A program made the translations under genes and the position numbers. From Echinicola rosea (GTDB taxonomy: Bacteria > Bacteroidota > Bacteroidia > Cytophagales > Cyclobacteriaceae), in assembly GCF_005281475.1 (NCBI RefSeq), contig NZ_CP040106.1, positions 563,501 to 627,500 on the forward strand: a stretch of DNA of 64,000 nucleotides, read 5' to 3'. Positions 1 to 64,000 of the stretch are shown here, piece by piece. A model generated the notes under the pieces. The model was not told where the DNA came from. It did no database searches and saw only the letters and a program-made list of their open reading frames with translations. The stretch's first letter is position 1. The number at the start of each line of letters is the position of its first letter.

Positions 1-1
1 C

Positions 2-442
2 CTGGGCAACCTGACAGAAGCCATGAATTTGGTAAACCAAATCAGAATGAGGGCCATGAATCCTGACGGATTCCTAAAGACCTATGTCGATGAAAGTGCT
101 CCTATGGACGGATTTACCAATACCCCAGCTGCCAACTACAACATCGAATTGTACACAGCAACACAGTTTGGCAGTCAAGAAGATGCACTAAAGGCCATCT
201 ACTTTGAAAGAAAGCTGGAACTGGCCATGGAAGGCCATCGCTTCTTTGACCTGGTAAGGTGGGGAATCGCAGAGCAAGAGCTAAATGCCTATTTTGATTA
301 CCAGGGCACTATCACCCAAGATGTGAAAGATGGCAGCTTTAGCGCCCCCAAAAACAATTATTACCCCATCCCCCAACGTCAGATCGACCTGAGCGTTAAA
401 GACGGAACACCTATGCTCAAACAAAACCCGGGGTACAATTAA
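2..442 (+). CDS. SusD/RagB family outer-membrane lipoprotein, C-terminal part
   Basis: This is the C-terminal 146 or so residues of a SusD/RagB-type glycan- or nutrient-binding lipoprotein; the gene starts upstream of the window. The open frame runs from position 2, so the ATG at 23 is an internal Met. Family hallmarks are present: an early LVNQIRMRA helix, then ELAMEGHRFFDLVRWG, and the closing NNYYPIPQRQIDLS with a final NPGYN. SusD proteins sit on the cell surface as lids of a TonB-dependent SusC transporter, so a susC gene is expected just upstream, outside the window. A terminator follows at once, so this ends its operon. The substrate cannot be deduced from this piece. Confidence 0.93.
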   Translation: MGNLTEAMNLVNQIRMRAMNPDGFLKTYVDESAPMDGFTNTPAANYNIELYTATQFGSQEDALKAIYFERKLELAMEGHRFFDLVRWGIAEQELNAYFDYQGTITQDVKDGSFSAPKNNYYPIPQRQIDLSVKDGTPMLKQNPGYN

Positions 443-468
443 GCAAAATCAGCTTTTGCATACAATAC

Positions 469-498
469 AAAAGGAGTCCTCTTAGGGCTCCTTTTTTT
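469..498 (+). terminator. Rho-independent terminator after the SusD gene
   Basis: An AGGAGTCC / GGGCTCCT stem with a short CTTA-type loop is followed by a run of seven T. It starts 27 bp after the SusD stop codon. Confidence 0.85.
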
Positions 499-637
499 AT
501 ATTAATTAAATATTAATTGTGAAGATTTGATTTAAACTATTCATAATGACACATCCTTATGGACAGGTAAATAAATAAGTACTTTTGGTATTCGTACAGC
601 AAACGATAATTTTTTCAACTCCTTGCTTTACTTTTTC

Positions 638-669
638 AAAAAGACGCTGATGCGAATCGGCGTCTTTTT
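638..669. terminator. Hairpin with T/A flanks, possible terminator
   Basis: A perfect inverted repeat AAAAAGACGC / GCGTCTTTTT (638-647 and 660-669) encloses a 12-nt loop. A and T tracts on both sides would let it act on either strand. No gene immediately precedes it on the plus strand, so it may end a small unrecognised RNA or be a repeat remnant. Apart from this hairpin and the repeat pieces at 717-810 and 889-908, I see nothing in 499-1005. Confidence 0.5.
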
Positions 670-716
670 ATTTGCTGTACAATTAACTGTCAGGAATTCA
701 GGATGGGCGAAAAAGT

Positions 717-810
717 GGATCAAGCGGAAAAGTTGGGGCTGCCAGTTTTCTTAATGGCAAAACCCCCGATTCATAAACATGCCACAAAGGCACCAAAAGC
801 ATTTTGTAAC
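717..810 (+). repeat. Dispersed repeat family R2, copy 1 (left part)
   Basis: The segment beginning GGATCAAGCGGAAAAGTTGG and continuing GCTGCCAGTTTTCTTAAT is nearly identical to 59321-59371. The right part (TGCCACAAAGGCACCAA) matches, in reverse, the start of the copy at 10188-10280. A short related piece, CCAGAAATACCGCTTGATCC at 889-908, recurs as CCAGAAATAATGCTTGATCC at 59649-59668. There is no coding potential. Function unknown. Confidence 0.7.
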
Positions 811-1005
811 CTGCTCTGAAAGGAATTTATAATTGTTTTGTACCCTAATGGCATATCATTGTCCAATAATTAAAGAAACCTATCATCCCCAGAAATACCG
901 CTTGATCCTTTGTCAGCATCCAAAAATCTATCTTAATTCACCACCCGATGAATAAGAATAGGCAGTGAAGAAAACCTGTGTCTAACTTTCCTTGGGATTT
1001 GCAGG

Positions 1006-1965
1006 CTACAATTTCTTCTTAAACAGCGAATCCACGAACTCCGTTCTGTTAAAAATCTGCAAATCGGTCATCTTCTCGCCGACACCAATATACTTAACGG
1101 GAATCTTAAATTGGTCGGAAATCCCGATCACCACACCGCCCTTTGCCGTACCGTCCAGTTTAGTAATGGCCAGCGCGTTGATTTCGGTGGCTTTGGTAAA
1201 TTCTTTTGCTTGAATAAAGGCATTTTGGCCAGTGGATCCGTCCAGCACCAATAGGATTTCATGCGGTGCATCGTCGATAAATTTCTGCATCACCCGCTTG
1301 ATCTTGCTGAGTTCGTTCATCAGGTTGACTTTGGTATGCAGTCGGCCAGCCGTATCCACGATCACCACATCCGCCCCCATGTCCACGCCTTTTTTCACCG
1401 TATCAAAAGCCACGGAGGCGGGATCAGCATTCATGCCATGGGACACTACCGGGACGTCCACACGCTCGCCCCACAGGATCAATTGGTCCACCGCTGCGGC
1501 ACGGAAAGTATCTGCTGCACCAAGCACTACGGATTTACCGGCATTTTTGAATTGGTGGGCCAGTTTACCGATGGTTGTGGTCTTGCCGACGCCATTTACG
1601 CCCACCACCATGATGACATAAGGTTTTTTGTCCTTGGGCAATTCAAAATTGGAAAGATCCTCTTCATTGCTTTCTTCCAAAAGACCAACGATCTCCTGAC
1701 GCAGGATTTTATCCAGCTCGGCCGTATTGACGTATTTGTCTCGGGCCACACGTTCTTCGATTCGCTGGATCACCTTTATGGTCGTATCCACGCCCACATC
1801 GGATGTGATCAAAATTTCTTCCAGCTCATCCAAGACTTCATCATCCACCTTGGACTTGCCGATAACAGCCTTACCAAGTTTGGAGAAGAGGTTTTCGCTG
1901 GTTTTCTCAAGCCCTTTGTCGAGGCTTTCTTTTTTGTCTTTAGAAAAAAATCCAAAAATTCCCAT
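1006..1965 (-). CDS. ftsY: Signal recognition particle receptor FtsY
   Basis: FtsY is the membrane-associated SRP receptor GTPase that docks ribosome-SRP complexes at the translocon. The 319-residue protein has a short acidic/basic N-terminus instead of the long A domain of E. coli FtsY, then the helical N domain (about residues 20-100) and the NG GTPase domain. Visible motifs are the P-loop GVNGVGKTTT (about 122-131), the AADTFRAAA insertion-box segment, DTAGRLH (G3), TKLDGTAKGG (G4) and a C-terminal GVGEKMTDLQ. It is the last gene of the minus-strand cluster rpmB-rpmG-DUF4295-ftsY, which is typical of Bacteroidota. ATG at 1965. Confidence 0.97.
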   Translation of the reverse strand: MGIFGFFSKDKKESLDKGLEKTSENLFSKLGKAVIGKSKVDDEVLDELEEILITSDVGVDTTIKVIQRIEERVARDKYVNTAELDKILRQEIVGLLEESNEEDLSNFELPKDKKPYVIMVVGVNGVGKTTTIGKLAHQFKNAGKSVVLGAADTFRAAAVDQLILWGERVDVPVVSHGMNADPASVAFDTVKKGVDMGADVVIVDTAGRLHTKVNLMNELSKIKRVMQKFIDDAPHEILLVLDGSTGQNAFIQAKEFTKATEINALAITKLDGTAKGGVVIGISDQFKIPVKYIGVGEKMTDLQIFNRTEFVDSLFKKKL

Positions 1966-1998
1966 AGTTGTTCACATCTTTGACCCGAATATAATCAT

Positions 1999-2032
1999 AA
2001 AATCCCTCCCGAAACCAATCGAGAGGGATTTA
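1999..2032. terminator. Hairpin between the DUF4295 gene and ftsY
   Basis: AAATCCCTC / GAGGGATTT arms (2000-2008 and 2023-2031) form a 9-bp stem. On the minus strand it is followed only by TTTTATG, so it may be a leaky terminator or attenuator that lowers ftsY expression relative to the ribosomal protein genes. Confidence 0.45.
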
Positions 2033-2063
2033 TCCTTTTTGCATTACGATTTTAGCAAGGCAA

Positions 2064-2216
2064 TTATTTTGCAAGGGTATCCTTCACCTCAGTGGTAGGT
2101 ACCATTTCTTCTCTGAAAGTGTACGCACCGGTTTTCTCAGACTTCACTGCCTTGATCACCTTAGCGTAAGTTACACCACCTTCTTTCTTCAGGGTTGCTA
2201 CTACTTTCTTAGCCAT
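2064..2216 (-). CDS. Small DUF4295 family protein
   Basis: This 50-residue basic protein starts MAKKVVATLKKEGGVTYAKV and ends TTEVKDTLAK. It matches what I know of the DUF4295 family, found in Bacteroidota directly downstream of rpmG. Its size, lysine content and position in a ribosomal protein operon suggest a ribosome-associated role, but that is inference. ATG at 2216 lies 53 bp after the rpmG stop codon, and the stop codon is TAA at 2064-2066. Confidence 0.88.
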   Translation of the reverse strand: MAKKVVATLKKEGGVTYAKVIKAVKSEKTGAYTFREEMVPTTEVKDTLAK

Positions 2217-2269
2217 ATCTTTTAGGTTTAATGACAGCTTGCCGCAGCAAACCGTCCACTCCTTAAAAC

Positions 2270-2452
2270 TTATTTAATTTCTTTATGAACCGTTACTTTC
2301 TTCAGGATTGGGTTGTATTTTTTAAGCTCCAATCGCTCAGTAGTATTCTTACGGTTTTTGGTCGTGATATATCTTGAAGTGCCTGGAACACCACTGCTCT
2401 TGTGCTCTGTACATTCCAAAATCACTTGAACTCTGTTACCTTTCTTAGCCAT
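2270..2452 (-). CDS. rpmG: 50S ribosomal protein L33
   Basis: This 60-residue protein of the large ribosomal subunit contains the L33 signatures [11 protein letters not shown] and [12 protein letters not shown] and ends [16 protein letters not shown]. Only one cysteine is visible, so this is the form without the zinc CxxC pairs. It lies 51 bp downstream of rpmB in the same minus-strand operon. Confidence 0.97.
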
Positions 2453-2503
2453 CGCTCTATCTATTTTTATTGGATTCGGAAACTTGTCCGCCGTGGTGGA
2501 TGA

Positions 2504-2746
2504 TTACTTAATGATAATGTGTCCTTCTGCTTGAGCCTCTTTCAAAACAGCACTGATGCCCTTTTTGTTGATTGTTCTCAACGCTTTTGAAGATACCTTC
2601 AACGTGATCCAAGCATCTTCCTCTGGCACGTAGAAATTCTTCTTGTGCAGGTTAGGATAAAACTTACGCTTGGTCTTGTTGTTCGCGTGCGATACATTAT
2701 TACCTACTCGAGGTCTTTTACCGGTGATGTCACAAACTTTTGCCAT
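2504..2746 (-). CDS. rpmB: 50S ribosomal protein L28
   Basis: This 80-residue large-subunit protein opens [20 protein letters not shown] and has the family's [15 protein letters not shown] and [13 protein letters not shown] segments. It is the first gene of the rpmB-rpmG-DUF4295-ftsY unit. ATG at 2746. Confidence 0.97.
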
Positions 2747-2953
2747 GATATATGATCGTAATTTTTAAGACGTTTTTCTAATTGAGTTTGCAAATATCGG
2801 AAGTTTTCGGGAATTACCAAAAGAGCAACCAAAAATAATTGGCTAAACTATTGGGATTCATCCACCTGACAACAAAACCTTGCAAATTTTTCCTCAAAAC
2901 AGGGCTACCAGGCAACATATTTGCTGCATTTATGGTAAAGCTGGTGTTTTTTC

Positions 2954-2961
2954 TACCTTTG
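2954..2961 (+). promoter_or_regulatory. Bacteroidota -7 box (TACCTTTG) upstream of rocD
   Basis: TACCTTTG matches the TAnnTTTG element used by the primary sigma factor of Bacteroidota. It lies 49 bp before the rocD start. No clear -33 TTG at the usual 19-21 nt spacing was found. Confidence 0.55.
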
Positions 2962-3009
2962 TTATAAAGTAGAAAACCCAAATATACAAAAATTTAAAAG
3001 ACTTAGCTC

Positions 3010-4248
3010 ATGATGCAACCAATAACCTCAAGTCAACAAGCCATTGAGCTGGAAAACAACCATGGCGCCCACAATTACCACCCACTACCTGTCGTCCTTT
3101 CAAGAGGGGAAGGCGTTTTTATGTGGGATGTGGAAGGTAAAAAATATTATGATTTTCTTTCATCCTACTCAGCAGTAAACCAAGGACACTGCCATCCAAG
3201 GATCCTTCAAACGCTCACCGATCAGGCAGGCACCCTCACACTCACTTCCAGGGCATTCCATAATGACGTACTTGGACCGTTCGAAAAATTCCTCACCGAA
3301 TATTTCGGCTTTGACAAAGTCCTGCCCATGAACACGGGAGCCGAAGGTGTCGAAACAGCCATCAAGATCGCCAGAAAATGGGGCTACGAGAAAAAAGGCA
3401 TCCCCGAAAACGAAGGTACCATTATCGTGGCCAAGAACAATTTCCACGGCAGGACTACCACGGTCATTTCTTTCTCTAACGACGAAACTGCCAGGAAAAA
3501 TTTCGGCCCCTATACGCCAGGCTTTGTCACCATCCCCCATGATGACATCGATGCCCTCAAGGAAGTATTGAATTCCTCCAAAAACATCATCGGCTATTTG
3601 GTAGAACCTATCCAAGGAGAAGCAGGCGTATATGTCCCCAAGGAAGGCTATCTCAAAGAAGTAGCCAAGACTTGTAAAGAACACGGCGTACTCTTCATTG
3701 CAGATGAAATCCAAACAGGTATTGCCAGGACGGGAAAATTACTTGCCTGCGATCATGAAGATGTAAAGCCCGACATGCTTATTTTAGGGAAGGCCATTTC
3801 AGGGGGATTCTACCCTGTATCGGCAGTATTGGCAGATGATCACATCATGGAGGTCATCCAGCCCGGGCAGCATGGGTCCACATTCGGAGGCAATCCCCTC
3901 GGAGCAAAAGTGGCCATGACCGCCCTAAATGTGGTCAAGGACGAAAAGTTGGCCGAAAATGCCGACAAGCTCGGCAAACTCTTTCGAAAACGAATGCAGG
4001 AACTTGTGGACAAGTCCGACCTGGTCAAGCTCGTGCGTGGCAAAGGGCTTCTAAACGCCATTGTCATCAATGACTCAGAAGAAAGCGATACCGCATGGAA
4101 CCTGTGCTTGGCACTGAAAGAAAACGGGCTCTTGGCGAAACCGACCCATGGCAATATTATCCGTTTTGCACCGCCCCTGGTCATTACCGAAGAACAGCTT
4201 CACGATTGTTGTGATATCATTGAAAAGACCATATCAGATTTTAAATAA
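3010..4248 (+). CDS. rocD: Ornithine-oxo-acid aminotransferase
   Basis: This PLP-dependent class III aminotransferase transfers the delta-amino group of ornithine to 2-oxoglutarate, giving glutamate semialdehyde, in arginine breakdown or proline synthesis. The 412-residue length is usual. Visible features are [21 protein letters not shown] at the N-terminus with one extra residue in my reading frame context, [46 protein letters not shown] with the PLP-binding Asp, [14 protein letters not shown] with the Schiff-base Lys, and [11 protein letters not shown]. Two ATG codons lie side by side (3010 and 3013). It is a monocistronic unit with its own promoter box and terminator. Confidence 0.95.
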
Positions 4249-4256
4249 TCCATTTT

Positions 4257-4292
4257 CAAAAGCCCGGCTCTTCTACAGACCGGGCTTTTTTA
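4257..4292 (+). terminator. Rho-independent terminator after rocD
   Basis: An AAAGCCCGG / CCGGGCTTT stem is followed by T residues, 10 bp after the rocD stop codon. Confidence 0.88.
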
Positions 4293-4412
4293 TATCCATA
4301 CCTCACAATCCCAGCAGGGTCTTGACAAGGTTTGACATTTACCATAAAGACATTCCCTTCTTCCCCCTTTCACATTAGCCACGTTGACAATAAGAGGCGC
4401 CGAGGATTTTAT

Positions 4413-4420
4413 TAACTTTG
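4413..4420 (+). promoter_or_regulatory. Candidate -7 box (TAACTTTG) upstream of hemB
   Basis: TAACTTTG fits the TAnnTTTG consensus and lies 26 bp before the hemB ATG. A TTG at 4384-4386 is farther away than the usual -33 spacing. Confidence 0.5.
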
Positions 4421-4445
4421 CGCTGAGCAAAAAGAAATAACACCT

Positions 4446-5414
4446 ATGTATAAAAGACCCCGCAGAAACCGAAAGTCGGCCGTCATACGAGGCATGGTGG
4501 AAGAAACCCGCCTATCCACGAAAGACTTTATCTTCCCCTTGTTCGTCATCGACGGCATCAATCAAAAGGAAGAGGTCGCTTCCATGCCCGGCATATTCCG
4601 CCACTCTACTGATCTTTTACTAAAGGAGGTAGAAGAATGCCTGAACCTCGGCATTAATGCATTTGATATATTCCCTGCTTACCCAGAAAGCAAAAAGGAC
4701 AAAATGGCTACAGAAAGCCACAATCCCGACACTTTTTACCTCCAGGCCATCCACAAAGTCAAGACCACATTCCCTGAAGCATGCATCATGACCGACGTCG
4801 CGATGGATCCTTACAGCTCGGACGGCCATGACGGCATTGTCGAAGACGGCAAGATCCTGAACGACGAAACACTGGAAGTACTCGGCAAAATGTCCGTAGC
4901 ACAGGCACAGGCCGGAGCAGACATCATCGGCCCCTCCGACATGATGGACGGTCGCGTAGGCCACCTCCGCAAAGCACTGGACAATGCAGGTCACACGGAG
5001 GTATCCATCATGTCCTATACCGCAAAATATGCGAGTGCCTTTTACAACCCGTTCCGGGACGCCTTGGACTCTGCTCCGAAAGCAGGGGACAAAAAGACCT
5101 ATCAAATGGATCCTGCCAATCTCCATGAAGCCCTCATAGAAGCAGAACTTGACGAAGCAGAAGGCGCGGACTTCCTAATGATCAAACCTGCATTGGCCTA
5201 TCTGGATGTCATCAGGCTCTTAAAGGAAAACTCCAACTTGCCCATCGCCGCCTATAATGTAAGCGGTGAATACTCCATGATCAAAGCTGCCCACGAAAAA
5301 GGATGGCTGGACGGAGAGAGGGCCATGTTAGAATCCCTGCTAAGCATCAAAAGAGCAGGAGCCAACATCATCCTGAGTTATTTTGCCAAAGAATACGCAA
5401 AGCTTCGCAAATAA
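4446..5414 (+). CDS. hemB: Porphobilinogen synthase (delta-aminolevulinic acid dehydratase)
   Basis: HemB condenses two 5-aminolevulinate molecules to porphobilinogen, the second committed step of haem synthesis. The 322-residue protein opens MYKRPRRNRKSAVIRGMVEE and shows IFPLFVIDG, the metal-region segment DVAMDPYSSDGHDGI (Asp-rich, without the zinc cysteines, so probably the magnesium type), GADIIGPSDMMDGRVG, and the active-site lysine segment FLMIKPALAYLD. It is a single-gene unit between two terminators. Two other haem genes (hemD, hemW) lie elsewhere in the window. Confidence 0.97.
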   Translation: MYKRPRRNRKSAVIRGMVEETRLSTKDFIFPLFVIDGINQKEEVASMPGIFRHSTDLLLKEVEECLNLGINAFDIFPAYPESKKDKMATESHNPDTFYLQAIHKVKTTFPEACIMTDVAMDPYSSDGHDGIVEDGKILNDETLEVLGKMSVAQAQAGADIIGPSDMMDGRVGHLRKALDNAGHTEVSIMSYTAKYASAFYNPFRDALDSAPKAGDKKTYQMDPANLHEALIEAELDEAEGADFLMIKPALAYLDVIRLLKENSNLPIAAYNVSGEYSMIKAAHEKGWLDGERAMLESLLSIKRAGANIILSYFAKEYAKLRK

Positions 5415-5437
5415 CACCTCTTCTACCAGAAACACAT

Positions 5438-5474
5438 AAAGGCCGACCATTGTTAGATGGTCGGCCTTTATTTT
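5438..5474 (+). terminator. Rho-independent terminator after hemB
   Basis: A perfect 13-bp stem AAAGGCCGACCAT / ATGGTCGGCCTTT with a 6-nt loop is followed by ATTTTTT, 23 bp past the stop codon. Confidence 0.92.
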
Positions 5475-5829
5475 TTAATGCATTCCTATCCAATTCACAC
5501 CAAAATCAGAGAATTAGGTTGTTTTTTAAACCTCCCATGAATAAAATCATAAACCGTAATAAATTCCGGTAAACAAGATATACCCCATATTTTCAAAAAA
5601 TCCCGCGCCACCATACCGGACATCACTCACTTTTTAAAATAAAAAAACAGTTATACACTCAAATACCCCACAATACCACCGCATTAACAATCATCTTAAG
5701 ATAAAATTCTGAATTTATTTTAAAGTTTTAAAAACACCATTCATTTTCATTTTTCGCAAGTTTTTAAGGTTTTTAAGTTACAAAAATACCCATAAAACTT
5801 ACTTTTTATGTTAATTTGTTAATTATTGG
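5475..5829. other. AT-rich intergenic region upstream of amt
   Basis: About 350 bp of strongly AT-rich sequence with many A and T runs. I see no gene, RNA structure or repeat in it. Its length suggests regulatory sequence for the nitrogen-responsive amt gene, but no operator could be identified. Confidence 0.5.
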
Positions 5830-5862
5830 TTTGTTTTTTTACTTAAAAAATATCTACCTTTA
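5830..5862 (+). promoter_or_regulatory. Candidate promoter of amt (-33 TTTG, -7 TACCTTTA)
   Basis: TTTG at 5830-5833 and TACCTTTA at 5855-5862 are separated by 21 nt, close to the Bacteroidota consensus. Transcription would start near 5870, leaving a leader of about 60 nt. Confidence 0.65.
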
Positions 5863-5928
5863 GATCATTAAATAATCGCTAACCCATAAAAAATTTCGAA
5901 AAATAAGTCTACTTAAACATTCAACTGT

Positions 5929-7239
5929 ATGAAATGGAGTTTTAATGACCTCGCTCAAGTGAGCACCGATGCTTTAGCACAAGGAGCAGATCTCTCAGCT
6001 GACATCACCCAAAACCTACTCACTACTAACAACGTGTGGATGATGCTATCCACCGCACTCGTATTTATCATGCACCTGGGTTTTGCAGGTGTGGAAGCCG
6101 GTTTTGGCCAAGCCAAAAACACGGTAAACATTCTATTCAAAAACACGGTGACTCCTATTATAGGAATTGTCACTTACGCGATTTGCGGATTTTTTCTGAT
6201 GTATCCTGGATTTGACGTACCGGGATGGTTCGGATTTGACGGTGCCGGCTGGAGCATGTTCTGGTTTGCCCCTGAGAATGCTGATGTATCTGCCGACTAT
6301 GCAGGTGCAGGTTACACCTATTGGACAGATTTCTTGTTTCAGGCGATGTTTGCCGCCACTGCAGCGACTATCGTATCGGGAGCCATTGCCGAGCGTGTAA
6401 AGCTGGGCGCCTACCTACTCTTTACCATCATATATGTAGGGATCGTCTACCCAATTATCGGAAGCTGGAAATGGGGCGGAGGTATGCTCGACAGCTGGGG
6501 ATTCTACGATTTTGCAGGTTCCACGCTCGTCCACTCCGTAGGTGGCTGGGGAGCCCTTGCTGGTGTGATCTTGGTAGGACCACGTATTGGTAAATACGTA
6601 AACGGCAAGACCGTGGATAAGCCAGGCGCCAGTGTACCATTGGCCGTCATCGGGGTATTCTTGCTATGGTTAGGCTGGTTCGGCTTTAACGGTGGCTCCG
6701 TACTTTCTGCAGACCCTGCGTTGGTATCCTTTGTATTGGTGACCACTTCCCTTGCAGCTTGTGCAGGTGGACTGGGAGGCTTCTTGGCAGGTTACTTTGT
6801 ATTCAAAAGACTGGACTTGGGAATGGTGCTTAACGGTATTCTTGCCGGACTGGTAGGCATCACCGCTGGCGCTGACGTAATCAACCCGGGCCCAGCACTC
6901 ATCGTCGGTTTTGTAGCCGGTATCCTGGTAGTAATGTCTGCAGTAATACTTGACAAAATGCACTTGGATGATGTAGTAGGTGCCGTTTCGGTTCACCTTA
7001 CCTGCGGTATCTGGGGAACCCTTGCCGTAGGCATCTTCTCCACCAACCCTGATCACAGCTTTTTGACACAGCTCACCGGCGTGGCCATCTGTGGCATCAC
7101 CGCCTTCATCTGTGCCTTCGTCATCTTCTATGTACTGAAAGTAACCGTTGGTATCCGCGTGTCCGAAGAACATGAAAAAACCGGCCTGGATTCCCACGAG
7201 CACGGCATCAGAGGCTACACGATCGTGTACGACGAATAG
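5929..7239 (+). CDS. amt: Ammonium transporter, Amt family
   Basis: This is an inner-membrane ammonium channel of 436 residues. After a hydrophilic head (1-35) it has about eleven hydrophobic segments typical of Amt. Signatures are FGQAKNTVNILFKN, AERVKLGAYLLF, the first pore histidine in DFAGSTLVHSVGGWGALAG, and the second in DDVVGAVSVHLTCGIWGTL. The C-terminal tail (HEKTGLDSHEHGIRGYTIV) carries the conserved G/Y segment to which PII proteins couple in the family. No glnK/PII gene lies next to it, which is unusual for amt loci. A porin gene follows after a hairpin. Confidence 0.96.
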   Translation: MKWSFNDLAQVSTDALAQGADLSADITQNLLTTNNVWMMLSTALVFIMHLGFAGVEAGFGQAKNTVNILFKNTVTPIIGIVTYAICGFFLMYPGFDVPGWFGFDGAGWSMFWFAPENADVSADYAGAGYTYWTDFLFQAMFAATAATIVSGAIAERVKLGAYLLFTIIYVGIVYPIIGSWKWGGGMLDSWGFYDFAGSTLVHSVGGWGALAGVILVGPRIGKYVNGKTVDKPGASVPLAVIGVFLLWLGWFGFNGGSVLSADPALVSFVLVTTSLAACAGGLGGFLAGYFVFKRLDLGMVLNGILAGLVGITAGADVINPGPALIVGFVAGILVVMSAVILDKMHLDDVVGAVSVHLTCGIWGTLAVGIFSTNPDHSFLTQLTGVAICGITAFICAFVIFYVLKVTVGIRVSEEHEKTGLDSHEHGIRGYTIVYDE

Positions 7240-7274
7240 AAAAAACAACCAACCACAACCACTATACAACCATT

Positions 7275-7320
7275 TACCCTGCCCATTCGCTTTCCGCCAA
7301 TCAACCGCTTGGGCAGGGTA
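7275..7320. promoter_or_regulatory. Large-loop hairpin between amt and the porin gene
   Basis: A perfect 11-bp inverted repeat (TACCCTGCCCA at 7275-7285, TGGGCAGGGTA at 7310-7320) encloses 24 nt. It lacks a T-run, so it is more likely an mRNA-stability or partial-termination element than a full terminator. Confidence 0.5.
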
Positions 7321-7368
7321 TCTTATCCCTAATCCTAACAAATAACAGATAATTTAATTTCAAGTAAA

Positions 7369-8517
7369 ATGAAAAAACTTCAACTACTAATTGTATTGTT
7401 ATGTCTAGGTTCTCTTTCCACAGTGATGGCACAGGACCTATCCAAAGTCAGCATCTCAGGATCCGTAGATGCTTATTATAGAGCCAATTTCAATGCTCCT
7501 AACAAAGAATTGCCTGACGGTTCTTTCGTGGCACCAGCCACTTCATTTGCCAATAGACCAGGTTTTGCACTGGGCATGGCGAATATCATCACCGCTTACG
7601 AAGGCGAAAAAATAGGTTTCGTAGCCGATTTGGTCTTTGGTCCACGGGGTACAGACGCGGTCTTCAACTCTACCGGCAGCTCCAATATCGTCAACCAACT
7701 GTACATGTACTGGAATGTCAGTGATGCGGTCACCTTTACTTTCGGTAACTTCAATACCTTCCTTGGCTATGAGGTGATTTCTCCTGCTGCCAACTTCAAC
7801 TATTCCACTTCATACATGTTCTCCTACGGTCCTTTCTCCCACACTGGACTGAAAGCAGATATCGCCCTGAGCGATAACTGGTCACTGATGGCTGCTGTAA
7901 TGAACCCTACTGACTATACAGAATTCAACTGGGCAGGCACTTACACTGGTGGTTTACAACTTGGATACGAAAATGACAATGGAGGCGCTTGGTTAAACTT
8001 CCTTTATGGCGACCAAGATGGTAAATTGGACGAAGATTACCCCCTTACCATGGGCCAAGCATCAGGCGGAAGTACTTTCCAAGTCGACCTGACCACAGGT
8101 TTTGATGTATCCGAAATGGTTTATCTTGGTCTAAACGCCACTTACAACACTACTGCTGCCGGAGAAAGCTTCAATGGAACCGACATCGTAGATGAAGATG
8201 GTGATGGCTATGGCTTCTATGGTGTAGCCGGTTATGTACAGGCTTCCACTTCCGATAGATTCTCCCTAGGACTTCGTGGTGAATATTTTAATGTATTTAA
8301 CAACGGCTTGGATGGTGTAGTAGGACTTGACACCGATGGTGACGGAAGCGTGTTTGCAGTAACCCTGTCAGGAAACTATAAAGTAGTAGAAAACTTTACC
8401 CTTATTCCAGAAGTAAGACTGGACTCCATGTCAGAAGAAGATTACTTTGTAAACAATGAACTTGCAGGTTCTAAAAGTTTGTCTTCATTCATGCTGGCAG
8501 CCGTATTCTCTTTCTAA
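7369..8517 (+). CDS. Outer-membrane beta-barrel porin (OmpL-like, bbp2 type)
   Basis: This 382-residue protein has a signal peptide (about residues 1-21, ending VMAQ) and a barrel domain starting SKVSISGSVDAYYRANFN, which resembles the putative beta-barrel porin-2 family. The rest alternates short amphipathic strands and polar loops and ends in a hydrophobic strand with a terminal Phe (LAAVFSF). Two acidic loops, VDEDGDGYG and DTDGDGS, could bind calcium. Its position 129 bp after amt suggests it admits ammonium or small nitrogen compounds through the outer membrane; that is inference from context. Confidence 0.82.
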   Translation: MKKLQLLIVLLCLGSLSTVMAQDLSKVSISGSVDAYYRANFNAPNKELPDGSFVAPATSFANRPGFALGMANIITAYEGEKIGFVADLVFGPRGTDAVFNSTGSSNIVNQLYMYWNVSDAVTFTFGNFNTFLGYEVISPAANFNYSTSYMFSYGPFSHTGLKADIALSDNWSLMAAVMNPTDYTEFNWAGTYTGGLQLGYENDNGGAWLNFLYGDQDGKLDEDYPLTMGQASGGSTFQVDLTTGFDVSEMVYLGLNATYNTTAAGESFNGTDIVDEDGDGYGFYGVAGYVQASTSDRFSLGLRGEYFNVFNNGLDGVVGLDTDGDGSVFAVTLSGNYKVVENFTLIPEVRLDSMSEEDYFVNNELAGSKSLSSFMLAAVFSF

Positions 8518-8547
8518 TTTTTTTCTGACAAACTGAAATTTTTAAAT

Positions 8548-8585
8548 AAAAACCACGCGCTTTGCAAAAAGCCGTGGTTTTTTCT
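8548..8585 (+). terminator. Rho-independent terminator after the porin gene
   Basis: An AAACCACG / CGTGGTTT stem with a 15-nt loop is followed by TTTT, about 30 bp past the stop codon. Confidence 0.82.
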
Positions 8586-8831
8586 GTTTTATGCAAAAGG
8601 CAGTTTTTTAGGTTTACATTAATACCAAGAACCATCAAAAACCCACTAATTCTTAGCAGACAGATCACCTAAATACCCAACATACATAAACATATAAACC
8701 ATATACCAGCATATAATTTTACATTAAAGGAAAATACTTTTATAAAAACCTGATTTTACTGAAACCTTTTTTCTTGAAATCCGATAAGTACAGTATAAGG
8801 AAATTAAGAACAAAACATAAATTATACGACG

Positions 8832-9143
8832 ATGGTTAAATTAGCTGTTATGGTTGCTGCCGGTTTCTTTGGATTTGAATCGATTGAAGCGTTTGGGCAG
8901 GATAAAGAACGAAAAGAACTCAAAGGCCCAAAAGCAAAAAACTACAAGCCTTGGAAAGATCAAGCCAGAAAAGGCACGCTTGTAGTGGACATCAATGGTG
9001 AACTGACCAAAGGCCCCAAGGCAAAAAACCAAAAGTTATGGGAAAGGGATACGGAGAAAGTAGAGCTCAATACCGACCTCCAGCCGATCTCCAGACCTAA
9101 AGGACCAAAAGCAAAAAATCAAAAGCCCTGGGAGAATAATTAA
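8832..9143 (+). CDS. Small exported protein with three KGPKAKN repeats
   Basis: I do not recognise a named family. The 103-residue protein has a hydrophobic start (residues 1-21, likely a signal peptide cut near EAFGQ). A strongly basic mature part follows, with three copies of KGPKAKN[Y/Q]K[P/L]W at residues 31-41, 60-70 and 90-100, spaced 29-30 residues. The linkers are charged and variable. The regular spacing, conserved tryptophan and lysines suggest a binding module repeated three times. It is monocistronic, with a terminator directly after it. An in-frame stop at 8805 and no other ATG fix the start at 8832. Confidence 0.75.
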   Translation: MVKLAVMVAAGFFGFESIEAFGQDKERKELKGPKAKNYKPWKDQARKGTLVVDINGELTKGPKAKNQKLWERDTEKVELNTDLQPISRPKGPKAKNQKPWENN

Positions 9144-9166
9144 GGGCAAATAGTTTTTCAGAAATT

Positions 9167-9198
9167 AAAAGGCTACCGATCTGGTAGCCTTTCTTATT
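9167..9198 (+). terminator. Rho-independent terminator after the KGPKAKN gene
   Basis: A 10-bp stem AAAGGCTACC / GGTAGCCTTT with a GATCT loop is followed by CTTATTTT. Confidence 0.85.
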
Positions 9199-9286
9199 TT
9201 AGGCACTTTATGGATTATAGGCAATTCACCATGGGCTTCACCCATGGCCACACATATATCGCCCCTCTGGCAGGGAAATCGCTTTT

Positions 9287-9464
9287 AAACCCTTTTTATG
9301 CATTAGGAATCGTAATGAGAGCTGAAACTACAAGAAAATCAGGCTGTTTGGAGATTGAATCATCCGCCGCGGCGGATGGTGAGATCGAAAACAGCAGCGA
9401 AGCGATTGATTTTGTCCGCCGCGGCGGATCAGCTCGTAATAGATAGGCTAATGCATAAAGCGGG
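9287..9464 (+). repeat. Nested-palindrome repeat family R1, copy 1
   Basis: This element of about 178 bp has inverted ends: AAACCC then TTATGCATTAGG on the left, GGCTAATGCATAA then CGGG on the right. Inside are two copies of the perfect palindrome CCGCCGCGGCGG in different contexts. It is homologous to 14853-15024 and 18342-18541. Short open frames across it are products of the repeat and not genes. Confidence 0.85.
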
Positions 9465-9576
9465 CAGTGTCGTTTAGGTAAGAAGATTTTCCAATACGGA
9501 TCGTTCATTGAGAAAATTATGGTTTTAATCCATCGTCTTTTTTTACATGTATAAAATGGATCCGCCTTGCAGCTAT

Positions 9577-9790
9577 TGGGCGTTAAGAAATTAAAAAGCG
9601 GGTAGGCAAGAAGACAGGCTTGTTTGACGAAATACTAGCCAAAAAGAATATTGGCAGCTAGAAAAGGAGGAGTTTGCCTGCATGAGGGGAGGTTTTAATT
9701 TTAGGCCAATAGCTGCACACCTGTGCGCCGTGGCGTAGCGGCGGGGTTTTTTGGTTACTTTTTTGACCTGAAGCAAAAAAGTAACAAAGG
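9577..9790. repeat. Repeat-like intergenic element ending in a strong inverted repeat
   Basis: The 3' part contains a perfect 12-bp inverted repeat, GTTACTTTTTTG (9754-9765) and CAAAAAAGTAAC (9774-9785), with an 8-nt loop. From memory, the flanking GGGGTTTTTTGGTTAC... text resembles a sequence scattered through Bacteroidota genomes. No second copy was found in this window, so its repeat status rests on that recollection. Confidence 0.5.
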
Positions 9791-9920
9791 TAATGAGGTG
9801 AAGACCATCTTGGAATTTAGCAGAAAAACAATAGAACCAATATTTCCAAATTCACACTAATTAAACGACATTGATAATGCGGGTTAAACTATTAACCTGA
9901 GCTCGACTTAATTTTAGTAT

Positions 9921-10143
9921 AAAAAGCGTCATCGCAAACCCTTTTAAGGAGGATGTGGGTTGGAAAAGGGTGTGGCAATCCCGAATTACTGAGACTGCCA
10001 CGGCTTCCACCCCTCATATCTCCCTCTAAGCCTGGCAGTGACGATTTTATAATCGAACTGAGGTTATTAGTAAAGAGATGTAAGCCTGAGCGGAGTCGAA
10101 GGCTATACGTTGGACCTCGACTCCGCTCGGTCTGACGCTTTTT
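9921..10143. repeat. Composite palindromic element (GTCATCGC type)
   Basis: Outer arms AAAAAGCGTCA (9921-9931) and TGACGCTTTTT (10133-10143) are perfect inverted repeats 223 bp apart. Inside is a GTGGCAATC / GACTGCCAC hairpin. A second hairpin is formed by CTGAGCGGAGTCGA (about 10086-10099) and CCTCGACTCCGCTCGG (10115-10130). Both inner motifs resemble short palindromes that recur in Bacteroidota genomes, by recollection. Confidence 0.6.
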
Positions 10144-10187
10144 GCCAGAATTAAATAACTTCATGGGGTAAAAGCGATTTCCTTGGC

Positions 10188-10280
10188 CCCTCTGGGGCTA
10201 GCGTTAGAGTGTAATCTTTCAATGCAGGCCCAACATGCACTTGGTGCCTTTGGGATTTTGTGGCATTTTGAGGTGGTATT
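10188..10280 (-). repeat. Dispersed repeat family R2, copy 2 (right part, inverted)
   Basis: Read in reverse, this stretch matches 59408-59459. The shared core GTGTAATCTTTCAATGCAGG is identical, flanked by GGGCTAGC and by AACATGCACTT on the other side. The adjacent TTGGTGCCTTTG matches, inverted, the copy at 717-810. The open frame that covers it (10183-10581) is not believable as a gene. The remainder of 10281-10425 holds nothing recognisable. Confidence 0.7.
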
Positions 10281-10425
10281 TGATGTTATGAAACCAAAGA
10301 AGCGGGCTGGAAAAGACGCAGGTTTGCCTATCCAACTACTAGACAGACATGACGTGAATCAGCCAAAAAGCTGGTTTGCTGCTCAAATGGTTAAACTGAC
10401 TACCTTTAGGGCTACTAAGCTTTTA

Positions 10426-11160
10426 TTATCCACTAAACGTATTTCCAAGGTGTTGGTCCTGTGCCTTTACCTTTTCAAAATCCAAATATTGCTCCCAGAA
10501 TGCTTCTTCAGGAAGTGCAGCTCTCAGATAGAGTTTCTCTTTCTTTACAGGATGGACGAAAATCAAGTGAAATGCATGTAAGTTGATACTTGCATCTGGA
10601 TTGGGCTTGGAGAAACCATAACGCAGATCGCCACGGATAGGACAGCCCATCGCTGCCAACTGCACCCTGATCTGGTGTGGACGACCGGTCTTGGGGCGCA
10701 CCTCCACCAACCAGTGGTCATTCAACTTGCCAAGTCGCTTGTAATCCAGCTCGGCACGTTTGGAACCCTCCGCTTCTTTATCATAAGCAGTGGTCACATT
10801 TCGGTTTTCATCTTTTTTAAGGTAATGGGTCAGCTTACCGATTTCCTCTTTCGGACGCTTTTTCACAATGGCCCAATACACCTTGTGAACCTCCCGTTTT
10901 TTAAAAAGCACCATCATTCGCTCCAGTGCCTTGGACGTACGGGCAAAAACCACCAACCCGCTGACTGGCCGGTCTATTCGGTGGACTGGATGTAGAAACA
11001 CTGCCCCAGGCTTGTCGTATTTTTTGGCAACATACTCCTTACAGTAATCTGTCAACGTTTTATCCCCTGTATGGTCACCTTGGACGAGGACTCCGGCATG
11101 TTTATTTACCACCAAAAGGTGATTATCTTCATATACTACTGTGAACGGTTGCTTTGCCAT
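10426..11160 (-). CDS. RluA-family RNA pseudouridine synthase
   Basis: This enzyme isomerises specific uridines in rRNA or tRNA to pseudouridine. The 244-residue protein lacks an S4 domain and starts directly with the catalytic fold (VYEDNHLLVVNKHAGVLVQ). The catalytic Asp lies in HPVHRIDRPVSGLVVFART. Other conserved blocks are VYWAIVKKRP, VEVRPKTGRPHQIRVQLA and LRYG. The lack of S4 and the short length resemble TruC-like or other stand-alone members; the exact target cannot be told. ATG at 11160. It sits 86 bp downstream of the prfC stop codon on the same strand. Confidence 0.92.
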   Translation of the reverse strand: MAKQPFTVVYEDNHLLVVNKHAGVLVQGDHTGDKTLTDYCKEYVAKKYDKPGAVFLHPVHRIDRPVSGLVVFARTSKALERMMVLFKKREVHKVYWAIVKKRPKEEIGKLTHYLKKDENRNVTTAYDKEAEGSKRAELDYKRLGKLNDHWLVEVRPKTGRPHQIRVQLAAMGCPIRGDLRYGFSKPNPDASINLHAFHLIFVHPVKKEKLYLRAALPEEAFWEQYLDFEKVKAQDQHLGNTFSG

Positions 11161-11246
11161 ATGTTGAGAAGTTAGATTTTAGATTTGAGATGCCAGACGA
11201 CTTCCGGGTTATTTTATCAGCAATTCCAGTGACAAACCGGCTTTTT

Positions 11247-12827
11247 TTAGAATTCTGATGTAAAGTGGAATTCGATATCAGGATAATTGTCCTGGACCAT
11301 CTGAAGCCAAGCCCTGGACTCTGCCATAAACACCAGTTTACCATCTTTATCATAAGCAATGTGCCGGTTCTTTGACCGCACAAACTCATCCAGCTGCTTC
11401 TTGTCCTTGCTACTGATCCAGCATGCCTTATAAAGGTTCATGGGAGCAAATTCTACCGTGGCATTATATTCATTCTTTAACCGGAATTGGATCACTTCAA
11501 ACTGAAGTTGTCCCACAGTCCCGATAACCTTGCGCGATCCCATATCAAAGGTAAACAGCTGGGCTACTCCCTCTTCCATTAATTGCTTCAGACCCTTTTC
11601 GAGCTGCTTGGTTTTCATCGCATCCTTATTGATCACCTCCCTAAAAATCTCAGGTGAAAAACTAGGGATGCCCCTAAAGGTCAAGCGCTCCCCATCGGAA
11701 AGTGAATCACCGATCTTCAGGTTGCCGGTATCATATAAGCCCACGATATCACCGGGAAAGGCCTCTTCGATAATTTCCTTATCCTGCGCCATAAAAGAAG
11801 TCACATTGGAAAACCGGAGTGGCTTCGGTGCCCGCATGCTCTTGTAGGGTTTGTTTCGTTCAAATTTCCCTGAACAGATCCTCAAAAACGCAATCCTGTT
11901 ACGGTGGTTAGGATCCATGTTTGCGTGGATTTTAAAGACAAAACCACTGAACTTATCCTCATCTGGACTCACCTCACGCTCGTCGGCATGTCGGCTCTTA
12001 GGCGAGGGAGCGATGTCAATAAAAGTATCCAACATCTCCTGAACACCAAAATTATTTACCGCCGAACCAAAGAACACCGGAGCAATCTCCCCATTCAGGT
12101 AAGCATTTTTATCAAATTCAGGATAGACACCTTCTATTAATTCCACATCTTCCCGAAGCTGGCTGGCATTATTATCGCCCACCAAGTCTTCCAACTTCGC
12201 ATCCGACAGGTCTTCAATAGCCATGATATCGTCAGAAAGCTTACGCTGGGAAGGACGGAAAAGGTTAAGTGATCTATTGTAAAGGTTATAGACTCCTTTA
12301 AACGTTTTCCCCATGGAGATCGGCCATGAGAGTGGCCTTACCTTGATATTGAGCTTATCCTCCACTTCATCCAAAAGATCATAGGGATCACGGCCTTCAC
12401 GGTCGAGTTTGTTGATAAAACAGATCACCGGTGTCTTCCGCATCCGACAGACCTCCATCAGCTTTTCGGTTTGGATCTCCACGCCCTTGACACAGTCGAT
12501 CACCATGATCACACTGTCCACGGCAGTCAACGTACGGTAAGTATCTTCTGCAAAGTCTTGGTGCCCAGGTGTATCGAGCAGATTGATTTTGGTGCCTTTG
12601 TATTCAAATCCCATCACGGAGGTGGCTACCGAGATACCCCGTTGTTTCTCGATTTCCATCCAGTCGGATTTGGCATGGGTATCGATCTTATTGGATTTTA
12701 CTGCCCCAGCGGTTTTGATCGCACCACCAAAAAGCAACAGCTTTTCTGTCAACGTCGTCTTTCCTGCATCAGGGTGGGAAATGATTCCAAATGTTTTTCT
12801 TCTCTGAATCTCCTTGGTCAAACTCAT
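11247..12827 (-). CDS. prfC: Peptide chain release factor 3
   Basis: RF3 is the translational GTPase that recycles RF1/RF2 after peptide release. From the ATG at 12827 ([20 protein letters not shown]) it has 526 residues, as in E. coli (529). Motifs are the P-loop [21 protein letters not shown] (G3) and [10 protein letters not shown] (G4). An EF-G-like domain II follows, and the RF3 C-terminal domain contains [14 protein letters not shown] longer frame from 12860 exists but would begin about at the transcription start predicted from the -7 box at 12865-12858, so the shorter start is preferred. Confidence 0.96.
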
Positions 12828-12857
12828 CTTTCTTCTGGCTCCTTTATTAGCAAGACG

Positions 12858-12865
12858 CAAAGGTA
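12858..12865 (-). promoter_or_regulatory. -7 box (TACCTTTG) of prfC
   Basis: On the minus strand TACCTTTG reads from 12865 to 12858. The expected start of transcription is near 12851, 24 nt before the preferred prfC ATG at 12827. Confidence 0.6.
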
Positions 12866-12940
12866 GTCGATTATATCGAAAGATGATAATTTAGCGAGCA
12901 CTCCTCACATTATCCTTTGCGGTCCTTTAGCAACGGCCAA

Positions 12941-14179
12941 TCAGTCTAAAAATGGGTCACGATCCACTTTAAACTCCGAAGAGCTCTCATTAGCTCCCCG
13001 AAGGACTATCCTAAAGGTCGTCCCTTTTCCTGGCTCAGATTGATGAACAAAAATTCTTCCACGGTGATAACCTTCTATAATCCGCTTGGCAAGTGTCAGC
13101 CCCAGCCCCCAGCCACGTTGCCGGGTGGTAAAACCTGGATTAAAAACTCGCTTAAACATGCTCTTGTCCATACCTTTTCCGGTATCGGTTATATCCACAT
13201 GGACAAATTGCTCGCTTTCCTTAACAATATTAATATTGATCTGACCCTGACCCTTCATCGCGTCCACGGCATTTTTGCAGATATTTTCCACCACCCACTC
13301 AAAAAGCGATCGGTTCATCATCGCGTCCACATCCTCAGCATCACTGCTTAGGTCAATGCTCACTTTGCTGGAAACCCTTGGCCTCAGGTAACTCACTGCC
13401 TCCTCGATGACGGAATAGACATTTTCCTGTTTGATTACCGGAGCACTGCCGATATTGCTAAACCGCTCTGTAACCATCCGCAGCTTTGACACATCTTTGT
13501 CCAGCTCCACGATGACTTCCTTGTTTTCGTCCCAGACCGGAGAATTTTTCAAATAATCGATCCAAGCCATCAGGGAAGCTATTGGCGTACCTAACTGATG
13601 GGCAGTCTCCTTGGTAAGCCCTGCCCATACTCGATTTTGCTCCGCGATCTTTGACTGGTTAAACACCGCAAATGCCAACACACCAAATACCAAAATCACC
13701 GAAAGCTGCACATAGGGATAATACTTTAGCCGTGTCAGCAATTCTGAATTTGTATAATACAGGTACTGGTTGTCCAATATCTGAATAGGCTCATAGTCCA
13801 TCTTCATCCGCAGCACCTCTGACCGGAGCTTCTCCTCGATATCAGCTTCTGTAGCATTCTTCTTGAAGGTAATATTTCTGTACTGCTCAGAGGGATTGCC
13901 AAAAGCATCTGCCACGATCACCGGGATGTTATGGTTCTCCTGAATAATGCCTTGGTGGATAAAAGTAAGGTTATCGGAATTGTTTGCCACATACTCCATG
14001 GCATTGGCATAGAGTGTAATCTGCTTTTTTTCCCGCTCCTTAAGCTCACTGACCAAGGTATTGGTATAATAGATCGAACCAATACTAATGATCAAAGAGG
14101 CAATAAAGATAATCCATTTAACCTTGCCCCTATTTTGATATAAATCCAGCGTGGCCAGATCTTGAAATTTATTCCTCAT
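12941..14179 (-). CDS. Membrane sensor histidine kinase (orphan)
   Basis: The 412-residue protein has a cytoplasmic N-terminus and a first membrane helix at about 22-40. A periplasmic sensor of about 110 residues follows, then a second helix near 158-178 (LSVILVFGVLAFAVF). The dimerisation box is unusual: GLTKETAHQLGTPIASLMAW, with the phospho-acceptor His in ETAHQLGTP. The ATPase domain shows NICKNAVDAM (N box), DTGKGMD (G1) and RGWGLGLTLAKRI (G2). No HAMP domain and no response regulator gene adjoin it, so its partner is unknown. The HQLGTPI-type H box is common in Bacteroidota. Confidence 0.92.
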   Translation of the reverse strand: MRNKFQDLATLDLYQNRGKVKWIIFIASLIISIGSIYYTNTLVSELKEREKKQITLYANAMEYVANNSDNLTFIHQGIIQENHNIPVIVADAFGNPSEQYRNITFKKNATEADIEEKLRSEVLRMKMDYEPIQILDNQYLYYTNSELLTRLKYYPYVQLSVILVFGVLAFAVFNQSKIAEQNRVWAGLTKETAHQLGTPIASLMAWIDYLKNSPVWDENKEVIVELDKDVSKLRMVTERFSNIGSAPVIKQENVYSVIEEAVSYLRPRVSSKVSIDLSSDAEDVDAMMNRSLFEWVVENICKNAVDAMKGQGQININIVKESEQFVHVDITDTGKGMDKSMFKRVFNPGFTTRQRGWGLGLTLAKRIIEGYHRGRIFVHQSEPGKGTTFRIVLRGANESSSEFKVDRDPFLD

Positions 14180-14337
14180 TAATTTATGTCACTGTTCCAA
14201 TTAGTGGTAGTCTCTCCTACTATAACTGTCTAGGCTACATAGATATTATCTATTGCGAATAGTAATTATCAGTTTGACTGCCTTCCAAGATACCCGTAAA
14301 TTCGAATAATTATTCAAATAAACAAAACATCTATACA

Positions 14338-14808
14338 ATGGCAACTAACGAAATTGGATTAAAAGTAAAAGATAGCAAAGTCCTATCCGCCAAACTCAAT
14401 AAACTGCTGGCAAACTACGAAATCTATTACCAAAACCTCAGGAACTTTCACTGGAATGTCTCCGGCCCTAACTTCTTTGAGCTTCACGCCAAATTCGAAG
14501 AATTGTACAATGCAGCAAATGAAGCCATAGACGAAACGGCCGAAAGGATCCTGACCTTGGGCGAAAGACCTTTGAGTTCATTCGCAGAATATATCGAAGA
14601 AGCGGCCATCAAGGAGGCCAAAAATGTAGCAGATCCTAAAAGCATGGTGGAAAATGTCAGGGACAACCTCAACACACTCCTAAGCCTAGAAAGGGAAACA
14701 TTAGAAATCGCCAGTTCACAAGGAGATGAAGGCACCGTCACCCTGATGAGTGACTACATCACATCAAAGGAAAAAGTGGTTTGGATGCTTTCTGCTTATC
14801 TCAAATAA
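14338..14808 (+). CDS. dps: Dps-family DNA-protecting ferritin-like protein
   Basis: Dps forms a 12-mer that oxidises and stores iron, using H2O2, and shields DNA. The 156-residue protein shows the ferroxidase segments NLRNFHWNVSGPNFFELH and AIDETAERI. The helical bundle continues to the C-terminus, with no basic C-terminal tail. Its short N-terminus (MATNEIGLKVKDSK) has a few lysines. It is a single-gene unit closed by a terminator. A copy of repeat R1 follows directly. Confidence 0.94.
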   Translation: MATNEIGLKVKDSKVLSAKLNKLLANYEIYYQNLRNFHWNVSGPNFFELHAKFEELYNAANEAIDETAERILTLGERPLSSFAEYIEEAAIKEAKNVADPKSMVENVRDNLNTLLSLERETLEIASSQGDEGTVTLMSDYITSKEKVVWMLSAYLK

Positions 14809-14848
14809 AAAAACAGAGGCTGCCGAATAATCGACAGCCTCTGTTTGT
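14809..14848 (+). terminator. Rho-independent terminator after dps
   Basis: A 12-bp stem AAACAGAGGCTG / CAGCCTCTGTTT with a 12-nt loop begins 2 bp after the dps stop codon. Confidence 0.85.
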
Positions 14849-14852
14849 ATTT

Positions 14853-15024
14853 AACCCGGATTATGCGTTGGGAATCGTAGTGAGAGCTGAAAGTGCAAGA
14901 AAATCAGTTAGTTTGGAGGCATTAGCGTAGCATCGCTACGGTTATGCCGAAAACTAAAGTGAAACGACTGATTTTGAAGCAGTTTCAGGTCGCAACAGAT
15001 AGGCTAATGCATATTCCGGGTTTA
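14853..15024 (+). repeat. Nested-palindrome repeat family R1, copy 2
   Basis: This 172-bp copy has ends AACCCGGATTATGC and TAATGCATATTCCGGGTTT. The flanks (GGAATCGTA, GAGAGCTGAAA, CAAGAAAATCAG, ACTGATTTTG, CAGATAGGCTAATGCAT) match copies 1 and 3. The inner CCGCCGCGGCGG palindromes are replaced by a different palindrome, GTAGCATCGCTAC, and by unrelated sequence. It sits between the dps terminator and the end of the convergent ABC permease gene. Confidence 0.85.
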
Positions 15025-15067
15025 ATGTTTGAAATTTCGGCCTACTTGTCTGGACACAGCATATACT

Positions 15068-16378
15068 TTAGTTGTTTTGTCTGATCCACTTCCAGAGCAT
15101 TTTGTAATTTACTTTGGTGCCATGAACCAAAATGCCAATACGGTAGATCTTTGCGGCAACCCAAGTGGTAAACAAGAACCCTATTATGAGCAGCACCATG
15201 GACACTGCCAAATCAAATAATGGAATCCCAAAACTCGCACGCCCCACCATCGAAATCGGCGAGGTAAATGGAATCACGGACAACCAAAAGCTCACATTGC
15301 TTTCTGGATCGTCAAGCACAAATATAAACAAACCAAAGTAACTCGCTATCAACGGGATGGTCACTGGAAACATAAACTGCTGGGCATCTCCAGGTGAATC
15401 TACTGCAGCACCAATAGCCGCAAAAAAAGCCCCGTACAGCAAATACCCCCCAAGAAAATAAAACAGAAATGTAAGCACCAACTCCACAAAGTCAATCCCT
15501 TGTATCACCTGAAACACTTGCATCATCTCACTGGATTGCATCATCGTCTGGGCAGCTTCGGGATTTGCCATTTCCAGCGCCTGCTGCTGAGGCATTTGCA
15601 TACCAAAATAACCCATCACCACTGCAGATACTGTAGAAATAAGCACTATCCATATCAGAAATTGGGTCAGTCCCACGGCTCCTATACCGATGATCTTGCC
15701 CAGCATTAGCTGAAAAGGCTTTATGGATGAGACAAGTATTTCGATAATCCTACTGGATTTTTCTTCGATGACCCCCTGCATGATTTGGGTTCCATAAACA
15801 AAAATGAACGTATAAATCAAAATCCCCAGAAAAAAACCCAAACCGTAATTCACCCCTGCATTGGCCACTTTTTCATTGCCTCCTTCCTCTAAGGTAATGG
15901 ACCTGATGGAAACCGGAGTTTTGATGTTTCTGATTACTTTTGGATCGATCCCAAGTTCATATAGCCTTATTTCTCCTATCCGATTGCTCAGCCTCTCCTC
16001 CAAGTCCCCCACCAAACCGACACTTGGCGTCTTTTTGGAATAGAAACGAATACCTTCAGGTGAATCCACCTCTACCTTTGGGATATACAAAAAACCGAAG
16101 CGATCACCATTTTGGACAAGCTGCTTGGCTTCTTCTTGTGGTAGAGAGGAATAGGAAAAAGCATATTCTCCATTGCTTTCTATAAAAAACCGGTCGCTTT
16201 CATCAACCACCTCTATGATCTTCAAAGCGTCTCCTCCTTCATCACTCAGCGAAATCCACAAAAACACGCCCAGTATCGCCGGGAAAATCAGTGGAGTTAT
16301 TAGCGTAGCAAGTAAAAACGATTTCTTTCTGACCCTGGCCAGGTACTCCCGCTTGATCACCAAAAAAACCTTGCTCAT
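15068..16378 (-). CDS. ABC-2 type exporter permease (NatB/YhaP-like)
   Basis: The 436-residue membrane protein has an N-terminal helix (about 22-44) and a large extracytoplasmic domain (about 45-180). Six or so C-terminal helices follow, starting at GLGFFLGILIYTFIFVYGTQIMQG. The segment GVIEEKSSRIIEILVSSIKP is the conserved coupling region of sodium-efflux-type ABC-2 permeases. Its ATG overlaps the stop codon of the ATPase gene (ATGA, 16375-16378), so the two are translationally coupled. The substrate is unknown; Na+ or small toxic compounds are the family's usual cargo. Confidence 0.9.
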   Translation of the reverse strand: MSKVFLVIKREYLARVRKKSFLLATLITPLIFPAILGVFLWISLSDEGGDALKIIEVVDESDRFFIESNGEYAFSYSSLPQEEAKQLVQNGDRFGFLYIPKVEVDSPEGIRFYSKKTPSVGLVGDLEERLSNRIGEIRLYELGIDPKVIRNIKTPVSIRSITLEEGGNEKVANAGVNYGLGFFLGILIYTFIFVYGTQIMQGVIEEKSSRIIEILVSSIKPFQLMLGKIIGIGAVGLTQFLIWIVLISTVSAVVMGYFGMQMPQQQALEMANPEAAQTMMQSSEMMQVFQVIQGIDFVELVLTFLFYFLGGYLLYGAFFAAIGAAVDSPGDAQQFMFPVTIPLIASYFGLFIFVLDDPESNVSFWLSVIPFTSPISMVGRASFGIPLFDLAVSMVLLIIGFLFTTWVAAKIYRIGILVHGTKVNYKMLWKWIRQNN

Positions 16379-17274
16379 TGTTCGTTATCTTTTACTTTTT
16401 GAATAAAAATTTCCTCAATCGTAGGAAGCCGTTCCTCGAAACCCACCACTTCTCCATACCCCATCATCTCCCGCAAGAGGTCATTTGGTGAGTCACTATC
16501 CAGCTTCACCTCAAAAGACGTTATTCCATACGCTAATTTACGGTTAAAGCACCTCTCCGGAAGAATGATGTCACTTCCCTGAAATTTCACCTTAAACACA
16601 TTGGATCGGGATTGCTCTTTTATCTGCGAAAGGGGGCCGTCCAGTACTTTATGGGATTTATTGATCATGGCAATATGGTCACATAACAGCTCCACAGACT
16701 CCATCCGGTGTGTGCTCAGCATCACAGTGGTGCCCTTTTCCTTCAGAGCCAACATCTCGTTTTTGATGACTTCCGCATTGACCGGGTCAAAACCCGAAAA
16801 AGGCTCATCCAGAATCAAAATCTCCGGATCGTGGATCACCGTGGCGATGAACTGCACTTTTTGGGCCATGCCCTTTGACAGGTCTTCTATCTTCTTTTCC
16901 GACCATGCTTGAATGTCCAGTTTCTTCAGCCAACCACTCACCTTTGTCTTTGCATCATACCCACTCAGCCCCTTTAACCGGGCAAAGTAAATCAGCTGGT
17001 CACCCACTTTCATTCTTTTGTAAAGACCGCGCTCTTCCGGGAGGTATCCGATACTCTTGATATGCTTGGGACTTAACGGCTCCCCTTTGAGGTAAACTGC
17101 GCCACTATCACCGTCAATAATTTGATTGATGATCCGGATCAAGGTCGTTTTTCCAGCACCGTTGGGCCCGAGCAGGCCAAAAACGCCTCCTTCAGGCACA
17201 GCCAAATCCACGTCAGTAAGAGCTGGCTGTTCGCCGTAGCGTTTATTTAATCCATCTATTTTAAGAATATCCAA
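16375..17274 (-). CDS. ABC transporter ATP-binding protein (NatA-like)
   Basis: The 299-residue ATPase drives the adjoining permease. Motifs are Walker A GLLGPNGAGKTTLIRI, the signature LSKGMAQKVQFIATV, Walker B PEILILDEPFSGFDPVN, and the switch histidine STHRMES. The last 90 residues form the extra C-terminal domain seen in NatA-type proteins (DUF4162-like). The only possible start near the conserved N-terminus is TTG at 17274 (MDILKIDGLNKRYGE). A stop codon lies two codons upstream and no ATG is available. Confidence 0.93.
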   Translation of the reverse strand: MDILKIDGLNKRYGEQPALTDVDLAVPEGGVFGLLGPNGAGKTTLIRIINQIIDGDSGAVYLKGEPLSPKHIKSIGYLPEERGLYKRMKVGDQLIYFARLKGLSGYDAKTKVSGWLKKLDIQAWSEKKIEDLSKGMAQKVQFIATVIHDPEILILDEPFSGFDPVNAEVIKNEMLALKEKGTTVMLSTHRMESVELLCDHIAMINKSHKVLDGPLSQIKEQSRSNVFKVKFQGSDIILPERCFNRKLAYGITSFEVKLDSDSPNDLLREMMGYGEVVGFEERLPTIEEIFIQKVKDNEQ

Positions 17275-17349
17275 GAATTACGTGATTTAAACCCATGAAA
17301 TTAACAACAACAAAAATAAGGGCTAATCCCTAATCACCAAGGTATTCTG

Positions 17350-18243
17350 CTACTTTAAGACCAAAGAGCCAACAGACACATCAATTTCAAAAGTAATCAG
17401 GTTTTTAGCATCTTCTTGGTAGCCCTTGCTGGCATACACTTTATCACTGAGCTCTTTAAGGTAGCTGGGGAGTTTCTTTCGGCACATGGCCGTAGAGTTT
17501 ATTTTCACCAAATAAGGGTATTGAGGCGCCGGGAGTAAAATATAGACAGCCCCAGCACCTACTGTAGTCTTGATATGGCAAGGTTTTTCGCCCTCAAAAT
17601 GATCTTCAAAATCCAGGTTTACCTTCCCATAGTTCACTTCGAAAATCATATTGCTTGCATTGGCTTGGGTGACATTCACACCGTCAACGGTGCCCATGTT
17701 TACCTTTACCATCATTGTGTCCATTTCGGTCAGGTTTGCCCCTTTCTTCCTGTAATTAAGGACCACGTCTGCCGTCGCCGTGGTGATTTTGCACCGCTTG
17801 ACCTTTAGATTGCTCAGGTCCACATTCGCCTGGCCGATGCCAAAGTGCAGATCAAGCAAGTATGCATACTTATCGCAAAGCCCCACTTCCCAAGTATGGT
17901 CAAAATCCCCTTCACTCGTAGCAAAAAGTTTTGAAGAGAGGCTTTTACCAAAGCTCTCCTGCTCCACATCTGAATGGTTAAGGTCTGCTGTCAGTACACG
18001 ATCCTTTATACTGTATGCAAAATCAGGGAGGATATTTACCTTAGAAAGGTGAGAATGGATCATAATGGGGTCATTTATGTACATCTTATCGATGTCCGAA
18101 ACCCCTTTGTATGACGAAAAATTTAGTTGTACTACATCAAACCCTTCATTTTCCTCTACCACAAACTCTTTTACAATTTGGGCCATTGCTACCACGCGAA
18201 GCATGGACGTAAAGAAGATGATTAAGCACAATCTATTCAACAT
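17350..18243 (-). CDS. Exported protein of unknown function
   Basis: I do not recognise this 297-residue protein. It has a signal peptide (1-21, ending VVAMAQ). The mature part is rich in short beta-strand-like segments with alternating polar and hydrophobic residues (VDLSNLKVKRCKITTATADV, VKVNMGTVDGVNVTQANASN, EVNYGKVNLDF). That pattern resembles a beta-helix or toast-rack fold of the DUF4097/LiaF-C kind. Three or four cysteines are scattered through it. It lies 75 bp upstream of the ABC exporter genes on the same strand and could be transcribed with them. It is bounded upstream by the dnaJ terminator. Confidence 0.7.
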   Translation of the reverse strand: MLNRLCLIIFFTSMLRVVAMAQIVKEFVVEENEGFDVVQLNFSSYKGVSDIDKMYINDPIMIHSHLSKVNILPDFAYSIKDRVLTADLNHSDVEQESFGKSLSSKLFATSEGDFDHTWEVGLCDKYAYLLDLHFGIGQANVDLSNLKVKRCKITTATADVVLNYRKKGANLTEMDTMMVKVNMGTVDGVNVTQANASNMIFEVNYGKVNLDFEDHFEGEKPCHIKTTVGAGAVYILLPAPQYPYLVKINSTAMCRKKLPSYLKELSDKVYASKGYQEDAKNLITFEIDVSVGSLVLK

Positions 18244-18285
18244 ACGAATAACCTACGGCGTGTTGCTAAAAAGGTTGGCTTAGTC

Positions 18286-18316
18286 AAAAAAAAAAGCCGG
18301 AAAAAAATCCCGGCCT
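18286..18316 (-). terminator. Terminator of the grpE-dnaJ transcript
   Basis: On the minus strand a GCCGG / CCGGC hairpin (18310-18314 with 18296-18300) is followed by a run of ten T (A at 18286-18295). Because repeat R1 copy 3 lies between it and dnaJ, that repeat would be part of the dnaJ 3' untranslated region. Confidence 0.65.
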
Positions 18317-18341
18317 TCTTTGTGTCTCCTCTTTATATCTT

Positions 18342-18541
18342 AAACCCGCATTATGCATTAGCCTATCTATTCCGAGCTGATCCGCCGCGGCGGACAAAAT
18401 CAGTCGCTTCGCTGCTGTTTTCGATTCTACCTGGCGGTAGACAGGTTCACCATCCGCCGCGGCGGATGATTCAATCTCCAAACAGCCTGATTTTCTTGTA
18501 GTTTCAGCTCTTATTACGATTCCTAATGCATAAAACGGGTT
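18342..18541 (-). repeat. Nested-palindrome repeat family R1, copy 3
   Basis: This 200-bp copy, inverted relative to copy 1, has ends AAACCCGCATTATGCATTAG and CTAATGCATAAAACGGGTT. It carries the same two CCGCCGCGGCGG palindromes as copy 1, plus an extra inserted palindrome containing CTACCTGGCGGTAG, absent from the other copies. Its terminal GGGTT overlaps the TAA stop codon of dnaJ (18540-18542). Confidence 0.87.
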
Positions 18542-19655
18542 AAAAGAATTCCTTCATTTTATCGAAGAATGTCTTTTCATATTTCCCTGGAGCGGGAATA
18601 AAATTCTCCGATTCCCTTAAGGATTCCAACTTTTCTTTTTCTTCTTTGGTAAGTTGCTGCGGTGTCCAAACATTTACATGGATGAGCTCGTCACCTCGGC
18701 CAAACCCATTGAGGTCTTTGATGCCCTTGCCTTTGAGGCGAAGGATCTTGCCGCTTTGGGTACCGGGTTCGAGCTTGATCTTCACTTTGCTTTCGATGGT
18801 AGGCACTTCTATGTGCGCTCCCAATGCCGCATCCACAAAATTCACATACAGGTCATAGACTACGTTATTACCATCTCGCTGTAGAATGTCATGCTCAATT
18901 TCTTCGATCACGATCAGCAAATCACCGGCTACTCCACCTGGAATTTCATTTCCTTTACCAGACATGCTGAGCTGTATACCGTCGGCCACCCCTGCAGGAA
19001 TGTTTATCGGAATGACTTCCTCCTTAAGGATCAATCCTCTGGCATCTGCATGGTCTGGCTTTTTGTCAATGATCTGACCAGTGCCACCGCAGTTAGGACA
19101 AGCACTTGCCGACACCATCTGGCCGAGCATGGTATTGACTACCTTTTTCACCTGACCAGAACCTTGACAAGTCGAGCATGTTTTAAAAGACACGCCGTCT
19201 GCTACCACATGGCGCTTTACCTTGATCTTTTTCTCTACGCCATTGGCGACTTCTTTTAGATTGACTTTCAGCTTTACGCGGAGATTCGCTCCTTTTCGCA
19301 TGCGGCGACCGCCTCCACGACCACCGCCAAAGAAGGATTCAAAGCCTCCACCACCACCGAAGATGTCTCCAAACTGCGAGAAGATATCATCCATGTTCAT
19401 ACCTCCACCGCCGCCAAAGCCGCCATTACCACTTACGCCTTGGTGGCCAAACTGGTCATAGCGCTGCTTTTTCTCGGGGTTACTGAGCACTTCATACGCT
19501 TCAGCAGCCTCTTTAAACTTTTCTTCGGCTTCTTCGTCTCCGGGGTTTTTGTCAGGGTGATACTTTAAGGCCATCTTACGATAGGCCTTTTTGATTTCAT
19601 CTGCACCGGCTCCTTTGGAAAGCCCTAATACTTCATAATAGTCTCTCTTTGCCAT
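18540..19655 (-). CDS. dnaJ: Chaperone DnaJ
   Basis: DnaJ delivers unfolded proteins to DnaK and stimulates its ATPase. The 371-residue protein has the J domain with HPD ([16 protein letters not shown]), a Gly/Phe-rich region (about 75-115), then the substrate-binding domains. The zinc-binding region is reduced: only CSTCQGSG and CPNCGGTG are visible (two CxxCxGxG motifs instead of four), so probably a single zinc site. The C-terminal domain is complete. grpE lies 6 bp upstream, and dnaK is not in the window. Confidence 0.96.
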
Positions 19656-19661
19656 AATATC

Positions 19662-20282
19662 TTAAGATCCAATGACTACCTTGGCAAACCTTACTACTTT
19701 GTCGCCAAGCTTGTAGCCTTTTTCCACCACATCTATTACTTTTCCCTTCATATCTTCTGAGGGAGCGGGAATCTGCGTAATGGCCTCTTGGGTATCGGCA
19801 TCAAATTCTTTTCCGATCAAATCTTCCATCGCCGTCAATCCTTTTGCCTCCAATACCTTCAACAGTTTATTATAAATCAATAAACTGCCCTCCAAGGTCT
19901 TCTCGCCTCCAGCTTCTTTTTCCTCAGCTTTTATAGCTCTTTCAAAATCATCCACTACAGGAATCAAGTCTTTCAATACATCCTCAGAAGCTGTCTTGAT
20001 TAACTCCAGACGCTCCTTGGAAGTCCTCCTCCTGTAATTTTCAAACTCTGAGTAAAGCCTTAAATATTTTTCCTTCAATTCCTGGCTTTCTGCTTTAAGT
20101 TGCTCCTCGACTGACAATTCTTCAGCAGGTTGTTCTTCTGCAGGTTGTTCCTCAGTCTTTTCTTCACTGTTCACAGCACCTTCTTCGTTTTTCACTTCTT
20201 GGTTTTGTGCATCTAATTGCTCTTCTGCGGCTAATTTTTCCTTATTCATATCTCCTTTTGAATAACTATCTTGCTCTAACAT
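19662..20282 (-). CDS. grpE: Nucleotide exchange factor GrpE
   Basis: GrpE releases ADP from DnaK. The 206-residue protein has a long Glu/Gln-rich N-terminus (about 1-65, with EEQPAEEQPAEE), then the coiled-coil helix EKYLRLYSEFENYRRRTSKE. The C-terminal beta domain ends GYKLGDKVVRFAKVVIG. Two starts are possible, ATG 20282 or ATG 20249 (MNKEKLAAEE); the family does not decide between them because the acidic head is variable. It forms an operon with dnaJ. Confidence 0.95.
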   Translation of the reverse strand: MLEQDSYSKGDMNKEKLAAEEQLDAQNQEVKNEEGAVNSEEKTEEQPAEEQPAEELSVEEQLKAESQELKEKYLRLYSEFENYRRRTSKERLELIKTASEDVLKDLIPVVDDFERAIKAEEKEAGGEKTLEGSLLIYNKLLKVLEAKGLTAMEDLIGKEFDADTQEAITQIPAPSEDMKGKVIDVVEKGYKLGDKVVRFAKVVIGS

Positions 20283-20357
20283 ATGATATAGATTTCACTC
20301 ATACTCCTGATCGAATATCAATTAGTTTGCCACTTTACATACCATGACAAACTGACA

Positions 20358-21350
20358 TCATCCGACAATCGCCGAATAGACCATGTCTTTCAGCTTGTCC
20401 AGGTTATATTGGCTTACAGATGAAATGAAGAGACTTGGTACTCCCTCAGGAAGGTCATCACTCATTTCTTCCATCAATTCATCATCCAGCATGTCTGCCT
20501 TCGATACAGCCAAGATTCTTTGCTTGTCCAATAACTCAGGATTGTATTCCTTAAGTTCATTAAGCAGAACAGTATATTGCTCTTTGATGCTATCTGCGTC
20601 AGCAGGCACCAGAAACAATAAAATGGAATTTCGTTCTATGTGCCTCAAAAACCTCAGCCCAAGTCCCCGGCCATCAGACGCTCCCTCGATGATCCCAGGG
20701 ATGTCGGCCATCACAAATGACCTGTCATCACGATAGCTCACCACTCCCAGATTCGGCACCAAGGTAGTAAAAGGATAATCCCCGATCTCTGGCTTGGCGG
20801 CGGATATGCTCGAAAGCAAGGTGGACTTACCCGCATTCGGAAACCCTACCAACCCTACATCGGCCAATAGCTTAAGCTCCAAGATGATCCATTCCTCTAT
20901 CCCCTCTTCACCCGGCTGAGCATAATGGGGAGCCTGATTTGTGGAAGTCTTAAAGTGGTCATTGCCGAGACCGCCCCTGCCTCCTTTGGTCAAAACGACC
21001 TCTTCTCCATCTGCAGTGATCTCAAAACGCACTTCTTGGGTTTCGGCATCTTTGGCCACCGTACCTAACGGAACCTCCAACACAACATCCTCGCCGTCCT
21101 TGCCGCTCCTGCGGCCACCTTCGCCGCCCTTGCCGTTCTTGGCAATAATGTGCTTCCGGTATTTAAGGTGCAGCAGGGTCCAAAGCTGGGAGTTTCCCCT
21201 GAGGATAATATGCCCGCCTCTTCCTCCATCCCCTCCGTCAGGGCCACCTTTGGGAACGTGCTTCTCTCTTCTGAAGTGGGCAGCACCAGCTCCTCCCGCC
21301 CCAGACCTGGAGCAAAACTTCACATAATCTATAAAATTCGAATCTGCCAC
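20358..21350 (-). CDS. obgE: GTPase Obg/CgtA
   Basis: Obg is an essential GTPase that acts in 50S ribosome assembly and stress control. The 330-residue protein has the glycine-rich Obg fold ([30 protein letters not shown]) and a GTPase domain with [30 protein letters not shown] and the NKxD-like SKAD. It ends after the G domain and lacks the C-terminal OCT extension. The start is GTG at 21350; no ATG lies nearby. The adk terminator upstream makes it a separate unit. Confidence 0.96.
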
Positions 21351-21373
21351 TTTTCTATTGCTTAATGCACTGA

Positions 21374-21403
21374 AATAAAAGAGGCTAAGAAAAACTCTTA
21401 GCC
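21374..21403 (-). terminator. Rho-independent terminator after adk
   Basis: On the minus strand an 8-bp stem GGCTAAGA / TCTTAGCC with a 5-nt loop is followed by TCTTTTATTT. It lies between adk and obgE. Confidence 0.8.
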
Positions 21404-21441
21404 AATGTTAAATTTTCACAAAGGTACGATTATTTTCGATT

Positions 21442-22014
21442 TTAGTACTGATCGATTACCGCACAGATTTTACCGAAAATTTCGTCGATTCCTCCCACAC
21501 CATGAATGGTCGAAAGCTTCCCTTGCTTTTCATAAAAAGAAGCTACCGGCAAGGTTTCTTCTTTGTACACTTTTATTCTGGTATTGATTTTCTCTTCATC
21601 TTGGTCATCTACCCTTCCAGAAGTTTTTCCCCTGTGACGGATACGCTCCTTCAGTTCATCCTCAGGCACTTCTAACGCTATCATTCCAGAAATACCCATA
21701 CCTTTTTCCTCCAACAGCTTATCCAGCGCCTCTGCCTGTGCCACCGTCCGGGGGAAACCATCCAAGATAAATCCTTTTGCTCCTTCTGTGGTTTTGATTT
21801 TATCGTCCACCATGCCAATCACCACTTCATCAGGCACCAACCGGCCCTCATCCATATATTTTCTGGCCAGCTTACCCAAATCTGTCCCTTCACCTAGGTG
21901 CTTCCTGAACAAATCCCCGGTAGAAATGTGCTCCAAATTATATTTTGCAATAAGCTTTTCACTTTGCGTCCCCTTACCGGCACCCGGAGGGCCAAATAAT
22001 ACGATGTTTAGCAT
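21442..22014 (-). CDS. adk: Adenylate kinase
   Basis: Adk interconverts ATP + AMP and 2 ADP. The 190-residue protein shows the P-loop GPPGAGKGTQSEKL, AMP-site residues in ISTGDLFRKHL, GFILDGFPRTVAQAEAL, and the LID start RIRHRGKTSGRVDDQDEEKI. The LID is the short type, without zinc cysteines, matching the reduced length. It is 41 bp downstream of hpt on the same strand and is probably co-transcribed with it. Confidence 0.97.
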   Translation of the reverse strand: MLNIVLFGPPGAGKGTQSEKLIAKYNLEHISTGDLFRKHLGEGTDLGKLARKYMDEGRLVPDEVVIGMVDDKIKTTEGAKGFILDGFPRTVAQAEALDKLLEEKGMGISGMIALEVPEDELKERIRHRGKTSGRVDDQDEEKINTRIKVYKEETLPVASFYEKQGKLSTIHGVGGIDEIFGKICAVIDQY

Positions 22015-22055
22015 GATTTATAGTTTGGTTAATACAGTGTTTTAGGGAATCCCCT

Positions 22056-22583
22056 TCATTTTAGTTGATATATTTCTCTGAGGTTTCGGCCATAACCATC
22101 GTAATCCAATCCATAGCCGACCACGAATTTGTTTGGAATCTCAAACCCCACGTAATCTACTGCTACTTCTGTCAACAAGGCTTCTGGCTTTAGCAATAGA
22201 CTGACGACTGCTATGCTGGCTGGTGACTTTGCCTGCAACAACCCCTTCAGGTGCTCCATGCTCCTACCAGTATCCACGATGTCCTCCACAATGATAATAT
22301 GCCTATCCTGTACATCCTCCTTAAGCCCCACCAACTCCTGAACATTTCCCGTGGACTTCATCGCTTCATAAGAGGCGATCTTTATAAAGGATACTTCCAA
22401 TGGAACCGACACTTCCTTCATCAAATCGGACAAGAACATGAAGGCTCCATTCAGAATCCCCAAAACGAGCGGACTTTTCCCATCGTAATCCTGGGACAGC
22501 ATCCTTCCCAGCGCCTTCACCCGCACATCCAACCGCTCCTCTGACAGGTATGGCTCAAACTCTTTGTCTTTTACCTTTAGCAT
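22056..22583 (-). CDS. hpt: Hypoxanthine phosphoribosyltransferase
   Basis: Hpt salvages hypoxanthine (and guanine) with PRPP. The 175-residue protein has the PRPP-binding loop IIIVEDIVDTGRSMEHL and the upstream segment VLGILNGAFMFLSDL. The base-binding end shows KFVVGYGLDYDGYGRNL. It precedes adk, a second nucleotide-metabolism gene. A terminator separates it from the M42 peptidase gene upstream. Confidence 0.96.
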   Translation of the reverse strand: MLKVKDKEFEPYLSEERLDVRVKALGRMLSQDYDGKSPLVLGILNGAFMFLSDLMKEVSVPLEVSFIKIASYEAMKSTGNVQELVGLKEDVQDRHIIIVEDIVDTGRSMEHLKGLLQAKSPASIAVVSLLLKPEALLTEVAVDYVGFEIPNKFVVGYGLDYDGYGRNLREIYQLK

Positions 22584-22590
22584 ATTACAA

Positions 22591-22614
22591 TAAAAAAGCC
22601 CCGACTCCAGGGCG
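22591..22614 (-). terminator. Terminator after the M42 peptidase gene
   Basis: On the minus strand a short GCCC / GGGC hairpin runs into TTTTTTA (A run at 22592-22597), between the peptidase stop codon and the hpt start. Confidence 0.6.
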
Positions 22615-22671
22615 CTACAAATATAGAAAATTTTCGTTTGTGCTTCCTAATTTGAAAGCCAAAGACTTAGC

Positions 22672-23589
22672 CTATAGGCGAGCCATCAGGTATTTGTACA
22701 ATTGAATCATTGATTCCAGGTCTTTTAGTGACACTTTCTCATACGGTGTATGGACATTATCTTCGGCCGCACCAATAAAGCACCAATCCACTAAATAGGG
22801 ACTCATCTGCACCTCTCGGCCATCACTTCCCCCAGCACCCTCCACTTCCAATTGGTACGGAACACCACTTTCTTCTGCTAGCCGGACTATTTTATCGGTA
22901 AATACTTTCCTTGGGATAAACTTATCCCTGAGGGATATGGCCACACCTTCATGGTGCCTGACCCCTTCTGTCACCCAAGTGATATCCGATATCAAAGCCT
23001 GCTTCACTTCCCACTGCTCATAGATGTATTTCATCAAAAAAGGAACACTTCCTCCACCATGTTCCTCATAGGTAGAGAAAACGATCACACCATCTTGCAG
23101 CTCCTCGCACAAGCGCAGTGCATTATAAACGCCCAATCGATTATCCAAGTAAGCTGCTTGTATAAAACCATCCTCCACGGAAATGTTTTGTGCATAGGAC
23201 AAATTAGTGCCAGGGATGATCCCTCTCGGAAAATCATGTGTAACGTCCCCATCTTGAATCTTCACTTTACAGGCAATTGGCCCCATGGCATCCTCTCCGA
23301 CCAAGGCATCGCCATCCTCCACATCTGGACCTCCTACCGGGACGAGCTGATTTTCATACCGACTGGTAAAGCCAATGGTATCCATGTGGGCAAAGACCGC
23401 TGTACGCGGATTTCCGAATTTTAAGATAATGTTATCATGAAATTCTTCTCCAAAAAAGACTTCAGGCATAACCTTCCAGCTGCTTCTACGTTTAAGCACA
23501 TAGTCAACTATAAAAGCAGAAAAAGCATGTTCCTCTCCAGAAACCCCTCTTTTTTCGAGGATTTCAAATAGAAAATCAAGGTTTGGCAT
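22672..23589 (-). CDS. M42 family metallo-aminopeptidase
   Basis: This is a cytoplasmic di-metal aminopeptidase of 305 residues, shorter than typical M42 enzymes (about 350). Likely metal ligands are His in AVFAHMDTIGF, Asp in AAYLDNRLGVY, the Glu pair in FSTYEEHGGG, Asp in LISDITWVTEG and His in AEDNVHTPYEKV. GAGGSDGREVQMS precedes the last ligand. It is a single-gene unit divergent from the ompA-like gene. The peptide substrate is unknown. Confidence 0.88.
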   Translation of the reverse strand: MPNLDFLFEILEKRGVSGEEHAFSAFIVDYVLKRRSSWKVMPEVFFGEEFHDNIILKFGNPRTAVFAHMDTIGFTSRYENQLVPVGGPDVEDGDALVGEDAMGPIACKVKIQDGDVTHDFPRGIIPGTNLSYAQNISVEDGFIQAAYLDNRLGVYNALRLCEELQDGVIVFSTYEEHGGGSVPFLMKYIYEQWEVKQALISDITWVTEGVRHHEGVAISLRDKFIPRKVFTDKIVRLAEESGVPYQLEVEGAGGSDGREVQMSPYLVDWCFIGAAEDNVHTPYEKVSLKDLESMIQLYKYLMARL

Positions 23590-23676
23590 AGTTTATGAAT
23601 GTTTATTTTCTGCAAATTTGGGATAATTTCTCCTAAAACAAATAGTGAAAAATTTATAGTTATTGAATAAAAAATT

Positions 23677-23684
23677 TACATTTG
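23677..23684 (+). promoter_or_regulatory. -7 box (TACATTTG) of the OmpA-like gene
   Basis: TACATTTG fits TAnnTTTG. The predicted transcript has an AT-rich leader of about 70 nt before the ATG at 23762. No -33 element at standard spacing was seen. Confidence 0.55.
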
Positions 23685-23761
23685 CATTACAGTTATTAGT
23701 TACTAAGTTTGGATTTAAATTAATTAAACACTTAATTTTGAAAAAAAATTTTTTTTAAATC

Positions 23762-25033
23762 ATGAAAAAATTATTACTATCAACATTAATGGCTGGAGCG
23801 TTAGCAGTTGGAGCTAACGCCCAAGATGACTTCAACAAGTGGTCAATCGATGTCAATGGTGGGTTCAATAAACCTATGACTCCCATGTCACCAGGTTATT
23901 ATTCCCCTTCCTTGAACCTTGGACATGCTGACGTAGGTGTTAGATACATGTTCAATGAGAAATTCGGTGCGAAAGTGGATTATGGTTTTGGTAAATATCA
24001 AAACGCTGATGAAACGCCATCTTTCGAAACAAATTACTACAGAGTTAACCTTCAAGGTGTTGCCAACCTTGCCAGAGTTTTTAACTTCGAGACTTGGACG
24101 AACACAGTTGGTCTATTGACGCACTTTGGTGCTGGTTTCGGAAGAGTAACTCCTCAAGAAAACGAATGGGCTGACTTCAAAGACGATACGTATAACTTCA
24201 TCTTTGGCTTCACTCCACAAGTTCGACTTGGCAACAGAGTTTCCCTGAATGGTGACATCAGCATGTTGATCGCAGGCCGTCAAAATGTCGCCACCGATGG
24301 ACATACTTCTATCAACCCTGGCGATCCTGGCTTCTACGGTGCCAATGCGGTATCTTGGACTGGTACATTGGGACTTTCTTTCTACCTTGGCGGCAACGAT
24401 GTTCACGCTGACTGGTATGTAAGACAATCTCAGTATGCTACCAAGGACGAGCTGGAAAGCCAAATCGGTGAGATCAAAGATATGTTGAAAGACTCTGACG
24501 GTGATGGTGTACCTGACTACTTGGACAAAGAGCCTAACACTCCTGCTGGTGCAAGAGTTGACTCTCACGGTAGAACACTTGATTCTGACGGTGATGGCAT
24601 CCCTGACCACTCTGACGACTGTGCTTTTGTTCCAGGTCCTGCATCTAACAATGGATGTCCTGTAGAAGAGGTTGACGAAACTGACTTCTTCAAGAAAGCT
24701 ATTAACGAAGGCTATGTAAACGTTTACTATGCATTCGACAGTGCTAAGCCACTTGGTTACTCTTCTTCTTCAGTTAGCTATGTATCTAACTTCTTGAAGA
24801 GAAATCCAGGTGTAAATGTTGAGATCAAAGGTTATGCTGACGAAATCGGTCCTGACGATTACAACATGAAATTATCTGAGAAAAGAGCTAAAGCTGTTTA
24901 CGACCTGCTAGTAGCTGCTGGTATTGATTCTTCCAGAATCTCCTACAAAGGATATGGTGAAGATACTAGCGTAGATAAGCAATCTGCAGATGCTCGTCAG
25001 CTTGCAAGAAGAGCTTCCTTCGAAGTTCAATAA
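23762..25033 (+). CDS. OmpA-family outer-membrane protein with thrombospondin type 3 repeats
   Basis: The 423-residue protein has a signal peptide (1-20, ending GANAQ) and an N-terminal eight-strand-like barrel (about 25-220). A short coiled segment follows, with two calcium-binding TSP3 repeats (DSDGDGVPDYLDKE and DSDGDGIPDHSDDC). The C-terminal OmpA domain binds peptidoglycan (VYYAFDSAKP, VEIKGYADEIGPDDYNMKLS, SYKGYGED). It ties the outer membrane to the wall. The biased codon use, own promoter and strong terminator suggest a major outer-membrane protein. Confidence 0.95.
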   Translation: MKKLLLSTLMAGALAVGANAQDDFNKWSIDVNGGFNKPMTPMSPGYYSPSLNLGHADVGVRYMFNEKFGAKVDYGFGKYQNADETPSFETNYYRVNLQGVANLARVFNFETWTNTVGLLTHFGAGFGRVTPQENEWADFKDDTYNFIFGFTPQVRLGNRVSLNGDISMLIAGRQNVATDGHTSINPGDPGFYGANAVSWTGTLGLSFYLGGNDVHADWYVRQSQYATKDELESQIGEIKDMLKDSDGDGVPDYLDKEPNTPAGARVDSHGRTLDSDGDGIPDHSDDCAFVPGPASNNGCPVEEVDETDFFKKAINEGYVNVYYAFDSAKPLGYSSSSVSYVSNFLKRNPGVNVEIKGYADEIGPDDYNMKLSEKRAKAVYDLLVAAGIDSSRISYKGYGEDTSVDKQSADARQLARRASFEVQ

Positions 25034-25054
25034 TAAAAGCTTAAAGCATTATTT

Positions 25055-25086
25055 AAAACCGGCCTTTTCAGGTCGGTTTTTTTTTG
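25055..25086 (+). terminator. Rho-independent terminator after the OmpA-like gene
   Basis: An AAAACCGGCC / GGTCGGTTTT stem with a 6-nt loop is followed by nine or more T. Confidence 0.9.
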
Positions 25087-25088
25087 CT

Positions 25089-25096
25089 TATTTTTG
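25089..25096 (+). promoter_or_regulatory. -7 box (TATTTTTG) directly before upp
   Basis: TATTTTTG ends 6 nt before the upp ATG at 25103, so transcription would begin on or next to the start codon. A -33 TTG at standard spacing is missing. Confidence 0.45.
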
Positions 25097-25102
25097 GGCT
25101 AT

Positions 25103-25750
25103 ATGTTTGTACTTACCGACCAAAACTCCATTGCCAACCATTATCTGGAAGGCCTCAGGGACATCTCCCAGCAAAACGACCGCCTAAAATTCCGTAGAAA
25201 TATGGAGCGTCTGGGAGAGATATTATCGTACGAACTTTCTAAATCCTTAGAATACGACACCCATACGATCACTACACCACTGGCGGACACTCCTTCCCGT
25301 AAACTCAAATCTTCCCCGGTGATCATCGCCATCCTTAGAGCTGCAATCCCTTTTTATAATGGAATAGTGAACTATTTTGACCAAGCAGATAGTGGTTTCA
25401 TCGGCGCGTTCAGAAAGGAAGGCACGACTGATAGCGAAGTAGAGATTGACTTCAGCTACCTGGCCGCTCCAGAAATAGAAGGAAAGGAGATCATTTTGGC
25501 AGATCCTATGTTAGCGACAGGAAAATCACTGGTCACCAGTGTCCAGCAGCTATTAAAAAATGGCACCCCTAAAAACATCCACATCGTAGCAGCTATCGCT
25601 GCACCTGAAGGTTTGGAGCACCTAAAATCCCACCTCGGCCTCCCCTATCAATTATGGCTTGGTGCCATCGATGAAAAGCTCAATGAAAAAGCCTACATCG
25701 TCCCTGGGCTAGGCGACGCTGGTGATTTATCTTTTGGACCAAAACATTAA
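25103..25750 (+). CDS. upp: Uracil phosphoribosyltransferase
   Basis: Upp converts uracil and PRPP to UMP. From the ATG at 25103 it has 215 residues (MFVLTDQNSIANHYLEGLRD). Visible blocks are VIIAILRAAIPFYNG, the PRPP loop EIILADPMLATGKSL, IHIVAAIAAPEGLEHL and the C-terminal uracil site YIVPGLGDAGDLSFG. An upstream TTG at 25094 is in frame but overlaps the -7 box, so ATG is preferred. It heads an operon with the CaCA exchanger, 6 bp downstream. Confidence 0.95.
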   Translation: MFVLTDQNSIANHYLEGLRDISQQNDRLKFRRNMERLGEILSYELSKSLEYDTHTITTPLADTPSRKLKSSPVIIAILRAAIPFYNGIVNYFDQADSGFIGAFRKEGTTDSEVEIDFSYLAAPEIEGKEIILADPMLATGKSLVTSVQQLLKNGTPKNIHIVAAIAAPEGLEHLKSHLGLPYQLWLGAIDEKLNEKAYIVPGLGDAGDLSFGPKH

Positions 25751-25756
25751 CTGATT

Positions 25757-26686
25757 TTGATTTACGCGTTGATTGTTATAGGCTTTCTCATCCTTTTAGC
25801 TGGTGGAAAAGCTTTGGTAGATGGTGCATCAGCCATCGCTGCCAAGTTGGGCATGAGTCCCGGGCTTATTGGAATGACCATCGTGGCATTTGGCACTTCT
25901 GCGCCCGAATTGTTGGTCAGCGTCACTGCAGCACTAAAAGGCACAAGTGACATTGCAGTAGGAAACGTAGTAGGCTCCAATATTTCTAACATCTCCTTGG
26001 TCCTTGGAATCTCTGCACTGATATACCCTATAAAGCTGAATTTTCAAATTCTTAAATTTGACTACTTGTTCACTTTGTTCGCCACGATCTTATTTTATCT
26101 ACTGGCATTGAACAATTGGATATCCCTTTGGGATGGCATTATCCTCTTCTTACTATTAATTCTTATCAATTGGTTTTACTTCAAAAAGTCCAATCAGCTT
26201 CCTGAGGAATTTTCTACGAAAGAGGCTGAGAAAGCCAAACATGAACCTCATCTAAAATCCATCGGCTATATCATAGCAGGGATTTTGGGACTTTATTTTG
26301 GAGCGGAATTACTTGTCAACAATGCCGTGACGCTAGCAAAAGAATATGGTGTTAGCGAACGCATCATAGGCGTAACGATCATTGCGATTGGAACCAGTTT
26401 ACCTGAACTAGCGACCTCCGTAGTGGCTGCGCGAAAAAAAGAAACCGATATCGCATTAGGAAACATTTTAGGCAGCAATATGCAGAACATTCTTTCCATA
26501 ATTGGTGTTACTGCTATTATAAAGCCGATTGAAGTAAGTGACCTATTTCTTTCAACAGACTTCCTTTGGATGATTGGTTTTACGGTGTTACTGTTCCCTA
26601 TCATGAGAACTAGCTATAAAATCAGCCGACTAGAAGGCGGTATTCTACTTGTTGTTTATGGATTGTACCTAATATTTCTCCTGTGA
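25757..26686 (+). CDS. Sodium/calcium exchanger family membrane protein (YrbG-like)
   Basis: This CaCA-superfamily antiporter of 309 residues has about ten membrane helices in two inverted halves. The alpha-1 repeat reads GMTIVAFGTSAPELLVSV...GNVVGSNISN. The alpha-2 repeat reads GVTIIAIGTSLPELATSV...GNILGSNMQN. The conserved Glu residues in both repeats bind the cations. The first helix requires initiation at TTG 25757 (MIYALIVIGFLILLAGGKAL); the frame is closed by the upp stop 6 bp upstream and the first ATG would delete that helix. Confidence 0.92.
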   Translation: MIYALIVIGFLILLAGGKALVDGASAIAAKLGMSPGLIGMTIVAFGTSAPELLVSVTAALKGTSDIAVGNVVGSNISNISLVLGISALIYPIKLNFQILKFDYLFTLFATILFYLLALNNWISLWDGIILFLLLILINWFYFKKSNQLPEEFSTKEAEKAKHEPHLKSIGYIIAGILGLYFGAELLVNNAVTLAKEYGVSERIIGVTIIAIGTSLPELATSVVAARKKETDIALGNILGSNMQNILSIIGVTAIIKPIEVSDLFLSTDFLWMIGFTVLLFPIMRTSYKISRLEGGILLVVYGLYLIFLL

Positions 26687-27150
26687 GCCAAATGCTTGAA
26701 TATATTCTCCAGTTCCTAGCCATCTATGTCGTTTGCCTATTCAAATTCATTGGAGGCCCATTACTAGGCAATGCTGCCCAATACAGCATTTTTGAAATTA
26801 TTTTGGTTACGGTCTCCGGCATGATGACCAGTGTAGTCGTATTCACCTTTTTAGGGGAGTGGATCAAAACAAACTGGACCATCAAAATCCGAAAGAACAA
26901 AAAGAAATTTACCCCAAAAACAAGGAAGATCATTCAGGTATGGCAAAAATTCGGCGCAGCAGGTGTCGCAGCCATCACCCCCCTCGTGCTGACGCCTATA
27001 GGAGGAACTATACTTCTGACATCCTTTGGCGTAAAGCGTAGAAAGATTTTCTCCTATATGTTGCTGAGCGCGATCTGCTGGTCTTTCATTCTGGGAATGT
27101 CCATCAATCAACTGATGAAAATCCCCTTTTTGAAACAATTAATCGGGTGA
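26683..27150 (+). CDS. Small multi-pass membrane protein, unknown function
   Basis: The 155-residue protein has about four hydrophobic helices, with a basic cytoplasmic loop (KIRKNKKKFTPKTRK) in the middle. The segment ITPLVLTPIGGTILLTSFG followed by KRRKIFSYMLLS recalls the small multidrug-export protein family (PF06695-like), but I am not sure. It starts with GTG at 26683, overlapping the exchanger's stop codon by 4 bp (GTGA), or at ATG 26692. Its end overlaps the 3' end of the convergent serine dehydratase gene by 12 bp. Confidence 0.8.
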   Translation: MSQMLEYILQFLAIYVVCLFKFIGGPLLGNAAQYSIFEIILVTVSGMMTSVVVFTFLGEWIKTNWTIKIRKNKKKFTPKTRKIIQVWQKFGAAGVAAITPLVLTPIGGTILLTSFGVKRRKIFSYMLLSAICWSFILGMSINQLMKIPFLKQLIG

Positions 27151-28047
27151 TTCCTCATCAGGCAACATTTCGATGTCCTGAATCAACACTTTCTTTGCAA
27201 TCCCTTTGCCGGTAAGGGTAGCGGCCAATCCCCCCAAGGCAGTTTCTTTGTATTTGTTTTCCATACTGGCACCTATCTCTCCCATTGCTTCCACACATTC
27301 ATCCACAGGAATCACCCCACTGACATCCGATAGGGCGATTTGTGCAGAACTATTGGCAATGGCCGCTGCACTGGCATTTCTCACCACACAAGGTATTTCC
27401 ACAAGTCCCGCAACAGGATCACAGACCAATCCCAACATACATTGGATCGTAATCGCCACGGCATTAAAGACCTGGTCTGTATTACCTCCCAAACAATAGA
27501 CCATTGCTCCTGAAGCCATCGCAGCAGCTGACCCCGTCTCTGCCTGACAGCCTCCCACGGCTCCAGCCAAGCTCGCATTCTGTTCAATGATCAAGGCAAT
27601 TCCCGCACCGACCAAAAGTCCCTCTAAGACCTTCTGATCCTCCAGTCCGTGGATTTCCTGTAAAGTGTAAAGCGTACCCGGTAAAATGCCCGAGGCACCT
27701 GCCGTAGGTGCTGCTACAACCCTCCCCATACAGCTGTTCACCTCCTTCGCTGCCAATGCTCTTGAGATCAGTCGTTGGAATTCGGGAGACAGCACGGATA
27801 ATGGATTGTTATATACTTTCTTTGCGCCATTGTTGATCATACCTGACCGGGACACCATCTCCTCCTTGAGGCCTGTCTCCACGGCATCTTTCATCACATG
27901 GTAAGCATTGAGCAGTCCTTCCCATACTTCCTCTTCGGGCTTGCTTCTCTGCTCCTTCTCATACTCCATTACAGGGGTATATAAAGGGACCTCCTTTTCC
28001 TCACAGTATGATTTCCATCCATGAAAAGTTTCAAATAGGTAACTCAT
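27139..28047 (-). CDS. sdaAA: L-serine dehydratase, iron-sulfur dependent, alpha chain
   Basis: It deaminates L-serine to pyruvate using a [4Fe-4S] cluster. The 302-residue protein (ATG 28047, MSYLFETFHGWKSYCEE) matches the alpha chain. Blocks are MGRVVAAPTAGASGILPGTL, GGCQAETGSAAAMA, CDPVAGLVEIPCVVRNA and a Gly-rich C-terminus. Candidate cluster cysteines are in NSCMGRV, GGCQAE and CDPVAGLVEIPC. The beta/ACT chain found in SdaAB is not adjacent. A frame extension to TTG 28068 adds seven unconserved residues and was not used. Confidence 0.92.
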   Translation of the reverse strand: MSYLFETFHGWKSYCEEKEVPLYTPVMEYEKEQRSKPEEEVWEGLLNAYHVMKDAVETGLKEEMVSRSGMINNGAKKVYNNPLSVLSPEFQRLISRALAAKEVNSCMGRVVAAPTAGASGILPGTLYTLQEIHGLEDQKVLEGLLVGAGIALIIEQNASLAGAVGGCQAETGSAAAMASGAMVYCLGGNTDQVFNAVAITIQCMLGLVCDPVAGLVEIPCVVRNASAAAIANSSAQIALSDVSGVIPVDECVEAMGEIGASMENKYKETALGGLAATLTGKGIAKKVLIQDIEMLPDEESPD

Positions 28048-28070
28048 TCTCTTCGGGTTTATATTCAACT

Positions 28071-28394
28071 GTCAAAGTTCCACATTGCTTTGTACAAAAC
28101 AAATTCCAATGATTAAATCTTTCCTTAACACAAGCCCCACGGAAATCAGCTCTGATTCCTCTTTCCCAATCCAACCCTAAAAAGAGCTCGAGAAGTACTG
28201 GACTAGGCTCTCGGCCTTCGATCAAGAAGAAAATCCGGAAATAAAGATCAGTTTGCAGGCCTCTTTGGACTGAAAAAATCCAAGGTGATTTTCCTTTGGA
28301 ACGAACCCTAAAAAATATCGGTAAAGTCCTCATAATCTACGGCACCTGCTGGCTAGCAATACCAAGTACATTCCCCCAAACTTTTTGGCCTGAT
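28071..28394. other. Intergenic stretch with a doubtful 100-codon minus-strand frame
   Basis: A minus-strand frame from ATG 28333 reaches into the sdaAA start region (ending at 28031). Its composition (many Phe, Trp, Arg, Cys; for example FNHWNLFCTKQCG) is unlike neighbouring proteins, and it overlaps the start of sdaAA. From memory, similar peptide text appears as spurious predictions in related genomes, so I treat it as a non-coding dispersed repeat. No second copy is visible here. Confidence 0.4.
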
Positions 28395-28430
28395 CCAAAA
28401 AGCCTCCTACTCATAGGAGCAGGAGGCTTA
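28395..28430 (-). terminator. Rho-independent terminator after the FKBP-like lipoprotein gene
   Basis: On the minus strand AAGCCTCCT / AGGAGGCTT arms enclose a 12-nt loop and are followed by TTTTTGG. It closes the sigma/dual-membrane/FKBP operon, 27 bp after the last stop codon. Confidence 0.85.
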
Positions 28431-28456
28431 CATTGTATGTTATTTACAGCTACCTA

Positions 28457-29416
28457 TCAATCAACACTTTCTATCTCCGCGGTGAACAATATTGGCGTAA
28501 AGGGCCTAAGAATGACAGAAAGAAAGCCCTTTTCATAATAGTCCTCCCGAATAGCATCCGGTAATACTTGAGCGGTATTGCCAAACGCAGATGCCGACGG
28601 TGAAATAATCTCCACTTCAGCCCCTTCATGAAGGTCTTTGAAGCCAATATTGAGGAAATCGTAGTTGTCATCATCACCTAGATCCGTGGTCACGGTATTA
28701 TCGGTCACCTTAGAAAAAGGATCTTCTTCTCCAAGCGCAAACATCTCAAATGTAAACCTAAGGGTATTTCCGTTCTTGCTTGCTTCGGATGATTCATCGC
28801 CGGCATCCAAAATTCTTACATAGACACCATCTTCCACTTCTTCAAATCCCTCCAGGTTTTCTTGGGAAATGTACTGCTGAATCATATCATCCTCCATGGC
28901 CGCAACCTCTTGGGGAGCGTAAATTTTCTCAAAATGCACGGTGATTTTCATGTTGGCATATTGAGGAATCAACTGCCCATAGCTATAATCCGAATAGGCC
29001 AAATATGACGGCACATAAAGCACCACTGTCTCCCCTAGCTCAGCCATGGCCACAGCAGAGTTTATGGCTATAGGTGCTAAGGTTTGCTGTTCTTTGTCAT
29101 ACTTGAACTTGATCGGCTCACCATCCTCCTCGGTATGCGAATCGATAAAGGCTCCATCTAGTGTCTCCATCTCATAATAAATCCCGATGATGTCTTCATC
29201 ATTGAACTTCTGTCCATCTTCGACATCTTCTAGCAATTCAAAATAATACCCTGCACTGGTTTTCTCCGCATCGATACCATTTTGACCGATAAAGTCAGCA
29301 AGTTCTTGGTTTTCCCTTTTGACTTGTTTTTCATACGCTGTCTCTTCATCATTCAGACACGATGACATCGTGGACATTAGCGACATTGCAATTGCCGCAG
29401 TTAAAACTCTTTTCAT
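28457..29416 (-). CDS. FKBP-like peptidyl-prolyl isomerase lipoprotein, two domains
   Basis: The 319-residue protein has a lipoprotein signal peptide with lipobox around Cys20 (MSTMSSC). An acidic linker leads to a first FKBP-like domain (about 60-170) with the family-like VVLYVPSYLAYSDYSYGQLI and MKITVHFEKIY. A second, more divergent copy runs about 190-319 (GVYVRILDAGDES, ILRPFTPILFTAEIESV). Several catalytic aromatic positions are not obvious, so it may bind rather than isomerise. It is 19 bp downstream of the dual-membrane protein gene in the sigma-factor operon, which suggests an envelope chaperone role; that is inference. Confidence 0.82.
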   Translation of the reverse strand: MKRVLTAAIAMSLMSTMSSCLNDEETAYEKQVKRENQELADFIGQNGIDAEKTSAGYYFELLEDVEDGQKFNDEDIIGIYYEMETLDGAFIDSHTEEDGEPIKFKYDKEQQTLAPIAINSAVAMAELGETVVLYVPSYLAYSDYSYGQLIPQYANMKITVHFEKIYAPQEVAAMEDDMIQQYISQENLEGFEEVEDGVYVRILDAGDESSEASKNGNTLRFTFEMFALGEEDPFSKVTDNTVTTDLGDDDNYDFLNIGFKDLHEGAEVEIISPSASAFGNTAQVLPDAIREDYYEKGFLSVILRPFTPILFTAEIESVD

Positions 29417-29435
29417 GTGTTGGTTAGTTTATTTA

Positions 29436-30827
29436 TTATTTTTTGAACTGAAAATTCATTCTCAAATTCACCCCTCCAATGGAAAACTGCTGATTGGTAA
29501 AGGTTAAGTTGCCGAGAGGCAGCTTGTAGTATGGCTCAATGGAAAGAAACGTTCCATTGCTAAGGTTATACTCATAACCAAAAGATAAATTCAGCATTTT
29601 TCCAAGATCCACATTGGATTGCTCACTGCCTGGAGAATATTCCTGGGAATACTCTTGTATGGACTCACTGAATTGTAACGCCCCAGCAAAATCCTCTGTA
29701 AACTTGGATTCCACCGCAAAGGTTTCCACTCCTGTTTGGTCAAAATAAACCATGCTGGAAAGCCCGGTAATCACGAACACATTGGCCTTCTCCTTGTCCA
29801 TCACCTTATACTTAATGTTTATAGGGATATCCAGACCATAGTAACTCATGGTATATTCAGATCCCAAATAATCATTGGTGACAGTATATGAAGCCTCATT
29901 CGGCGCCGCACTGCTCATCGCACGCATCTGCATGGATTCAGGAAGCTTGTTCAGCGTCTCCGGCTCAAATTGCTGATGGGCATAATTCACCCCTACATCA
30001 AGCTTGATCCTATCGCTAATGGAAAATTCTGAAACTACACCAGCACCTAGCTGCATACCAGACGTGGAACTAGAGGCTGCCTGTGGCCCTGCTTGAATAC
30101 CCAATCTGAAGGGGCTTTCCTTTCCTTGATCATTCTTGATGATCGTATTGGTATTTTTTACATCTTTCTCACTGCTTTCACTCTTCTCGCCTTCTTTCCA
30201 CTCATCCACCCAATTTTGGGCGACATTTTCATCCATATAGGATTTTTTGGATTGATTGCTTTGGGGTGTTGCGTAAACGGACTGATCCACATACTCCTGT
30301 GGCTTCCCGTCCAAATGAGCTGTCATCCTAGTAATGGGGTAAGAAGGAAGTACAAGATTCGACTCATCGGTATCGAAATCAGCCTTCCTCGACATGGCAA
30401 TAGGTGACGCCATCTCTCGTGATCGACTTCCATTGTCGCTATTTACCTGCTCAGTGTGCTCCAGAGGTGGCTTGGGGACAGTTGCCAAGGCCGGCTGCTT
30501 AATTTCTTCCGTCTGCTCTTTGGTAGAATCATCGATGGGTTTTAAGATCTCATCCAGCTTCTTGCTTTTTTGGGCAATACTTCCCTTCAGATCGGTCACA
30601 CCTTTTTCAATCTCCTTTTCATAGGGGTAGAACACAAACAGCAACGTCAGCGACGCAGCTACCGTGGACACAATAAATGGCCACAACACCAACTTTTTAC
30701 GCTTTGTCGGTTTGTTAAAATAGACTTGGGAAAACTTCTCCCATTCTGCCTGATCAAAACTCTCTTCATGGTGAACGAAGGAGTCCTTGATCCTCTCCAC
30801 AAGCCGCTTATCGAACTGCTCCTTCAT
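29436..30827 (-). CDS. Putative dual-membrane-spanning anti-sigma factor with C-terminal beta-barrel
   Basis: The 463-residue protein has three parts. A cytoplasmic head (1-45) contains ESFDQAEWEKFSQVY, like short anti-sigma domains. One membrane helix (about 46-67, LWPFIVSTVAASLTLLFVFY) follows. A polar periplasmic linker (about 68-235) leads to a C-terminal outer-membrane beta-barrel (about 236-463) starting FRLGIQAGPQAA and ending VNLRMNFQFKK. This layout matches the dual membrane-spanning anti-sigma (Dma) proteins reported in Bacteroides thetaiotaomicron. Its start overlaps the ECF sigma gene by 20 bp, as expected for a sigma/anti-sigma pair. The function is inferred. Confidence 0.8.
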   Translation of the reverse strand: MKEQFDKRLVERIKDSFVHHEESFDQAEWEKFSQVYFNKPTKRKKLVLWPFIVSTVAASLTLLFVFYPYEKEIEKGVTDLKGSIAQKSKKLDEILKPIDDSTKEQTEEIKQPALATVPKPPLEHTEQVNSDNGSRSREMASPIAMSRKADFDTDESNLVLPSYPITRMTAHLDGKPQEYVDQSVYATPQSNQSKKSYMDENVAQNWVDEWKEGEKSESSEKDVKNTNTIIKNDQGKESPFRLGIQAGPQAASSSTSGMQLGAGVVSEFSISDRIKLDVGVNYAHQQFEPETLNKLPESMQMRAMSSAAPNEASYTVTNDYLGSEYTMSYYGLDIPINIKYKVMDKEKANVFVITGLSSMVYFDQTGVETFAVESKFTEDFAGALQFSESIQEYSQEYSPGSEQSNVDLGKMLNLSFGYEYNLSNGTFLSIEPYYKLPLGNLTFTNQQFSIGGVNLRMNFQFKK

Positions 30828-31356
30828 CTTTAATTCTGTTTAACTCTGTTATCTTTTCTCTTAATCGCTGTTTGGCACGTGCCAGGTACGTCCTGCTCGT
30901 ACTGGCAGGAATATCCAAAGACTCTCCAATCTCGTTGTGATTGTATCCTTCTATTTCATACATATTGAAGATGATTCGCATCACCTCTGGCAAATCCCTG
31001 AGGGCTCCAAGGATGTCTTCCTTGGATAACTCATCGATAATGGAAGCATCATAGGTCTTCGCAGATGCCTTTTCGATCTCCATCACCGCATAGTGCTTGA
31101 CATTCTTTCGGTAATAGTCTATGGAAGTATTGATCACAATCCTTCGGAACCATGCTTTAAAGGAGCTACTTTCCGAATACTGTTGGATTCGGTCAAACGC
31201 TTTCATAAAACTGTCGTTCACAATTTCACATGCCTCTTCACGGCTATTGGAATACCTCAGCGAGATACTCATAGCATACCCGTAAAAATGCTTATAGAGC
31301 ATTTCCAGGGCTTTGGGCTTACCATCTTTGGCTTCTTGAATAAGGTATTGGTCCAA
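30808..31356 (-). CDS. ECF (RpoE-type) RNA polymerase sigma factor
   Basis: The 182-residue sigma factor has region 2 (ALEMLYKHFYGYAMSISLRY; FKAWFRRIVINTSIDYYRK) and region 4 with a helix-turn-helix (YNHNEIGESLDIPASTSRTY LARAKQRL). Codons upstream to the stop at 31375-31377 contain no ATG, so TTG at 31356 (MDQYLIQEAKDGKPKALEM) is the likely start. It is the first gene of the operon with the dual-membrane protein and the FKBP lipoprotein and probably activates its own promoter, as ECF factors usually do. That promoter could not be identified in the AT-rich 215 bp upstream. Confidence 0.93.
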   Translation of the reverse strand: MDQYLIQEAKDGKPKALEMLYKHFYGYAMSISLRYSNSREEACEIVNDSFMKAFDRIQQYSESSSFKAWFRRIVINTSIDYYRKNVKHYAVMEIEKASAKTYDASIIDELSKEDILGALRDLPEVMRIIFNMYEIEGYNHNEIGESLDIPASTSRTYLARAKQRLREKITELNRIKDEGAVR

Positions 31357-31591
31357 TCGACTGGCTTTTATATGCTATGTTTACTTTCAAGACGACAGCT
31401 GATCAAAAAATGCTACAAGCTTTTAAAAAAAAAAATATTCACCTATCGGCCTATCCATGTCCCCACTTACATTTACAGGATAGATACAATTGGCTATTAA
31501 CCCGTAATTGCTTACTAATCAGTTGCTACGCATCCCAACTGAATTCCTTGACGCTTCGGATCGAATGATAATTCCTAATACATCATCCCCA

Positions 31592-31996
31592 TTAAAAATC
31601 AAAGTTTACCGTCTGTGCCACCTCTTCCGAAAGGCTCAAAGCCACAGGGCAGGTTTTTGCGGCATTCTTTAACTTTTGCAATAGTTTTTGATCATCCGAT
31701 GGCTTCTCCCATGAAAAGTCAATAATGATCTCTTTGATCTTTCTGGGGTTACTGGCCATTACCTTGGTCACTTCCCAGGTTAACCCCTCAAGTTCCACTC
31801 CTTCCCGCTGTGCCACAATGCCCATAATGGTCACCATACAGCTCCCAAGGGCAGAAGCCACCAAATCAGTAGGAGAAAACGCTTCTCCCTTACCGTTGTT
31901 ATCCACTGGGGCATCAGTGATGATCTCCCTGCCTGATTGCAAATGCTGGGAACTGGTTCGGAGATTTTCGAGGTAGGTGCTTTTAATAGTAGGCAT
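31592..31996 (-). CDS. OsmC/Ohr-family peroxiredoxin-like protein
   Basis: OsmC-family proteins reduce organic hydroperoxides with two cysteines. In this 134-residue protein they are in ALGSCMVTIMG and AAKTCPVALSLSE, and SPTDLVASAL precedes the first. The short length fits the OsmC-like/YhfA branch. ATG at 31996. It is monocistronic and divergent from the following outer-membrane protein gene, with 68 bp between them. Confidence 0.92.
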   Translation of the reverse strand: MPTIKSTYLENLRTSSQHLQSGREIITDAPVDNNGKGEAFSPTDLVASALGSCMVTIMGIVAQREGVELEGLTWEVTKVMASNPRKIKEIIIDFSWEKPSDDQKLLQKLKNAAKTCPVALSLSEEVAQTVNFDF

Positions 31997-32064
31997 AAAC
32001 CTTTATTTTTATTTGAAGTTATCTAACATATAGAACAAAATTAGCGTATAATTCCTTAGAACAT

Positions 32065-32796
32065 ATGACAAAAGGAACAAAATATCTTATCCTCTTACTG
32101 TTGCTGGCCGCCCCGCACTTTTTAATGGGGCAAGGCAGAGAAGCTGGAGACTATGACTATGACAAAGAAGTGCTCTTCGGTATAAACAAGAACTTCAACG
32201 GAGGGCTGATCGGAGGATTGTACCTAAAGATAGGTTCGAGGATTACCGAGAACACCTTTCAGTTTTTCTCTTTGGAAATGGCCAATGTCAAAAACCCAAA
32301 AGAAGCCCGCTACAGCACCATTCTTGGTAACAGCTTTATTTACGGAAAATCCAATTACCTCTACAGCATCCGCCCGCAATATGGCCGTGAACTGATCCTC
32401 TTCAAAAAAGCGCCCCAAAAAGGAGTACAGGTTTCCGTGCTTTCAGCAATCGGCCCTTCCTTTGGAATCATTGCCCCCTATTATATTGAGTACGCTACTT
32501 CCAATTCTGAAAGTACTAGGGTTCAATATGACCCAGAAGTCCACCAATCACTCTCCTATATCCTGGGACCTGGACATCTATTTGAGGGCTTGGGAGAGTC
32601 TCAGCTGGCCATCGGAGCCAATGTTAAAGCAGCCCTATCCTTTGAATTTGGAGTTTTTAAATCAAATGTCACCGGATTGGAACTAGGATATGAACTGGAA
32701 GGTTTTACTAAAGAGATTCCCCTGATGCCCACTACAGAAAACCGGCAAATATTCCAGTCGGCTTACTTCACACTCTTCTACGGCTTCAGGAAATAA
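32065..32796 (+). CDS. Conserved exported protein, probable outer-membrane barrel
   Basis: The 243-residue protein has a signal peptide (1-23, LLLLLAAPHFLMGQ). About eight amphipathic strand-like segments follow (for example GGLIGGLYLKIGSRI, NYLYSIRPQYGREL, QVSVLSAIGPSFGI) with a C-terminal AYFTLFYGFRK. I recall similar unnamed proteins in Cytophagales next to lipA, but no function is known to me. It is on the same strand as lipA, 59 bp upstream, but lipA has its own promoter box. Confidence 0.72.
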   Translation: MTKGTKYLILLLLLAAPHFLMGQGREAGDYDYDKEVLFGINKNFNGGLIGGLYLKIGSRITENTFQFFSLEMANVKNPKEARYSTILGNSFIYGKSNYLYSIRPQYGRELILFKKAPQKGVQVSVLSAIGPSFGIIAPYYIEYATSNSESTRVQYDPEVHQSLSYILGPGHLFEGLGESQLAIGANVKAALSFEFGVFKSNVTGLELGYELEGFTKEIPLMPTTENRQIFQSAYFTLFYGFRK

Positions 32797-32804
32797 ACCA
32801 TTAA

Positions 32805-32835
32805 TTGGTTTTGCTGTAACAAAACCTTAATTTTG
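32805..32835 (+). promoter_or_regulatory. Candidate lipA promoter (TTG - 20 nt - TAATTTTG)
   Basis: TTG at 32805-32807 and TAATTTTG at 32828-32835 have 20-nt spacing, matching the Bacteroidota -33/-7 pattern. The predicted start is near 32842, giving a leader of about 14 nt before the ATG at 32856. Confidence 0.65.
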
Positions 32836-32855
32836 CGACAAGTTAAGATAGTGAG

Positions 32856-33734
32856 ATGATAGAACTACCCGTAATATCCGAAGAATCCAAAAAGCGTAAA
32901 AAGCCTGACTGGCTGAGAGTAAAACTCCCAGTGGGAAAAGAATACGCAAAGGTCAGGAAACTGGTCGATGAACATAAGCTCCATACCATTTGTGAAAGCG
33001 GTAACTGCCCCAATATGGGCGAATGCTGGGGAGCCGGCACAGCCACTTTCATGATCTTGGGAAATGTTTGCACCCGCAGTTGCTCTTTTTGTGCCGTAGC
33101 CACAGGAAGGCCGCCAGAATATGATACCGATGAGCCTAGAAGAGTGGCAGAAGCCATCAAACTAATGGGCGTAAAACACGCTGTACTTACTTCGGTAAAC
33201 CGGGATGAGCTCAAAGACAGGGGGGCAGAAATCTGGTACCAAACCGTCATTGAGACCAAAAACCTTTCCCCTGAAACCACCATAGAAACGCTTATCCCGG
33301 ATGTGAAATCCAATTGGGATGCGCTGTATCGTATGATCGATGGTGGCCAAGAAGTCGTTTCTCATAACATGGAAACAGTAGAAAGCCTTTACAGGAGGGT
33401 CAGGCCACAGGCCAAATATTGGAGATCCCTTGAGCAGATCAAGCTGACCAAGGAATACGGCAAGAGAACGAAAACTGGCATCATGCTTGGTCTTGGAGAA
33501 ACCAAAGAGCAAGTCTATAAAGCCATGGATGACCTGGCCGAGCACGGATGTGACATCCTTACCCTTGGCCAATATTTACAACCTACTAAAATGCATATTG
33601 AAGTAGCCGAATTTATCCACCCTGATCTTTTTGACCATTACAGGGAAGAAGGGCTTAAAAGAGGCCTAAAATATGTAGAGTCAGGACCATTGGTAAGGTC
33701 TTCTTATCATGCTGAAAGGCATGTAAATGTCTAA
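32856..33734 (+). CDS. lipA: Lipoyl synthase
   Basis: LipA is a radical-SAM enzyme that inserts two sulfurs into octanoyl groups on 2-oxo-acid dehydrogenases and the glycine cleavage H protein. The 292-residue protein shows the auxiliary-cluster motif [13 protein letters not shown], the radical-[13 protein letters not shown] and the closing SYHAE segment with its conserved serine ([10 protein letters not shown]). The middle has the expected [13 protein letters not shown] and LGETKEQV blocks. It is a single-gene unit ended by a terminator shared with atpG. Confidence 0.97.
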
Positions 33735-33776
33735 GACCCCAAGGATCAAGTAATATTTCACATAAAGATCTGGGCA

Positions 33777-33814
33777 TAAAAAAACTCTTTCTGCCGTAGC
33801 GGAAAGAGTTTTTT
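33777..33814. terminator. Bidirectional terminator between lipA and atpG
   Basis: AAAAACTCTTTC / GAAAGAGTTTTT arms with A and T runs on both sides can serve lipA (plus) and the ATP synthase operon (minus). Confidence 0.85.
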
Positions 33815-33837
33815 TATTTACACTTCTTATGGTTTTA

Positions 33838-34713
33838 TCAATCGCCACCAAGTGCTTCAGCACCGGCCACAATTTCAAGGATTTCGTTTGTAATGGCCGC
33901 CTGACGAGATCGGTTATACATCAAACGCAAGTCTTTGAGGAGCTCTCCGGCATTTTCAGTGGCCTTGTCCATAGCCGTCATCCGAGCACCATGCTCAGAA
34001 GCGTTACTTTCCAAAACCGCTTTATAAAACTGTATTTTCAATGAGGTAGGCACCAGCTCTTGCATGATGTAATCACGAGAAGGCTCCATGATGTAATCCA
34101 CATTGGTAGCGGAAATATTCTCTTCACTTTCCTCTTTTTCCATCGGCAGAAACTGTTCGTTTCTTACCACTTGGGTCGCTACATTTTTGAATTCGTTATA
34201 CACCAATACGACTTTGTCATAGGTGCCTTTTTCGAACTCGTCCATTGCATATTCAGCAGCCTCACGGACTTTGTCAAAAGAAAGGTCAGAGAAAACCTGA
34301 TAGAAATCATCTACCAAATTCACCTCTCTTTTCTTGAAAATATCGAATGCCTTTTTACCTAAAGGAAGCACAGTAATATTTTTACCGGCATATTCGGTAT
34401 TGATTGCTGCGGATGCAGCTTTGATGATATTGGTATTGAAGGCACCACACAGTCCTTTATCTGAAGTAACAGGAACGATCAAAACATTATTGACCTCTCT
34501 CTTTTCTGCATAGACCAAATCGCTACCGCCTTCTATTCCTGCAGAAACGTTATTAAGAATGGCAGTTAATTTCTGAGAATAAGGACGCATTTGGATGATT
34601 TTATCCTGAGCTCTCCTTAGCTTCGCGGCAGCCACCATCTTCATTGCCTTGGTAATTTGCTGCGTCGAAACGACCGAGTTAATCCTTTCTTTTACTTCCT
34701 TTAAGTTAGCCAT
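33838..34713 (-). CDS. atpG: ATP synthase F1 gamma subunit
   Basis: This is the central rotor shaft of F1. The 291-residue protein begins with the coiled-coil MANLKEVKERINSVVSTQQI TKAMKMVAAAKLRRA region. It has the SDKGLCGAFN block and ends with the second half of the coiled coil (MTAMDKATENAGELLKDLRL; NRSRQAAITNEILEIVAGAEA). It is the last gene of the atpB-E-F-H-A-G operon in the window; beta (atpD) and epsilon (atpC) do not follow. Confidence 0.97.
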   Translation of the reverse strand: MANLKEVKERINSVVSTQQITKAMKMVAAAKLRRAQDKIIQMRPYSQKLTAILNNVSAGIEGGSDLVYAEKREVNNVLIVPVTSDKGLCGAFNTNIIKAASAAINTEYAGKNITVLPLGKKAFDIFKKREVNLVDDFYQVFSDLSFDKVREAAEYAMDEFEKGTYDKVVLVYNEFKNVATQVVRNEQFLPMEKEESEENISATNVDYIMEPSRDYIMQELVPTSLKIQFYKAVLESNASEHGARMTAMDKATENAGELLKDLRLMYNRSRQAAITNEILEIVAGAEALGGD

Positions 34714-34764
34714 ATTTTCAAATAGAGAATAAGGACTCCACCCCCGGAGAGGTGGAGCAATTAA

Positions 34765-36342
34765 TTATTTTGCGTACTTAGGTGTAAGTTCTTTAGCTGC
34801 TTTTTCAAGTAGTTTACCAGCAGTATCCAAATCACCTTTGGTCAAAGCATTGATTGCTTCTTGGTACTGGGAAGTAAGCAAGGTATAGAATTCTTTTTCA
34901 AACTCTCTTGCCCTTTCTACTGGTACGCTATCCATCAATCCTTTAGTAGAAGCATAGATAATCGCCGCTTGAAGTTCCACTTTCACAGGAGAGTATTGCG
35001 CTTGCTTAAGGATTTCTTGGTTTCTTCTACCCCTTTCGATAGTTCTCTTGGTGGTTGCATCAAGATCAGAACCAAACTTGGCAAATGCTTCCAGTTCACG
35101 GAATTGCGCTTGGTCTAGCTTCAGGGTACCAGAAACTTTTTTCATGGATTTGATCTGTGCGTTACCACCTACCCTTGATACGGAAATACCCACGTTAATG
35201 GCAGGACGTATCCCGGAGTTGAAAAGGTTGGTTTCCAAGAAGATCTGACCATCGGTAATGGAGATCACGTTAGTAGGAATATAAGCAGAAACATCACCTG
35301 CCTGCGTTTCAATGATCGGAAGGGCTGTCAATGATCCACCACCTTTCACCAGCGGCTTAAGGGACTCAGGAAGATCGTTCATCTCCTTGGCAATGGTATC
35401 GGAAGAGTTGATCTTAGCAGCTCTTTCCAACAATCTTGAGTGGAGGTAAAACACATCTCCAGGGTATGCCTCACGTCCCGGAGGTCTTCTCAGCAATAGG
35501 GATACTTCACGGTAAGCCACGGCTTGTTTGGAAAGGTCATCATAAACCACCAATGCAGGACGACCGGTATCACGGAAAAACTCCCCAATGGCAGCACCGG
35601 TAAATGGTGCAAAGAACTGCATAGGTGCAGGATCAGAAGCTGCCGCCGAAACGACTACCGTGTATGGAAGGGCTCCGCCTTTTTCCAAGGCTGCCACCAC
35701 GCCCGCAACTGTAGAAGCCTTCTGACCGATGGCCACATAAATACAGAAAACAGGTTCTCCTTTTTCGTAAAATTCCTTTTGGTTAAGAATGGTATCGATC
35801 GCCACGGCAGTTTTTCCTGTCTGACGGTCACCGATGATCAACTCCCGCTGACCTCTACCGATAGGGATCATCGCATCGATGGATTTGATACCTGTCTGAA
35901 GCGGCTCGTTTACTGGTTGACGGTAGATTACACCTGGAGCTTTACGCTCCAATGGCATATCGTAAAGATCTCCTTCAATAGGCCCTTTTCCGTCGATTGG
36001 TTGCCCTAGGGTATCCACTACCCGGCCCAACATACCTTCACCTGCCTTGATAGACGCAATTTGCTTAGTCCGCTTTACAGTATCTCCCTCTTTCACTCCT
36101 TTAGAGTCTCCGAAAAGTACTGCACCGACATTGTCTTCTTCTAGGTTAAGTACCATTGCTTTGAGCCCGTTTTCAAACTCCAGCAACTCACCAGATTGAG
36201 CTTGGGATAGTCCGTAGATACGGGCCACACCATCACCAACTTGTAGGACTGTTCCTACTTCTTCCAGTTCAGCTTCCGTTTTGGCACCTGAGAGCTGCTC
36301 TCTCAAGATCGCCGAAACTTCATCAGGTCTTACTTCTGCCAT
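34765..36342 (-). CDS. atpA: ATP synthase F1 alpha subunit
   Basis: This is the non-catalytic nucleotide-binding subunit of F1. The 525-residue protein shows the P-loop [13 protein letters not shown], the alpha signature [13 protein letters not shown] with a central Arg, and the block [20 protein letters not shown]. The N-terminal barrel starts with the usual [17 protein letters not shown]. It lies 51 bp upstream of atpG and 35 bp downstream of atpH. Confidence 0.98.
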
Positions 36343-36377
36343 TCTTGAATATAGTTATATAGTTTTTCCTGTATTTA

Positions 36378-36938
36378 TTAAATCTGCTTCTCGTAATGAT
36401 TATTCGAGAATTGTAATTTCAATGATTTCAGCTTGCTGTTCATCGACTCATCCAGCTGACGGTCGTTTACTTTCAAGACAAAACCACCGATAATGTCTTT
36501 ATCCACTTTTTCGACCAACTCCACCTTGGGCTTACCGGAGATTTCCTTCACCGCTTCAGCAAACACCTTTCGGAGCGCTTCATCCATCGGGAAGGTAGTC
36601 GTCACCTCTGCTTTCTGGATGCCTTGGTGCTGGTTATAGAGCGCTAGAAACGCTTTGGCAATGTCAGCAATAATATCCTCCCGATGCTTACGGGAAATGA
36701 TATCATAAAAGGACAAGGTAAGTTCCTGAGCTGTTCCGGAAAATATCTTCTTGATCACTTTGGCCTTCACATCAGGCATTACAATTGGGCTTTTTAGCAT
36801 CAATGCAAAATCCCTATTGGAACCCGCCACCGCTAACAAGGACTCCATGTCCTGGTGTACTTCCTTCAGTATTCCTCTTTCATCTGCCAACTCCAACAAG
36901 GACTTGGCATACCTCGAAGCGACTCTTTTTACTGACAT
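36378..36938 (-). CDS. atpH: ATP synthase F1 delta subunit
   Basis: Delta links the peripheral stalk to the F1 head. The 186-residue protein starts MSVKRVASRYAKSLLELADE, typical of the helical N-terminal domain. It contains LTLSFYDIISRKHREDIIAD and ends in the C-terminal domain GGFVLKVNDRQLDESMNSKL. It is 9 bp from atpF, so translation is probably coupled. Confidence 0.95.
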   Translation of the reverse strand: MSVKRVASRYAKSLLELADERGILKEVHQDMESLLAVAGSNRDFALMLKSPIVMPDVKAKVIKKIFSGTAQELTLSFYDIISRKHREDIIADIAKAFLALYNQHQGIQKAEVTTTFPMDEALRKVFAEAVKEISGKPKVELVEKVDKDIIGGFVLKVNDRQLDESMNSKLKSLKLQFSNNHYEKQI

Positions 36939-36947
36939 TTGCTACGA

Positions 36948-37442
36948 TTAATTTAACTTAAGATCTTTTACAAACTCCTCCACCAACGCTTTTTGCGCCT
37001 TGTCACTTTCAAGGTTCTTGCGCAATAATTTCTCTGTCACTTCCAGTGCAAGTGTCGCCACTTGGTTTTTAACTTCTGACAATGCAGCTTTTTTCTCTGT
37101 TTCAATTACCGCTTTGGCATCTTCGATCATTTTGGCTCCTGCTTTTGAGGCTTCTTCTTTGGCCTCATCGATCATCTTAGCAGAGGTTTCATTAGCCGAT
37201 TTCAAAATGTGATCACGCTCCAGTCTAGCCTCTTGAAGCAGTTTCTCATTTTCTGCCTTCAGGTTTGCCATCTCATTTCTCGCGTTTTCAGCAGCTTTCA
37301 GGGCACCCTCAATAGCCGTCTCACGCTCATCAAGCGCAGAGAGAATAGGTTTCCAAGCAAATTTCCCCAGGATTATCAATAAAATCCCAAAACCGATAAT
37401 TTGCCAAATGATTAGTCCAGAACCAGGAATTATAAGATCCAT
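36948..37442 (-). CDS. atpF: ATP synthase F0 b subunit
   Basis: This is the peripheral stalk. The 164-residue protein has one N-terminal membrane helix (about 8-28, LIIWQIIGFGILLIILGKFA) followed by a long Ala/Glu/Lys-rich coiled coil (AAENARNEMANLKAENEKLL and onward). Two copies probably dimerise, as no second b-type gene is present. It lies between atpE and atpH. Confidence 0.96.
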   Translation of the reverse strand: MDLIIPGSGLIIWQIIGFGILLIILGKFAWKPILSALDERETAIEGALKAAENARNEMANLKAENEKLLQEARLERDHILKSANETSAKMIDEAKEEASKAGAKMIEDAKAVIETEKKAALSEVKNQVATLALEVTEKLLRKNLESDKAQKALVEEFVKDLKLN

Positions 37443-37521
37443 CTATATAATGTTTTAAACTGTTTTGTTCAAATGATAAAGTAGGGATGGACCTAACGTC
37501 CACCCCCATTCTTTGTACTTC

Positions 37522-37791
<270 letters not shown>

Positions 37792-37813
37792 TTATAAATT
37801 GAACAAAGAAATT

Positions 37814-38842
37814 CTAGTGATGATCGTGCTCTGCTACTGCCTGTCCAATATACATCGCAGAGAACAACGTAAATACATAAGCCTGAATGGCAGCTACCAA
37901 CAATTCTATCAGGTTGATAAATACTACCATTACCGTACTGGCTACTCCTACTGCATACGATTCGAACACGAAGATCAAACCGATAAAGCTCAGGATTACA
38001 ATGTGGCCTGCTGTGATCGCAACAAATAGTCGCACCATCAAAGCAAATGGTTTCGTAAATAGGCCGATAATTTCCACCGGAACAATAACAATAAGTAGCG
38101 GTAGAGGCACTCCTGGCGTGGCAACCACATGCTTCCAATAGTCCTTGTTACCGTTAAGATTAGTCGCAAACCATGTGAACACTGCAAGCGTCATGGTAAC
38201 AGCAATGTTACCAGTCAGGTTAGCAGCACCGGGAACTAGCCCCATTAGGTTGCCGACCAAGATGAAGAAAAATATGGTTAATAAATAAGGTGTGAACTTC
38301 CTGTATTTCGGGCCGATATTTGGCTTGGCTACTTCGTCTCGCACAAACAACACCAATGGCTCGATAATAGAAGCAATGCCCTTAGGTGCTCCATGAGGGT
38401 TTCTTTTGTAGTTTCTTGCCGCAGAAAGTACTGCCCAGAAAATCATGAACACAACAATAATCAGCATGGCGACGTTCTTGGTAATGGACAAGTCTATAAA
38501 AGTCCTGCTTTCATCCACCGCATGCAGCTTATCGTGTTCATTGATATAATAACCATTGTGCTCTACACCAAAAGCGTGGGTTTCATGATCTTGGAAATCG
38601 CTGGACATATAAACCTCCAATCCTCGATCACCAGAATAAATAATCACCGGCAACGGAAGGGTCACATGGGTATGCCCAAAAGTAGCGAAATGCCATTCAT
38701 GCGAATCCTTTATGTGGTGCATGATGAATCCCGTCTTGTTTTCACTTTCACCTTCCGCATCAGATGAAGCAAAAGCTGTAGTCGAGAGCGCCAGCAAAAA
38801 TACTGACATCAAGGTGCTTAAGCACAGAATCTTACGAAGCAT
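37814..38842 (-). CDS. atpB: ATP synthase F0 a subunit
   Basis: This is the stator half-channel. The 342-residue protein is long for the family because of an N-terminal signal-like segment (MLRKILCLSTLMSVFLLALS) and a hydrophilic region of about 100 residues rich in His (DSHEWHFATFGHTHV). Subunit-a helices follow, including the essential Arg in FALMVRLFVAITAGHI and the final QAYVFTLFSAMYIGQAV. The extension is common in Bacteroidota. ATG at 38842 is preferred over the adjacent in-frame TTG at 38845. Confidence 0.96.
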   Translation of the reverse strand: MLRKILCLSTLMSVFLLALSTTAFASSDAEGESENKTGFIMHHIKDSHEWHFATFGHTHVTLPLPVIIYSGDRGLEVYMSSDFQDHETHAFGVEHNGYYINEHDKLHAVDESRTFIDLSITKNVAMLIIVVFMIFWAVLSAARNYKRNPHGAPKGIASIIEPLVLFVRDEVAKPNIGPKYRKFTPYLLTIFFFILVGNLMGLVPGAANLTGNIAVTMTLAVFTWFATNLNGNKDYWKHVVATPGVPLPLLIVIVPVEIIGLFTKPFALMVRLFVAITAGHIVILSFIGLIFVFESYAVGVASTVMVVFINLIELLVAAIQAYVFTLFSAMYIGQAVAEHDHH

Positions 38843-38861
38843 CAACTCAATTATTATAGAC

Positions 38862-39245
38862 CTACTTAGAATGAGGGCGCAAGTTAGCTATTAAGCTGTA
38901 TATATCAAACAACAAGTACAACAAATAGATGATAAAAAAATCTGCAAAAAACAAAATCTTATTGTCTATTTCTGTAAATAAACAAATAGCAATAAAAATA
39001 AGGCTTGCCAAAAACCTAATGATTGTTGCGCCCATTAGTATAGCTACAGAATTTTCTCTCGATTGTTTTAATAAAAATTGAATAAGCTGTCCGCTTACCA
39101 ACATTAAACCAAAGTAAAAAATGATGATCTGCCAAACGCTGGAATGAACCCAGTCAGGCTTAAGATACTGCACCACCACGGTAAGCAATACCACAAAAAT
39201 GGTAAGCATTAGCAGTGAGCCAATATGGGATTTGATAAACTTCAT
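38862..39245 (-). CDS. Small membrane protein of the ATP synthase operon (UncI-like)
   Basis: The 127-residue protein has four hydrophobic segments (about 10-28, 36-54, 70-86 and 93-117) and the layout of UncI/AtpI-type proteins that precede atpB. Sequence similarity to AtpI is not obvious to me, so the call rests on topology and position, 19 bp upstream of the atpB start. ATG 39245 (MKFIKSHIGS) is chosen over an upstream TTG at 39272. Confidence 0.72.
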   Translation of the reverse strand: MKFIKSHIGSLLMLTIFVVLLTVVVQYLKPDWVHSSVWQIIIFYFGLMLVSGQLIQFLLKQSRENSVAILMGATIIRFLASLIFIAICLFTEIDNKILFFADFFIIYLLYLLFDIYSLIANLRPHSK

Positions 39246-39349
39246 AATGTATCCGGTGAAAATGAAGTGCAAAAGTACGGATAAATTCTCATTTAGGAAG
39301 TTAGGCCTTCATTTCTTAGGCTGGATGATCTACCCTTGAACTACAGGAA

Positions 39350-39577
39350 TCATTTCTTTAGGGACACAAACAAACTGTAAAAGGCCAAGCCTATAGCCGC
39401 AAAACAGCACAAAAGTAACCACACGGGAAATTTCATCTCGCTACCTTCTTGGATTACCCAGCCCAGCCATGTGCCCAATCCGATGATCGCGCACATCTGA
39501 AATGCCAGCCCAATGTACTTTACATACTCAGGATACTCATCCCGCGGCGACTTCTTTTTCTGATTTGGATTTTTCAT
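39350..39577 (-). CDS. atpZ: AtpZ/AtpI-type ATP synthase accessory protein
   Basis: The 75-residue protein has a basic head (KNPNQKKKSPRDEYPEYVKY) and two helices (GLAFQMCAIIGLGTWLGWVI and a second about 50-70). It fits the AtpZ family, thought to assist F0 assembly or Mg2+ entry. Its 5' end overlaps the bactofilin gene's 3' end by 41 bp in another frame, so the two genes are tightly linked. Confidence 0.82.
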   Translation of the reverse strand: MKNPNQKKKSPRDEYPEYVKYIGLAFQMCAIIGLGTWLGWVIQEGSEMKFPVWLLLCCFAAIGLAFYSLFVSLKK

Positions 39578-39983
39578 TTTTCAGGGAAACCGTATTTATT
39601 TCACCTTTGGTAGATGTTTGGACGTTTTCAGTCATCTTACAATCGCCGTTAAAGACGGCTCCATTTTCGATGACCAACTTTTTGGTAAGGATATTTCCAT
39701 TAATGACGGCTGTCCTTTTTAGAAAAAGGATTTCGGAGCACCTCACCTCTCCCTCCACATTACCGGCAATTTCTGCTTCTTTAGTATTAATATTACCGAT
39801 CAACCGCGCTGATTCGCCAATGACAATTTTGGTTTTGGAACTCAAGGTCCCATCTACCTCTCCCTCTATCCTGATATTTCCCTGAGTGACAATATCTCCT
39901 TTGATAGAAGTTTCCTTTGCTATTACATTACTGGAGTTTACCATCTCCGCTACCGATTTTTTTTCTTCTCCTTTATTAAACAT
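39537..39983 (-). CDS. Bactofilin
   Basis: Bactofilins are cytoskeletal polymer-forming proteins that position cell-wall enzymes. The 148-residue protein has a short charged N-terminus and a DUF583/bactofilin beta-helix (about 20-120) with regular repeats such as GDIVTQGNIRIEGEVDGTL and GNVEGEVRCSEILFL. A Lys/Glu-rich tail follows. It lies 5 bp downstream of an M23 peptidase gene, a common pairing in which the bactofilin scaffolds the peptidase. It also overlaps atpZ. Confidence 0.93.
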   Translation of the reverse strand: MFNKGEEKKSVAEMVNSSNVIAKETSIKGDIVTQGNIRIEGEVDGTLSSKTKIVIGESARLIGNINTKEAEIAGNVEGEVRCSEILFLKRTAVINGNILTKKLVIENGAVFNGDCKMTENVQTSTKGEINTVSLKNEKSKSEKEVAAG

Positions 39984-39988
39984 AATTT

Positions 39989-40867
39989 TTAATCGAAGGT
40001 TATAAATTCTTGTGGGTTTAGTGGATTCCCTTTATACCATAATTCAAAGTGAAGATGCTGACCGGTAGTTTGTTCCCCGGTATTCCCTACCACAGATATG
40101 ACTTCTCCACCAGTCACTGGTTCACCAACGGATTTCAATAATACAGAATTATGTTTATAAATAGAAATCAGTTCATTGGAGTGCTGTATGGTGATGACAT
40201 ACCCCGTCTCCAACGTCCAACTTGCCAAAATCACCGTCCCGTCGGCCACCGATTTGACCGGTTCGTTTTCCTCTGACACCAAGTCTATGCCCAAATGATC
40301 CTTTGATAGATCAAAGCGTGCCGAAACCACCCCTTTGATCGGCGAAAAGAAAAAGGTCTCTGTAAACGAACTGCTATTGAGCTGCTGAAAACTACCTTCA
40401 TCAGGAGGCATGGCCTCAAATTCATCAATAATCTCCTGAGTGGCAGCTCCTTTCCTATACAGGTCTTTGCTGGTCGGAACACGTACAGGATCAGCATTTT
40501 CGACGACGTCATCTTCCACGGCTGATGAATCCCCGGCCGTTTCCCCTGATATAATTTGCTGGATATTTTGAAGATAACGATCCTTAGCTTCCACCTCTAC
40601 CAATAAGCTATCCACCGTCTGGGAAAGGGAATAAATTTTCTTCATGTTTTCAGACTCTTGGTATGCAGGATCAAACCAACTGGCCAAAAAGGTCCTGGAT
40701 AAGATGAGAGAAATCATGAAAAAAACCAATAAAGTAAACACAAATATAAGCCCTACTTTTATCTTATTGATGCTTAAAGAAGTAATGACTGAGAAGTCTT
40801 CCTCCCTCCTGATGACGAAAAGGTATTTATTTTCAATCCAGTTTTTTATCTTTTGTTGTAATCCCAA
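39989..40867 (-). CDS. M23 family peptidoglycan endopeptidase (bactofilin-associated)
   Basis: The 292-residue protein has a cytoplasmic head (1-35), one membrane helix (about 37-60) and a coiled-coil region (about 70-105). An acidic linker leads to a LytM/M23 domain (about 180-292). Zinc ligands are visible in HLGIDLVSEEN and the HLHFELW motif. It should cut peptide crosslinks in the wall. The only start before the conserved head is TTG at 40867 (MGLQQKIKNWIENKY); upstream codons contain no ATG before a stop. It heads the bactofilin-ATP synthase gene string. Confidence 0.92.
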   Translation of the reverse strand: MGLQQKIKNWIENKYLFVIRREEDFSVITSLSINKIKVGLIFVFTLLVFFMISLILSRTFLASWFDPAYQESENMKKIYSLSQTVDSLLVEVEAKDRYLQNIQQIISGETAGDSSAVEDDVVENADPVRVPTSKDLYRKGAATQEIIDEFEAMPPDEGSFQQLNSSSFTETFFFSPIKGVVSARFDLSKDHLGIDLVSEENEPVKSVADGTVILASWTLETGYVITIQHSNELISIYKHNSVLLKSVGEPVTGGEVISVVGNTGEQTTGQHLHFELWYKGNPLNPQEFITFD

Positions 40868-40975
40868 AATATGCCACGTTTACCTGATCGCCCAATATTA
40901 CAAAATTACAAGATTAAACGTAAGCGTTTACATTATTGATTCAAAAACACTAATTTGGGAACTTGAAATTGATTT

Positions 40976-43618
40976 ATGCAGCGCAACGTGAGAAAGACCT
41001 TAAATTTCCTTATTTTTCTATGCTTCCTTTTGTTGGGGTGTTCTTCAGAAAGAAACACTTTTACCAACCGGCTGTACCATAACGTAACGGCACGATTCAA
41101 TGCCTATTTCTTAGCAAAAGAAAAAATTCAAGAGGCTGAAAAAAGCTTTAGAGAAGCCTATCAGGAAGATTATACCCAAGTACTTCCCGTGTATTTTCCT
41201 ATTGACAGTGCCTCAGTGGATGCTAATGAAGAAAAACTGAATGAAGCCCGAGAGCTGGCAGGAAAGGCCATAGACTGGCACCGTATCAGCCAATGGGTGG
41301 ACGACAGCTATTTCCTTCTTGGGCTGATCGATTATTATGAAGCCAACACCGATGATGCCATTAATACGTACAAATACCTTAATGTAAATAGTGAGGACGA
41401 TGAGGTGCGCCATCAGGCCTTGATCCAGTTGCTCCGGATTTTTGTGGAACAACGAAAATTTGACGATGCTTCTTATGTCATTGATTTTCTCTCCAAGGAA
41501 TCGGAGATTTCAAAAGAAAACAAGCAAAAGCTCTACAAAACACTGGCCTACTATTACGAAGCACGTCATGAAAAAGACGGCGTCATCGCGGCACTCGAAA
41601 AATGCATTGAGGTGACCACCGATAACCATGAAAAGTCCCGGCTAAACTTTATCCTAGCCCAGCTCTATCAACGTGCCGGCTTCGATGCAAGGGCTTATGA
41701 CTATTATAAAAACGCATCCGAAGGCAATCCTCCCTATGAACTGGCTTTCTTCAGTCAACTGTACGCCCAGCAAGTGGCCGAGCTTGAGAAAAGCAAGGAT
41801 CTAAAAAAGGTAAGGGACTACTATGACAACCTGTATCAAGACCGTAAAAACACCGACCTAAGGGACGTAGTCCTCTATGAAAAGGCACTTTTCGAACTTA
41901 AACAAAAAGAAACCGACGAAGCGATAAAGCTTCTTCACCAAGCGGCCCAAGAGCCAGGGAAACTCGAAAAACAAAAAGGCTATATTTACCAAAAACTGGC
42001 AGAAATTTTCTTTGACGAAAAAGAAGACTACAGGGCATCCAAATACTACCTCGACAGTGCACTCCAACATTTCAAGCCTACCGATACCAACTACCAAACA
42101 TTATCCTCCAAACAGGACATTCTGGACAGGTACACGGTCAATTATGAATTATTAACCAAAAATGACAGCTTACTACAGCTTAGTCAAATGCGTCCTGAAG
42201 AGCAGGAAAAAATCGCTGAAAACTATATTCAAGCTGAAGAGGAACGTTTACTGGCCGAAGCTGAAGCCAAAACCACCAAAAAAAATGCAGGCATTTTCGA
42301 TAACCTATTGGCCTTTGGTGGCAATGCTTCTGCCTCTACCTTCTATTTTGACAACCCGACGGCTATGCAAAAAGGAGAAATCGAATTTTTCAGGAATTGG
42401 GGAAACAGGGCTTTGGAGGACAACTGGCGGCGTAAGTCCAGCAGTTTCGGAAACGCAGTATCCTCCCTTCCTACTTCTAGAGACACCACCGCAGCCCGTC
42501 AAGTCAGTCAAGAGGATAGTATTCGCGGTATCCTTCCGGATAAAGCCACATTGCTGGCGAACATCCCTAAAGATCCCGAACAAATCTCCCAACTGAATGA
42601 CCAAATGGAAGAGGCCAGACTCCAACTAGGAAAGGTATTATATTTTGATCTTAAGCGACCAGACTTGGCCAGGGAATACCTGACCGATTTATTGCAATTC
42701 CATCCCGATTCAGAGAAAAAAGCAGAAGCCTACTATACCCTTTTCCTCATAGAAAAAGAAACCGGCGGCAGCACGACTTATTATGTCAGCAGGCTGAACA
42801 AGGAATTTCCTGATTCCCCATTTACCAAATCGGTCAACAACCCCATTGGTGAAACCTCCAGCACAGCAGCCAATAAAACAGCAGAATCCAACTATCAAAA
42901 AGCCTATAGTGCCTTCCAATCAGGCGACTATAGCATTGCCAAAACCCTTACCCAAAGCACACTTAACAAGTATCCCCTTACGGAGGTAACAGACAAGCTA
43001 TTGCTACTGGACATCATGCTATCTGGAAAACTCGAATCCAAAGGACGCTACCAAGAGCGACTTGAAAACTACATTGAAAACACGGATAGCCCGGGTCTTG
43101 TAAAAATGGCAAGAAATATGCTAGTAGCATTGACTGGAGAAACAGAAGTAGAGCAGGTAGCCTCGGTGGACTCTACGAATGTCAGTGATTCACTGCGTAT
43201 AAATACCCCGGACAAGCGCATTGCTTCGGATAGCGTAGCAGCCGAAAAGCAGATTTATAAACTAAACAAAGAACAAACCCATATATTCATTTTGGTCATT
43301 GATCCCGATGCGATCCCCCAGACCAAAAACCTAAGTGCTGAGCTAGAAAATTTTCATGATAAGAATTTTCAGGATTCAAGGTTAAGGACAGGAAACCTAT
43401 CCTTTACCCGCAATCAATCCATTCTGCTGGTTAGCCCTTTTTCCAATGCAGCCAAGGCCATGGATTACCGGAAGAAGTTCTTGACAGAATTTAAGTATCA
43501 GGGATTACCTGAGGAATTAAAAAAGCGTAGTTTTGTGATTTCAATCCAAAACTTCCAACAGTTAAATAAAAGGAAAGACATTACTGAATACGAGGCCTTT
43601 TTTAAGTCCTCCTATTGA
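40976..43618 (+). CDS. sprE: T9SS/gliding lipoprotein SprE (PorW)
   Basis: SprE/PorW is a tetratricopeptide lipoprotein required for type IX secretion; in the family it links the PorKN ring to the translocon. The 880-residue protein has a lipobox LLLGCSS (Cys22), helical TPR-like repeats over about 60-420 and a Glu/Ala-rich helix (about 420-440). The family block NPTAMQKGEIEFFRNWGNR comes next, followed by more repeats. Length matches F. johnsoniae SprE (about 870). The gene is 7 bp upstream of PBP1A, an unusual operon partner. Confidence 0.88.
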   Translation: MQRNVRKTLNFLIFLCFLLLGCSSERNTFTNRLYHNVTARFNAYFLAKEKIQEAEKSFREAYQEDYTQVLPVYFPIDSASVDANEEKLNEARELAGKAIDWHRISQWVDDSYFLLGLIDYYEANTDDAINTYKYLNVNSEDDEVRHQALIQLLRIFVEQRKFDDASYVIDFLSKESEISKENKQKLYKTLAYYYEARHEKDGVIAALEKCIEVTTDNHEKSRLNFILAQLYQRAGFDARAYDYYKNASEGNPPYELAFFSQLYAQQVAELEKSKDLKKVRDYYDNLYQDRKNTDLRDVVLYEKALFELKQKETDEAIKLLHQAAQEPGKLEKQKGYIYQKLAEIFFDEKEDYRASKYYLDSALQHFKPTDTNYQTLSSKQDILDRYTVNYELLTKNDSLLQLSQMRPEEQEKIAENYIQAEEERLLAEAEAKTTKKNAGIFDNLLAFGGNASASTFYFDNPTAMQKGEIEFFRNWGNRALEDNWRRKSSSFGNAVSSLPTSRDTTAARQVSQEDSIRGILPDKATLLANIPKDPEQISQLNDQMEEARLQLGKVLYFDLKRPDLAREYLTDLLQFHPDSEKKAEAYYTLFLIEKETGGSTTYYVSRLNKEFPDSPFTKSVNNPIGETSSTAANKTAESNYQKAYSAFQSGDYSIAKTLTQSTLNKYPLTEVTDKLLLLDIMLSGKLESKGRYQERLENYIENTDSPGLVKMARNMLVALTGETEVEQVASVDSTNVSDSLRINTPDKRIASDSVAAEKQIYKLNKEQTHIFILVIDPDAIPQTKNLSAELENFHDKNFQDSRLRTGNLSFTRNQSILLVSPFSNAAKAMDYRKKFLTEFKYQGLPEELKKRSFVISIQNFQQLNKRKDITEYEAFFKSSY

Positions 43619-43625
43619 CACGAAC

Positions 43626-45938
43626 ATGAGTAATAAAAAAAACACCACCAAATCCCGGTCCTTAGCAGGAAAGATCATTAAAGTATTATGGATCGCCCTT
43701 TTTGCTGGCCTTTTTGGCTTTGCCATCTTTGTATGGTCAGTAAGTGTAAATTTTCTAGGGCTATATGGAGACCTGCCGGACTTTAAGGCAGTAGAAAATC
43801 CAGAAAATGAACTGGCCTCGGAGCTGTATTCAGCAGACGGTGTACTGCTAGGAAAATATTACCGGGAAAACCGGTCTCCCGTAACGTATAACGAGCTATC
43901 CAATAATCTAATCAATGCCCTGATTGCGACGGAAGATATTCGATTTGAAGATCACTCAGGAATCGACCCCAAGGGATTGGCGAGGGTGCTTTTTAAGACC
44001 ATACTGATGGGGCAAAGCAGTGCAGGAGGTGGAAGTACCCTCAGCCAGCAAACAGCCAAGAACCTCTTCAAAACAAGAGGAGAAGCATCCCAAGGAACGC
44101 TCAGCAGTGTTCCTGGACTACGCATGCTCATCATCAAAACAAAGGAATGGATTGTGGCCACACAGTTGGAAAAAGCCTATACCAAGGATGAAATCCTGAC
44201 CATGTACCTCAACACCTCGGAGTTTGGCAGTAATGCTTTTGGCATCAAGTCGGCCGCCAAGACCTTTTTTAACAAAACCCCAAAGGACCTTAACGTTCAG
44301 GAGTCAGCAGTGCTGGTAGGATTATTCAAAGCCCCTACATATTACAGTCCGGTTTACAATCCTGAAAACTCTACCAGAAGGAGAAACACCGTACTCAGTC
44401 AGATGGAGAAATACGATTACCTTACCCAGGCACAATATGATAGCATCTCCAAAATGCCGATCGAATTGGACTACAATGTAGAAAGCCACAACAGGGGACT
44501 GGCCACTTATTTCCGTGAAATCGTGAAGTCTGACCTGCTCAAATGGACCAAGGAAAACCTCAAAGCAGACGGAAAGCCCTATGACCTCTACGGAGACGGG
44601 CTGCGGATCTACACGACCATTGACAGCCGGCTTCAGAAATATGCAGAGGAATCCGTGGATGAGCACATGCGGGAACTCCAAGCTAAATTTGTATCCGAAC
44701 TTCGTGGCAGAGAACCGTGGGTGGACAGTAACAACAAGGTAATACCCAACTTCTTGGAAACCATGATCAAAAGAACAGAAGCCTATCGTGTGCTGGTCAA
44801 TAAATATGGGGCAGAATCGGATTCCGTAGAAATCAAGCTAAACGAGAAGAAGAAAATGAAAGTCTTCTCCTGGGAAAAAGGTGAAATCGATACCTTGATG
44901 AGCTCCATGGATTCCCTACGTTACTATAAGACCTTCCTGCAAACAGGCTTTGTATCGATGGATCCCCGTTCGGGCCATATCAAAGCTTGGGTAGGCGGGT
45001 TAAACCACAAATACTTCAAATACGATCATGTTCGCGAAGGCAAACGACAGCCGGGATCTACCTTTAAGCCTTTCGTTTATGCTGCAGCTATCGAGAATGG
45101 CTACAGCCCATGCTATACCGTAGTGGATCAGCCTGTGGAAGTAAACATCCCAGGACAACCCACGTGGAGTCCCAACAATGCTGATGGTAAGTTCACGTAC
45201 GAAAAGATGACCATCCGCCAGGCAATGGCACAGTCTATCAACTCAATCACAGCTTATATGATGAAACAGATCAGCCCTGAGGTAGTGGTCGAAATGGCCC
45301 ATAGACTGGGGATCACCAGTGATTTGGATCCAGTACCGGCCTTGGCTCTGGGGACAAGCGATGTATCCATTTTGGAGATGGTCGGCGCCATGAGCACCTT
45401 TGCCAATAAAGGAGAGCACATCAAGCCGTACTATATCGATCGCATAGAAGATAAAAACGGTAATGTACTCCACCAATTCCCCGCTCGTAAAAGGTCCGCC
45501 ATGAGTGAAGAAAATGCCTATTTAATGCTCCACATGCTACAGGGAGGATTTGAAGAACGTGGCGGAACCAGCCAAGGTGTCCCCATGCATCTCAGGGAAG
45601 GCAATGAACTAGGAGGCAAAACAGGGACCACCCAAAATGCATCGGACGGTTGGTACATCGGACTTAGCAAGGATTTGGTATCAGGCGTTTGGGTAGGTGG
45701 TGACGACAGAGCTATACACTTTAGAAGCTGGATAAGCGGTCAAGGAGCCAGAACGGCCCGTCCGATCTGGGTAAAATACATGACCAAAGTATATGAAGAT
45801 CCTACTTTGGGAATTACAAAGGGTTCTTTCGAAAGGCCTGAAAGACCGCTAAGTGTGGAGCTAGACTGCGAAGAATACGAAATCCAAACGGATGAATTCA
45901 CGGACTTTGACTATGACCAACGAAGCAACGACTTCTAA
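43626..45938 (+). CDS. Class A penicillin-binding protein 1A
   Basis: This bifunctional peptidoglycan synthase has 770 residues. It has an N-terminal membrane helix (about 18-40) and a glycosyltransferase 51 domain (ATEDIRFEDHSGIDPKGLAR with the catalytic Glu, GGSTLSQQTAKNLF, YLNTSEFGSNAFGI). The transpeptidase domain has the active-site Ser in QPGSTFKPFVYA, SINS (SxN) and GGKTGTTQNASDGW (KTGT). It acts on the outer face of the inner membrane. It follows sprE by 7 bp and is closed by a terminator. Confidence 0.96.
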   Translation: MSNKKNTTKSRSLAGKIIKVLWIALFAGLFGFAIFVWSVSVNFLGLYGDLPDFKAVENPENELASELYSADGVLLGKYYRENRSPVTYNELSNNLINALIATEDIRFEDHSGIDPKGLARVLFKTILMGQSSAGGGSTLSQQTAKNLFKTRGEASQGTLSSVPGLRMLIIKTKEWIVATQLEKAYTKDEILTMYLNTSEFGSNAFGIKSAAKTFFNKTPKDLNVQESAVLVGLFKAPTYYSPVYNPENSTRRRNTVLSQMEKYDYLTQAQYDSISKMPIELDYNVESHNRGLATYFREIVKSDLLKWTKENLKADGKPYDLYGDGLRIYTTIDSRLQKYAEESVDEHMRELQAKFVSELRGREPWVDSNNKVIPNFLETMIKRTEAYRVLVNKYGAESDSVEIKLNEKKKMKVFSWEKGEIDTLMSSMDSLRYYKTFLQTGFVSMDPRSGHIKAWVGGLNHKYFKYDHVREGKRQPGSTFKPFVYAAAIENGYSPCYTVVDQPVEVNIPGQPTWSPNNADGKFTYEKMTIRQAMAQSINSITAYMMKQISPEVVVEMAHRLGITSDLDPVPALALGTSDVSILEMVGAMSTFANKGEHIKPYYIDRIEDKNGNVLHQFPARKRSAMSEENAYLMLHMLQGGFEERGGTSQGVPMHLREGNELGGKTGTTQNASDGWYIGLSKDLVSGVWVGGDDRAIHFRSWISGQGARTARPIWVKYMTKVYEDPTLGITKGSFERPERPLSVELDCEEYEIQTDEFTDFDYDQRSNDF

Positions 45939-45974
45939 GTCATATAAGCCTTAGTCATACTTATGAAAGATATT

Positions 45975-46006
45975 AAAAACAGCTCTTGTGACGAGCTGTT
46001 TTTTTT
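45975..46006 (+). terminator. Rho-independent terminator after PBP1A
   Basis: An AAAACAGCTC / GAGCTGTTTT stem with a 7-nt loop is followed by eight or more T. It lies between PBP1A and uvrC. Confidence 0.88.
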
Positions 46007-46013
46007 ATATTTG
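46006..46013 (+). promoter_or_regulatory. -7 box (TATATTTG) directly before uvrC
   Basis: TATATTTG ends 4 nt before the uvrC ATG at 46018. A TTG at 45986-45988 (17-nt spacing) lies inside the terminator loop. The transcript would begin at or beside the start codon. Confidence 0.45.
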
Positions 46014-46017
46014 TTCT

Positions 46018-47820
46018 ATGCAAAGCCCTTCATACAGTCCAGAAGAATACAATAAACTCCCTGATGTTCCCGGCGTATATAAATATTACAACGGTGACGG
46101 TAAGCTTATTTACGTAGGCAAGGCAAAGAGCCTAAAGAAACGGGTGGCCAGCTATTTCGTGAAGAGCACCGGGCTAAACCTGAAAACACGCCGGATGGTA
46201 AAGGAAATTCGCCGGATCGAATTTACCATGGTCAATTCGGAGTTTGATGCTTTATTGTTGGAAAATAACCTCATCAAAAAAAACCAACCGCGCTATAATA
46301 TCCTGCTGAAGGATGACAAAACATACCCCTACTTGCTGCTTACAAAAGAGCATTTTCCACAGATCTACCCTACCCGTAAGCTTATTCCCTCCCGAGGCAC
46401 CTACTATGGACCCTTTGCCAGTGTCAAGGCCATGAATAATGTACTGGAATTGATCAGGAGCCTTTTTACCATACGAACTTGTAAGCTTGATCTAAATCCA
46501 TACAAAATCGCTGAGCAGAAATACAAAGTCTGCTTGGAATACCATATCGGAAATTGTCTGGGGCCTTGTGAAGGCCTGCAGGGAGAACCTGACTACATGA
46601 AAGACATCGATCAAGCCAAAAACATCCTCAAAGGCAACTTGGGAGTGCCAAAAGCCTACTTCAAAAGCAGGATGCAGGAAGCCGCCCAGAACCTTGCTTT
46701 TGAAAAAGCACAGCGATACAAGGACAAACTGGACCTGCTCGAAAAATACCAGGCAAAATCACTGGTCACCAATCCTCACGTGACGGACCTGGATGTCTTT
46801 GCTATTGTTTCTGCAGATAAATTTGCCTTCGTCAACTACCTCAACATCAAAAATGGGGCGATCAATATCACCAAAACCGTAGAACTAAAGAAAAAGCTCG
46901 ACGAAACTGAACAGGAGATGCTGCTTACGGCTATCTTCCACCTAAAAGACCAATTCCAAAGTGATGCTAAGGAAATCCTTTGCAACATTGCACTAGACGA
47001 GCCCATCGAAGGGCTGCACCTTACCGTCCCTAAAATAGGTGACAAACGTAAACTGGTCGAGCTTTCCCTTAAAAATGCCATGTACTATAAAAAAGAAAAG
47101 GCATTGCTCAGCGGAAAAGCCAAAGAAAAGAAAAACAGGGTGCTGCTTCAGCTACAAAAAGACCTCTCACTTAAGGAGATCCCTGACCATATTGAGTGCT
47201 TTGACAACTCCAACATTCAAGGTAATTATCCAGTAGCCAGCATGGTATGCTTTCTGGACGGAAAGCCTGCAAAAAAAGAATACAGGCACTTCCATGTCAA
47301 AACAGTAGAAGGCCCTGATGATTTTGCCAGTATGACAGAGATTGTGGGCAGAAGGTACAAAAGGCTTATCAAAGAAAACAAACCACTTCCAAAACTCATT
47401 GTAATCGATGGCGGAAAAGGTCAACTATCCGCAGCTGTGGAAGCCTTAAAATCTTTGGACATCTATGGACAAGTCCCCGTTATCGGCATTGCCAAAAAGC
47501 TGGAAGAGATCTATTTCCCCGGTGACTCATTTCCGCTACACATCGACAAAAAATCTGAATCACTCCGTCTTATCCAGCGGACCAGGGACGAAGCCCACCG
47601 TTTTGCGATCACCTTTCACAGGGATATCCGCAGCAAAGACGCTTTCAAGACGGCGCTTGACTCCATTGAGGGCATTGGCCCCACTACTTCCAATAAGCTC
47701 TTAAACCACTACAAATCGCTGAAAAAAATCAGGGAAGCTTCTGAAGATGACCTTGCCCAGCTCATTGGTAAAGATAAGGCCAACAGGATCATCAACTTTA
47801 TCAAAAAAGAAAGCAGGTGA
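46018..47820 (+). CDS. uvrC: Excinuclease ABC subunit C
   Basis: UvrC makes both cuts in nucleotide excision repair. From ATG 46018 it has 600 residues (MQSPSYSPEEYNKLPDVPGV). Features are the GIY-YIG nuclease (GVYKYYNGDGKLIYVGKAKS LKKRV), a UVR-like middle helix and the RNase H-like domain (CFDNSNIQGNYPVASMV, VIDGGKGQLSAAVEAL). The C-terminal HhH pair reads LDSIEGIGPTTSNKLL. An upstream GTG at 45988 would add ten residues encoded by the terminator hairpin and is rejected. Confidence 0.97.
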   Translation: MQSPSYSPEEYNKLPDVPGVYKYYNGDGKLIYVGKAKSLKKRVASYFVKSTGLNLKTRRMVKEIRRIEFTMVNSEFDALLLENNLIKKNQPRYNILLKDDKTYPYLLLTKEHFPQIYPTRKLIPSRGTYYGPFASVKAMNNVLELIRSLFTIRTCKLDLNPYKIAEQKYKVCLEYHIGNCLGPCEGLQGEPDYMKDIDQAKNILKGNLGVPKAYFKSRMQEAAQNLAFEKAQRYKDKLDLLEKYQAKSLVTNPHVTDLDVFAIVSADKFAFVNYLNIKNGAINITKTVELKKKLDETEQEMLLTAIFHLKDQFQSDAKEILCNIALDEPIEGLHLTVPKIGDKRKLVELSLKNAMYYKKEKALLSGKAKEKKNRVLLQLQKDLSLKEIPDHIECFDNSNIQGNYPVASMVCFLDGKPAKKEYRHFHVKTVEGPDDFASMTEIVGRRYKRLIKENKPLPKLIVIDGGKGQLSAAVEALKSLDIYGQVPVIGIAKKLEEIYFPGDSFPLHIDKKSESLRLIQRTRDEAHRFAITFHRDIRSKDAFKTALDSIEGIGPTTSNKLLNHYKSLKKIREASEDDLAQLIGKDKANRIINFIKKESR

Positions 47821-47847
47821 TAGTACCACCTGCTCTCCTATTTTTTT
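47811..47847 (+). terminator. Probable terminator overlapping the uvrC stop codon
   Basis: AGCAGGTG / CACCTGCT arms (47812-47819 and 47827-47834) are followed by CTCCTATTTTTTT. The left arm includes part of the stop codon. It may also limit read-through into the convergent gldN. Confidence 0.6.
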
Positions 47848-47859
47848 AGCTTTTGGAAA

Positions 47860-48681
47860 TCACCACTCCCAAAGGCTGTTTTCAAACTCCAGTAGATCGT
47901 ATTCAAACTTCAGCCCATCCAAATATGCTTGTAGCTCAGGATTGGGATTATCCGGATTTACCATATCTGCAATCAATGCATCGTCCGCATTGGAGTATTT
48001 CCTCACCACAGATTTGAACAACCTCAAGTCAAAAGCCTGGCTATAGGAAAGATCCTTTGAAGTATTGCTGAAATTGATCCATTTTGCCTCCGGATGGTTT
48101 TTGAAGTATTCATAAAAATCCTTGAACCGAATATAAGCAATGCTCTTTTCACCGGCATTTGCATTGGTCTGGGAAGGCATCACCAAGTGGATATATTTCA
48201 CATCAAATTTGACTTGGGAATGATGCTTATCAAACAAGAAGTCTTCCTTAAAATCCAAGTAATACAGGTTCTTTACAAAGATACTGTCGCCATTTGCGGA
48301 CATCCAGAAATTGTTTTGAAAATCAGCGATGGACAACGGCTCCGTAAACTCTTCATCCGCAAATAGCTCAAAAGCATTTTCTTCAGTCACAGCCTTATAA
48401 ATGCTAAAAATGATACCGTTACGTTTGGTATCTCCTGTACCATATAGGGGATGGTTGTACTTTTCACGAAGATCCACCCTTCTCCACACACCTATCTGGT
48501 ACATCTTATCATCCTCCCTGATAGGATGGGCAGAAAACACTGTATCCACTTCAAATTGCCTGTCTCCAGTAGCCGAAGGATCTACACTCGTGGAACCTGT
48601 CTGTCCAAAAACACTTGGACTGACAGCCATCAACATCACCATCAGCAATGGAGCGATGTATTTTGCTTCTATTCGTTTCAT
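47860..48681 (-). CDS. gldN: Gliding motility/T9SS protein GldN (PorN)
   Basis: GldN is a periplasmic protein that forms the T9SS ring with the lipoprotein GldK. The 273-residue protein has a signal peptide (1-26, ending SVFGQ). Conserved blocks are VWRRVDLREKYNHPLY, NGIIFSIYKAVTEENAFELF, DFKEDFLFDKHHSQVKFDVK and a C-terminal DLLEFENSLWEW. It is the last gene of the porP-gldK-gldL-gldM-gldN operon and lies 47 bp after gldM. SprF/PorP and SprE genes in the window point to a working T9SS. Confidence 0.95.
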   Translation of the reverse strand: MKRIEAKYIAPLLMVMLMAVSPSVFGQTGSTSVDPSATGDRQFEVDTVFSAHPIREDDKMYQIGVWRRVDLREKYNHPLYGTGDTKRNGIIFSIYKAVTEENAFELFADEEFTEPLSIADFQNNFWMSANGDSIFVKNLYYLDFKEDFLFDKHHSQVKFDVKYIHLVMPSQTNANAGEKSIAYIRFKDFYEYFKNHPEAKWINFSNTSKDLSYSQAFDLRLFKSVVRKYSNADDALIADMVNPDNPNPELQAYLDGLKFEYDLLEFENSLWEW

Positions 48682-48728
48682 AACCTTATATTTTACTTCA
48701 TAAGTAAACTAATGAACCTCGCGACGGA

Positions 48729-50330
48729 TTACTTGATTGCAATACGTTCGATATGGTTAACATTACTTTTTATCTTTTGACCCTGGAAGTTAGTTCTTGT
48801 AACTTCAGTCACTTGAATCACCAAATCATCACCGCTTCTGGCAGCAGCAAGTAATTGCCTGATCGCTACATCTTCGCCGTTAATATTTACCTGGTCCCGA
48901 GGCACTTCGTTTCTAAGCAGCTTCACTACCCCTCCGGACACCTGAAACCGTGCATCCTTAGGCATGGTTCTTCCGAATGTAGGCTCTGGCACCGCTTTTA
49001 TCTTTAGCTGTGAAGGGCCTGGAGCAGGAAAAGGAACACTCATATCGATTTCCTTATCTCCATTATAAGCAGTAATAGTCGGCGCAGGCACTGGTCGGAT
49101 ATCATAACTGACCGTACCGATTTTTGCGCCACCACTGCTCACGCCAATATTTACTTTTCCTGAATTAGCAGGAATTATGGTCACGTCACCGGGATTACTG
49201 CCCTTTATGGCTTGTCCATTCGTTACAGCAAACTCAGGTGCATAGCTATTGCCCAATGCAGGTACTTTAATGCTCAGCTCATTTGCACATTGTGCATAAA
49301 GCTGTTGGATAGCCTCAGCAGTTACCTCGATGGTCGGGTTGGCCACGAAGTAATCATAGCTTACATTCAACAGACTATCCTTGCCATCAATGTTGACCAC
49401 TACTTCCCCTTCCAATGTCCGTTTGGCCAAGCCTCTATCATCATAGCTGTCTGCCGGGCCAACGGGGAAACTGATCTTACCAAAGCCATTTTCCACCGGA
49501 ATTTCTTTCCCCCCTACACTCATTTTAGGCTGGGCAGAAGATGAAGCCGAAGCGATAAACAAATTCCCTTCAAACTTGGTACCTGCCGCCACGATATTGG
49601 AGTTGGCTGCTACCATGGGTTCGAAGATATCCGCTTTATAATAAAATGATCCCAAAGAACGAGTTAGTGCACCCAACGATTCTGATTCGATGTTCAGCAC
49701 TTCATTTTGGTACTGACTGATGATGGCCAATACCGCACCAATGGGTGATTTGACAAAGTTCAGGTTTACGAAATCCTTGTACCTTACATCAGGATCATTT
49801 TTGAACATATCGATTTCCTCAGCATCCTTGGCAATACGTTCAAACTCCATTGGAATGCCCACATCGCTCAATAACGCCTCGATCTCCTCCGGATATTGAT
49901 TGAGACGCTCTTGCATCTCATATCCTTTCTTGTTGTTATTAAAGATATTGCCCGCAATATCGGTATTTTTCAGGGCACTGTTTTTATACTGCCCTTCCTC
50001 ATTTTTTGCATTTGACTGCGTAATCAGCTCTTGCTTCAATCCTTCCAGATAAGAGAATACCTCAGAAGTCTTATCCCTGATCTGCTTGGCAGCTTCTACC
50101 TTTGGCAGGTCTTTTTCGTTATTTCCCTGCTGTTCTACTGTTGCTTCAATATTACCGACAATCGATGCATTCTTCTCGATGTAGTTCTTGGAAGTCCTTT
50201 CCAACCCATCGTTTAGTAAAATGAACTTTTGCAGTATTTGATTACTTACCTGTAGCGCCAAGAGAGCGGTCAGAACGAGATACATCATCCCGATCATCTT
50301 CTGCCTTGGCGTTTCTTTTCCACCGGCCAT
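48729..50330 (-). CDS. gldM: Gliding motility/T9SS motor protein GldM (PorM)
   Basis: GldM couples the proton-driven motor to the outer-membrane ring. The 533-residue protein starts MAGGKETPRQKMIGMMYLVL; the membrane helix (about 13-32) carries Arg9 just before it, the residue known to pair with the GldL Glu in the family. The long periplasmic part has a helical bundle (about 35-220), then tandem beta domains (about 225-515), ending SNVNHIERIAIK. It lies 38 bp downstream of gldL. Confidence 0.97.
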   Translation of the reverse strand: MAGGKETPRQKMIGMMYLVLTALLALQVSNQILQKFILLNDGLERTSKNYIEKNASIVGNIEATVEQQGNNEKDLPKVEAAKQIRDKTSEVFSYLEGLKQELITQSNAKNEEGQYKNSALKNTDIAGNIFNNNKKGYEMQERLNQYPEEIEALLSDVGIPMEFERIAKDAEEIDMFKNDPDVRYKDFVNLNFVKSPIGAVLAIISQYQNEVLNIESESLGALTRSLGSFYYKADIFEPMVAANSNIVAAGTKFEGNLFIASASSSAQPKMSVGGKEIPVENGFGKISFPVGPADSYDDRGLAKRTLEGEVVVNIDGKDSLLNVSYDYFVANPTIEVTAEAIQQLYAQCANELSIKVPALGNSYAPEFAVTNGQAIKGSNPGDVTIIPANSGKVNIGVSSGGAKIGTVSYDIRPVPAPTITAYNGDKEIDMSVPFPAPGPSQLKIKAVPEPTFGRTMPKDARFQVSGGVVKLLRNEVPRDQVNINGEDVAIRQLLAAARSGDDLVIQVTEVTRTNFQGQKIKSNVNHIERIAIK

Positions 50331-50368
50331 ATATATCCAGTTAAATTATAGTCCTACAATAAATTAAA

Positions 50369-51181
50369 TTAACCCTTCATGGCCGTAAGCATACCGCCAT
50401 AAATGCTGTTCAGTGAGCTAACGTTTTTGTTTAATTTGCCCAGTTCAGCCTTGAATGTTTCGGTTTCTTTGCCTGCTTCATTCAAGCCTTCCATGGCTGC
50501 TGTAACGTTAGAATAGAATTTATTGAGCACTTTTACATGACTGTTAGCATCTTGCAATTCCATCTCGTACACGGCATTCAGTGCGGATAGGTTTTGGGTC
50601 ACTGAGACAACTTGATCCCTGTAGTCCTTGGCTTCTTGGGAAGCATTTGACATTTCTGAAAGTGCCGCTGCAGTTTTACTGTAAGACTGATTGATGTCCA
50701 CCAGTGTTTTGGAAGCTACCTTTACATTTTCGGCATATTCGTTGGTTGCCAACGCAGCATCCGCAACAGTGCCCATTTTCTGGGTTGAATCGGCCAAGTT
50801 TTTCAGGCCTTTGCCCAGGTTATCAATCAAGTCCGGACCAATATTCGCATCTTCAAGCATTTTGTCCAGCTTTTGGGAGGTCTGGTCTCCTGAGCTTTGG
50901 ACCACTCTTGCCTTGCGGGGTGCCGCCGGTGCCGCACCATCGGCAAGTTCTGGGTAAACTTTGCTCCAATCGACTTCCTCTGTCTTGGGCTCAAAAGCGG
51001 AAAGGAAGAAAATCGCTGCCTCTGTAGATAGTCCTATCCCAATCATGAGTGAAGCACCTTCCCAATCGAGGATTTTAAACATTGCCCCTAAAATTACTAC
51101 GGAGGCCCCGATTCCGTAAATTTTCGGCATTACGGAACCATAAAACTTGTGGGAGAAAGATTTTTCGTTGTGTTTAGCCAT
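50369..51181 (-). CDS. gldL: Gliding motility/T9SS motor protein GldL (PorL)
   Basis: GldL is the inner-membrane motor subunit. The 270-residue protein has two N-terminal helices (about 18-36 and 44-62). The second contains Glu54 in IGIGLSTEAAIFFLSAF, equivalent by position to the family's proton-path Glu. A long cytoplasmic coiled-coil-like domain follows (about 85-270, Ala/Asn/Ser-rich). It lies 59 bp downstream of gldK. Confidence 0.97.
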   Translation of the reverse strand: MAKHNEKSFSHKFYGSVMPKIYGIGASVVILGAMFKILDWEGASLMIGIGLSTEAAIFFLSAFEPKTEEVDWSKVYPELADGAAPAAPRKARVVQSSGDQTSQKLDKMLEDANIGPDLIDNLGKGLKNLADSTQKMGTVADAALATNEYAENVKVASKTLVDINQSYSKTAAALSEMSNASQEAKDYRDQVVSVTQNLSALNAVYEMELQDANSHVKVLNKFYSNVTAAMEGLNEAGKETETFKAELGKLNKNVSSLNSIYGGMLTAMKG

Positions 51182-51240
51182 AGGTTGTTAAAAGTATGGT
51201 TTATGTATTTGTGTGTAAGTGTGTGTATGTGTACAATTGA

Positions 51241-52329
51241 TTAACGTCTTCTGGTAGCCCTGACATCCATGGAGCCCGAACGACCGATAAAGGTCATCAC
51301 CGTTCTGAAACCGATATGTGCAGTCTTCACATCCTGGTATTCGTAGGTACGCGTACTGGTCTCCAGGTAATGGGCAATATCTTTCCAAGAACCTCCCCTG
51401 ACAACCTTGCGGGATTCGTTTTCATCTTCATATTTGGGGTCGAGGTCCCATGTAAGTGAACTTCCCGCAGGGTTATAAGCATCTTCCACCCATTCAGATA
51501 CATTTCCAGCCATATTATATATACCAAAATTGTTCGGAGCATAGGTATCTACTGGTGCAGTATATGCAAAACCATCATCGATATAGTTACCACGGCCAGG
51601 CTTAAAATTAGCCATCAGGCATCCTCTTCGGTTTTTGAGGTAAGGGCCTCCCCAAGGATATTTGGCGATTTCCTTTCCTCCTTTGGCGGCATATTCCCAT
51701 TCTGCCTCGGAAGGGAGTCGGAATCTTGGCATATCATATTCAGACTTGTCGTTTGCATTCATGTGATACGTCTTCCACTCACAAAACTTCTTGGCCTGCT
51801 CCCAACTGATGCCCACCACAGGATAGTCATCAAATGCAGGATGCTCAAAGTAATATTCCATCAGGGGATCACCGTAATGGTGGGTAAAGCTCTGCGACCA
51901 AACAGTCGTGTCCGGCACAAGTTCATCAATATTAAATTGAGGAGGATCCTTAAGCGTAGTGGGAGTAGACAGGGCCAATTCTCCCATTCTTACCGCTTCC
52001 AAAAACTGACGGTATTTGTTATTGGACACTTCGTATTTGTCCATATAAAATTCAGATATCGTTACCTGCTTGTTCAGCGAGGATTTGCTGACCGCAATAT
52101 CTTCATCCGCTTGTCCCATCCAAAAAGTCCCCGCTTTTACAGGCACCATCTCATGGGGGAGGGTCTGTTGCCATCCTGACCGATCAGGCACACCAGTAAC
52201 TTCTCCAGACCTGTTGGCTTTTTCGCTAGCAGAACCCTTGCTACCAAATAGACCACATCCCTGCAGCAGTGCCATGGAAAGTAGCATCACGATCCCTGTC
52301 AAAAATCGTGAGTTCGTTTTCTTGTACAT
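51241..52329 (-). CDS. gldK: Gliding motility/T9SS lipoprotein GldK (PorK)
   Basis: GldK is an outer-membrane lipoprotein that forms the T9SS ring with GldN. From ATG 52329 it has 362 residues: a lipoprotein signal (MYKKTNSRFLTGIVMLL...LLQGCGLFG) and a formylglycine-generating-enzyme-like (SUMF1) domain (about 60-350). The domain shows VPVKAGTFWMGQADED, PVVGISWEQAKKFCEW, FRLPSEAEWEYAAKGG, NMAGNVSEWVEDAYNP and RKVVRGGSWKD. The catalytic cysteines of true FGE are not expected in GldK. An upstream in-frame TTG (52350) adds seven residues and is not needed. Confidence 0.96.
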   Translation of the reverse strand: MYKKTNSRFLTGIVMLLSMALLQGCGLFGSKGSASEKANRSGEVTGVPDRSGWQQTLPHEMVPVKAGTFWMGQADEDIAVSKSSLNKQVTISEFYMDKYEVSNNKYRQFLEAVRMGELALSTPTTLKDPPQFNIDELVPDTTVWSQSFTHHYGDPLMEYYFEHPAFDDYPVVGISWEQAKKFCEWKTYHMNANDKSEYDMPRFRLPSEAEWEYAAKGGKEIAKYPWGGPYLKNRRGCLMANFKPGRGNYIDDGFAYTAPVDTYAPNNFGIYNMAGNVSEWVEDAYNPAGSSLTWDLDPKYEDENESRKVVRGGSWKDIAHYLETSTRTYEYQDVKTAHIGFRTVMTFIGRSGSMDVRATRRR

Positions 52330-52445
52330 ATAAGACAATTTTGTTGACAATTCTTTACTTCTTCGATTAACGTGTATTTACCAAGATCGAAATTTAAGAG
52401 AAAATACCAAAACTTCGCAAAAAATCAGGCAAAATTAACGGTAAT

Positions 52446-53423
52446 TTAAAACCGGAATCTTGGTGTTCGTTGTATGATACTCTCTATTTTTTTCGTTATT
52501 GTTGGCAAATTATACGTTAACATAAACTCATGAGAGGTCGGTGCTTTAGCCTCGTTTCCCCCCATCACCAAATCAAAAGCATACCCTATCCTCAGGGATT
52601 TATCTCTTAACAATTTATACCCCAACAACACTGACAGGGACTCTTCGCCCCTGTAGGCGATCCCACCGCTCATACGGTCATCATATGTGGCTATAACGCT
52701 CACATCATATGAAAAATTATTGAACCCTTCACTTTTTAATAAGATACTTGGGTCAAACGTTACCTGCGCAAAGGTCCTGATTTTATATCCAAGCATCAAA
52801 TAACTGTGGTTGACCAGTTGGTTATCAAATGAGTTTTCTCCAAAATCAAATGTCGGTTCATTGATGTGCCGACTGCTCAGTGCCAAGTAATATTTCGGTG
52901 CTTCATAAAGGATCCCTGCGCCAAAATTAGCACTCATCTGGCTTTCATTTCCACTGGACGGTATGCTGGGATCCGGATTCACCACATCGATCTCATCGTA
53001 TTTTATGGTATTCGAAAACATCCCTCCAGAAACCCCTAAGCTCAAGACACCTCTTCGTATTTTTCTGTGATAGGCCAAGGAGATATTGGCCTCTTGGCTG
53101 GTAGCTGGCCCAATGTCATCATTGGTAAAGGACACGCCCCAACCAAAGGATGTCCCTGGAATTCTCCCGGATGCTGTCACCAATTGGGTAGTGGGAGCAC
53201 CACCATTTCCTGACGACGTCGTATAGCCCAACCATTGACTTCTATGCAATGCTGAAAACCGATAACCTGTGTGATTTCCAGAAAAAGCAGGATTATAATA
53301 CAGCCCGTTGTACATATATTGTGTAAACTGGGCATCTTGCTGTGCATAAACCATCGATGGACCAATCCCTCCAAGTAGTATCCCCGAAAAAAAAATAAAA
53401 CTAAGGTAAATTCTCTTTTTCAT
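52446..53423 (-). CDS. porP: T9SS outer-membrane protein, PorP/SprF family
   Basis: PorP/SprF proteins are outer-membrane barrels that serve the T9SS or a specific adhesin. The 325-residue protein (ATG 53423) has a signal peptide (ending VYAQQ) and the family hallmark DAQFTQYMYNGLYYNPAFSG, then HRSQWLGY and amphipathic strands to the end. It is the first gene of the T9SS operon, 116 bp upstream of gldK. A TTG three codons upstream is possible but not preferred. Confidence 0.94.
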   Translation of the reverse strand: MKKRIYLSFIFFSGILLGGIGPSMVYAQQDAQFTQYMYNGLYYNPAFSGNHTGYRFSALHRSQWLGYTTSSGNGGAPTTQLVTASGRIPGTSFGWGVSFTNDDIGPATSQEANISLAYHRKIRRGVLSLGVSGGMFSNTIKYDEIDVVNPDPSIPSSGNESQMSANFGAGILYEAPKYYLALSSRHINEPTFDFGENSFDNQLVNHSYLMLGYKIRTFAQVTFDPSILLKSEGFNNFSYDVSVIATYDDRMSGGIAYRGEESLSVLLGYKLLRDKSLRIGYAFDLVMGGNEAKAPTSHEFMLTYNLPTITKKIESIIQRTPRFRF

Positions 53424-53502
53424 GCGCTTCAAAAGTATATTGAATCAATATGACTATTCTACACAATTATAATCGAATTTACCTTATAAATGTTGGGATT
53501 TT

Positions 53503-54318
53503 TTAGATGTTATTCACTTTTTTTATGTACAATTCGAGTGCCCCGGTCATACTTGGCGCATTGGGCATGGGAGCCTCAATGTCCAAAATGAGATTTTGAT
53601 CCTTCACACTTTTTGAAGTAGTAGGGCCAAAAGCGGCTATCCTGGTAGCCCCTTGCTCAAAGTCGGCAAAATTGTGAATCAGTGATTTTATCCCTGAAGG
53701 ACTGTAAAAAGCCAATATATCGTACTTGATATCCTTCAGATCGGATAGGTCAGCAGCAACTGTGTGGTAAATGACTGCTTCGGTAAATTCAATATTGTTC
53801 TTGGCCAGGTTATCTGGGATATCATTTTTACGAATATCCGAACATGGGAAAAGGTACTTTTCTCCTTTATGCTTCTTGAAGTAATCAAATAAATCCGCAG
53901 CTGTCCTTACACCGACAAACAACTTGCGTTTTCTGATCACGATGTACTTCTGAAGATAATGAGCTGTCTGCTCCGAAATACAAAAGTACTTCATGTCGGC
54001 AGGCATTTCGATTTTGAGTTCTTGGCAAATTTTAAAGAAGTGATCGATGGCGTTTCGGCTCGTAAAAATGACCGCTGTATGCTTGAGAATATCGATCTTT
54101 TGCTTTCTAAATTCTCGGATAGAAACAGGTTCTACCTGTATAAAAGGCCTGAAATCAATTTTCAGATTGTATTTCTCGGCCAACTGAAAATATGGAGATT
54201 TGGCATCTGAAGGTCGAGGCTGAGAAACCAAAATACTCTTCACCGGCCGAAATCTGTCCTTGGTAGATTTTGTCATATGCTCTTTTTCTTCTTTTGTTTT
54301 CTCTCGTATTTCCCCCAT
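53503..54318 (-). CDS. hemD: Uroporphyrinogen-III synthase
   Basis: HemD closes the tetrapyrrole ring with inversion of ring D in haem synthesis. The 271-residue protein has the two-lobed fold visible as KSILVSQPRPSDAKSPYFQL, AVIFTSRNAIDHFFKICQEL, DILAFYSPSGIKSLIHNF and RIAAFGPTTSKSV. It has a charged N-terminal tail (1-25); ATG 54318 directly abuts the upstream stop codon with no spacer, and ATG 54276 is an alternative. It is the last gene of the Omp85-DUF4271-hemD string. Confidence 0.9.
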   Translation of the reverse strand: MGEIREKTKEEKEHMTKSTKDRFRPVKSILVSQPRPSDAKSPYFQLAEKYNLKIDFRPFIQVEPVSIREFRKQKIDILKHTAVIFTSRNAIDHFFKICQELKIEMPADMKYFCISEQTAHYLQKYIVIRKRKLFVGVRTAADLFDYFKKHKGEKYLFPCSDIRKNDIPDNLAKNNIEFTEAVIYHTVAADLSDLKDIKYDILAFYSPSGIKSLIHNFADFEQGATRIAAFGPTTSKSVKDQNLILDIEAPMPNAPSMTGALELYIKKVNNI

Positions 54319-55425
54319 TTAGCCAACGATCAGTTTAACGATCACTAAAAAGGGAACCAATTCCGAACTGCAAAGGTAAGAAAATAAATGGTAACTTTTA
54401 AAAGGGACTTTTTTTAACATTAAGTAAAAAAGTCTAAAAATCCCTACCAAATAAACCACAAGAAACAAACATACGGCATAATTCATTATGTCGTCCATCG
54501 CTGCATATCCCTGTAGATAGAATCCCATCACCACTATATACAGAATCAACAGCACTAACATCAAACTCTTTACCAGATAAAAAAACTGACTGAAATCAAT
54601 TTTATCCAAGTGATAAACCACTGCAAAAATCTTGATCCACAGGTATTTTAAAAATGACATCACCATAAAGAGCACAGCACCGGACAGCCATATCAACAAA
54701 AGTGAATTAAGACCATCCCCTAAATACTCATCCAATATACCATGACCTGCAAGATGCAAAAAGGAAAATGCAAACAACGACATCAGCATACTGAACACCA
54801 GCATGTAAAAAATTACGTCAGACGAAAACAACTTCATACCACTGCTGCCTTCGGAAAACTCTTCCTGAAACAAGGACACTGGCCTAAGAGCTGACTGAAA
54901 AACCATGGGATAGGTCACCTTAAACAAGGCAACCAACGCCAGTACCACCACAAAAGCCAAAATCATAAAGTCTTTTACCGGATCCTTTTCTCGTAACTGC
55001 TCATTGGGCACATTGACCCCGCCCTCGACGGGCCTACCATTTCGAAAAACACCTTTTTTAACAGAGAGCCTGTCACTGTCTATCCCTTCTTTATATACTG
55101 TCAGTGGAAGGCTTTGTGTCCTTTCCCCACCCAATTCCTTTAGTGCTTTCAGTGAAATGATGAAACTCGTATCAGATGAGGCGTAGAGCCAAAGTTTCTC
55201 GCCTAAAAAAACTGCCGACTTTTCGGGAAACTCCAATTGAAAAGAAGACATCGGATAATCCTCCAGATTCAAGTTTACCTTGGCCAACACGGCAGAAGGG
55301 ATAAGCTCGTACTTTTGCTCAATGACAATCTTCGGATTATAGTTTTCCAACACCTGGGCATGTAGCGCACCAAAAAGAAACATCATTACCAACATCGCGG
55401 TCAGCCCTTTAAAACCTCTCTTCAT
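54319..55425 (-). CDS. DUF4271 membrane protein
   Basis: The 368-residue protein (ATG 55425) has a signal peptide (1-24, ending GALHAQ), an extracytoplasmic beta domain (about 25-150) and about seven membrane helices. The helices begin at DFMILAFVVVLALVALFKV. The C-terminal half matches what I know of DUF4271, found next to hemD in Bacteroidota. Function unknown. It starts 4 bp after the Omp85 stop codon and ends next to the hemD ATG, so the three genes are an operon. Confidence 0.85.
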   Translation of the reverse strand: MKRGFKGLTAMLVMMFLFGALHAQVLENYNPKIVIEQKYELIPSAVLAKVNLNLEDYPMSSFQLEFPEKSAVFLGEKLWLYASSDTSFIISLKALKELGGERTQSLPLTVYKEGIDSDRLSVKKGVFRNGRPVEGGVNVPNEQLREKDPVKDFMILAFVVVLALVALFKVTYPMVFQSALRPVSLFQEEFSEGSSGMKLFSSDVIFYMLVFSMLMSLFAFSFLHLAGHGILDEYLGDGLNSLLLIWLSGAVLFMVMSFLKYLWIKIFAVVYHLDKIDFSQFFYLVKSLMLVLLILYIVVMGFYLQGYAAMDDIMNYAVCLFLVVYLVGIFRLFYLMLKKVPFKSYHLFSYLCSSELVPFLVIVKLIVG

Positions 55426-55429
55426 AAAA

Positions 55430-57160
55430 CTAAAATCTGCCAATGTATCCAAAGTGAATCTTTGCGTAGTTTACTCCTATTTTTTGCTCATTTGATTTCC
55501 CCATTCCATACAAAAACCTGAACTCACCACTTCCCGTGCTTAAATTTAGCCCCCCGCCAAAAGACAACACGTTATCCCGATTTTCGGGAATCGACCACCC
55601 GGATTGTTCCAAGGCTCCTACATCTGTAAACAGCAGAAAATAAGAATTCTCTTCAAAATAAAACCTCGGCTCAAAATTAGCATAAACATATCGGTTTGCG
55701 AAAAAGAAATTCTCATTAAACCCTCTGATGCTCCTCAAACCTCCCAAACGGTACATGTCGTTCTTCAGGATATTGTCCCCAACAAGCAATCCTCCCCGCA
55801 ATCGCAAAAAGCTGACCAATCTATTGCTCACCCGCCAAAATTCCTCAGCCGAAAATGTCCCAAAGACCTGAAACGCTTCCTTTGGTACTTCCTCATAATA
55901 CGCTTCCTTTATCGCTGTATTGTGCAGGATCTTTTTATTACCTACGCCCCATTCAGTCACTAGTCTCCAGCCGCTCTTGGGAAGGTAGCCGTCATCCAAG
56001 TCCTGATAACGGAGCCGCACGCCATAGCTGTGGTAGCGAAAATCCAGCACTTCAGGCAATTCATCCGCTGAACTGACTTCTGGCACCGAGAGCAAATCCC
56101 CGGACTGCCATCTGCTAAAAAAATCCATATACAGCCGCGGTGTCACCTGATAACCAAACCCGAGCCTAAAATCCCTGTTCACAAAACTCGTATCCTCCTT
56201 GAGTAGAAAAAAGGAAGCATTGACATCTATTCCTGTCCCCAGAAGTTGGGGTTCCAATGCCGCTATCTCTAGGTTTTGGCTGTATTGGGTGAGCCTCTGC
56301 CAGTGGAGACCGTAATGCCGTCCTTTGCCGGCGGGATTATAAATATCCAAATCGAATTGCCCTGTCACCAGCAGCTTATTGGCTTCTGCTTCATTTGGCA
56401 ACAAACCGATAATCCCATCCAAGGTATTGATCTTTCTGTTCTTTAAAGTAAGGTGTACCGTAGCTTCGCTGTTTTGAAAAGTCACTCTTGGTGCCGCTTC
56501 GAATTGGTAATACGGTATATTCTGAATGGTCTGAAGGGCAGCCTCCACTTTTTTCTGGGAAAAAGGCTCGCCAAGTACTATTCCCAGCTTCCTGGCCAAA
56601 AACTCCTGATTCACACGGGCATTGCCTTGTACATTCAAACTGTCAAAACGGATATATGGCCCTTCCTCCAGGGCTATATTGGCTTGCAGTGAATTTCCAG
56701 TTTGGCGGATGCTGTCTAGCCTTACTGCCGCAAAAGGATACCCTTCATTTTCCTTCTGCTCCAATATTCGCTCAAACAAGCGGGCCACTTTTTTATATGA
56801 AACAGGATGCCCCTGAAAAAGACGGGGATCATAGCCCGCCCTCCTTAACAACTGCCCTGGCAAATTTCCGCTTTCCAACGAAACCCAATTGAATCGCTCA
56901 CTGGTCTGTATAAGTGCCGTCACCGCACTGTCTCTAAATGTTATCCGCTCCACCGCTGCCATCAAATACCCCTCTTCCCTCAGGCGCTCAATATACCCGT
57001 TCAGAAAATTCCTTACGGCCAGTGAATCGGCCAAGTCCTCGGAGCCACTTTCTTGTTTTTCGCCCCGAACCTCATAGTCCAGTCCATACCGCTGTTGGGC
57101 CTGTAATGACTTACCGAGCCCACAAACAAAAAACAATGCTATAATGAATAGGCGTTTCAA
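55430..57160 (-). CDS. Omp85-family (BamA/TamA-like) outer-membrane protein
   Basis: The 576-residue protein has a signal peptide (1-21, SLQAQ) and a periplasmic part (about 25-270) with two or three POTRA-like units (RFDSLNVQGNARVNQEFLAR; GEPFSQKKVEAAL). The C-terminal 16-strand barrel has the conserved L6 motif LGGLRSIRGF and ends HFGYIGRF. It is shorter than BamA (about 800) and closer to TamA-like members, so its role in insertion of specific outer-membrane proteins is uncertain. The start is TTG 57160; no ATG lies between it and the upstream stop. Confidence 0.88.
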   Translation of the reverse strand: MKRLFIIALFFVCGLGKSLQAQQRYGLDYEVRGEKQESGSEDLADSLAVRNFLNGYIERLREEGYLMAAVERITFRDSAVTALIQTSERFNWVSLESGNLPGQLLRRAGYDPRLFQGHPVSYKKVARLFERILEQKENEGYPFAAVRLDSIRQTGNSLQANIALEEGPYIRFDSLNVQGNARVNQEFLARKLGIVLGEPFSQKKVEAALQTIQNIPYYQFEAAPRVTFQNSEATVHLTLKNRKINTLDGIIGLLPNEAEANKLLVTGQFDLDIYNPAGKGRHYGLHWQRLTQYSQNLEIAALEPQLLGTGIDVNASFFLLKEDTSFVNRDFRLGFGYQVTPRLYMDFFSRWQSGDLLSVPEVSSADELPEVLDFRYHSYGVRLRYQDLDDGYLPKSGWRLVTEWGVGNKKILHNTAIKEAYYEEVPKEAFQVFGTFSAEEFWRVSNRLVSFLRLRGGLLVGDNILKNDMYRLGGLRSIRGFNENFFFANRYVYANFEPRFYFEENSYFLLFTDVGALEQSGWSIPENRDNVLSFGGGLNLSTGSGEFRFLYGMGKSNEQKIGVNYAKIHFGYIGRF

Positions 57161-57182
57161 AAATCCTTCTCGTTGTTTTACT

Positions 57183-57190
57183 TAACTTTG
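57183..57190 (+). promoter_or_regulatory. -7 box (TAACTTTG) of hemW
   Basis: TAACTTTG ends 20 nt before the TTG start at 57211, so transcription would begin near 57197. A GTG at 57190 lies inside the box and so cannot be the start. Confidence 0.55.
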
Positions 57191-57210
57191 TGCCGATAAA
57201 AGTAATCAAT

Positions 57211-58335
57211 TTGGCAGGAATTTATATTCATATCCCCTTTTGCAGACAAGCGTGTCATTACTGTGACTTTCATTTCAGCACTTCTACAGCACTGAAAGCC
57301 AAAATGGTCAGTATGATATGCAAAGAACTCGCTCTCCAAAAAAACTATCTTGGCAAAAGCACCCCGATCAAGACCATTTATTTTGGAGGAGGCACTCCTT
57401 CGTTGCTCTCATCATTGGAGCTTTCTGCTATTCTGGATACGATATCGCTACACTACCAGCTTGACTTGGACGAAATGACCATCGAGACCAATCCGGACGA
57501 CCTCAGTCAAGAAAAACTGAAGAGCCTGAAGACGCTTGGCTTTGACCGTCTGAGCATTGGGATACAGAGTTTCAGCAATGAAGTTTTGCGATTTTACAAC
57601 CGTTCGCATACCGCCGAAGAATCGTTAAAGTCCATCGATAAAGCGAGAAAAACCGGCTTTGAAAAATTATCCATCGACCTGATGTACGGCTTCCCTGCGG
57701 GGGATCACCAGCTCTGGGAACATGACCTCAAACAGGCCGTCCAGCTGGCACCTGGCCATATCAGCAGCTATTGCCTTACGGTAGAAGCGAATACTGCATT
57801 GGGGAAATGGGCAAAAAAAGGCACTTTCAAACCCGCATCGGAAGATTTTAGCGCTGATCAGTTTGAACTGATGCAAAAAAGACTGGAAGACGCAGGCTAT
57901 ATCCAATATGAAATTTCCAATTTTGGCAAACCAGACGCGTTTGCAGTTCACAACAGCAACTACTGGAAAGGCACCCCCTACCTGGGCATTGGTCCAAGCG
58001 CCCATTCCTTTGATGGAAGTACTAGGCAGCATAACCTCTCCAATAATCCAAAATACATCAAGGCACTGGAAGACGACACCATCCTGTTCGAAAAAGATAT
58101 CCTTAGCCAAGAAGACTTGTTAAATGAATACCTGCTCACTGCACTACGGACAATTTGGGGCGTCGATCTTCAAAAGGTAAACCAACAGTTTGGAGTGGAC
58201 ATCTTACAGGCCAAAGGCACACTGATAGAGCACTTTCGTGAAGAAAAACTGATGGAAGCAGACTCCGACTACCTTCGGCTCACCAAAAAAGGCAAGCTTT
58301 TGGCGGACTTTATCGCCGGCAAACTTTTTGTCTAA
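57211..58335 (+). CDS. hemW: Haem chaperone HemW (radical SAM, formerly called HemN-like)
   Basis: HemW-type proteins bind haem and a [4Fe-4S] cluster and deliver haem to target proteins; true HemN has a different cysteine motif. From TTG 57211 it has 374 residues (MAGIYIHIPFCRQACHYCDF), with CRQACHYCDF carrying the CxxxCxxC radical-SAM cysteines followed by F. Other blocks are IYFGGGTPSLL, IETNPDD, SIGIQSFS and IDLMYGFPAG. The C-terminal helical domain is complete. It diverges from the Omp85 operon with 50 bp between starts. Confidence 0.93.
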   Translation: MAGIYIHIPFCRQACHYCDFHFSTSTALKAKMVSMICKELALQKNYLGKSTPIKTIYFGGGTPSLLSSLELSAILDTISLHYQLDLDEMTIETNPDDLSQEKLKSLKTLGFDRLSIGIQSFSNEVLRFYNRSHTAEESLKSIDKARKTGFEKLSIDLMYGFPAGDHQLWEHDLKQAVQLAPGHISSYCLTVEANTALGKWAKKGTFKPASEDFSADQFELMQKRLEDAGYIQYEISNFGKPDAFAVHNSNYWKGTPYLGIGPSAHSFDGSTRQHNLSNNPKYIKALEDDTILFEKDILSQEDLLNEYLLTALRTIWGVDLQKVNQQFGVDILQAKGTLIEHFREEKLMEADSDYLRLTKKGKLLADFIAGKLFV

Positions 58336-58378
58336 TCCTATTTGGGAGATCGAAAGCCCCAATAGGCTCTATCTTTTA

Positions 58379-58409
58379 TTGTTACTGTGACAAAGTAAGG
58401 CTACCTTTG
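58379..58409 (+). promoter_or_regulatory. Promoter of dciA (TTG - 20 nt - TACCTTTG)
   Basis: TTG at 58379-58381 and TACCTTTG at 58402-58409 have ideal spacing. The box ends 6 nt before the ATG at 58416, so the transcript probably begins at the start codon. Confidence 0.7.
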
Positions 58410-58415
58410 ATTACC

Positions 58416-58730
58416 ATGAAAAAATACCAGGACTATAATCCCCGCAAAAAGGAAATCACACCGCTCAAAGAAGCGTTTGAGGAATTACTTCAAACCTATA
58501 AACTCAAAGACCGCTTTAACGAAAGGAAAATCGTCAGTGCTTGGGGAGAGATGATGGGGAAATCAATCGCCAGCAGAACGTCCAGTATCTATGCCAAGGA
58601 CAAAAAACTTTTCGTAAAGCTAACTTCAGGTCCTATCAAAAAAGAATTGATGATGAACAAGTCACGTATTCTTAACATCATTGAAGAAAAATTCGGAAAA
58701 AACGTGATAGAGGACATCACATTTTTATAA
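58416..58730 (+). CDS. dciA: DUF721 protein, DciA-like replicative helicase loader
   Basis: DUF721 includes DciA, which helps load the replicative helicase DnaB. The 104-residue protein (ATG 58416) shows the KH-like core LKEAFEELLQTYKLKDRFN, IVSAWGEMMGKSIASRTSSI, KKLFVKLTSGPIKKELMMNK and a C-terminal EDITFL. It is shorter than proteobacterial DciA but typical of Bacteroidota members. An in-frame TTG at 58407 lies inside the -7 box and is rejected. Confidence 0.85.
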   Translation: MKKYQDYNPRKKEITPLKEAFEELLQTYKLKDRFNERKIVSAWGEMMGKSIASRTSSIYAKDKKLFVKLTSGPIKKELMMNKSRILNIIEEKFGKNVIEDITFL

Positions 58731-59033
58731 TGGCACCAACAACGTAAAACCTTCCCCTCCCATTCAAGTACTTTTCTGTTTTTTTATTTTGTAGAGACAA
58801 AAAAACCACTCAATAAACAATCATTAATTTTACAAAAACCAACATCAACACACTATTTATCGGCATAACCAAACTATTACTTCAATGTAAACTGCATATT
58901 GTCATTTTATTAAAATTAAGCGTTATTTTTTATTACGAATTACAAATCAAAACAATATAAAATGCAATAATTTAAAATAATGTAAAAATCAATCGTTTTC
59001 ATTGTGTGATTTTTAAATTTTAAACCTATTCAT
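58731..59033. other. AT-rich intergenic region, nothing recognised
   Basis: About 300 bp dominated by A and T runs between dciA and the tRNA-like gene. I see no gene, hairpin with a T-run, or repeat. Confidence 0.5.
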
Positions 59034-59041
59034 TACCTTTG
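59034..59041 (+). promoter_or_regulatory. -7 box (TACCTTTG) of the tRNA-like gene
   Basis: A perfect TACCTTTG lies 34 nt before the tRNA-like 5' end, so a primary transcript would start near 59048 and need 5' processing. The -33 element is not clear. Confidence 0.55.
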
Positions 59042-59074
59042 AGCAATCAAGTAGCCAAAAGGGTTAATCTATAC

Positions 59075-59198
59075 TGTAGGATGTTGAAATTGGCAGACAA
59101 GCCCTCCTGTCTCGGGGGTGGAGATTCTGGGATAAAGCACACATAGAGCTCTTGTGTTGCCTAACTTCTCCGTGGAGGTTCGAGTCCTTCTCCTACAG
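59075..59198 (+). tRNA. tRNA-like RNA gene, class II type with oversized variable region, apparent anticodon GUC
   Basis: A cloverleaf can be drawn. The acceptor stem is TGTAGGA (59075-59081) with TCCTACA (59191-59197). The D arm TTG-AAATTGGCAGA-CAA carries the GG pair at 59092-59093. The anticodon arm is CCCTC-CTGTCTC-GGGGG, with U33 and an apparent GUC at 59109-59111. The T arm is GGAGG-TTCGAGT-CCTTC. The D and T arms resemble tRNA-Leu, but the anticodon would be that of Asp. The variable region (59119-59173) is 55 nt, closed by GGAGA/TCTCC, far above the usual class II size. CCA is not encoded (GCAC follows). It has its own promoter box and terminator. It may be a non-decoding tRNA-like RNA. 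Confidence 0.65.
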
Positions 59199-59218
59199 CA
59201 CTGTGTTAAATTATTTAG

Positions 59219-59283
59219 AGAGAATGTTTTTATGGCAAAGGAGAATGGGCAACCATTATGCATAAAAACGTTCTCTTTTTTTT
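59219..59283 (+). terminator. Strong terminator after the tRNA-like gene
   Basis: A 16-bp stem AGAGAATGTTTTTATG / CATAAAAACGTTCTCT (one G-U pair) with a 26-nt loop is followed by a run of eight T. It begins 20 nt past the tRNA-like 3' end. Confidence 0.85.
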
Positions 59284-59320
59284 GTTCCCTCCCAATATCC
59301 AGCCCGATAAGGTTAAAAAC

Positions 59321-59459
59321 GGATCCAGCGGAAAAGTTGGGGGCTGCCAGTTTTCTTAATCGCAAAACCACCGTTAAAAAAAAGCCAAAAAGGTATTATG
59401 TTTGAAAAGTGCATGTTTGTCCTGCATTGAAAGATTACACTCGAAAGCTAGCCCCCCGA
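59321..59459 (+). repeat. Dispersed repeat family R2, copy 3 (longest)
   Basis: The left part (GGATCCAGCGGAAAAGTTGG, GCTGCCAGTTTTCTTAAT) matches 717-766. The right part (GTGCATGTTTGTCCTGC, TTGAAAGATTACACTCGAAA, GCTAGCCCCC) matches 10188-10240 in reverse. This copy joins both halves and so shows that they belong to one element of about 140 bp. Confidence 0.72.
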
Positions 59460-60202
59460 GTGGCGACCCATTCTTAGCCATGGGGGAAGACCATAGTAAA
59501 TTTACCCACCCAACGTTCCCCGTTTTAGCCGCATTGACCGCCCGATTCCCCATAACTTCCCGCTAAAACCCATTCGTGCGGATGAAGAAAGACCATCGTT
59601 TTAGCGGCCTAAAATTTTCTTTTAAAAGACCATGTTAACATTCGCCACCCAGAAATAATGCTTGATCCCGCAAAAGTTGGGGGCTGATGGCAGGCTGACA
59701 ACGTAGATGTTTATGATTTGCGCTGTTTTTTTTCCTAAACGGGAAAAGTCTCCAGTCCCGCTTTTGTAATGCGAACTGCTGAGAAAGGCATTTGTAATGC
59801 CTCCATGCAGTGAAGCCTCCAATAAATGGCTTGTCCGTAAGACCAAAAATTAATGCGCAACGGCTAATAGTGACGCCTAATCAGTTCGAAACACTTGTGC
59901 ACGGCTAACCATCGGCCAATACATATATTCGTTTAAGGCATGAATTTTGAGATTGCTTGTAAATATTAAAATTGAAACAAGTAAAGCTTTGGTTTAACTG
60001 TAGCAATAGCAAAAAATCATCTACCGTTAACTTAGAGGACTTGCAACGATTGTAAATATTTGGGAGCTATTCTCTTTTGACTATCTTAGGAAAAGAAACT
60101 CCGTAGTTTTTCAGACTCTATTTTTTAGGGGCTTGTGAACTTTGTCACGTTCAACTTTATTCTAAGTAAAATAAAGTTTATTTTGCTTTATACGGTTAAT
60201 TT
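59460..60202. other. Repeat-rich intergenic region without a gene
   Basis: It contains a further R2-like scrap (59649-59690: CCAGAAATAATGCTTGATCC then CAAAAGTTGGGGGCTG). GAAGACCATAGT-like words recur near 59487, 59586 and 59625, and GTTTTAGC/GCTAAAAC words lie near 59520-59605. Several short open frames occur but none looks coding. 60000-60202 is AT-rich and probably holds the promoter of the next gene; no clear box was found. Confidence 0.5.
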
Positions 60203-63200
60203 ATGGTAAAAAAGAGCCAAAATAAAAAAAAACTGAAACGATCCCAGAGGCGGTTGATCCGGTTTTTTGCCATAGTAATTTTCTCTTTGGTATTTGTGCA
60301 AGTAGGACTATATTTTGGATCTGACCTGCTCTTGCGAAATTATGTCCAATCCAAAGTGGATGAAGCCTCCGAGGGAAAATACGAGGTGAGTTTTGACCGG
60401 TTTCACCTGTCCCTTTTTCAGCGAGGATTCTATTTTGAAGGCTTCAGCCTTACCCCAAACAAAGCTATCTTGGACTCCCTTCCTGATGACAAGCCCATCT
60501 ATAAAGTCCAAGTTCCTCAAATTGCCGTAAAAGGTATCGGGTATGATTTTGGCGATAAAATACTGAATATCGGTAACCTGCAGTTTGTCGAGCCCATGAT
60601 CCAGACCAAGCAGCAACTGGACAGCCTCAGCTCAAATACTAAATTGGAACAACTTCAGTTGGAAATCAAAAAATCCTTGGAGCGTGTACGCCTGGAAGAA
60701 ATCATCATTGATAATCTGATCATTGAGCAAGCTGATTTGCTCGTAGAGAACTTTGTAAGCCAGAAATCTATAAAAGCCGAAAACACCAACTTTTCCTTGA
60801 AGGATGTCCACCTTCTAAACCCGAGACCCGAGCCTACTCCTTTCAACGCACGGGGTTTTGGCCTAACCTTGGAAAACTTCGAAATGCTACTGGCAGATAG
60901 CGTCCACACGCTACTTGCAGAACAAATAGAAATTTCTTCTTTGGACAATCACATCACCGCCAAACAAGTAGCGCTTCTTCCCGACTTGCAGAAACCAGGA
61001 GAAATCTATTATAGCATGAAGCTCGACAACTTGATGCTTACCGATGCTGATATCAATCAGGTATTCTATACCACAGATGTAGCGGTCGGCAACCTCACCT
61101 TGAACCATCCGGAATTTTTGGTCTATTCCGAACTTTCGCCTGAAGTGCAGGAAAAATCATTGATGGATTACAGCCTTTATCCATTGATAAAAGATATTTT
61201 GAGCTCCATAAACATTCACCATTTACAGATCGAAGAAGGAAGCTTTCTCCAAAGAGGAGTACATGACGAATACAAAAACCGAATCGAAACGGATAAGATC
61301 AACTTCGAAATGGAGCAGGTTTACATCGGCCCCGATACTGAACGCACCAAAAACCAATTTTTCTATGCTAACGAAGCCGCCCTATCGCTGTCCAATGTGA
61401 AAGTGGTCCTGGCCGATGGCGTACACTGGATCACTGGGAAAGAAGTGTACTTATCCTCAAAAGAAGATGAGATAAAAGTCGTTGGGGCCAAGGTGGAGCC
61501 TTTCAGAAAAGTCACGGAAGAAATCCCCCTTTTCGAAATCGAAATCCCCGAATTCAACCTCGAAAATGCCAATCTAAAGAAAGTTTACAACCATAATATC
61601 CTGGATGTAAAAGACATGGTCTTTCGCAATCCGACAGTAAAATTCAGTAACCTTCAGAAAAAGGAAGGCAACATGAAAGGCCAAACGATACAGGAACTCA
61701 CCAAAAACTTCCTGAGGGCAATCTACATAGACAGGCTAGAACTTATTGAAGGTGACATGATCCTTAACAACACCATGAAAGTCAATAAGGACAGTGTCTC
61801 TTTTACAAAAGCCAGTATGGTTTTGGAAAATTTTGCGGTGGACGAAGGAATAGAGCAAGATTCCTCCAGGATGTTTTTGGCAGAAGACCTACAGCTAGAA
61901 CTGGATAATTATGCCATGAAGCTGACCGATGACATGCACCTTTTCAAAGCTGACAAGATCTTTGTAGACACCAAAGAAAAGATGCTGAAAATAGAAGGCT
62001 TCAGTTTTGAGCCGCTTGACTCAGACAGGGTCATGGAAAACCTGCGCCGTCTGAACAAGAAAATGGTGCTTGAAGTACGTGTGCCGGAGTTTTACCTGCG
62101 GGACGTGGATATTGCGAAGGCCTATTTTGATGGGGTTTTGGAGATAGGAATGGTGGAAGTCCCATCACCCGACATAAAACTCAGTCGCTACATCGCACCA
62201 AACCAAAACAGGGAAAAAGTGCAGATCAACGACCTGTATGAGCTGGCAACAAGTTATTTTAGCCATGTTACCATCGACTCGCTAAATGTTATTGACGGCT
62301 CCATTGCCTATGAAAACTATGTCCAAAACAAAATCAAAACTTTTGCAGAGGATAATGTGTCCATTAAGATCAAAAAATTTGAGCTGGATGAAAATGTAAC
62401 CCCTCGAAATGCTGAAACATTTTTTGCCGAGGAATTGGACGTCAGCTTAAACAACTATGTGTTTAACGTAGCGGATGGAAGATACTCCTTGCACGCTGAC
62501 CAGATCAGCTATAACTCTTCAAGGGATGAACTCATCACCTCCAATGTACGGTTGAGGCCGAGACGGGATCTAGGGGTCAAAGTAACCATCGGTGCCAACA
62601 TCTCCAACCTTAGCTTTGCAGGTGTGGACGTGGACAGGTTCTTCTTTGAAAACACCTTGGCCATGTCCAAGGTAAGCCTGTCGGATGCAGAAGTAAACTT
62701 ATTCATCGACCGTAACGGGACAAAAAGGAGCCAACGGGACAAGGCACCAAAAAAAACCCGGAATCTTCCAAAAAGGTTTGACATCATACAAATCGACACC
62801 ATTGAAGCCCAAAATGCCCGATTCAATGCATTTTATAGCAATGATGGTAAAGAACGAAACCTCATCAATTCCGGTGTCAACCTCTCATTTTATGGTTTTC
62901 TTCTGGATTCGGCCAAACTCGCCAAAGGAGATATCGTGGGTTTTTTCAATAATATGGCCATGGATATTGACAATTTCAACTTGGCATTGAACGACAGCGT
63001 ACACACATTAAATTTCAGCAAGGTGGAACTGGATACCAAAAGCGATATGATTGTGTTTGAAAACTTAAAGGTCATCCCTAAAAACCATATCGGCAAACAT
63101 GGCAATCCGGTCATCGCTGCAGCTGTACCCTTGGTAAAGCTGCAAACCCATTCACTGACGAGTTTTCAAGAAACCGGCGAAATCGATTTTCAGCGCATAG

Positions 63201-64000
63201 AACTGGTAAATCCTGAGATCAGCTTGTATCTTGATCGAAAAGATAATCACCGAACAAGCGGAAAATCCAGTGAAGACGCTGTCCAGGACATCATCAAAGA
63301 CTTAAAGGTGAATGATTTCAAGCTCAGTGGTGGCAAACTCAATATTTTGGAGAAAGATTCTGCCGCCCATATCCGATCATTCAACGGCCTGAACATTGCC
63401 CTAAATGACCTGAGCTTCGACCTGTCCAAGACTGCTGCTTTTGACAAGGACATATTTCTGGACAAGGATTTCTCGGTAGAATTGCCCAACTATGAAATCA
63501 AGTTGCCTGACAGTCTGAATGTCCTTAATATCGGTCTGGTGTCCATTCACAAAGATCAAATGACCCTTAAAGACGTGACCTTAAGTCCTCGTTATGGCAA
63601 ATATGAATATGTTCGCAAAGTTGGCTATCAAACTGACGTAGTAAAAGCACAATTTCCAGAGATTAGGTTTGACGTGATCGATTTAAAGAAACTCATCGAA
63701 CAGCGAGAAATCAAGGCAAAAAAAATGCTGGTCCAAACGCCAAACATTCAAGTGTTCAGGGATAAGCGGGTACCATTCAATGACAGCATCTATAGGCCCA
63801 TGCCCCAAGAGTTGATGAAAAGATCAGGCATTAAACTGGAACTGGACACACTGGACGTGGCCAATGCGGTCATAACATACGAAGAGTTTCCGGAAAAAGG
63901 AATGGTTCCAGGGAGCATCACCTTTGACTCTCTATATGCCAAAATGTATCCGTTTCACCTTAGCAAGACGACGGAAGACACTTTTGCTATTGACAGCAGC
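60203..64000 (+). CDS. Giant AsmA/DUF748-like envelope protein, 5' part (runs off the window)
   Basis: An uninterrupted frame of 1266 codons runs from ATG 60203 to the window edge, in frame at 64000. It starts with a basic head (MVKKSQNKKKLKRSQRRLIR) and one membrane helix (about 22-42, FFAIVIFSLVFVQVGLYFG). The rest is a very long extracytoplasmic region of repeating beta-strand units, often of the form (D/N)xLxLxxAxI (IIIDNLIIEQADLLVENF, LDNLMLTDADINQVFY, IHHLQIEEGSFLQRG, IDRLELIEGDMILNN). The layout resembles AsmA/TamB/YhdP-type bridge proteins for lipid or protein transport between the membranes, and DUF748. Family assignment is by architecture only. Confidence 0.8.
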   Translation, partial: MVKKSQNKKKLKRSQRRLIRFFAIVIFSLVFVQVGLYFGSDLLLRNYVQSKVDEASEGKYEVSFDRFHLSLFQRGFYFEGFSLTPNKAILDSLPDDKPIYKVQVPQIAVKGIGYDFGDKILNIGNLQFVEPMIQTKQQLDSLSSNTKLEQLQLEIKKSLERVRLEEIIIDNLIIEQADLLVENFVSQKSIKAENTNFSLKDVHLLNPRPEPTPFNARGFGLTLENFEMLLADSVHTLLAEQIEISSLDNHITAKQVALLPDLQKPGEIYYSMKLDNLMLTDADINQVFYTTDVAVGNLTLNHPEFLVYSELSPEVQEKSLMDYSLYPLIKDILSSINIHHLQIEEGSFLQRGVHDEYKNRIETDKINFEMEQVYIGPDTERTKNQFFYANEAALSLSNVKVVLADGVHWITGKEVYLSSKEDEIKVVGAKVEPFRKVTEEIPLFEIEIPEFNLENANLKKVYNHNILDVKDMVFRNPTVKFSNLQKKEGNMKGQTIQELTKNFLRAIYIDRLELIEGDMILNNTMKVNKDSVSFTKASMVLENFAVDEGIEQDSSRMFLAEDLQLELDNYAMKLTDDMHLFKADKIFVDTKEKMLKIEGFSFEPLDSDRVMENLRRLNKKMVLEVRVPEFYLRDVDIAKAYFDGVLEIGMVEVPSPDIKLSRYIAPNQNREKVQINDLYELATSYFSHVTIDSLNVIDGSIAYENYVQNKIKTFAEDNVSIKIKKFELDENVTPRNAETFFAEELDVSLNNYVFNVADGRYSLHADQISYNSSRDELITSNVRLRPRRDLGVKVTIGANISNLSFAGVDVDRFFFENTLAMSKVSLSDAEVNLFIDRNGTKRSQRDKAPKKTRNLPKRFDIIQIDTIEAQNARFNAFYSNDGKERNLINSGVNLSFYGFLLDSAKLAKGDIVGFFNNMAMDIDNFNLALNDSVHTLNFSKVELDTKSDMIVFENLKVIPKNHIGKHGNPVIAAAVPLVKLQTHSLTSFQETGEIDFQRIELVNPEISLYLDRKDNHRTSGKSSEDAVQDIIKDLKVNDFKLSGGKLNILEKDSAAHIRSFNGLNIALNDLSFDLSKTAAFDKDIFLDKDFSVELPNYEIKLPDSLNVLNIGLVSIHKDQMTLKDVTLSPRYGKYEYVRKVGYQTDVVKAQFPEIRFDVIDLKKLIEQREIKAKKMLVQTPNIQVFRDKRVPFNDSIYRPMPQELMKRSGIKLELDTLDVANAVITYEEFPEKGMVPGSITFDSLYAKMYPFHLSKTTEDTFAIDSS

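Follow-up and report, generated by a model that had tools for sequence, protein, structure and literature searches.

A conserved tRNA-like RNA family of Bacteroidota with aspartate identity elements, associated with GatCAB and an AsnC-like regulator, is a candidate non-decoding carrier for asparagine synthesis

The cell-wall tRNA-Gly of Staphylococcus is a non-translational tRNA whose amino acid goes to peptidoglycan, and in the asnC-asnA pair of Escherichia coli an AsnC-type regulator is divergent to an asparagine-making gene. Asparagine is also made on tRNA itself in Deinococcus, Thermus and Bdellovibrio, where a non-discriminating AspRS loads tRNA-Asn with aspartate and GatCAB amidates it. 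In the part available to us, a survey counts Bacteroidetes among 18 genera that have AsnRS, GlnRS and GatCAB and no asparagine synthetase, and makes no mention of a separate RNA for tRNA-dependent asparagine synthesis (PMC4206432). According to the accessible part of PMC9976931, the strong determinants of bacterial AspRS are G73, G34, U35, C36 and C38, with G2-C71 and G10 as minor ones and G1-C72 helping the E. coli enzyme, while U1-A72 lets GatCAB amidate Asp-tRNA-Asn, the antideterminants being G1-C72 and U20a.

The window analysed here, 64,000 nt of an Echinicola rosea contig (NZ_CP040106.1), contains a complete class II tRNA-like RNA on the forward strand at 59075–59198, running from U1 to the discriminator G73. 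It is seen both in the sequence and as a match (59074–59198, 151.4 bits) to R1, a covariance model from 34 relatives with the window genome's own copy among them. A 107-aa ORF lies upstream (58407–58730) and an AsmA-like ORF downstream (60203 on). At 59034–59041 on the same strand, 34–41 nt ahead of U1, stands TACCTTTG, which we take to be a −7 box of the Bacteroidota type (TAnnTTTG motif); in the fetched loci, TAnnTTTG occurs no more than 110 nt upstream of 52 of 94 distinct copies, against an expected 0.057 per copy. The RNA is followed, again on the forward strand, by a terminator-like hairpin and T's (59219–59276), with 16-nt arms at 59219–59234 and 59261–59276 that are 94% complementary and a fold z of −3.16. 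We also noted an 18-nt direct repeat, CGGAAAAGTTGGGGGCTG, further downstream at 59329–59346 and 59669–59686.

All parts of a tRNA can be assigned on the forward strand. The 5′ strand of the acceptor stem, U1 to A7 (59075–59081), forms a perfect 7-bp helix with 59191–59197, after which come G73 at 59198 and C74 at 59199. The D arm (59084–59100) has a 3-bp stem and a loop of the tRNA-Leu type, GAAAUUGGCAGA; its first pair is A-U in 32, G-C in 12, U-A in 11 and something else in 4 of 59 aligned rows. The anticodon arm (59102–59118) carries the loop CUGUCUC, with G34 U35 C36 at 59109–59111 and C38 at 59113, and the T arm (59174–59190) reads GGAGG UUCGAGU CCUUC. Between these two arms lies a variable domain of 55 nt (59119–59173) made of a 4-bp closing stem, a conserved internal loop (GGAUAAA / CUAAC) and an inner hairpin with a palindromic GAGCUC loop; in the alignment, distant relatives have a very different length and inner part. 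The GAGCUC loop is present in most copies of the window's family and is a possible kissing site, whereas copies from the families f23, f24 and f27 often have GGGUUGACCAC instead. Alignments and pair counts show the tertiary signature of a tRNA (cloverleaf, U8, A14, G18 G19 and T-loop) and a branch of 7 + 5 acceptor and T pairs. For position counts we used 80 distinct sequences, leaving out five ordinary tRNAs, one 40-nt fragment and one 31-bit match. Because no more than 53 of these 80 have C at position −1 (17 have U and 10 have A), the 7-bp acceptor frame is preferred; the extra pair of an 8-bp acceptor as in tRNA-Sec (C59074 with G73) is not kept. In all 94 distinct copies G73 is followed by C, the base that by eye also follows the discriminator in the genome's 39 ordinary tRNAs; the RNA is therefore probably finished like a tRNA. 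In the conserved 3′ tail, GGTTATTTTGGGTTTA, we considered the start of a GIY-YIG nuclease gene and rejected it: the reading frame meets a stop codon immediately, and the tail enters the terminator-like hairpin.

General RNA searches did not pick out this gene. ARAGORN found no tRNA in the whole window, Rfam gave no match at E ≤ 1 within 54–64 kb of the window, and Rfam 15 had no match at the RNA in the loci of 10 relatives; for the tRNA family RF00005, none of the genome's five copies was among the matches listed up to E 10. The single-sequence fold of the RNA is unremarkable (z −0.83), and neither this fold nor RNAalifold chose the tRNA D stem. The cloverleaf thus rests on comparison and not on folding energy. 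In alignment A1, which comprises 34 distinct copies and was not fitted to R1, 98.5% of cells are paired, 10 pairs show changes in both partners, and 68 covarying cells compare with 21.6 in shuffles (0 of 500 reached this value). Alignments A2–A4 were fitted to R1, so that the pair counts of A4 lean towards its structure; in the 59 distinct rows of A4, 97.0% of cells are paired, changes in both partners are seen at 23 of the 33 pairs, and 330 covarying cells compare with 84 in shuffles (0 of 500), while slid structures reached at most 10 pairs and 44 cells. R1 itself scores the window copy at 151 bits, the other clear members at 82–152 and one tandem copy at 73.4, with the best ordinary-tRNA-sized matches at no more than 62.5 bits. 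A sequence-only reading of this DNA had described a full cloverleaf with a 7-bp acceptor stem, a Leu-like D arm, a GUC anticodon and a 55-nt variable region with its own stem, preceded by a box and followed by a 16-bp terminator. Inspection of the sequence bears out each of these features, the terminator as the 16-nt inverted repeat, and covariation supports the fold. Its view that this is an independent tRNA-shaped gene rather than a decayed tRNA likewise agrees with a conserved family whose homologues carry compensatory changes in most stem pairs and whose loci match no described Rfam family at the RNA.

In a DNA search of 98 genomes, comprising the window's own and those of relatives, 79 had matches at E ≤ 0.1, often in several copies, the weakest of which can be ordinary tRNAs. 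The window genome holds five copies (144–151 bits with R1), followed by ordinary class II tRNAs at no more than 56 bits. Across the phylum, 296 genomes were sampled in a filtered search, and 31 of them had an R1 match scoring 82 bits or more; the next best, at 62.5 bits in G071, was left out as unclear. Our RNA-positive set (n = 38) consists of all these 31 genomes and seven more picked after the AsnC adjacency described below had been seen (G019, G026, G032, G063, G067, G074 and G076). The RNA-negative set (n = 31; 15 from the same class, 16 from other classes) was hand-picked, not drawn at random, from the remaining 265 before any gene test, and negative here means not found in the filtered search, in which 11 candidates were scored per genome.

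Copies of the RNA do move, since the gene ahead of it in L031–L047 does not adjoin the window copy. We nevertheless rejected a mobile element, as the family had no match in plasmid or phage records and no element was found. Tandem copies about 175 nt apart occur in L013, L016, L017, L026 and other loci, the last copy leading into a conserved tail, GGTTATTTTGGGTTTATTGTTAATTGACTAAAGC, and a terminator-like hairpin. Several copies from different genomes contain an inserted palindrome like CCCGATAGCTATCGGG, whose site varies between the D arm, the D loop and the variable domain, as in L017 (1675–1807 and 1855–1987), L069 (1501–1638 and 2057–2206) and L126 (805–973), as though a small repeat of this palindromic kind either targeted these genes or tolerated them. 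By eye, three of the other four copies of the window genome (L093, L095) lie near SusC-like and sulfatase-like ORFs, and two congeneric genomes have, immediately upstream of the RNA and in its orientation, an ORF that carries a GGQ motif and by eye resembles ArfB (L101, 8628–9392; L102, 7229–8047). A Flavo-1 RNA match slightly below the gathering score (40.7 against 42 bits) was seen in L081 (434–501).

Certain positions of the RNA do not vary. U1, A72, G2-C71, U3-A70, G73, U35, C36 and C38 are found in 80 of 80 sequences and G34 in 77; outside the 80, A1 contains G33 in 4 and A34 in 1 of its 34 copies. The strong aspartate set is thus kept almost completely. Of the minor elements, G10 with its pair (G10-C25) occurs in only 12 of 59 rows, and G1-C72 is replaced throughout by U1-A72, the GatCAB determinant. 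As in tRNA-Leu, the D loop is enlarged by additional bases, and the likely position 20a appears to be A, not U. As the pairs below U3-A70 vary freely with compensation, the four of them covarying, the top of the acceptor stem seems to be held for its sequence. The invariance of U3-A70 is explained by none of the Asp or amidotransferase determinants given in the accessible part of PMC9976931.

The anticodon loop departs from that of a decoding tRNA. Position 33 is U in 64, G in 7, A in 6 and C in 3 of the 80 sequences, and position 37 is U in 75 and C in 5, never a purine. The ordinary tRNAs of the window genome include two tRNA-Asp(GUC) and one tRNA-Asn(GUU). Because U33 is lost in 16 of 80 and position 37 is a pyrimidine in all, the RNA apparently does not decode, which favours the non-decoding role proposed by the sequence-only reading and makes the unusual suppressor that it also considered unlikely.

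To characterise the surroundings, we clustered the ORFs of 20 regions and found one broadly recurring neighbour, present in 11 of them, a regulator of the AsnC/Lrp type of 155–167 aa on the other strand. In 27 of the 38 RNA-positive genomes (20 of 31 without the seven picked after the adjacency was seen), the start of an AsnC-like gene lies 118–228 nt from the RNA on the other strand. NCBIfam ranked AsnC first for three of these regulators, at 154–182 bits and so under the cut-off of 227, and the best PDB match of one was E. coli AsnC (137 bits; E. coli Lrp, 52). In the window genome the AsnC-like regulator is not by the RNA and sits 24 kb from gatB. Such a neighbour probably adjusts transcription of the RNA to asparagine. 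G150 lacks both a detected RNA and GatB; there, an AsnC-like gene and an AsnB-like gene (490 bits against a cut-off of 499) diverge from each other across 118 nt. AsnC beside asparagine synthetase genes as a general pattern was rejected, as this was the only case among 17 AsnA/AsnB loci examined.

We then compared enzyme distributions among RNA-positive genomes (n = 38), RNA-negative genomes of the same class (n = 15) and RNA-negative genomes of other classes (n = 16). GatB exceeded its cut-off in 38/38, 1/15 and 14/16, respectively, AsnRS was present in 38/38, 15/15 and 12/16, and GlnRS in 29/38, 14/15 and 6/16. Where GlnRS and AsnRS coexist, GatB was found in 29 of 29 RNA-positive genomes, in none of 14 RNA-negative genomes of the same class and in 4 of 6 from other classes; the first two counts give a Fisher p of 1.3e-11, related genomes not being independent samples. 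The same split was seen inside single families, in f23 (five RNA-positive genomes, all with GatB, and one RNA-negative without it) and in f24 (eight and two). G138, the sole RNA-negative genome of the class with GatB, has no GlnRS and therefore needs GatCAB for Gln; likewise, the nine RNA-positive genomes without GlnRS, the window's own included, need their GatCAB for Gln anyway. The four genomes of other classes with GatB, GlnRS and AsnRS and no detected RNA (G110, G127, G136 and G170) may rely on a tRNA-Asn route or carry the RNA in a more distantly related form.

Asparagine synthetases were compared across these three sets as well. E. coli-type AsnB was over its cut-off in 0/38 RNA-positive genomes, 9/15 RNA-negative genomes of the same class (among them G126, with internal stops) and 1/16 of other classes; the counts for AsnA were 3/38, 3/15 and 0/16. 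Members of the AsnB superfamily TIGR01536 exceeded the cut-off in 34 of 38 RNA-positive genomes, mostly as longer paralogs in ORFs of at least 600 aa, and some of them could make asparagine. The TIGR01536 ORF of the window genome has 598 aa, begins with MCGV and adjoins an ORF that by eye looks like a glycosyltransferase. Four RNA-positive genomes (G069, G087, G245 and G361) have AsnRS, GlnRS and GatB and neither AsnA nor any AsnB-superfamily member over cut-off. RNA-negative genomes without AsnA or an over-cut-off AsnB also exist (G114, G138, G142 and G211, with G150 just under).

In our reading, which we hold to be probable, the RNA is a dedicated non-decoding tRNA that AspRS would charge with aspartate, on which GatCAB would make asparagine, and whose asparagine would feed metabolism. 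We consider this role the most likely because GatCAB occurs in 29 genomes without a known tRNA client (GlnRS and AsnRS are both present, so that it has no ordinary need there) while the RNA bears both sets of marks, and because E. coli-type AsnB is missing where the RNA is present and the regulator next to it belongs to the asparagine type. What the data show is the RNA family with its structure and conserved elements, the AsnC neighbourhood and the distributions of GatB and AsnB; charging, amidation, escape from the ribosome, Asn release and AsnC control we infer, as follows. The RNA would descend from, or imitate, a tRNA-Leu body and be matured like a tRNA. Ordinary AspRS would load aspartate via G34 U35 C36, C38 and G73, and GatCAB would amidate Asp to Asn, since the RNA has U1-A72 where true tRNA-Asp has G1-C72. 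The odd anticodon loop and the big variable domain would keep Asn-RNA off the ribosome, where Asn would enter at Asp codons. Asn would then be released or handed on, the RNA acting as a reusable carrier and, jointly with GatCAB, substituting for asparagine synthetase, and the AsnC-like neighbour would tune transcription of the RNA to asparagine. The wider proposal is that several Bacteroidota families make asparagine on a purpose-built non-translating tRNA, a reusable RNA cofactor under AsnC control that releases free Asn and replaces asparagine synthetase both genomically and metabolically; we give it about an even chance. The sequence-only reading had arrived at an independent gene, which stands, and at a non-decoding role, which the evidence favours; charging with Leu is not supported, as A73 is replaced by G in 80 of 80 in spite of the Leu-like body and the Asp set is kept, and a link to GatCAB and AsnC was absent from it.

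An RNA charged, and perhaps amidated, in the same way could instead donate Asn or Asp to a lipid, peptide or wall component, or its charged state could be a signal. The identity and GatB evidence is identical for such a donor, its variable domain is structured and conserved within subgroups, as a partner-binding site would be, and at least five copies with tandem arrays suggest that much RNA is needed. We still regard this as unlikely: no transferase-like gene recurs by the RNA in the 20 regions compared, whereas the AsnC-like gene as sole broadly recurring neighbour and the missing AsnB point to asparagine supply. We think it rather less likely again that these genomes use the known indirect route, with a non-discriminating AspRS and GatCAB acting on ordinary tRNA-Asn as in Bdellovibrio, and employ the RNA otherwise, for example in regulating AspRS. 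The Bacteroidetes entry in the survey cited above fits this route, as do U1-A72 in the window genome's tRNA-Asn and the single copy of AspRS in 68 of 69 genomes (two in G032), as in Bdellovibrio. However, it leaves unexplained why GatB follows the RNA (29/29 against 0/14) and why the RNA keeps the Asp set together with U1-A72; moreover, the genome's own tRNA-Asn has by eye U20-U20a in its D loop, like its tRNA-Asp, and U20a is an antideterminant in the accessible part of PMC9976931.

Charging of a class II tRNA by SerRS or LeuRS, akin to allo-tRNAs, appears very improbable. G73 and a long variable arm, the main SerRS signal in the sources as available to us, are present as in tRNA-Ser and allo-tRNAs, the body is Leu-like, and allo-tRNAs with GUC anticodons are on record (PMC7609411, in part). 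In contrast, the accessible part of PMC9976931 (Table 1) gives A73 as the bacterial Leu determinant, which LeuRS requires and which is G73 in all 80 sequences, and C72 and C11-G24 for bacterial Ser, where the RNA has A72 in 80 of 80 and an 11-24 pair that is U-A in 48 and C-G in only 9 of 59; nor would either enzyme explain the fixed GUC with C38 or the link to GatB. A tRNA-Asp or tRNA-Asn variant active in translation is the least credible of all despite GUC in 77 and U33 in 64 of 80, given the loss of U33 in the other 16, the absence of a purine at 37, a variable domain of about 40–105 nt, two normal tRNA-Asp genes in the genome and the placing of Asn at Asp codons if the RNA were amidated.

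We return to the RNA as a carrier for asparagine synthesis. A search of the open-access literature turned up no report of this RNA family. Both tRNA-dependent Asn synthesis and tRNA-like RNAs are already known, while a non-decoding carrier for Asn synthesis is apparently undescribed as far as could be seen. If true, an RNA withdrawn from translation would serve as the carrier in an amino-acid pathway; this would account for the retention of GatCAB in bacteria with AsnRS and GlnRS, and would supply the asparagine step that is missing from genomes of otherwise auxotrophic appearance. Even with another function, a conserved, covarying tRNA-like family tied to GatCAB and missed by ARAGORN and Rfam would be new.

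Compared with known systems, the RNA shares with the tRNA-Leu of its own genome the class II shape, the D-loop signature and a junction of one unpaired base and U48 ahead of the T arm, and differs from it in G73 for A73, U1-A72, a fixed GUCUC/GUCCC loop and a several-fold longer variable region. Like the cell-wall tRNA-Gly of Staphylococcus it would be a tRNA reserved for metabolism, with the difference that an Asp-to-Asn conversion is proposed on the RNA itself. The arrangement recalls E. coli asnC-asnA in its divergent AsnC-type regulator, except that an RNA gene takes the place of asnA. Allo-tRNAs, class II tRNAs with 8/4 or 9/3 branches, have a similar shape and unusual anticodons including GUC in the accessible part of PMC7609411; in contrast to them, the RNA has a 7/5 branch, a Leu-type D arm, no Ser determinants, a link to GatB and AsnC, and a U33 that is not kept. 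The closest parallel is tRNA-dependent Asn synthesis, which also places Asp on an RNA for amidation by GatCAB (both proposed here), uses U1-A72 and occurs in genomes with AsnRS, often without AsnA or AsnB. Unlike in that system, the carrier here would be an RNA of its own that combines an Asp anticodon with a Leu-like body and a large variable domain; it would take no part in decoding and could do without a non-discriminating AspRS.
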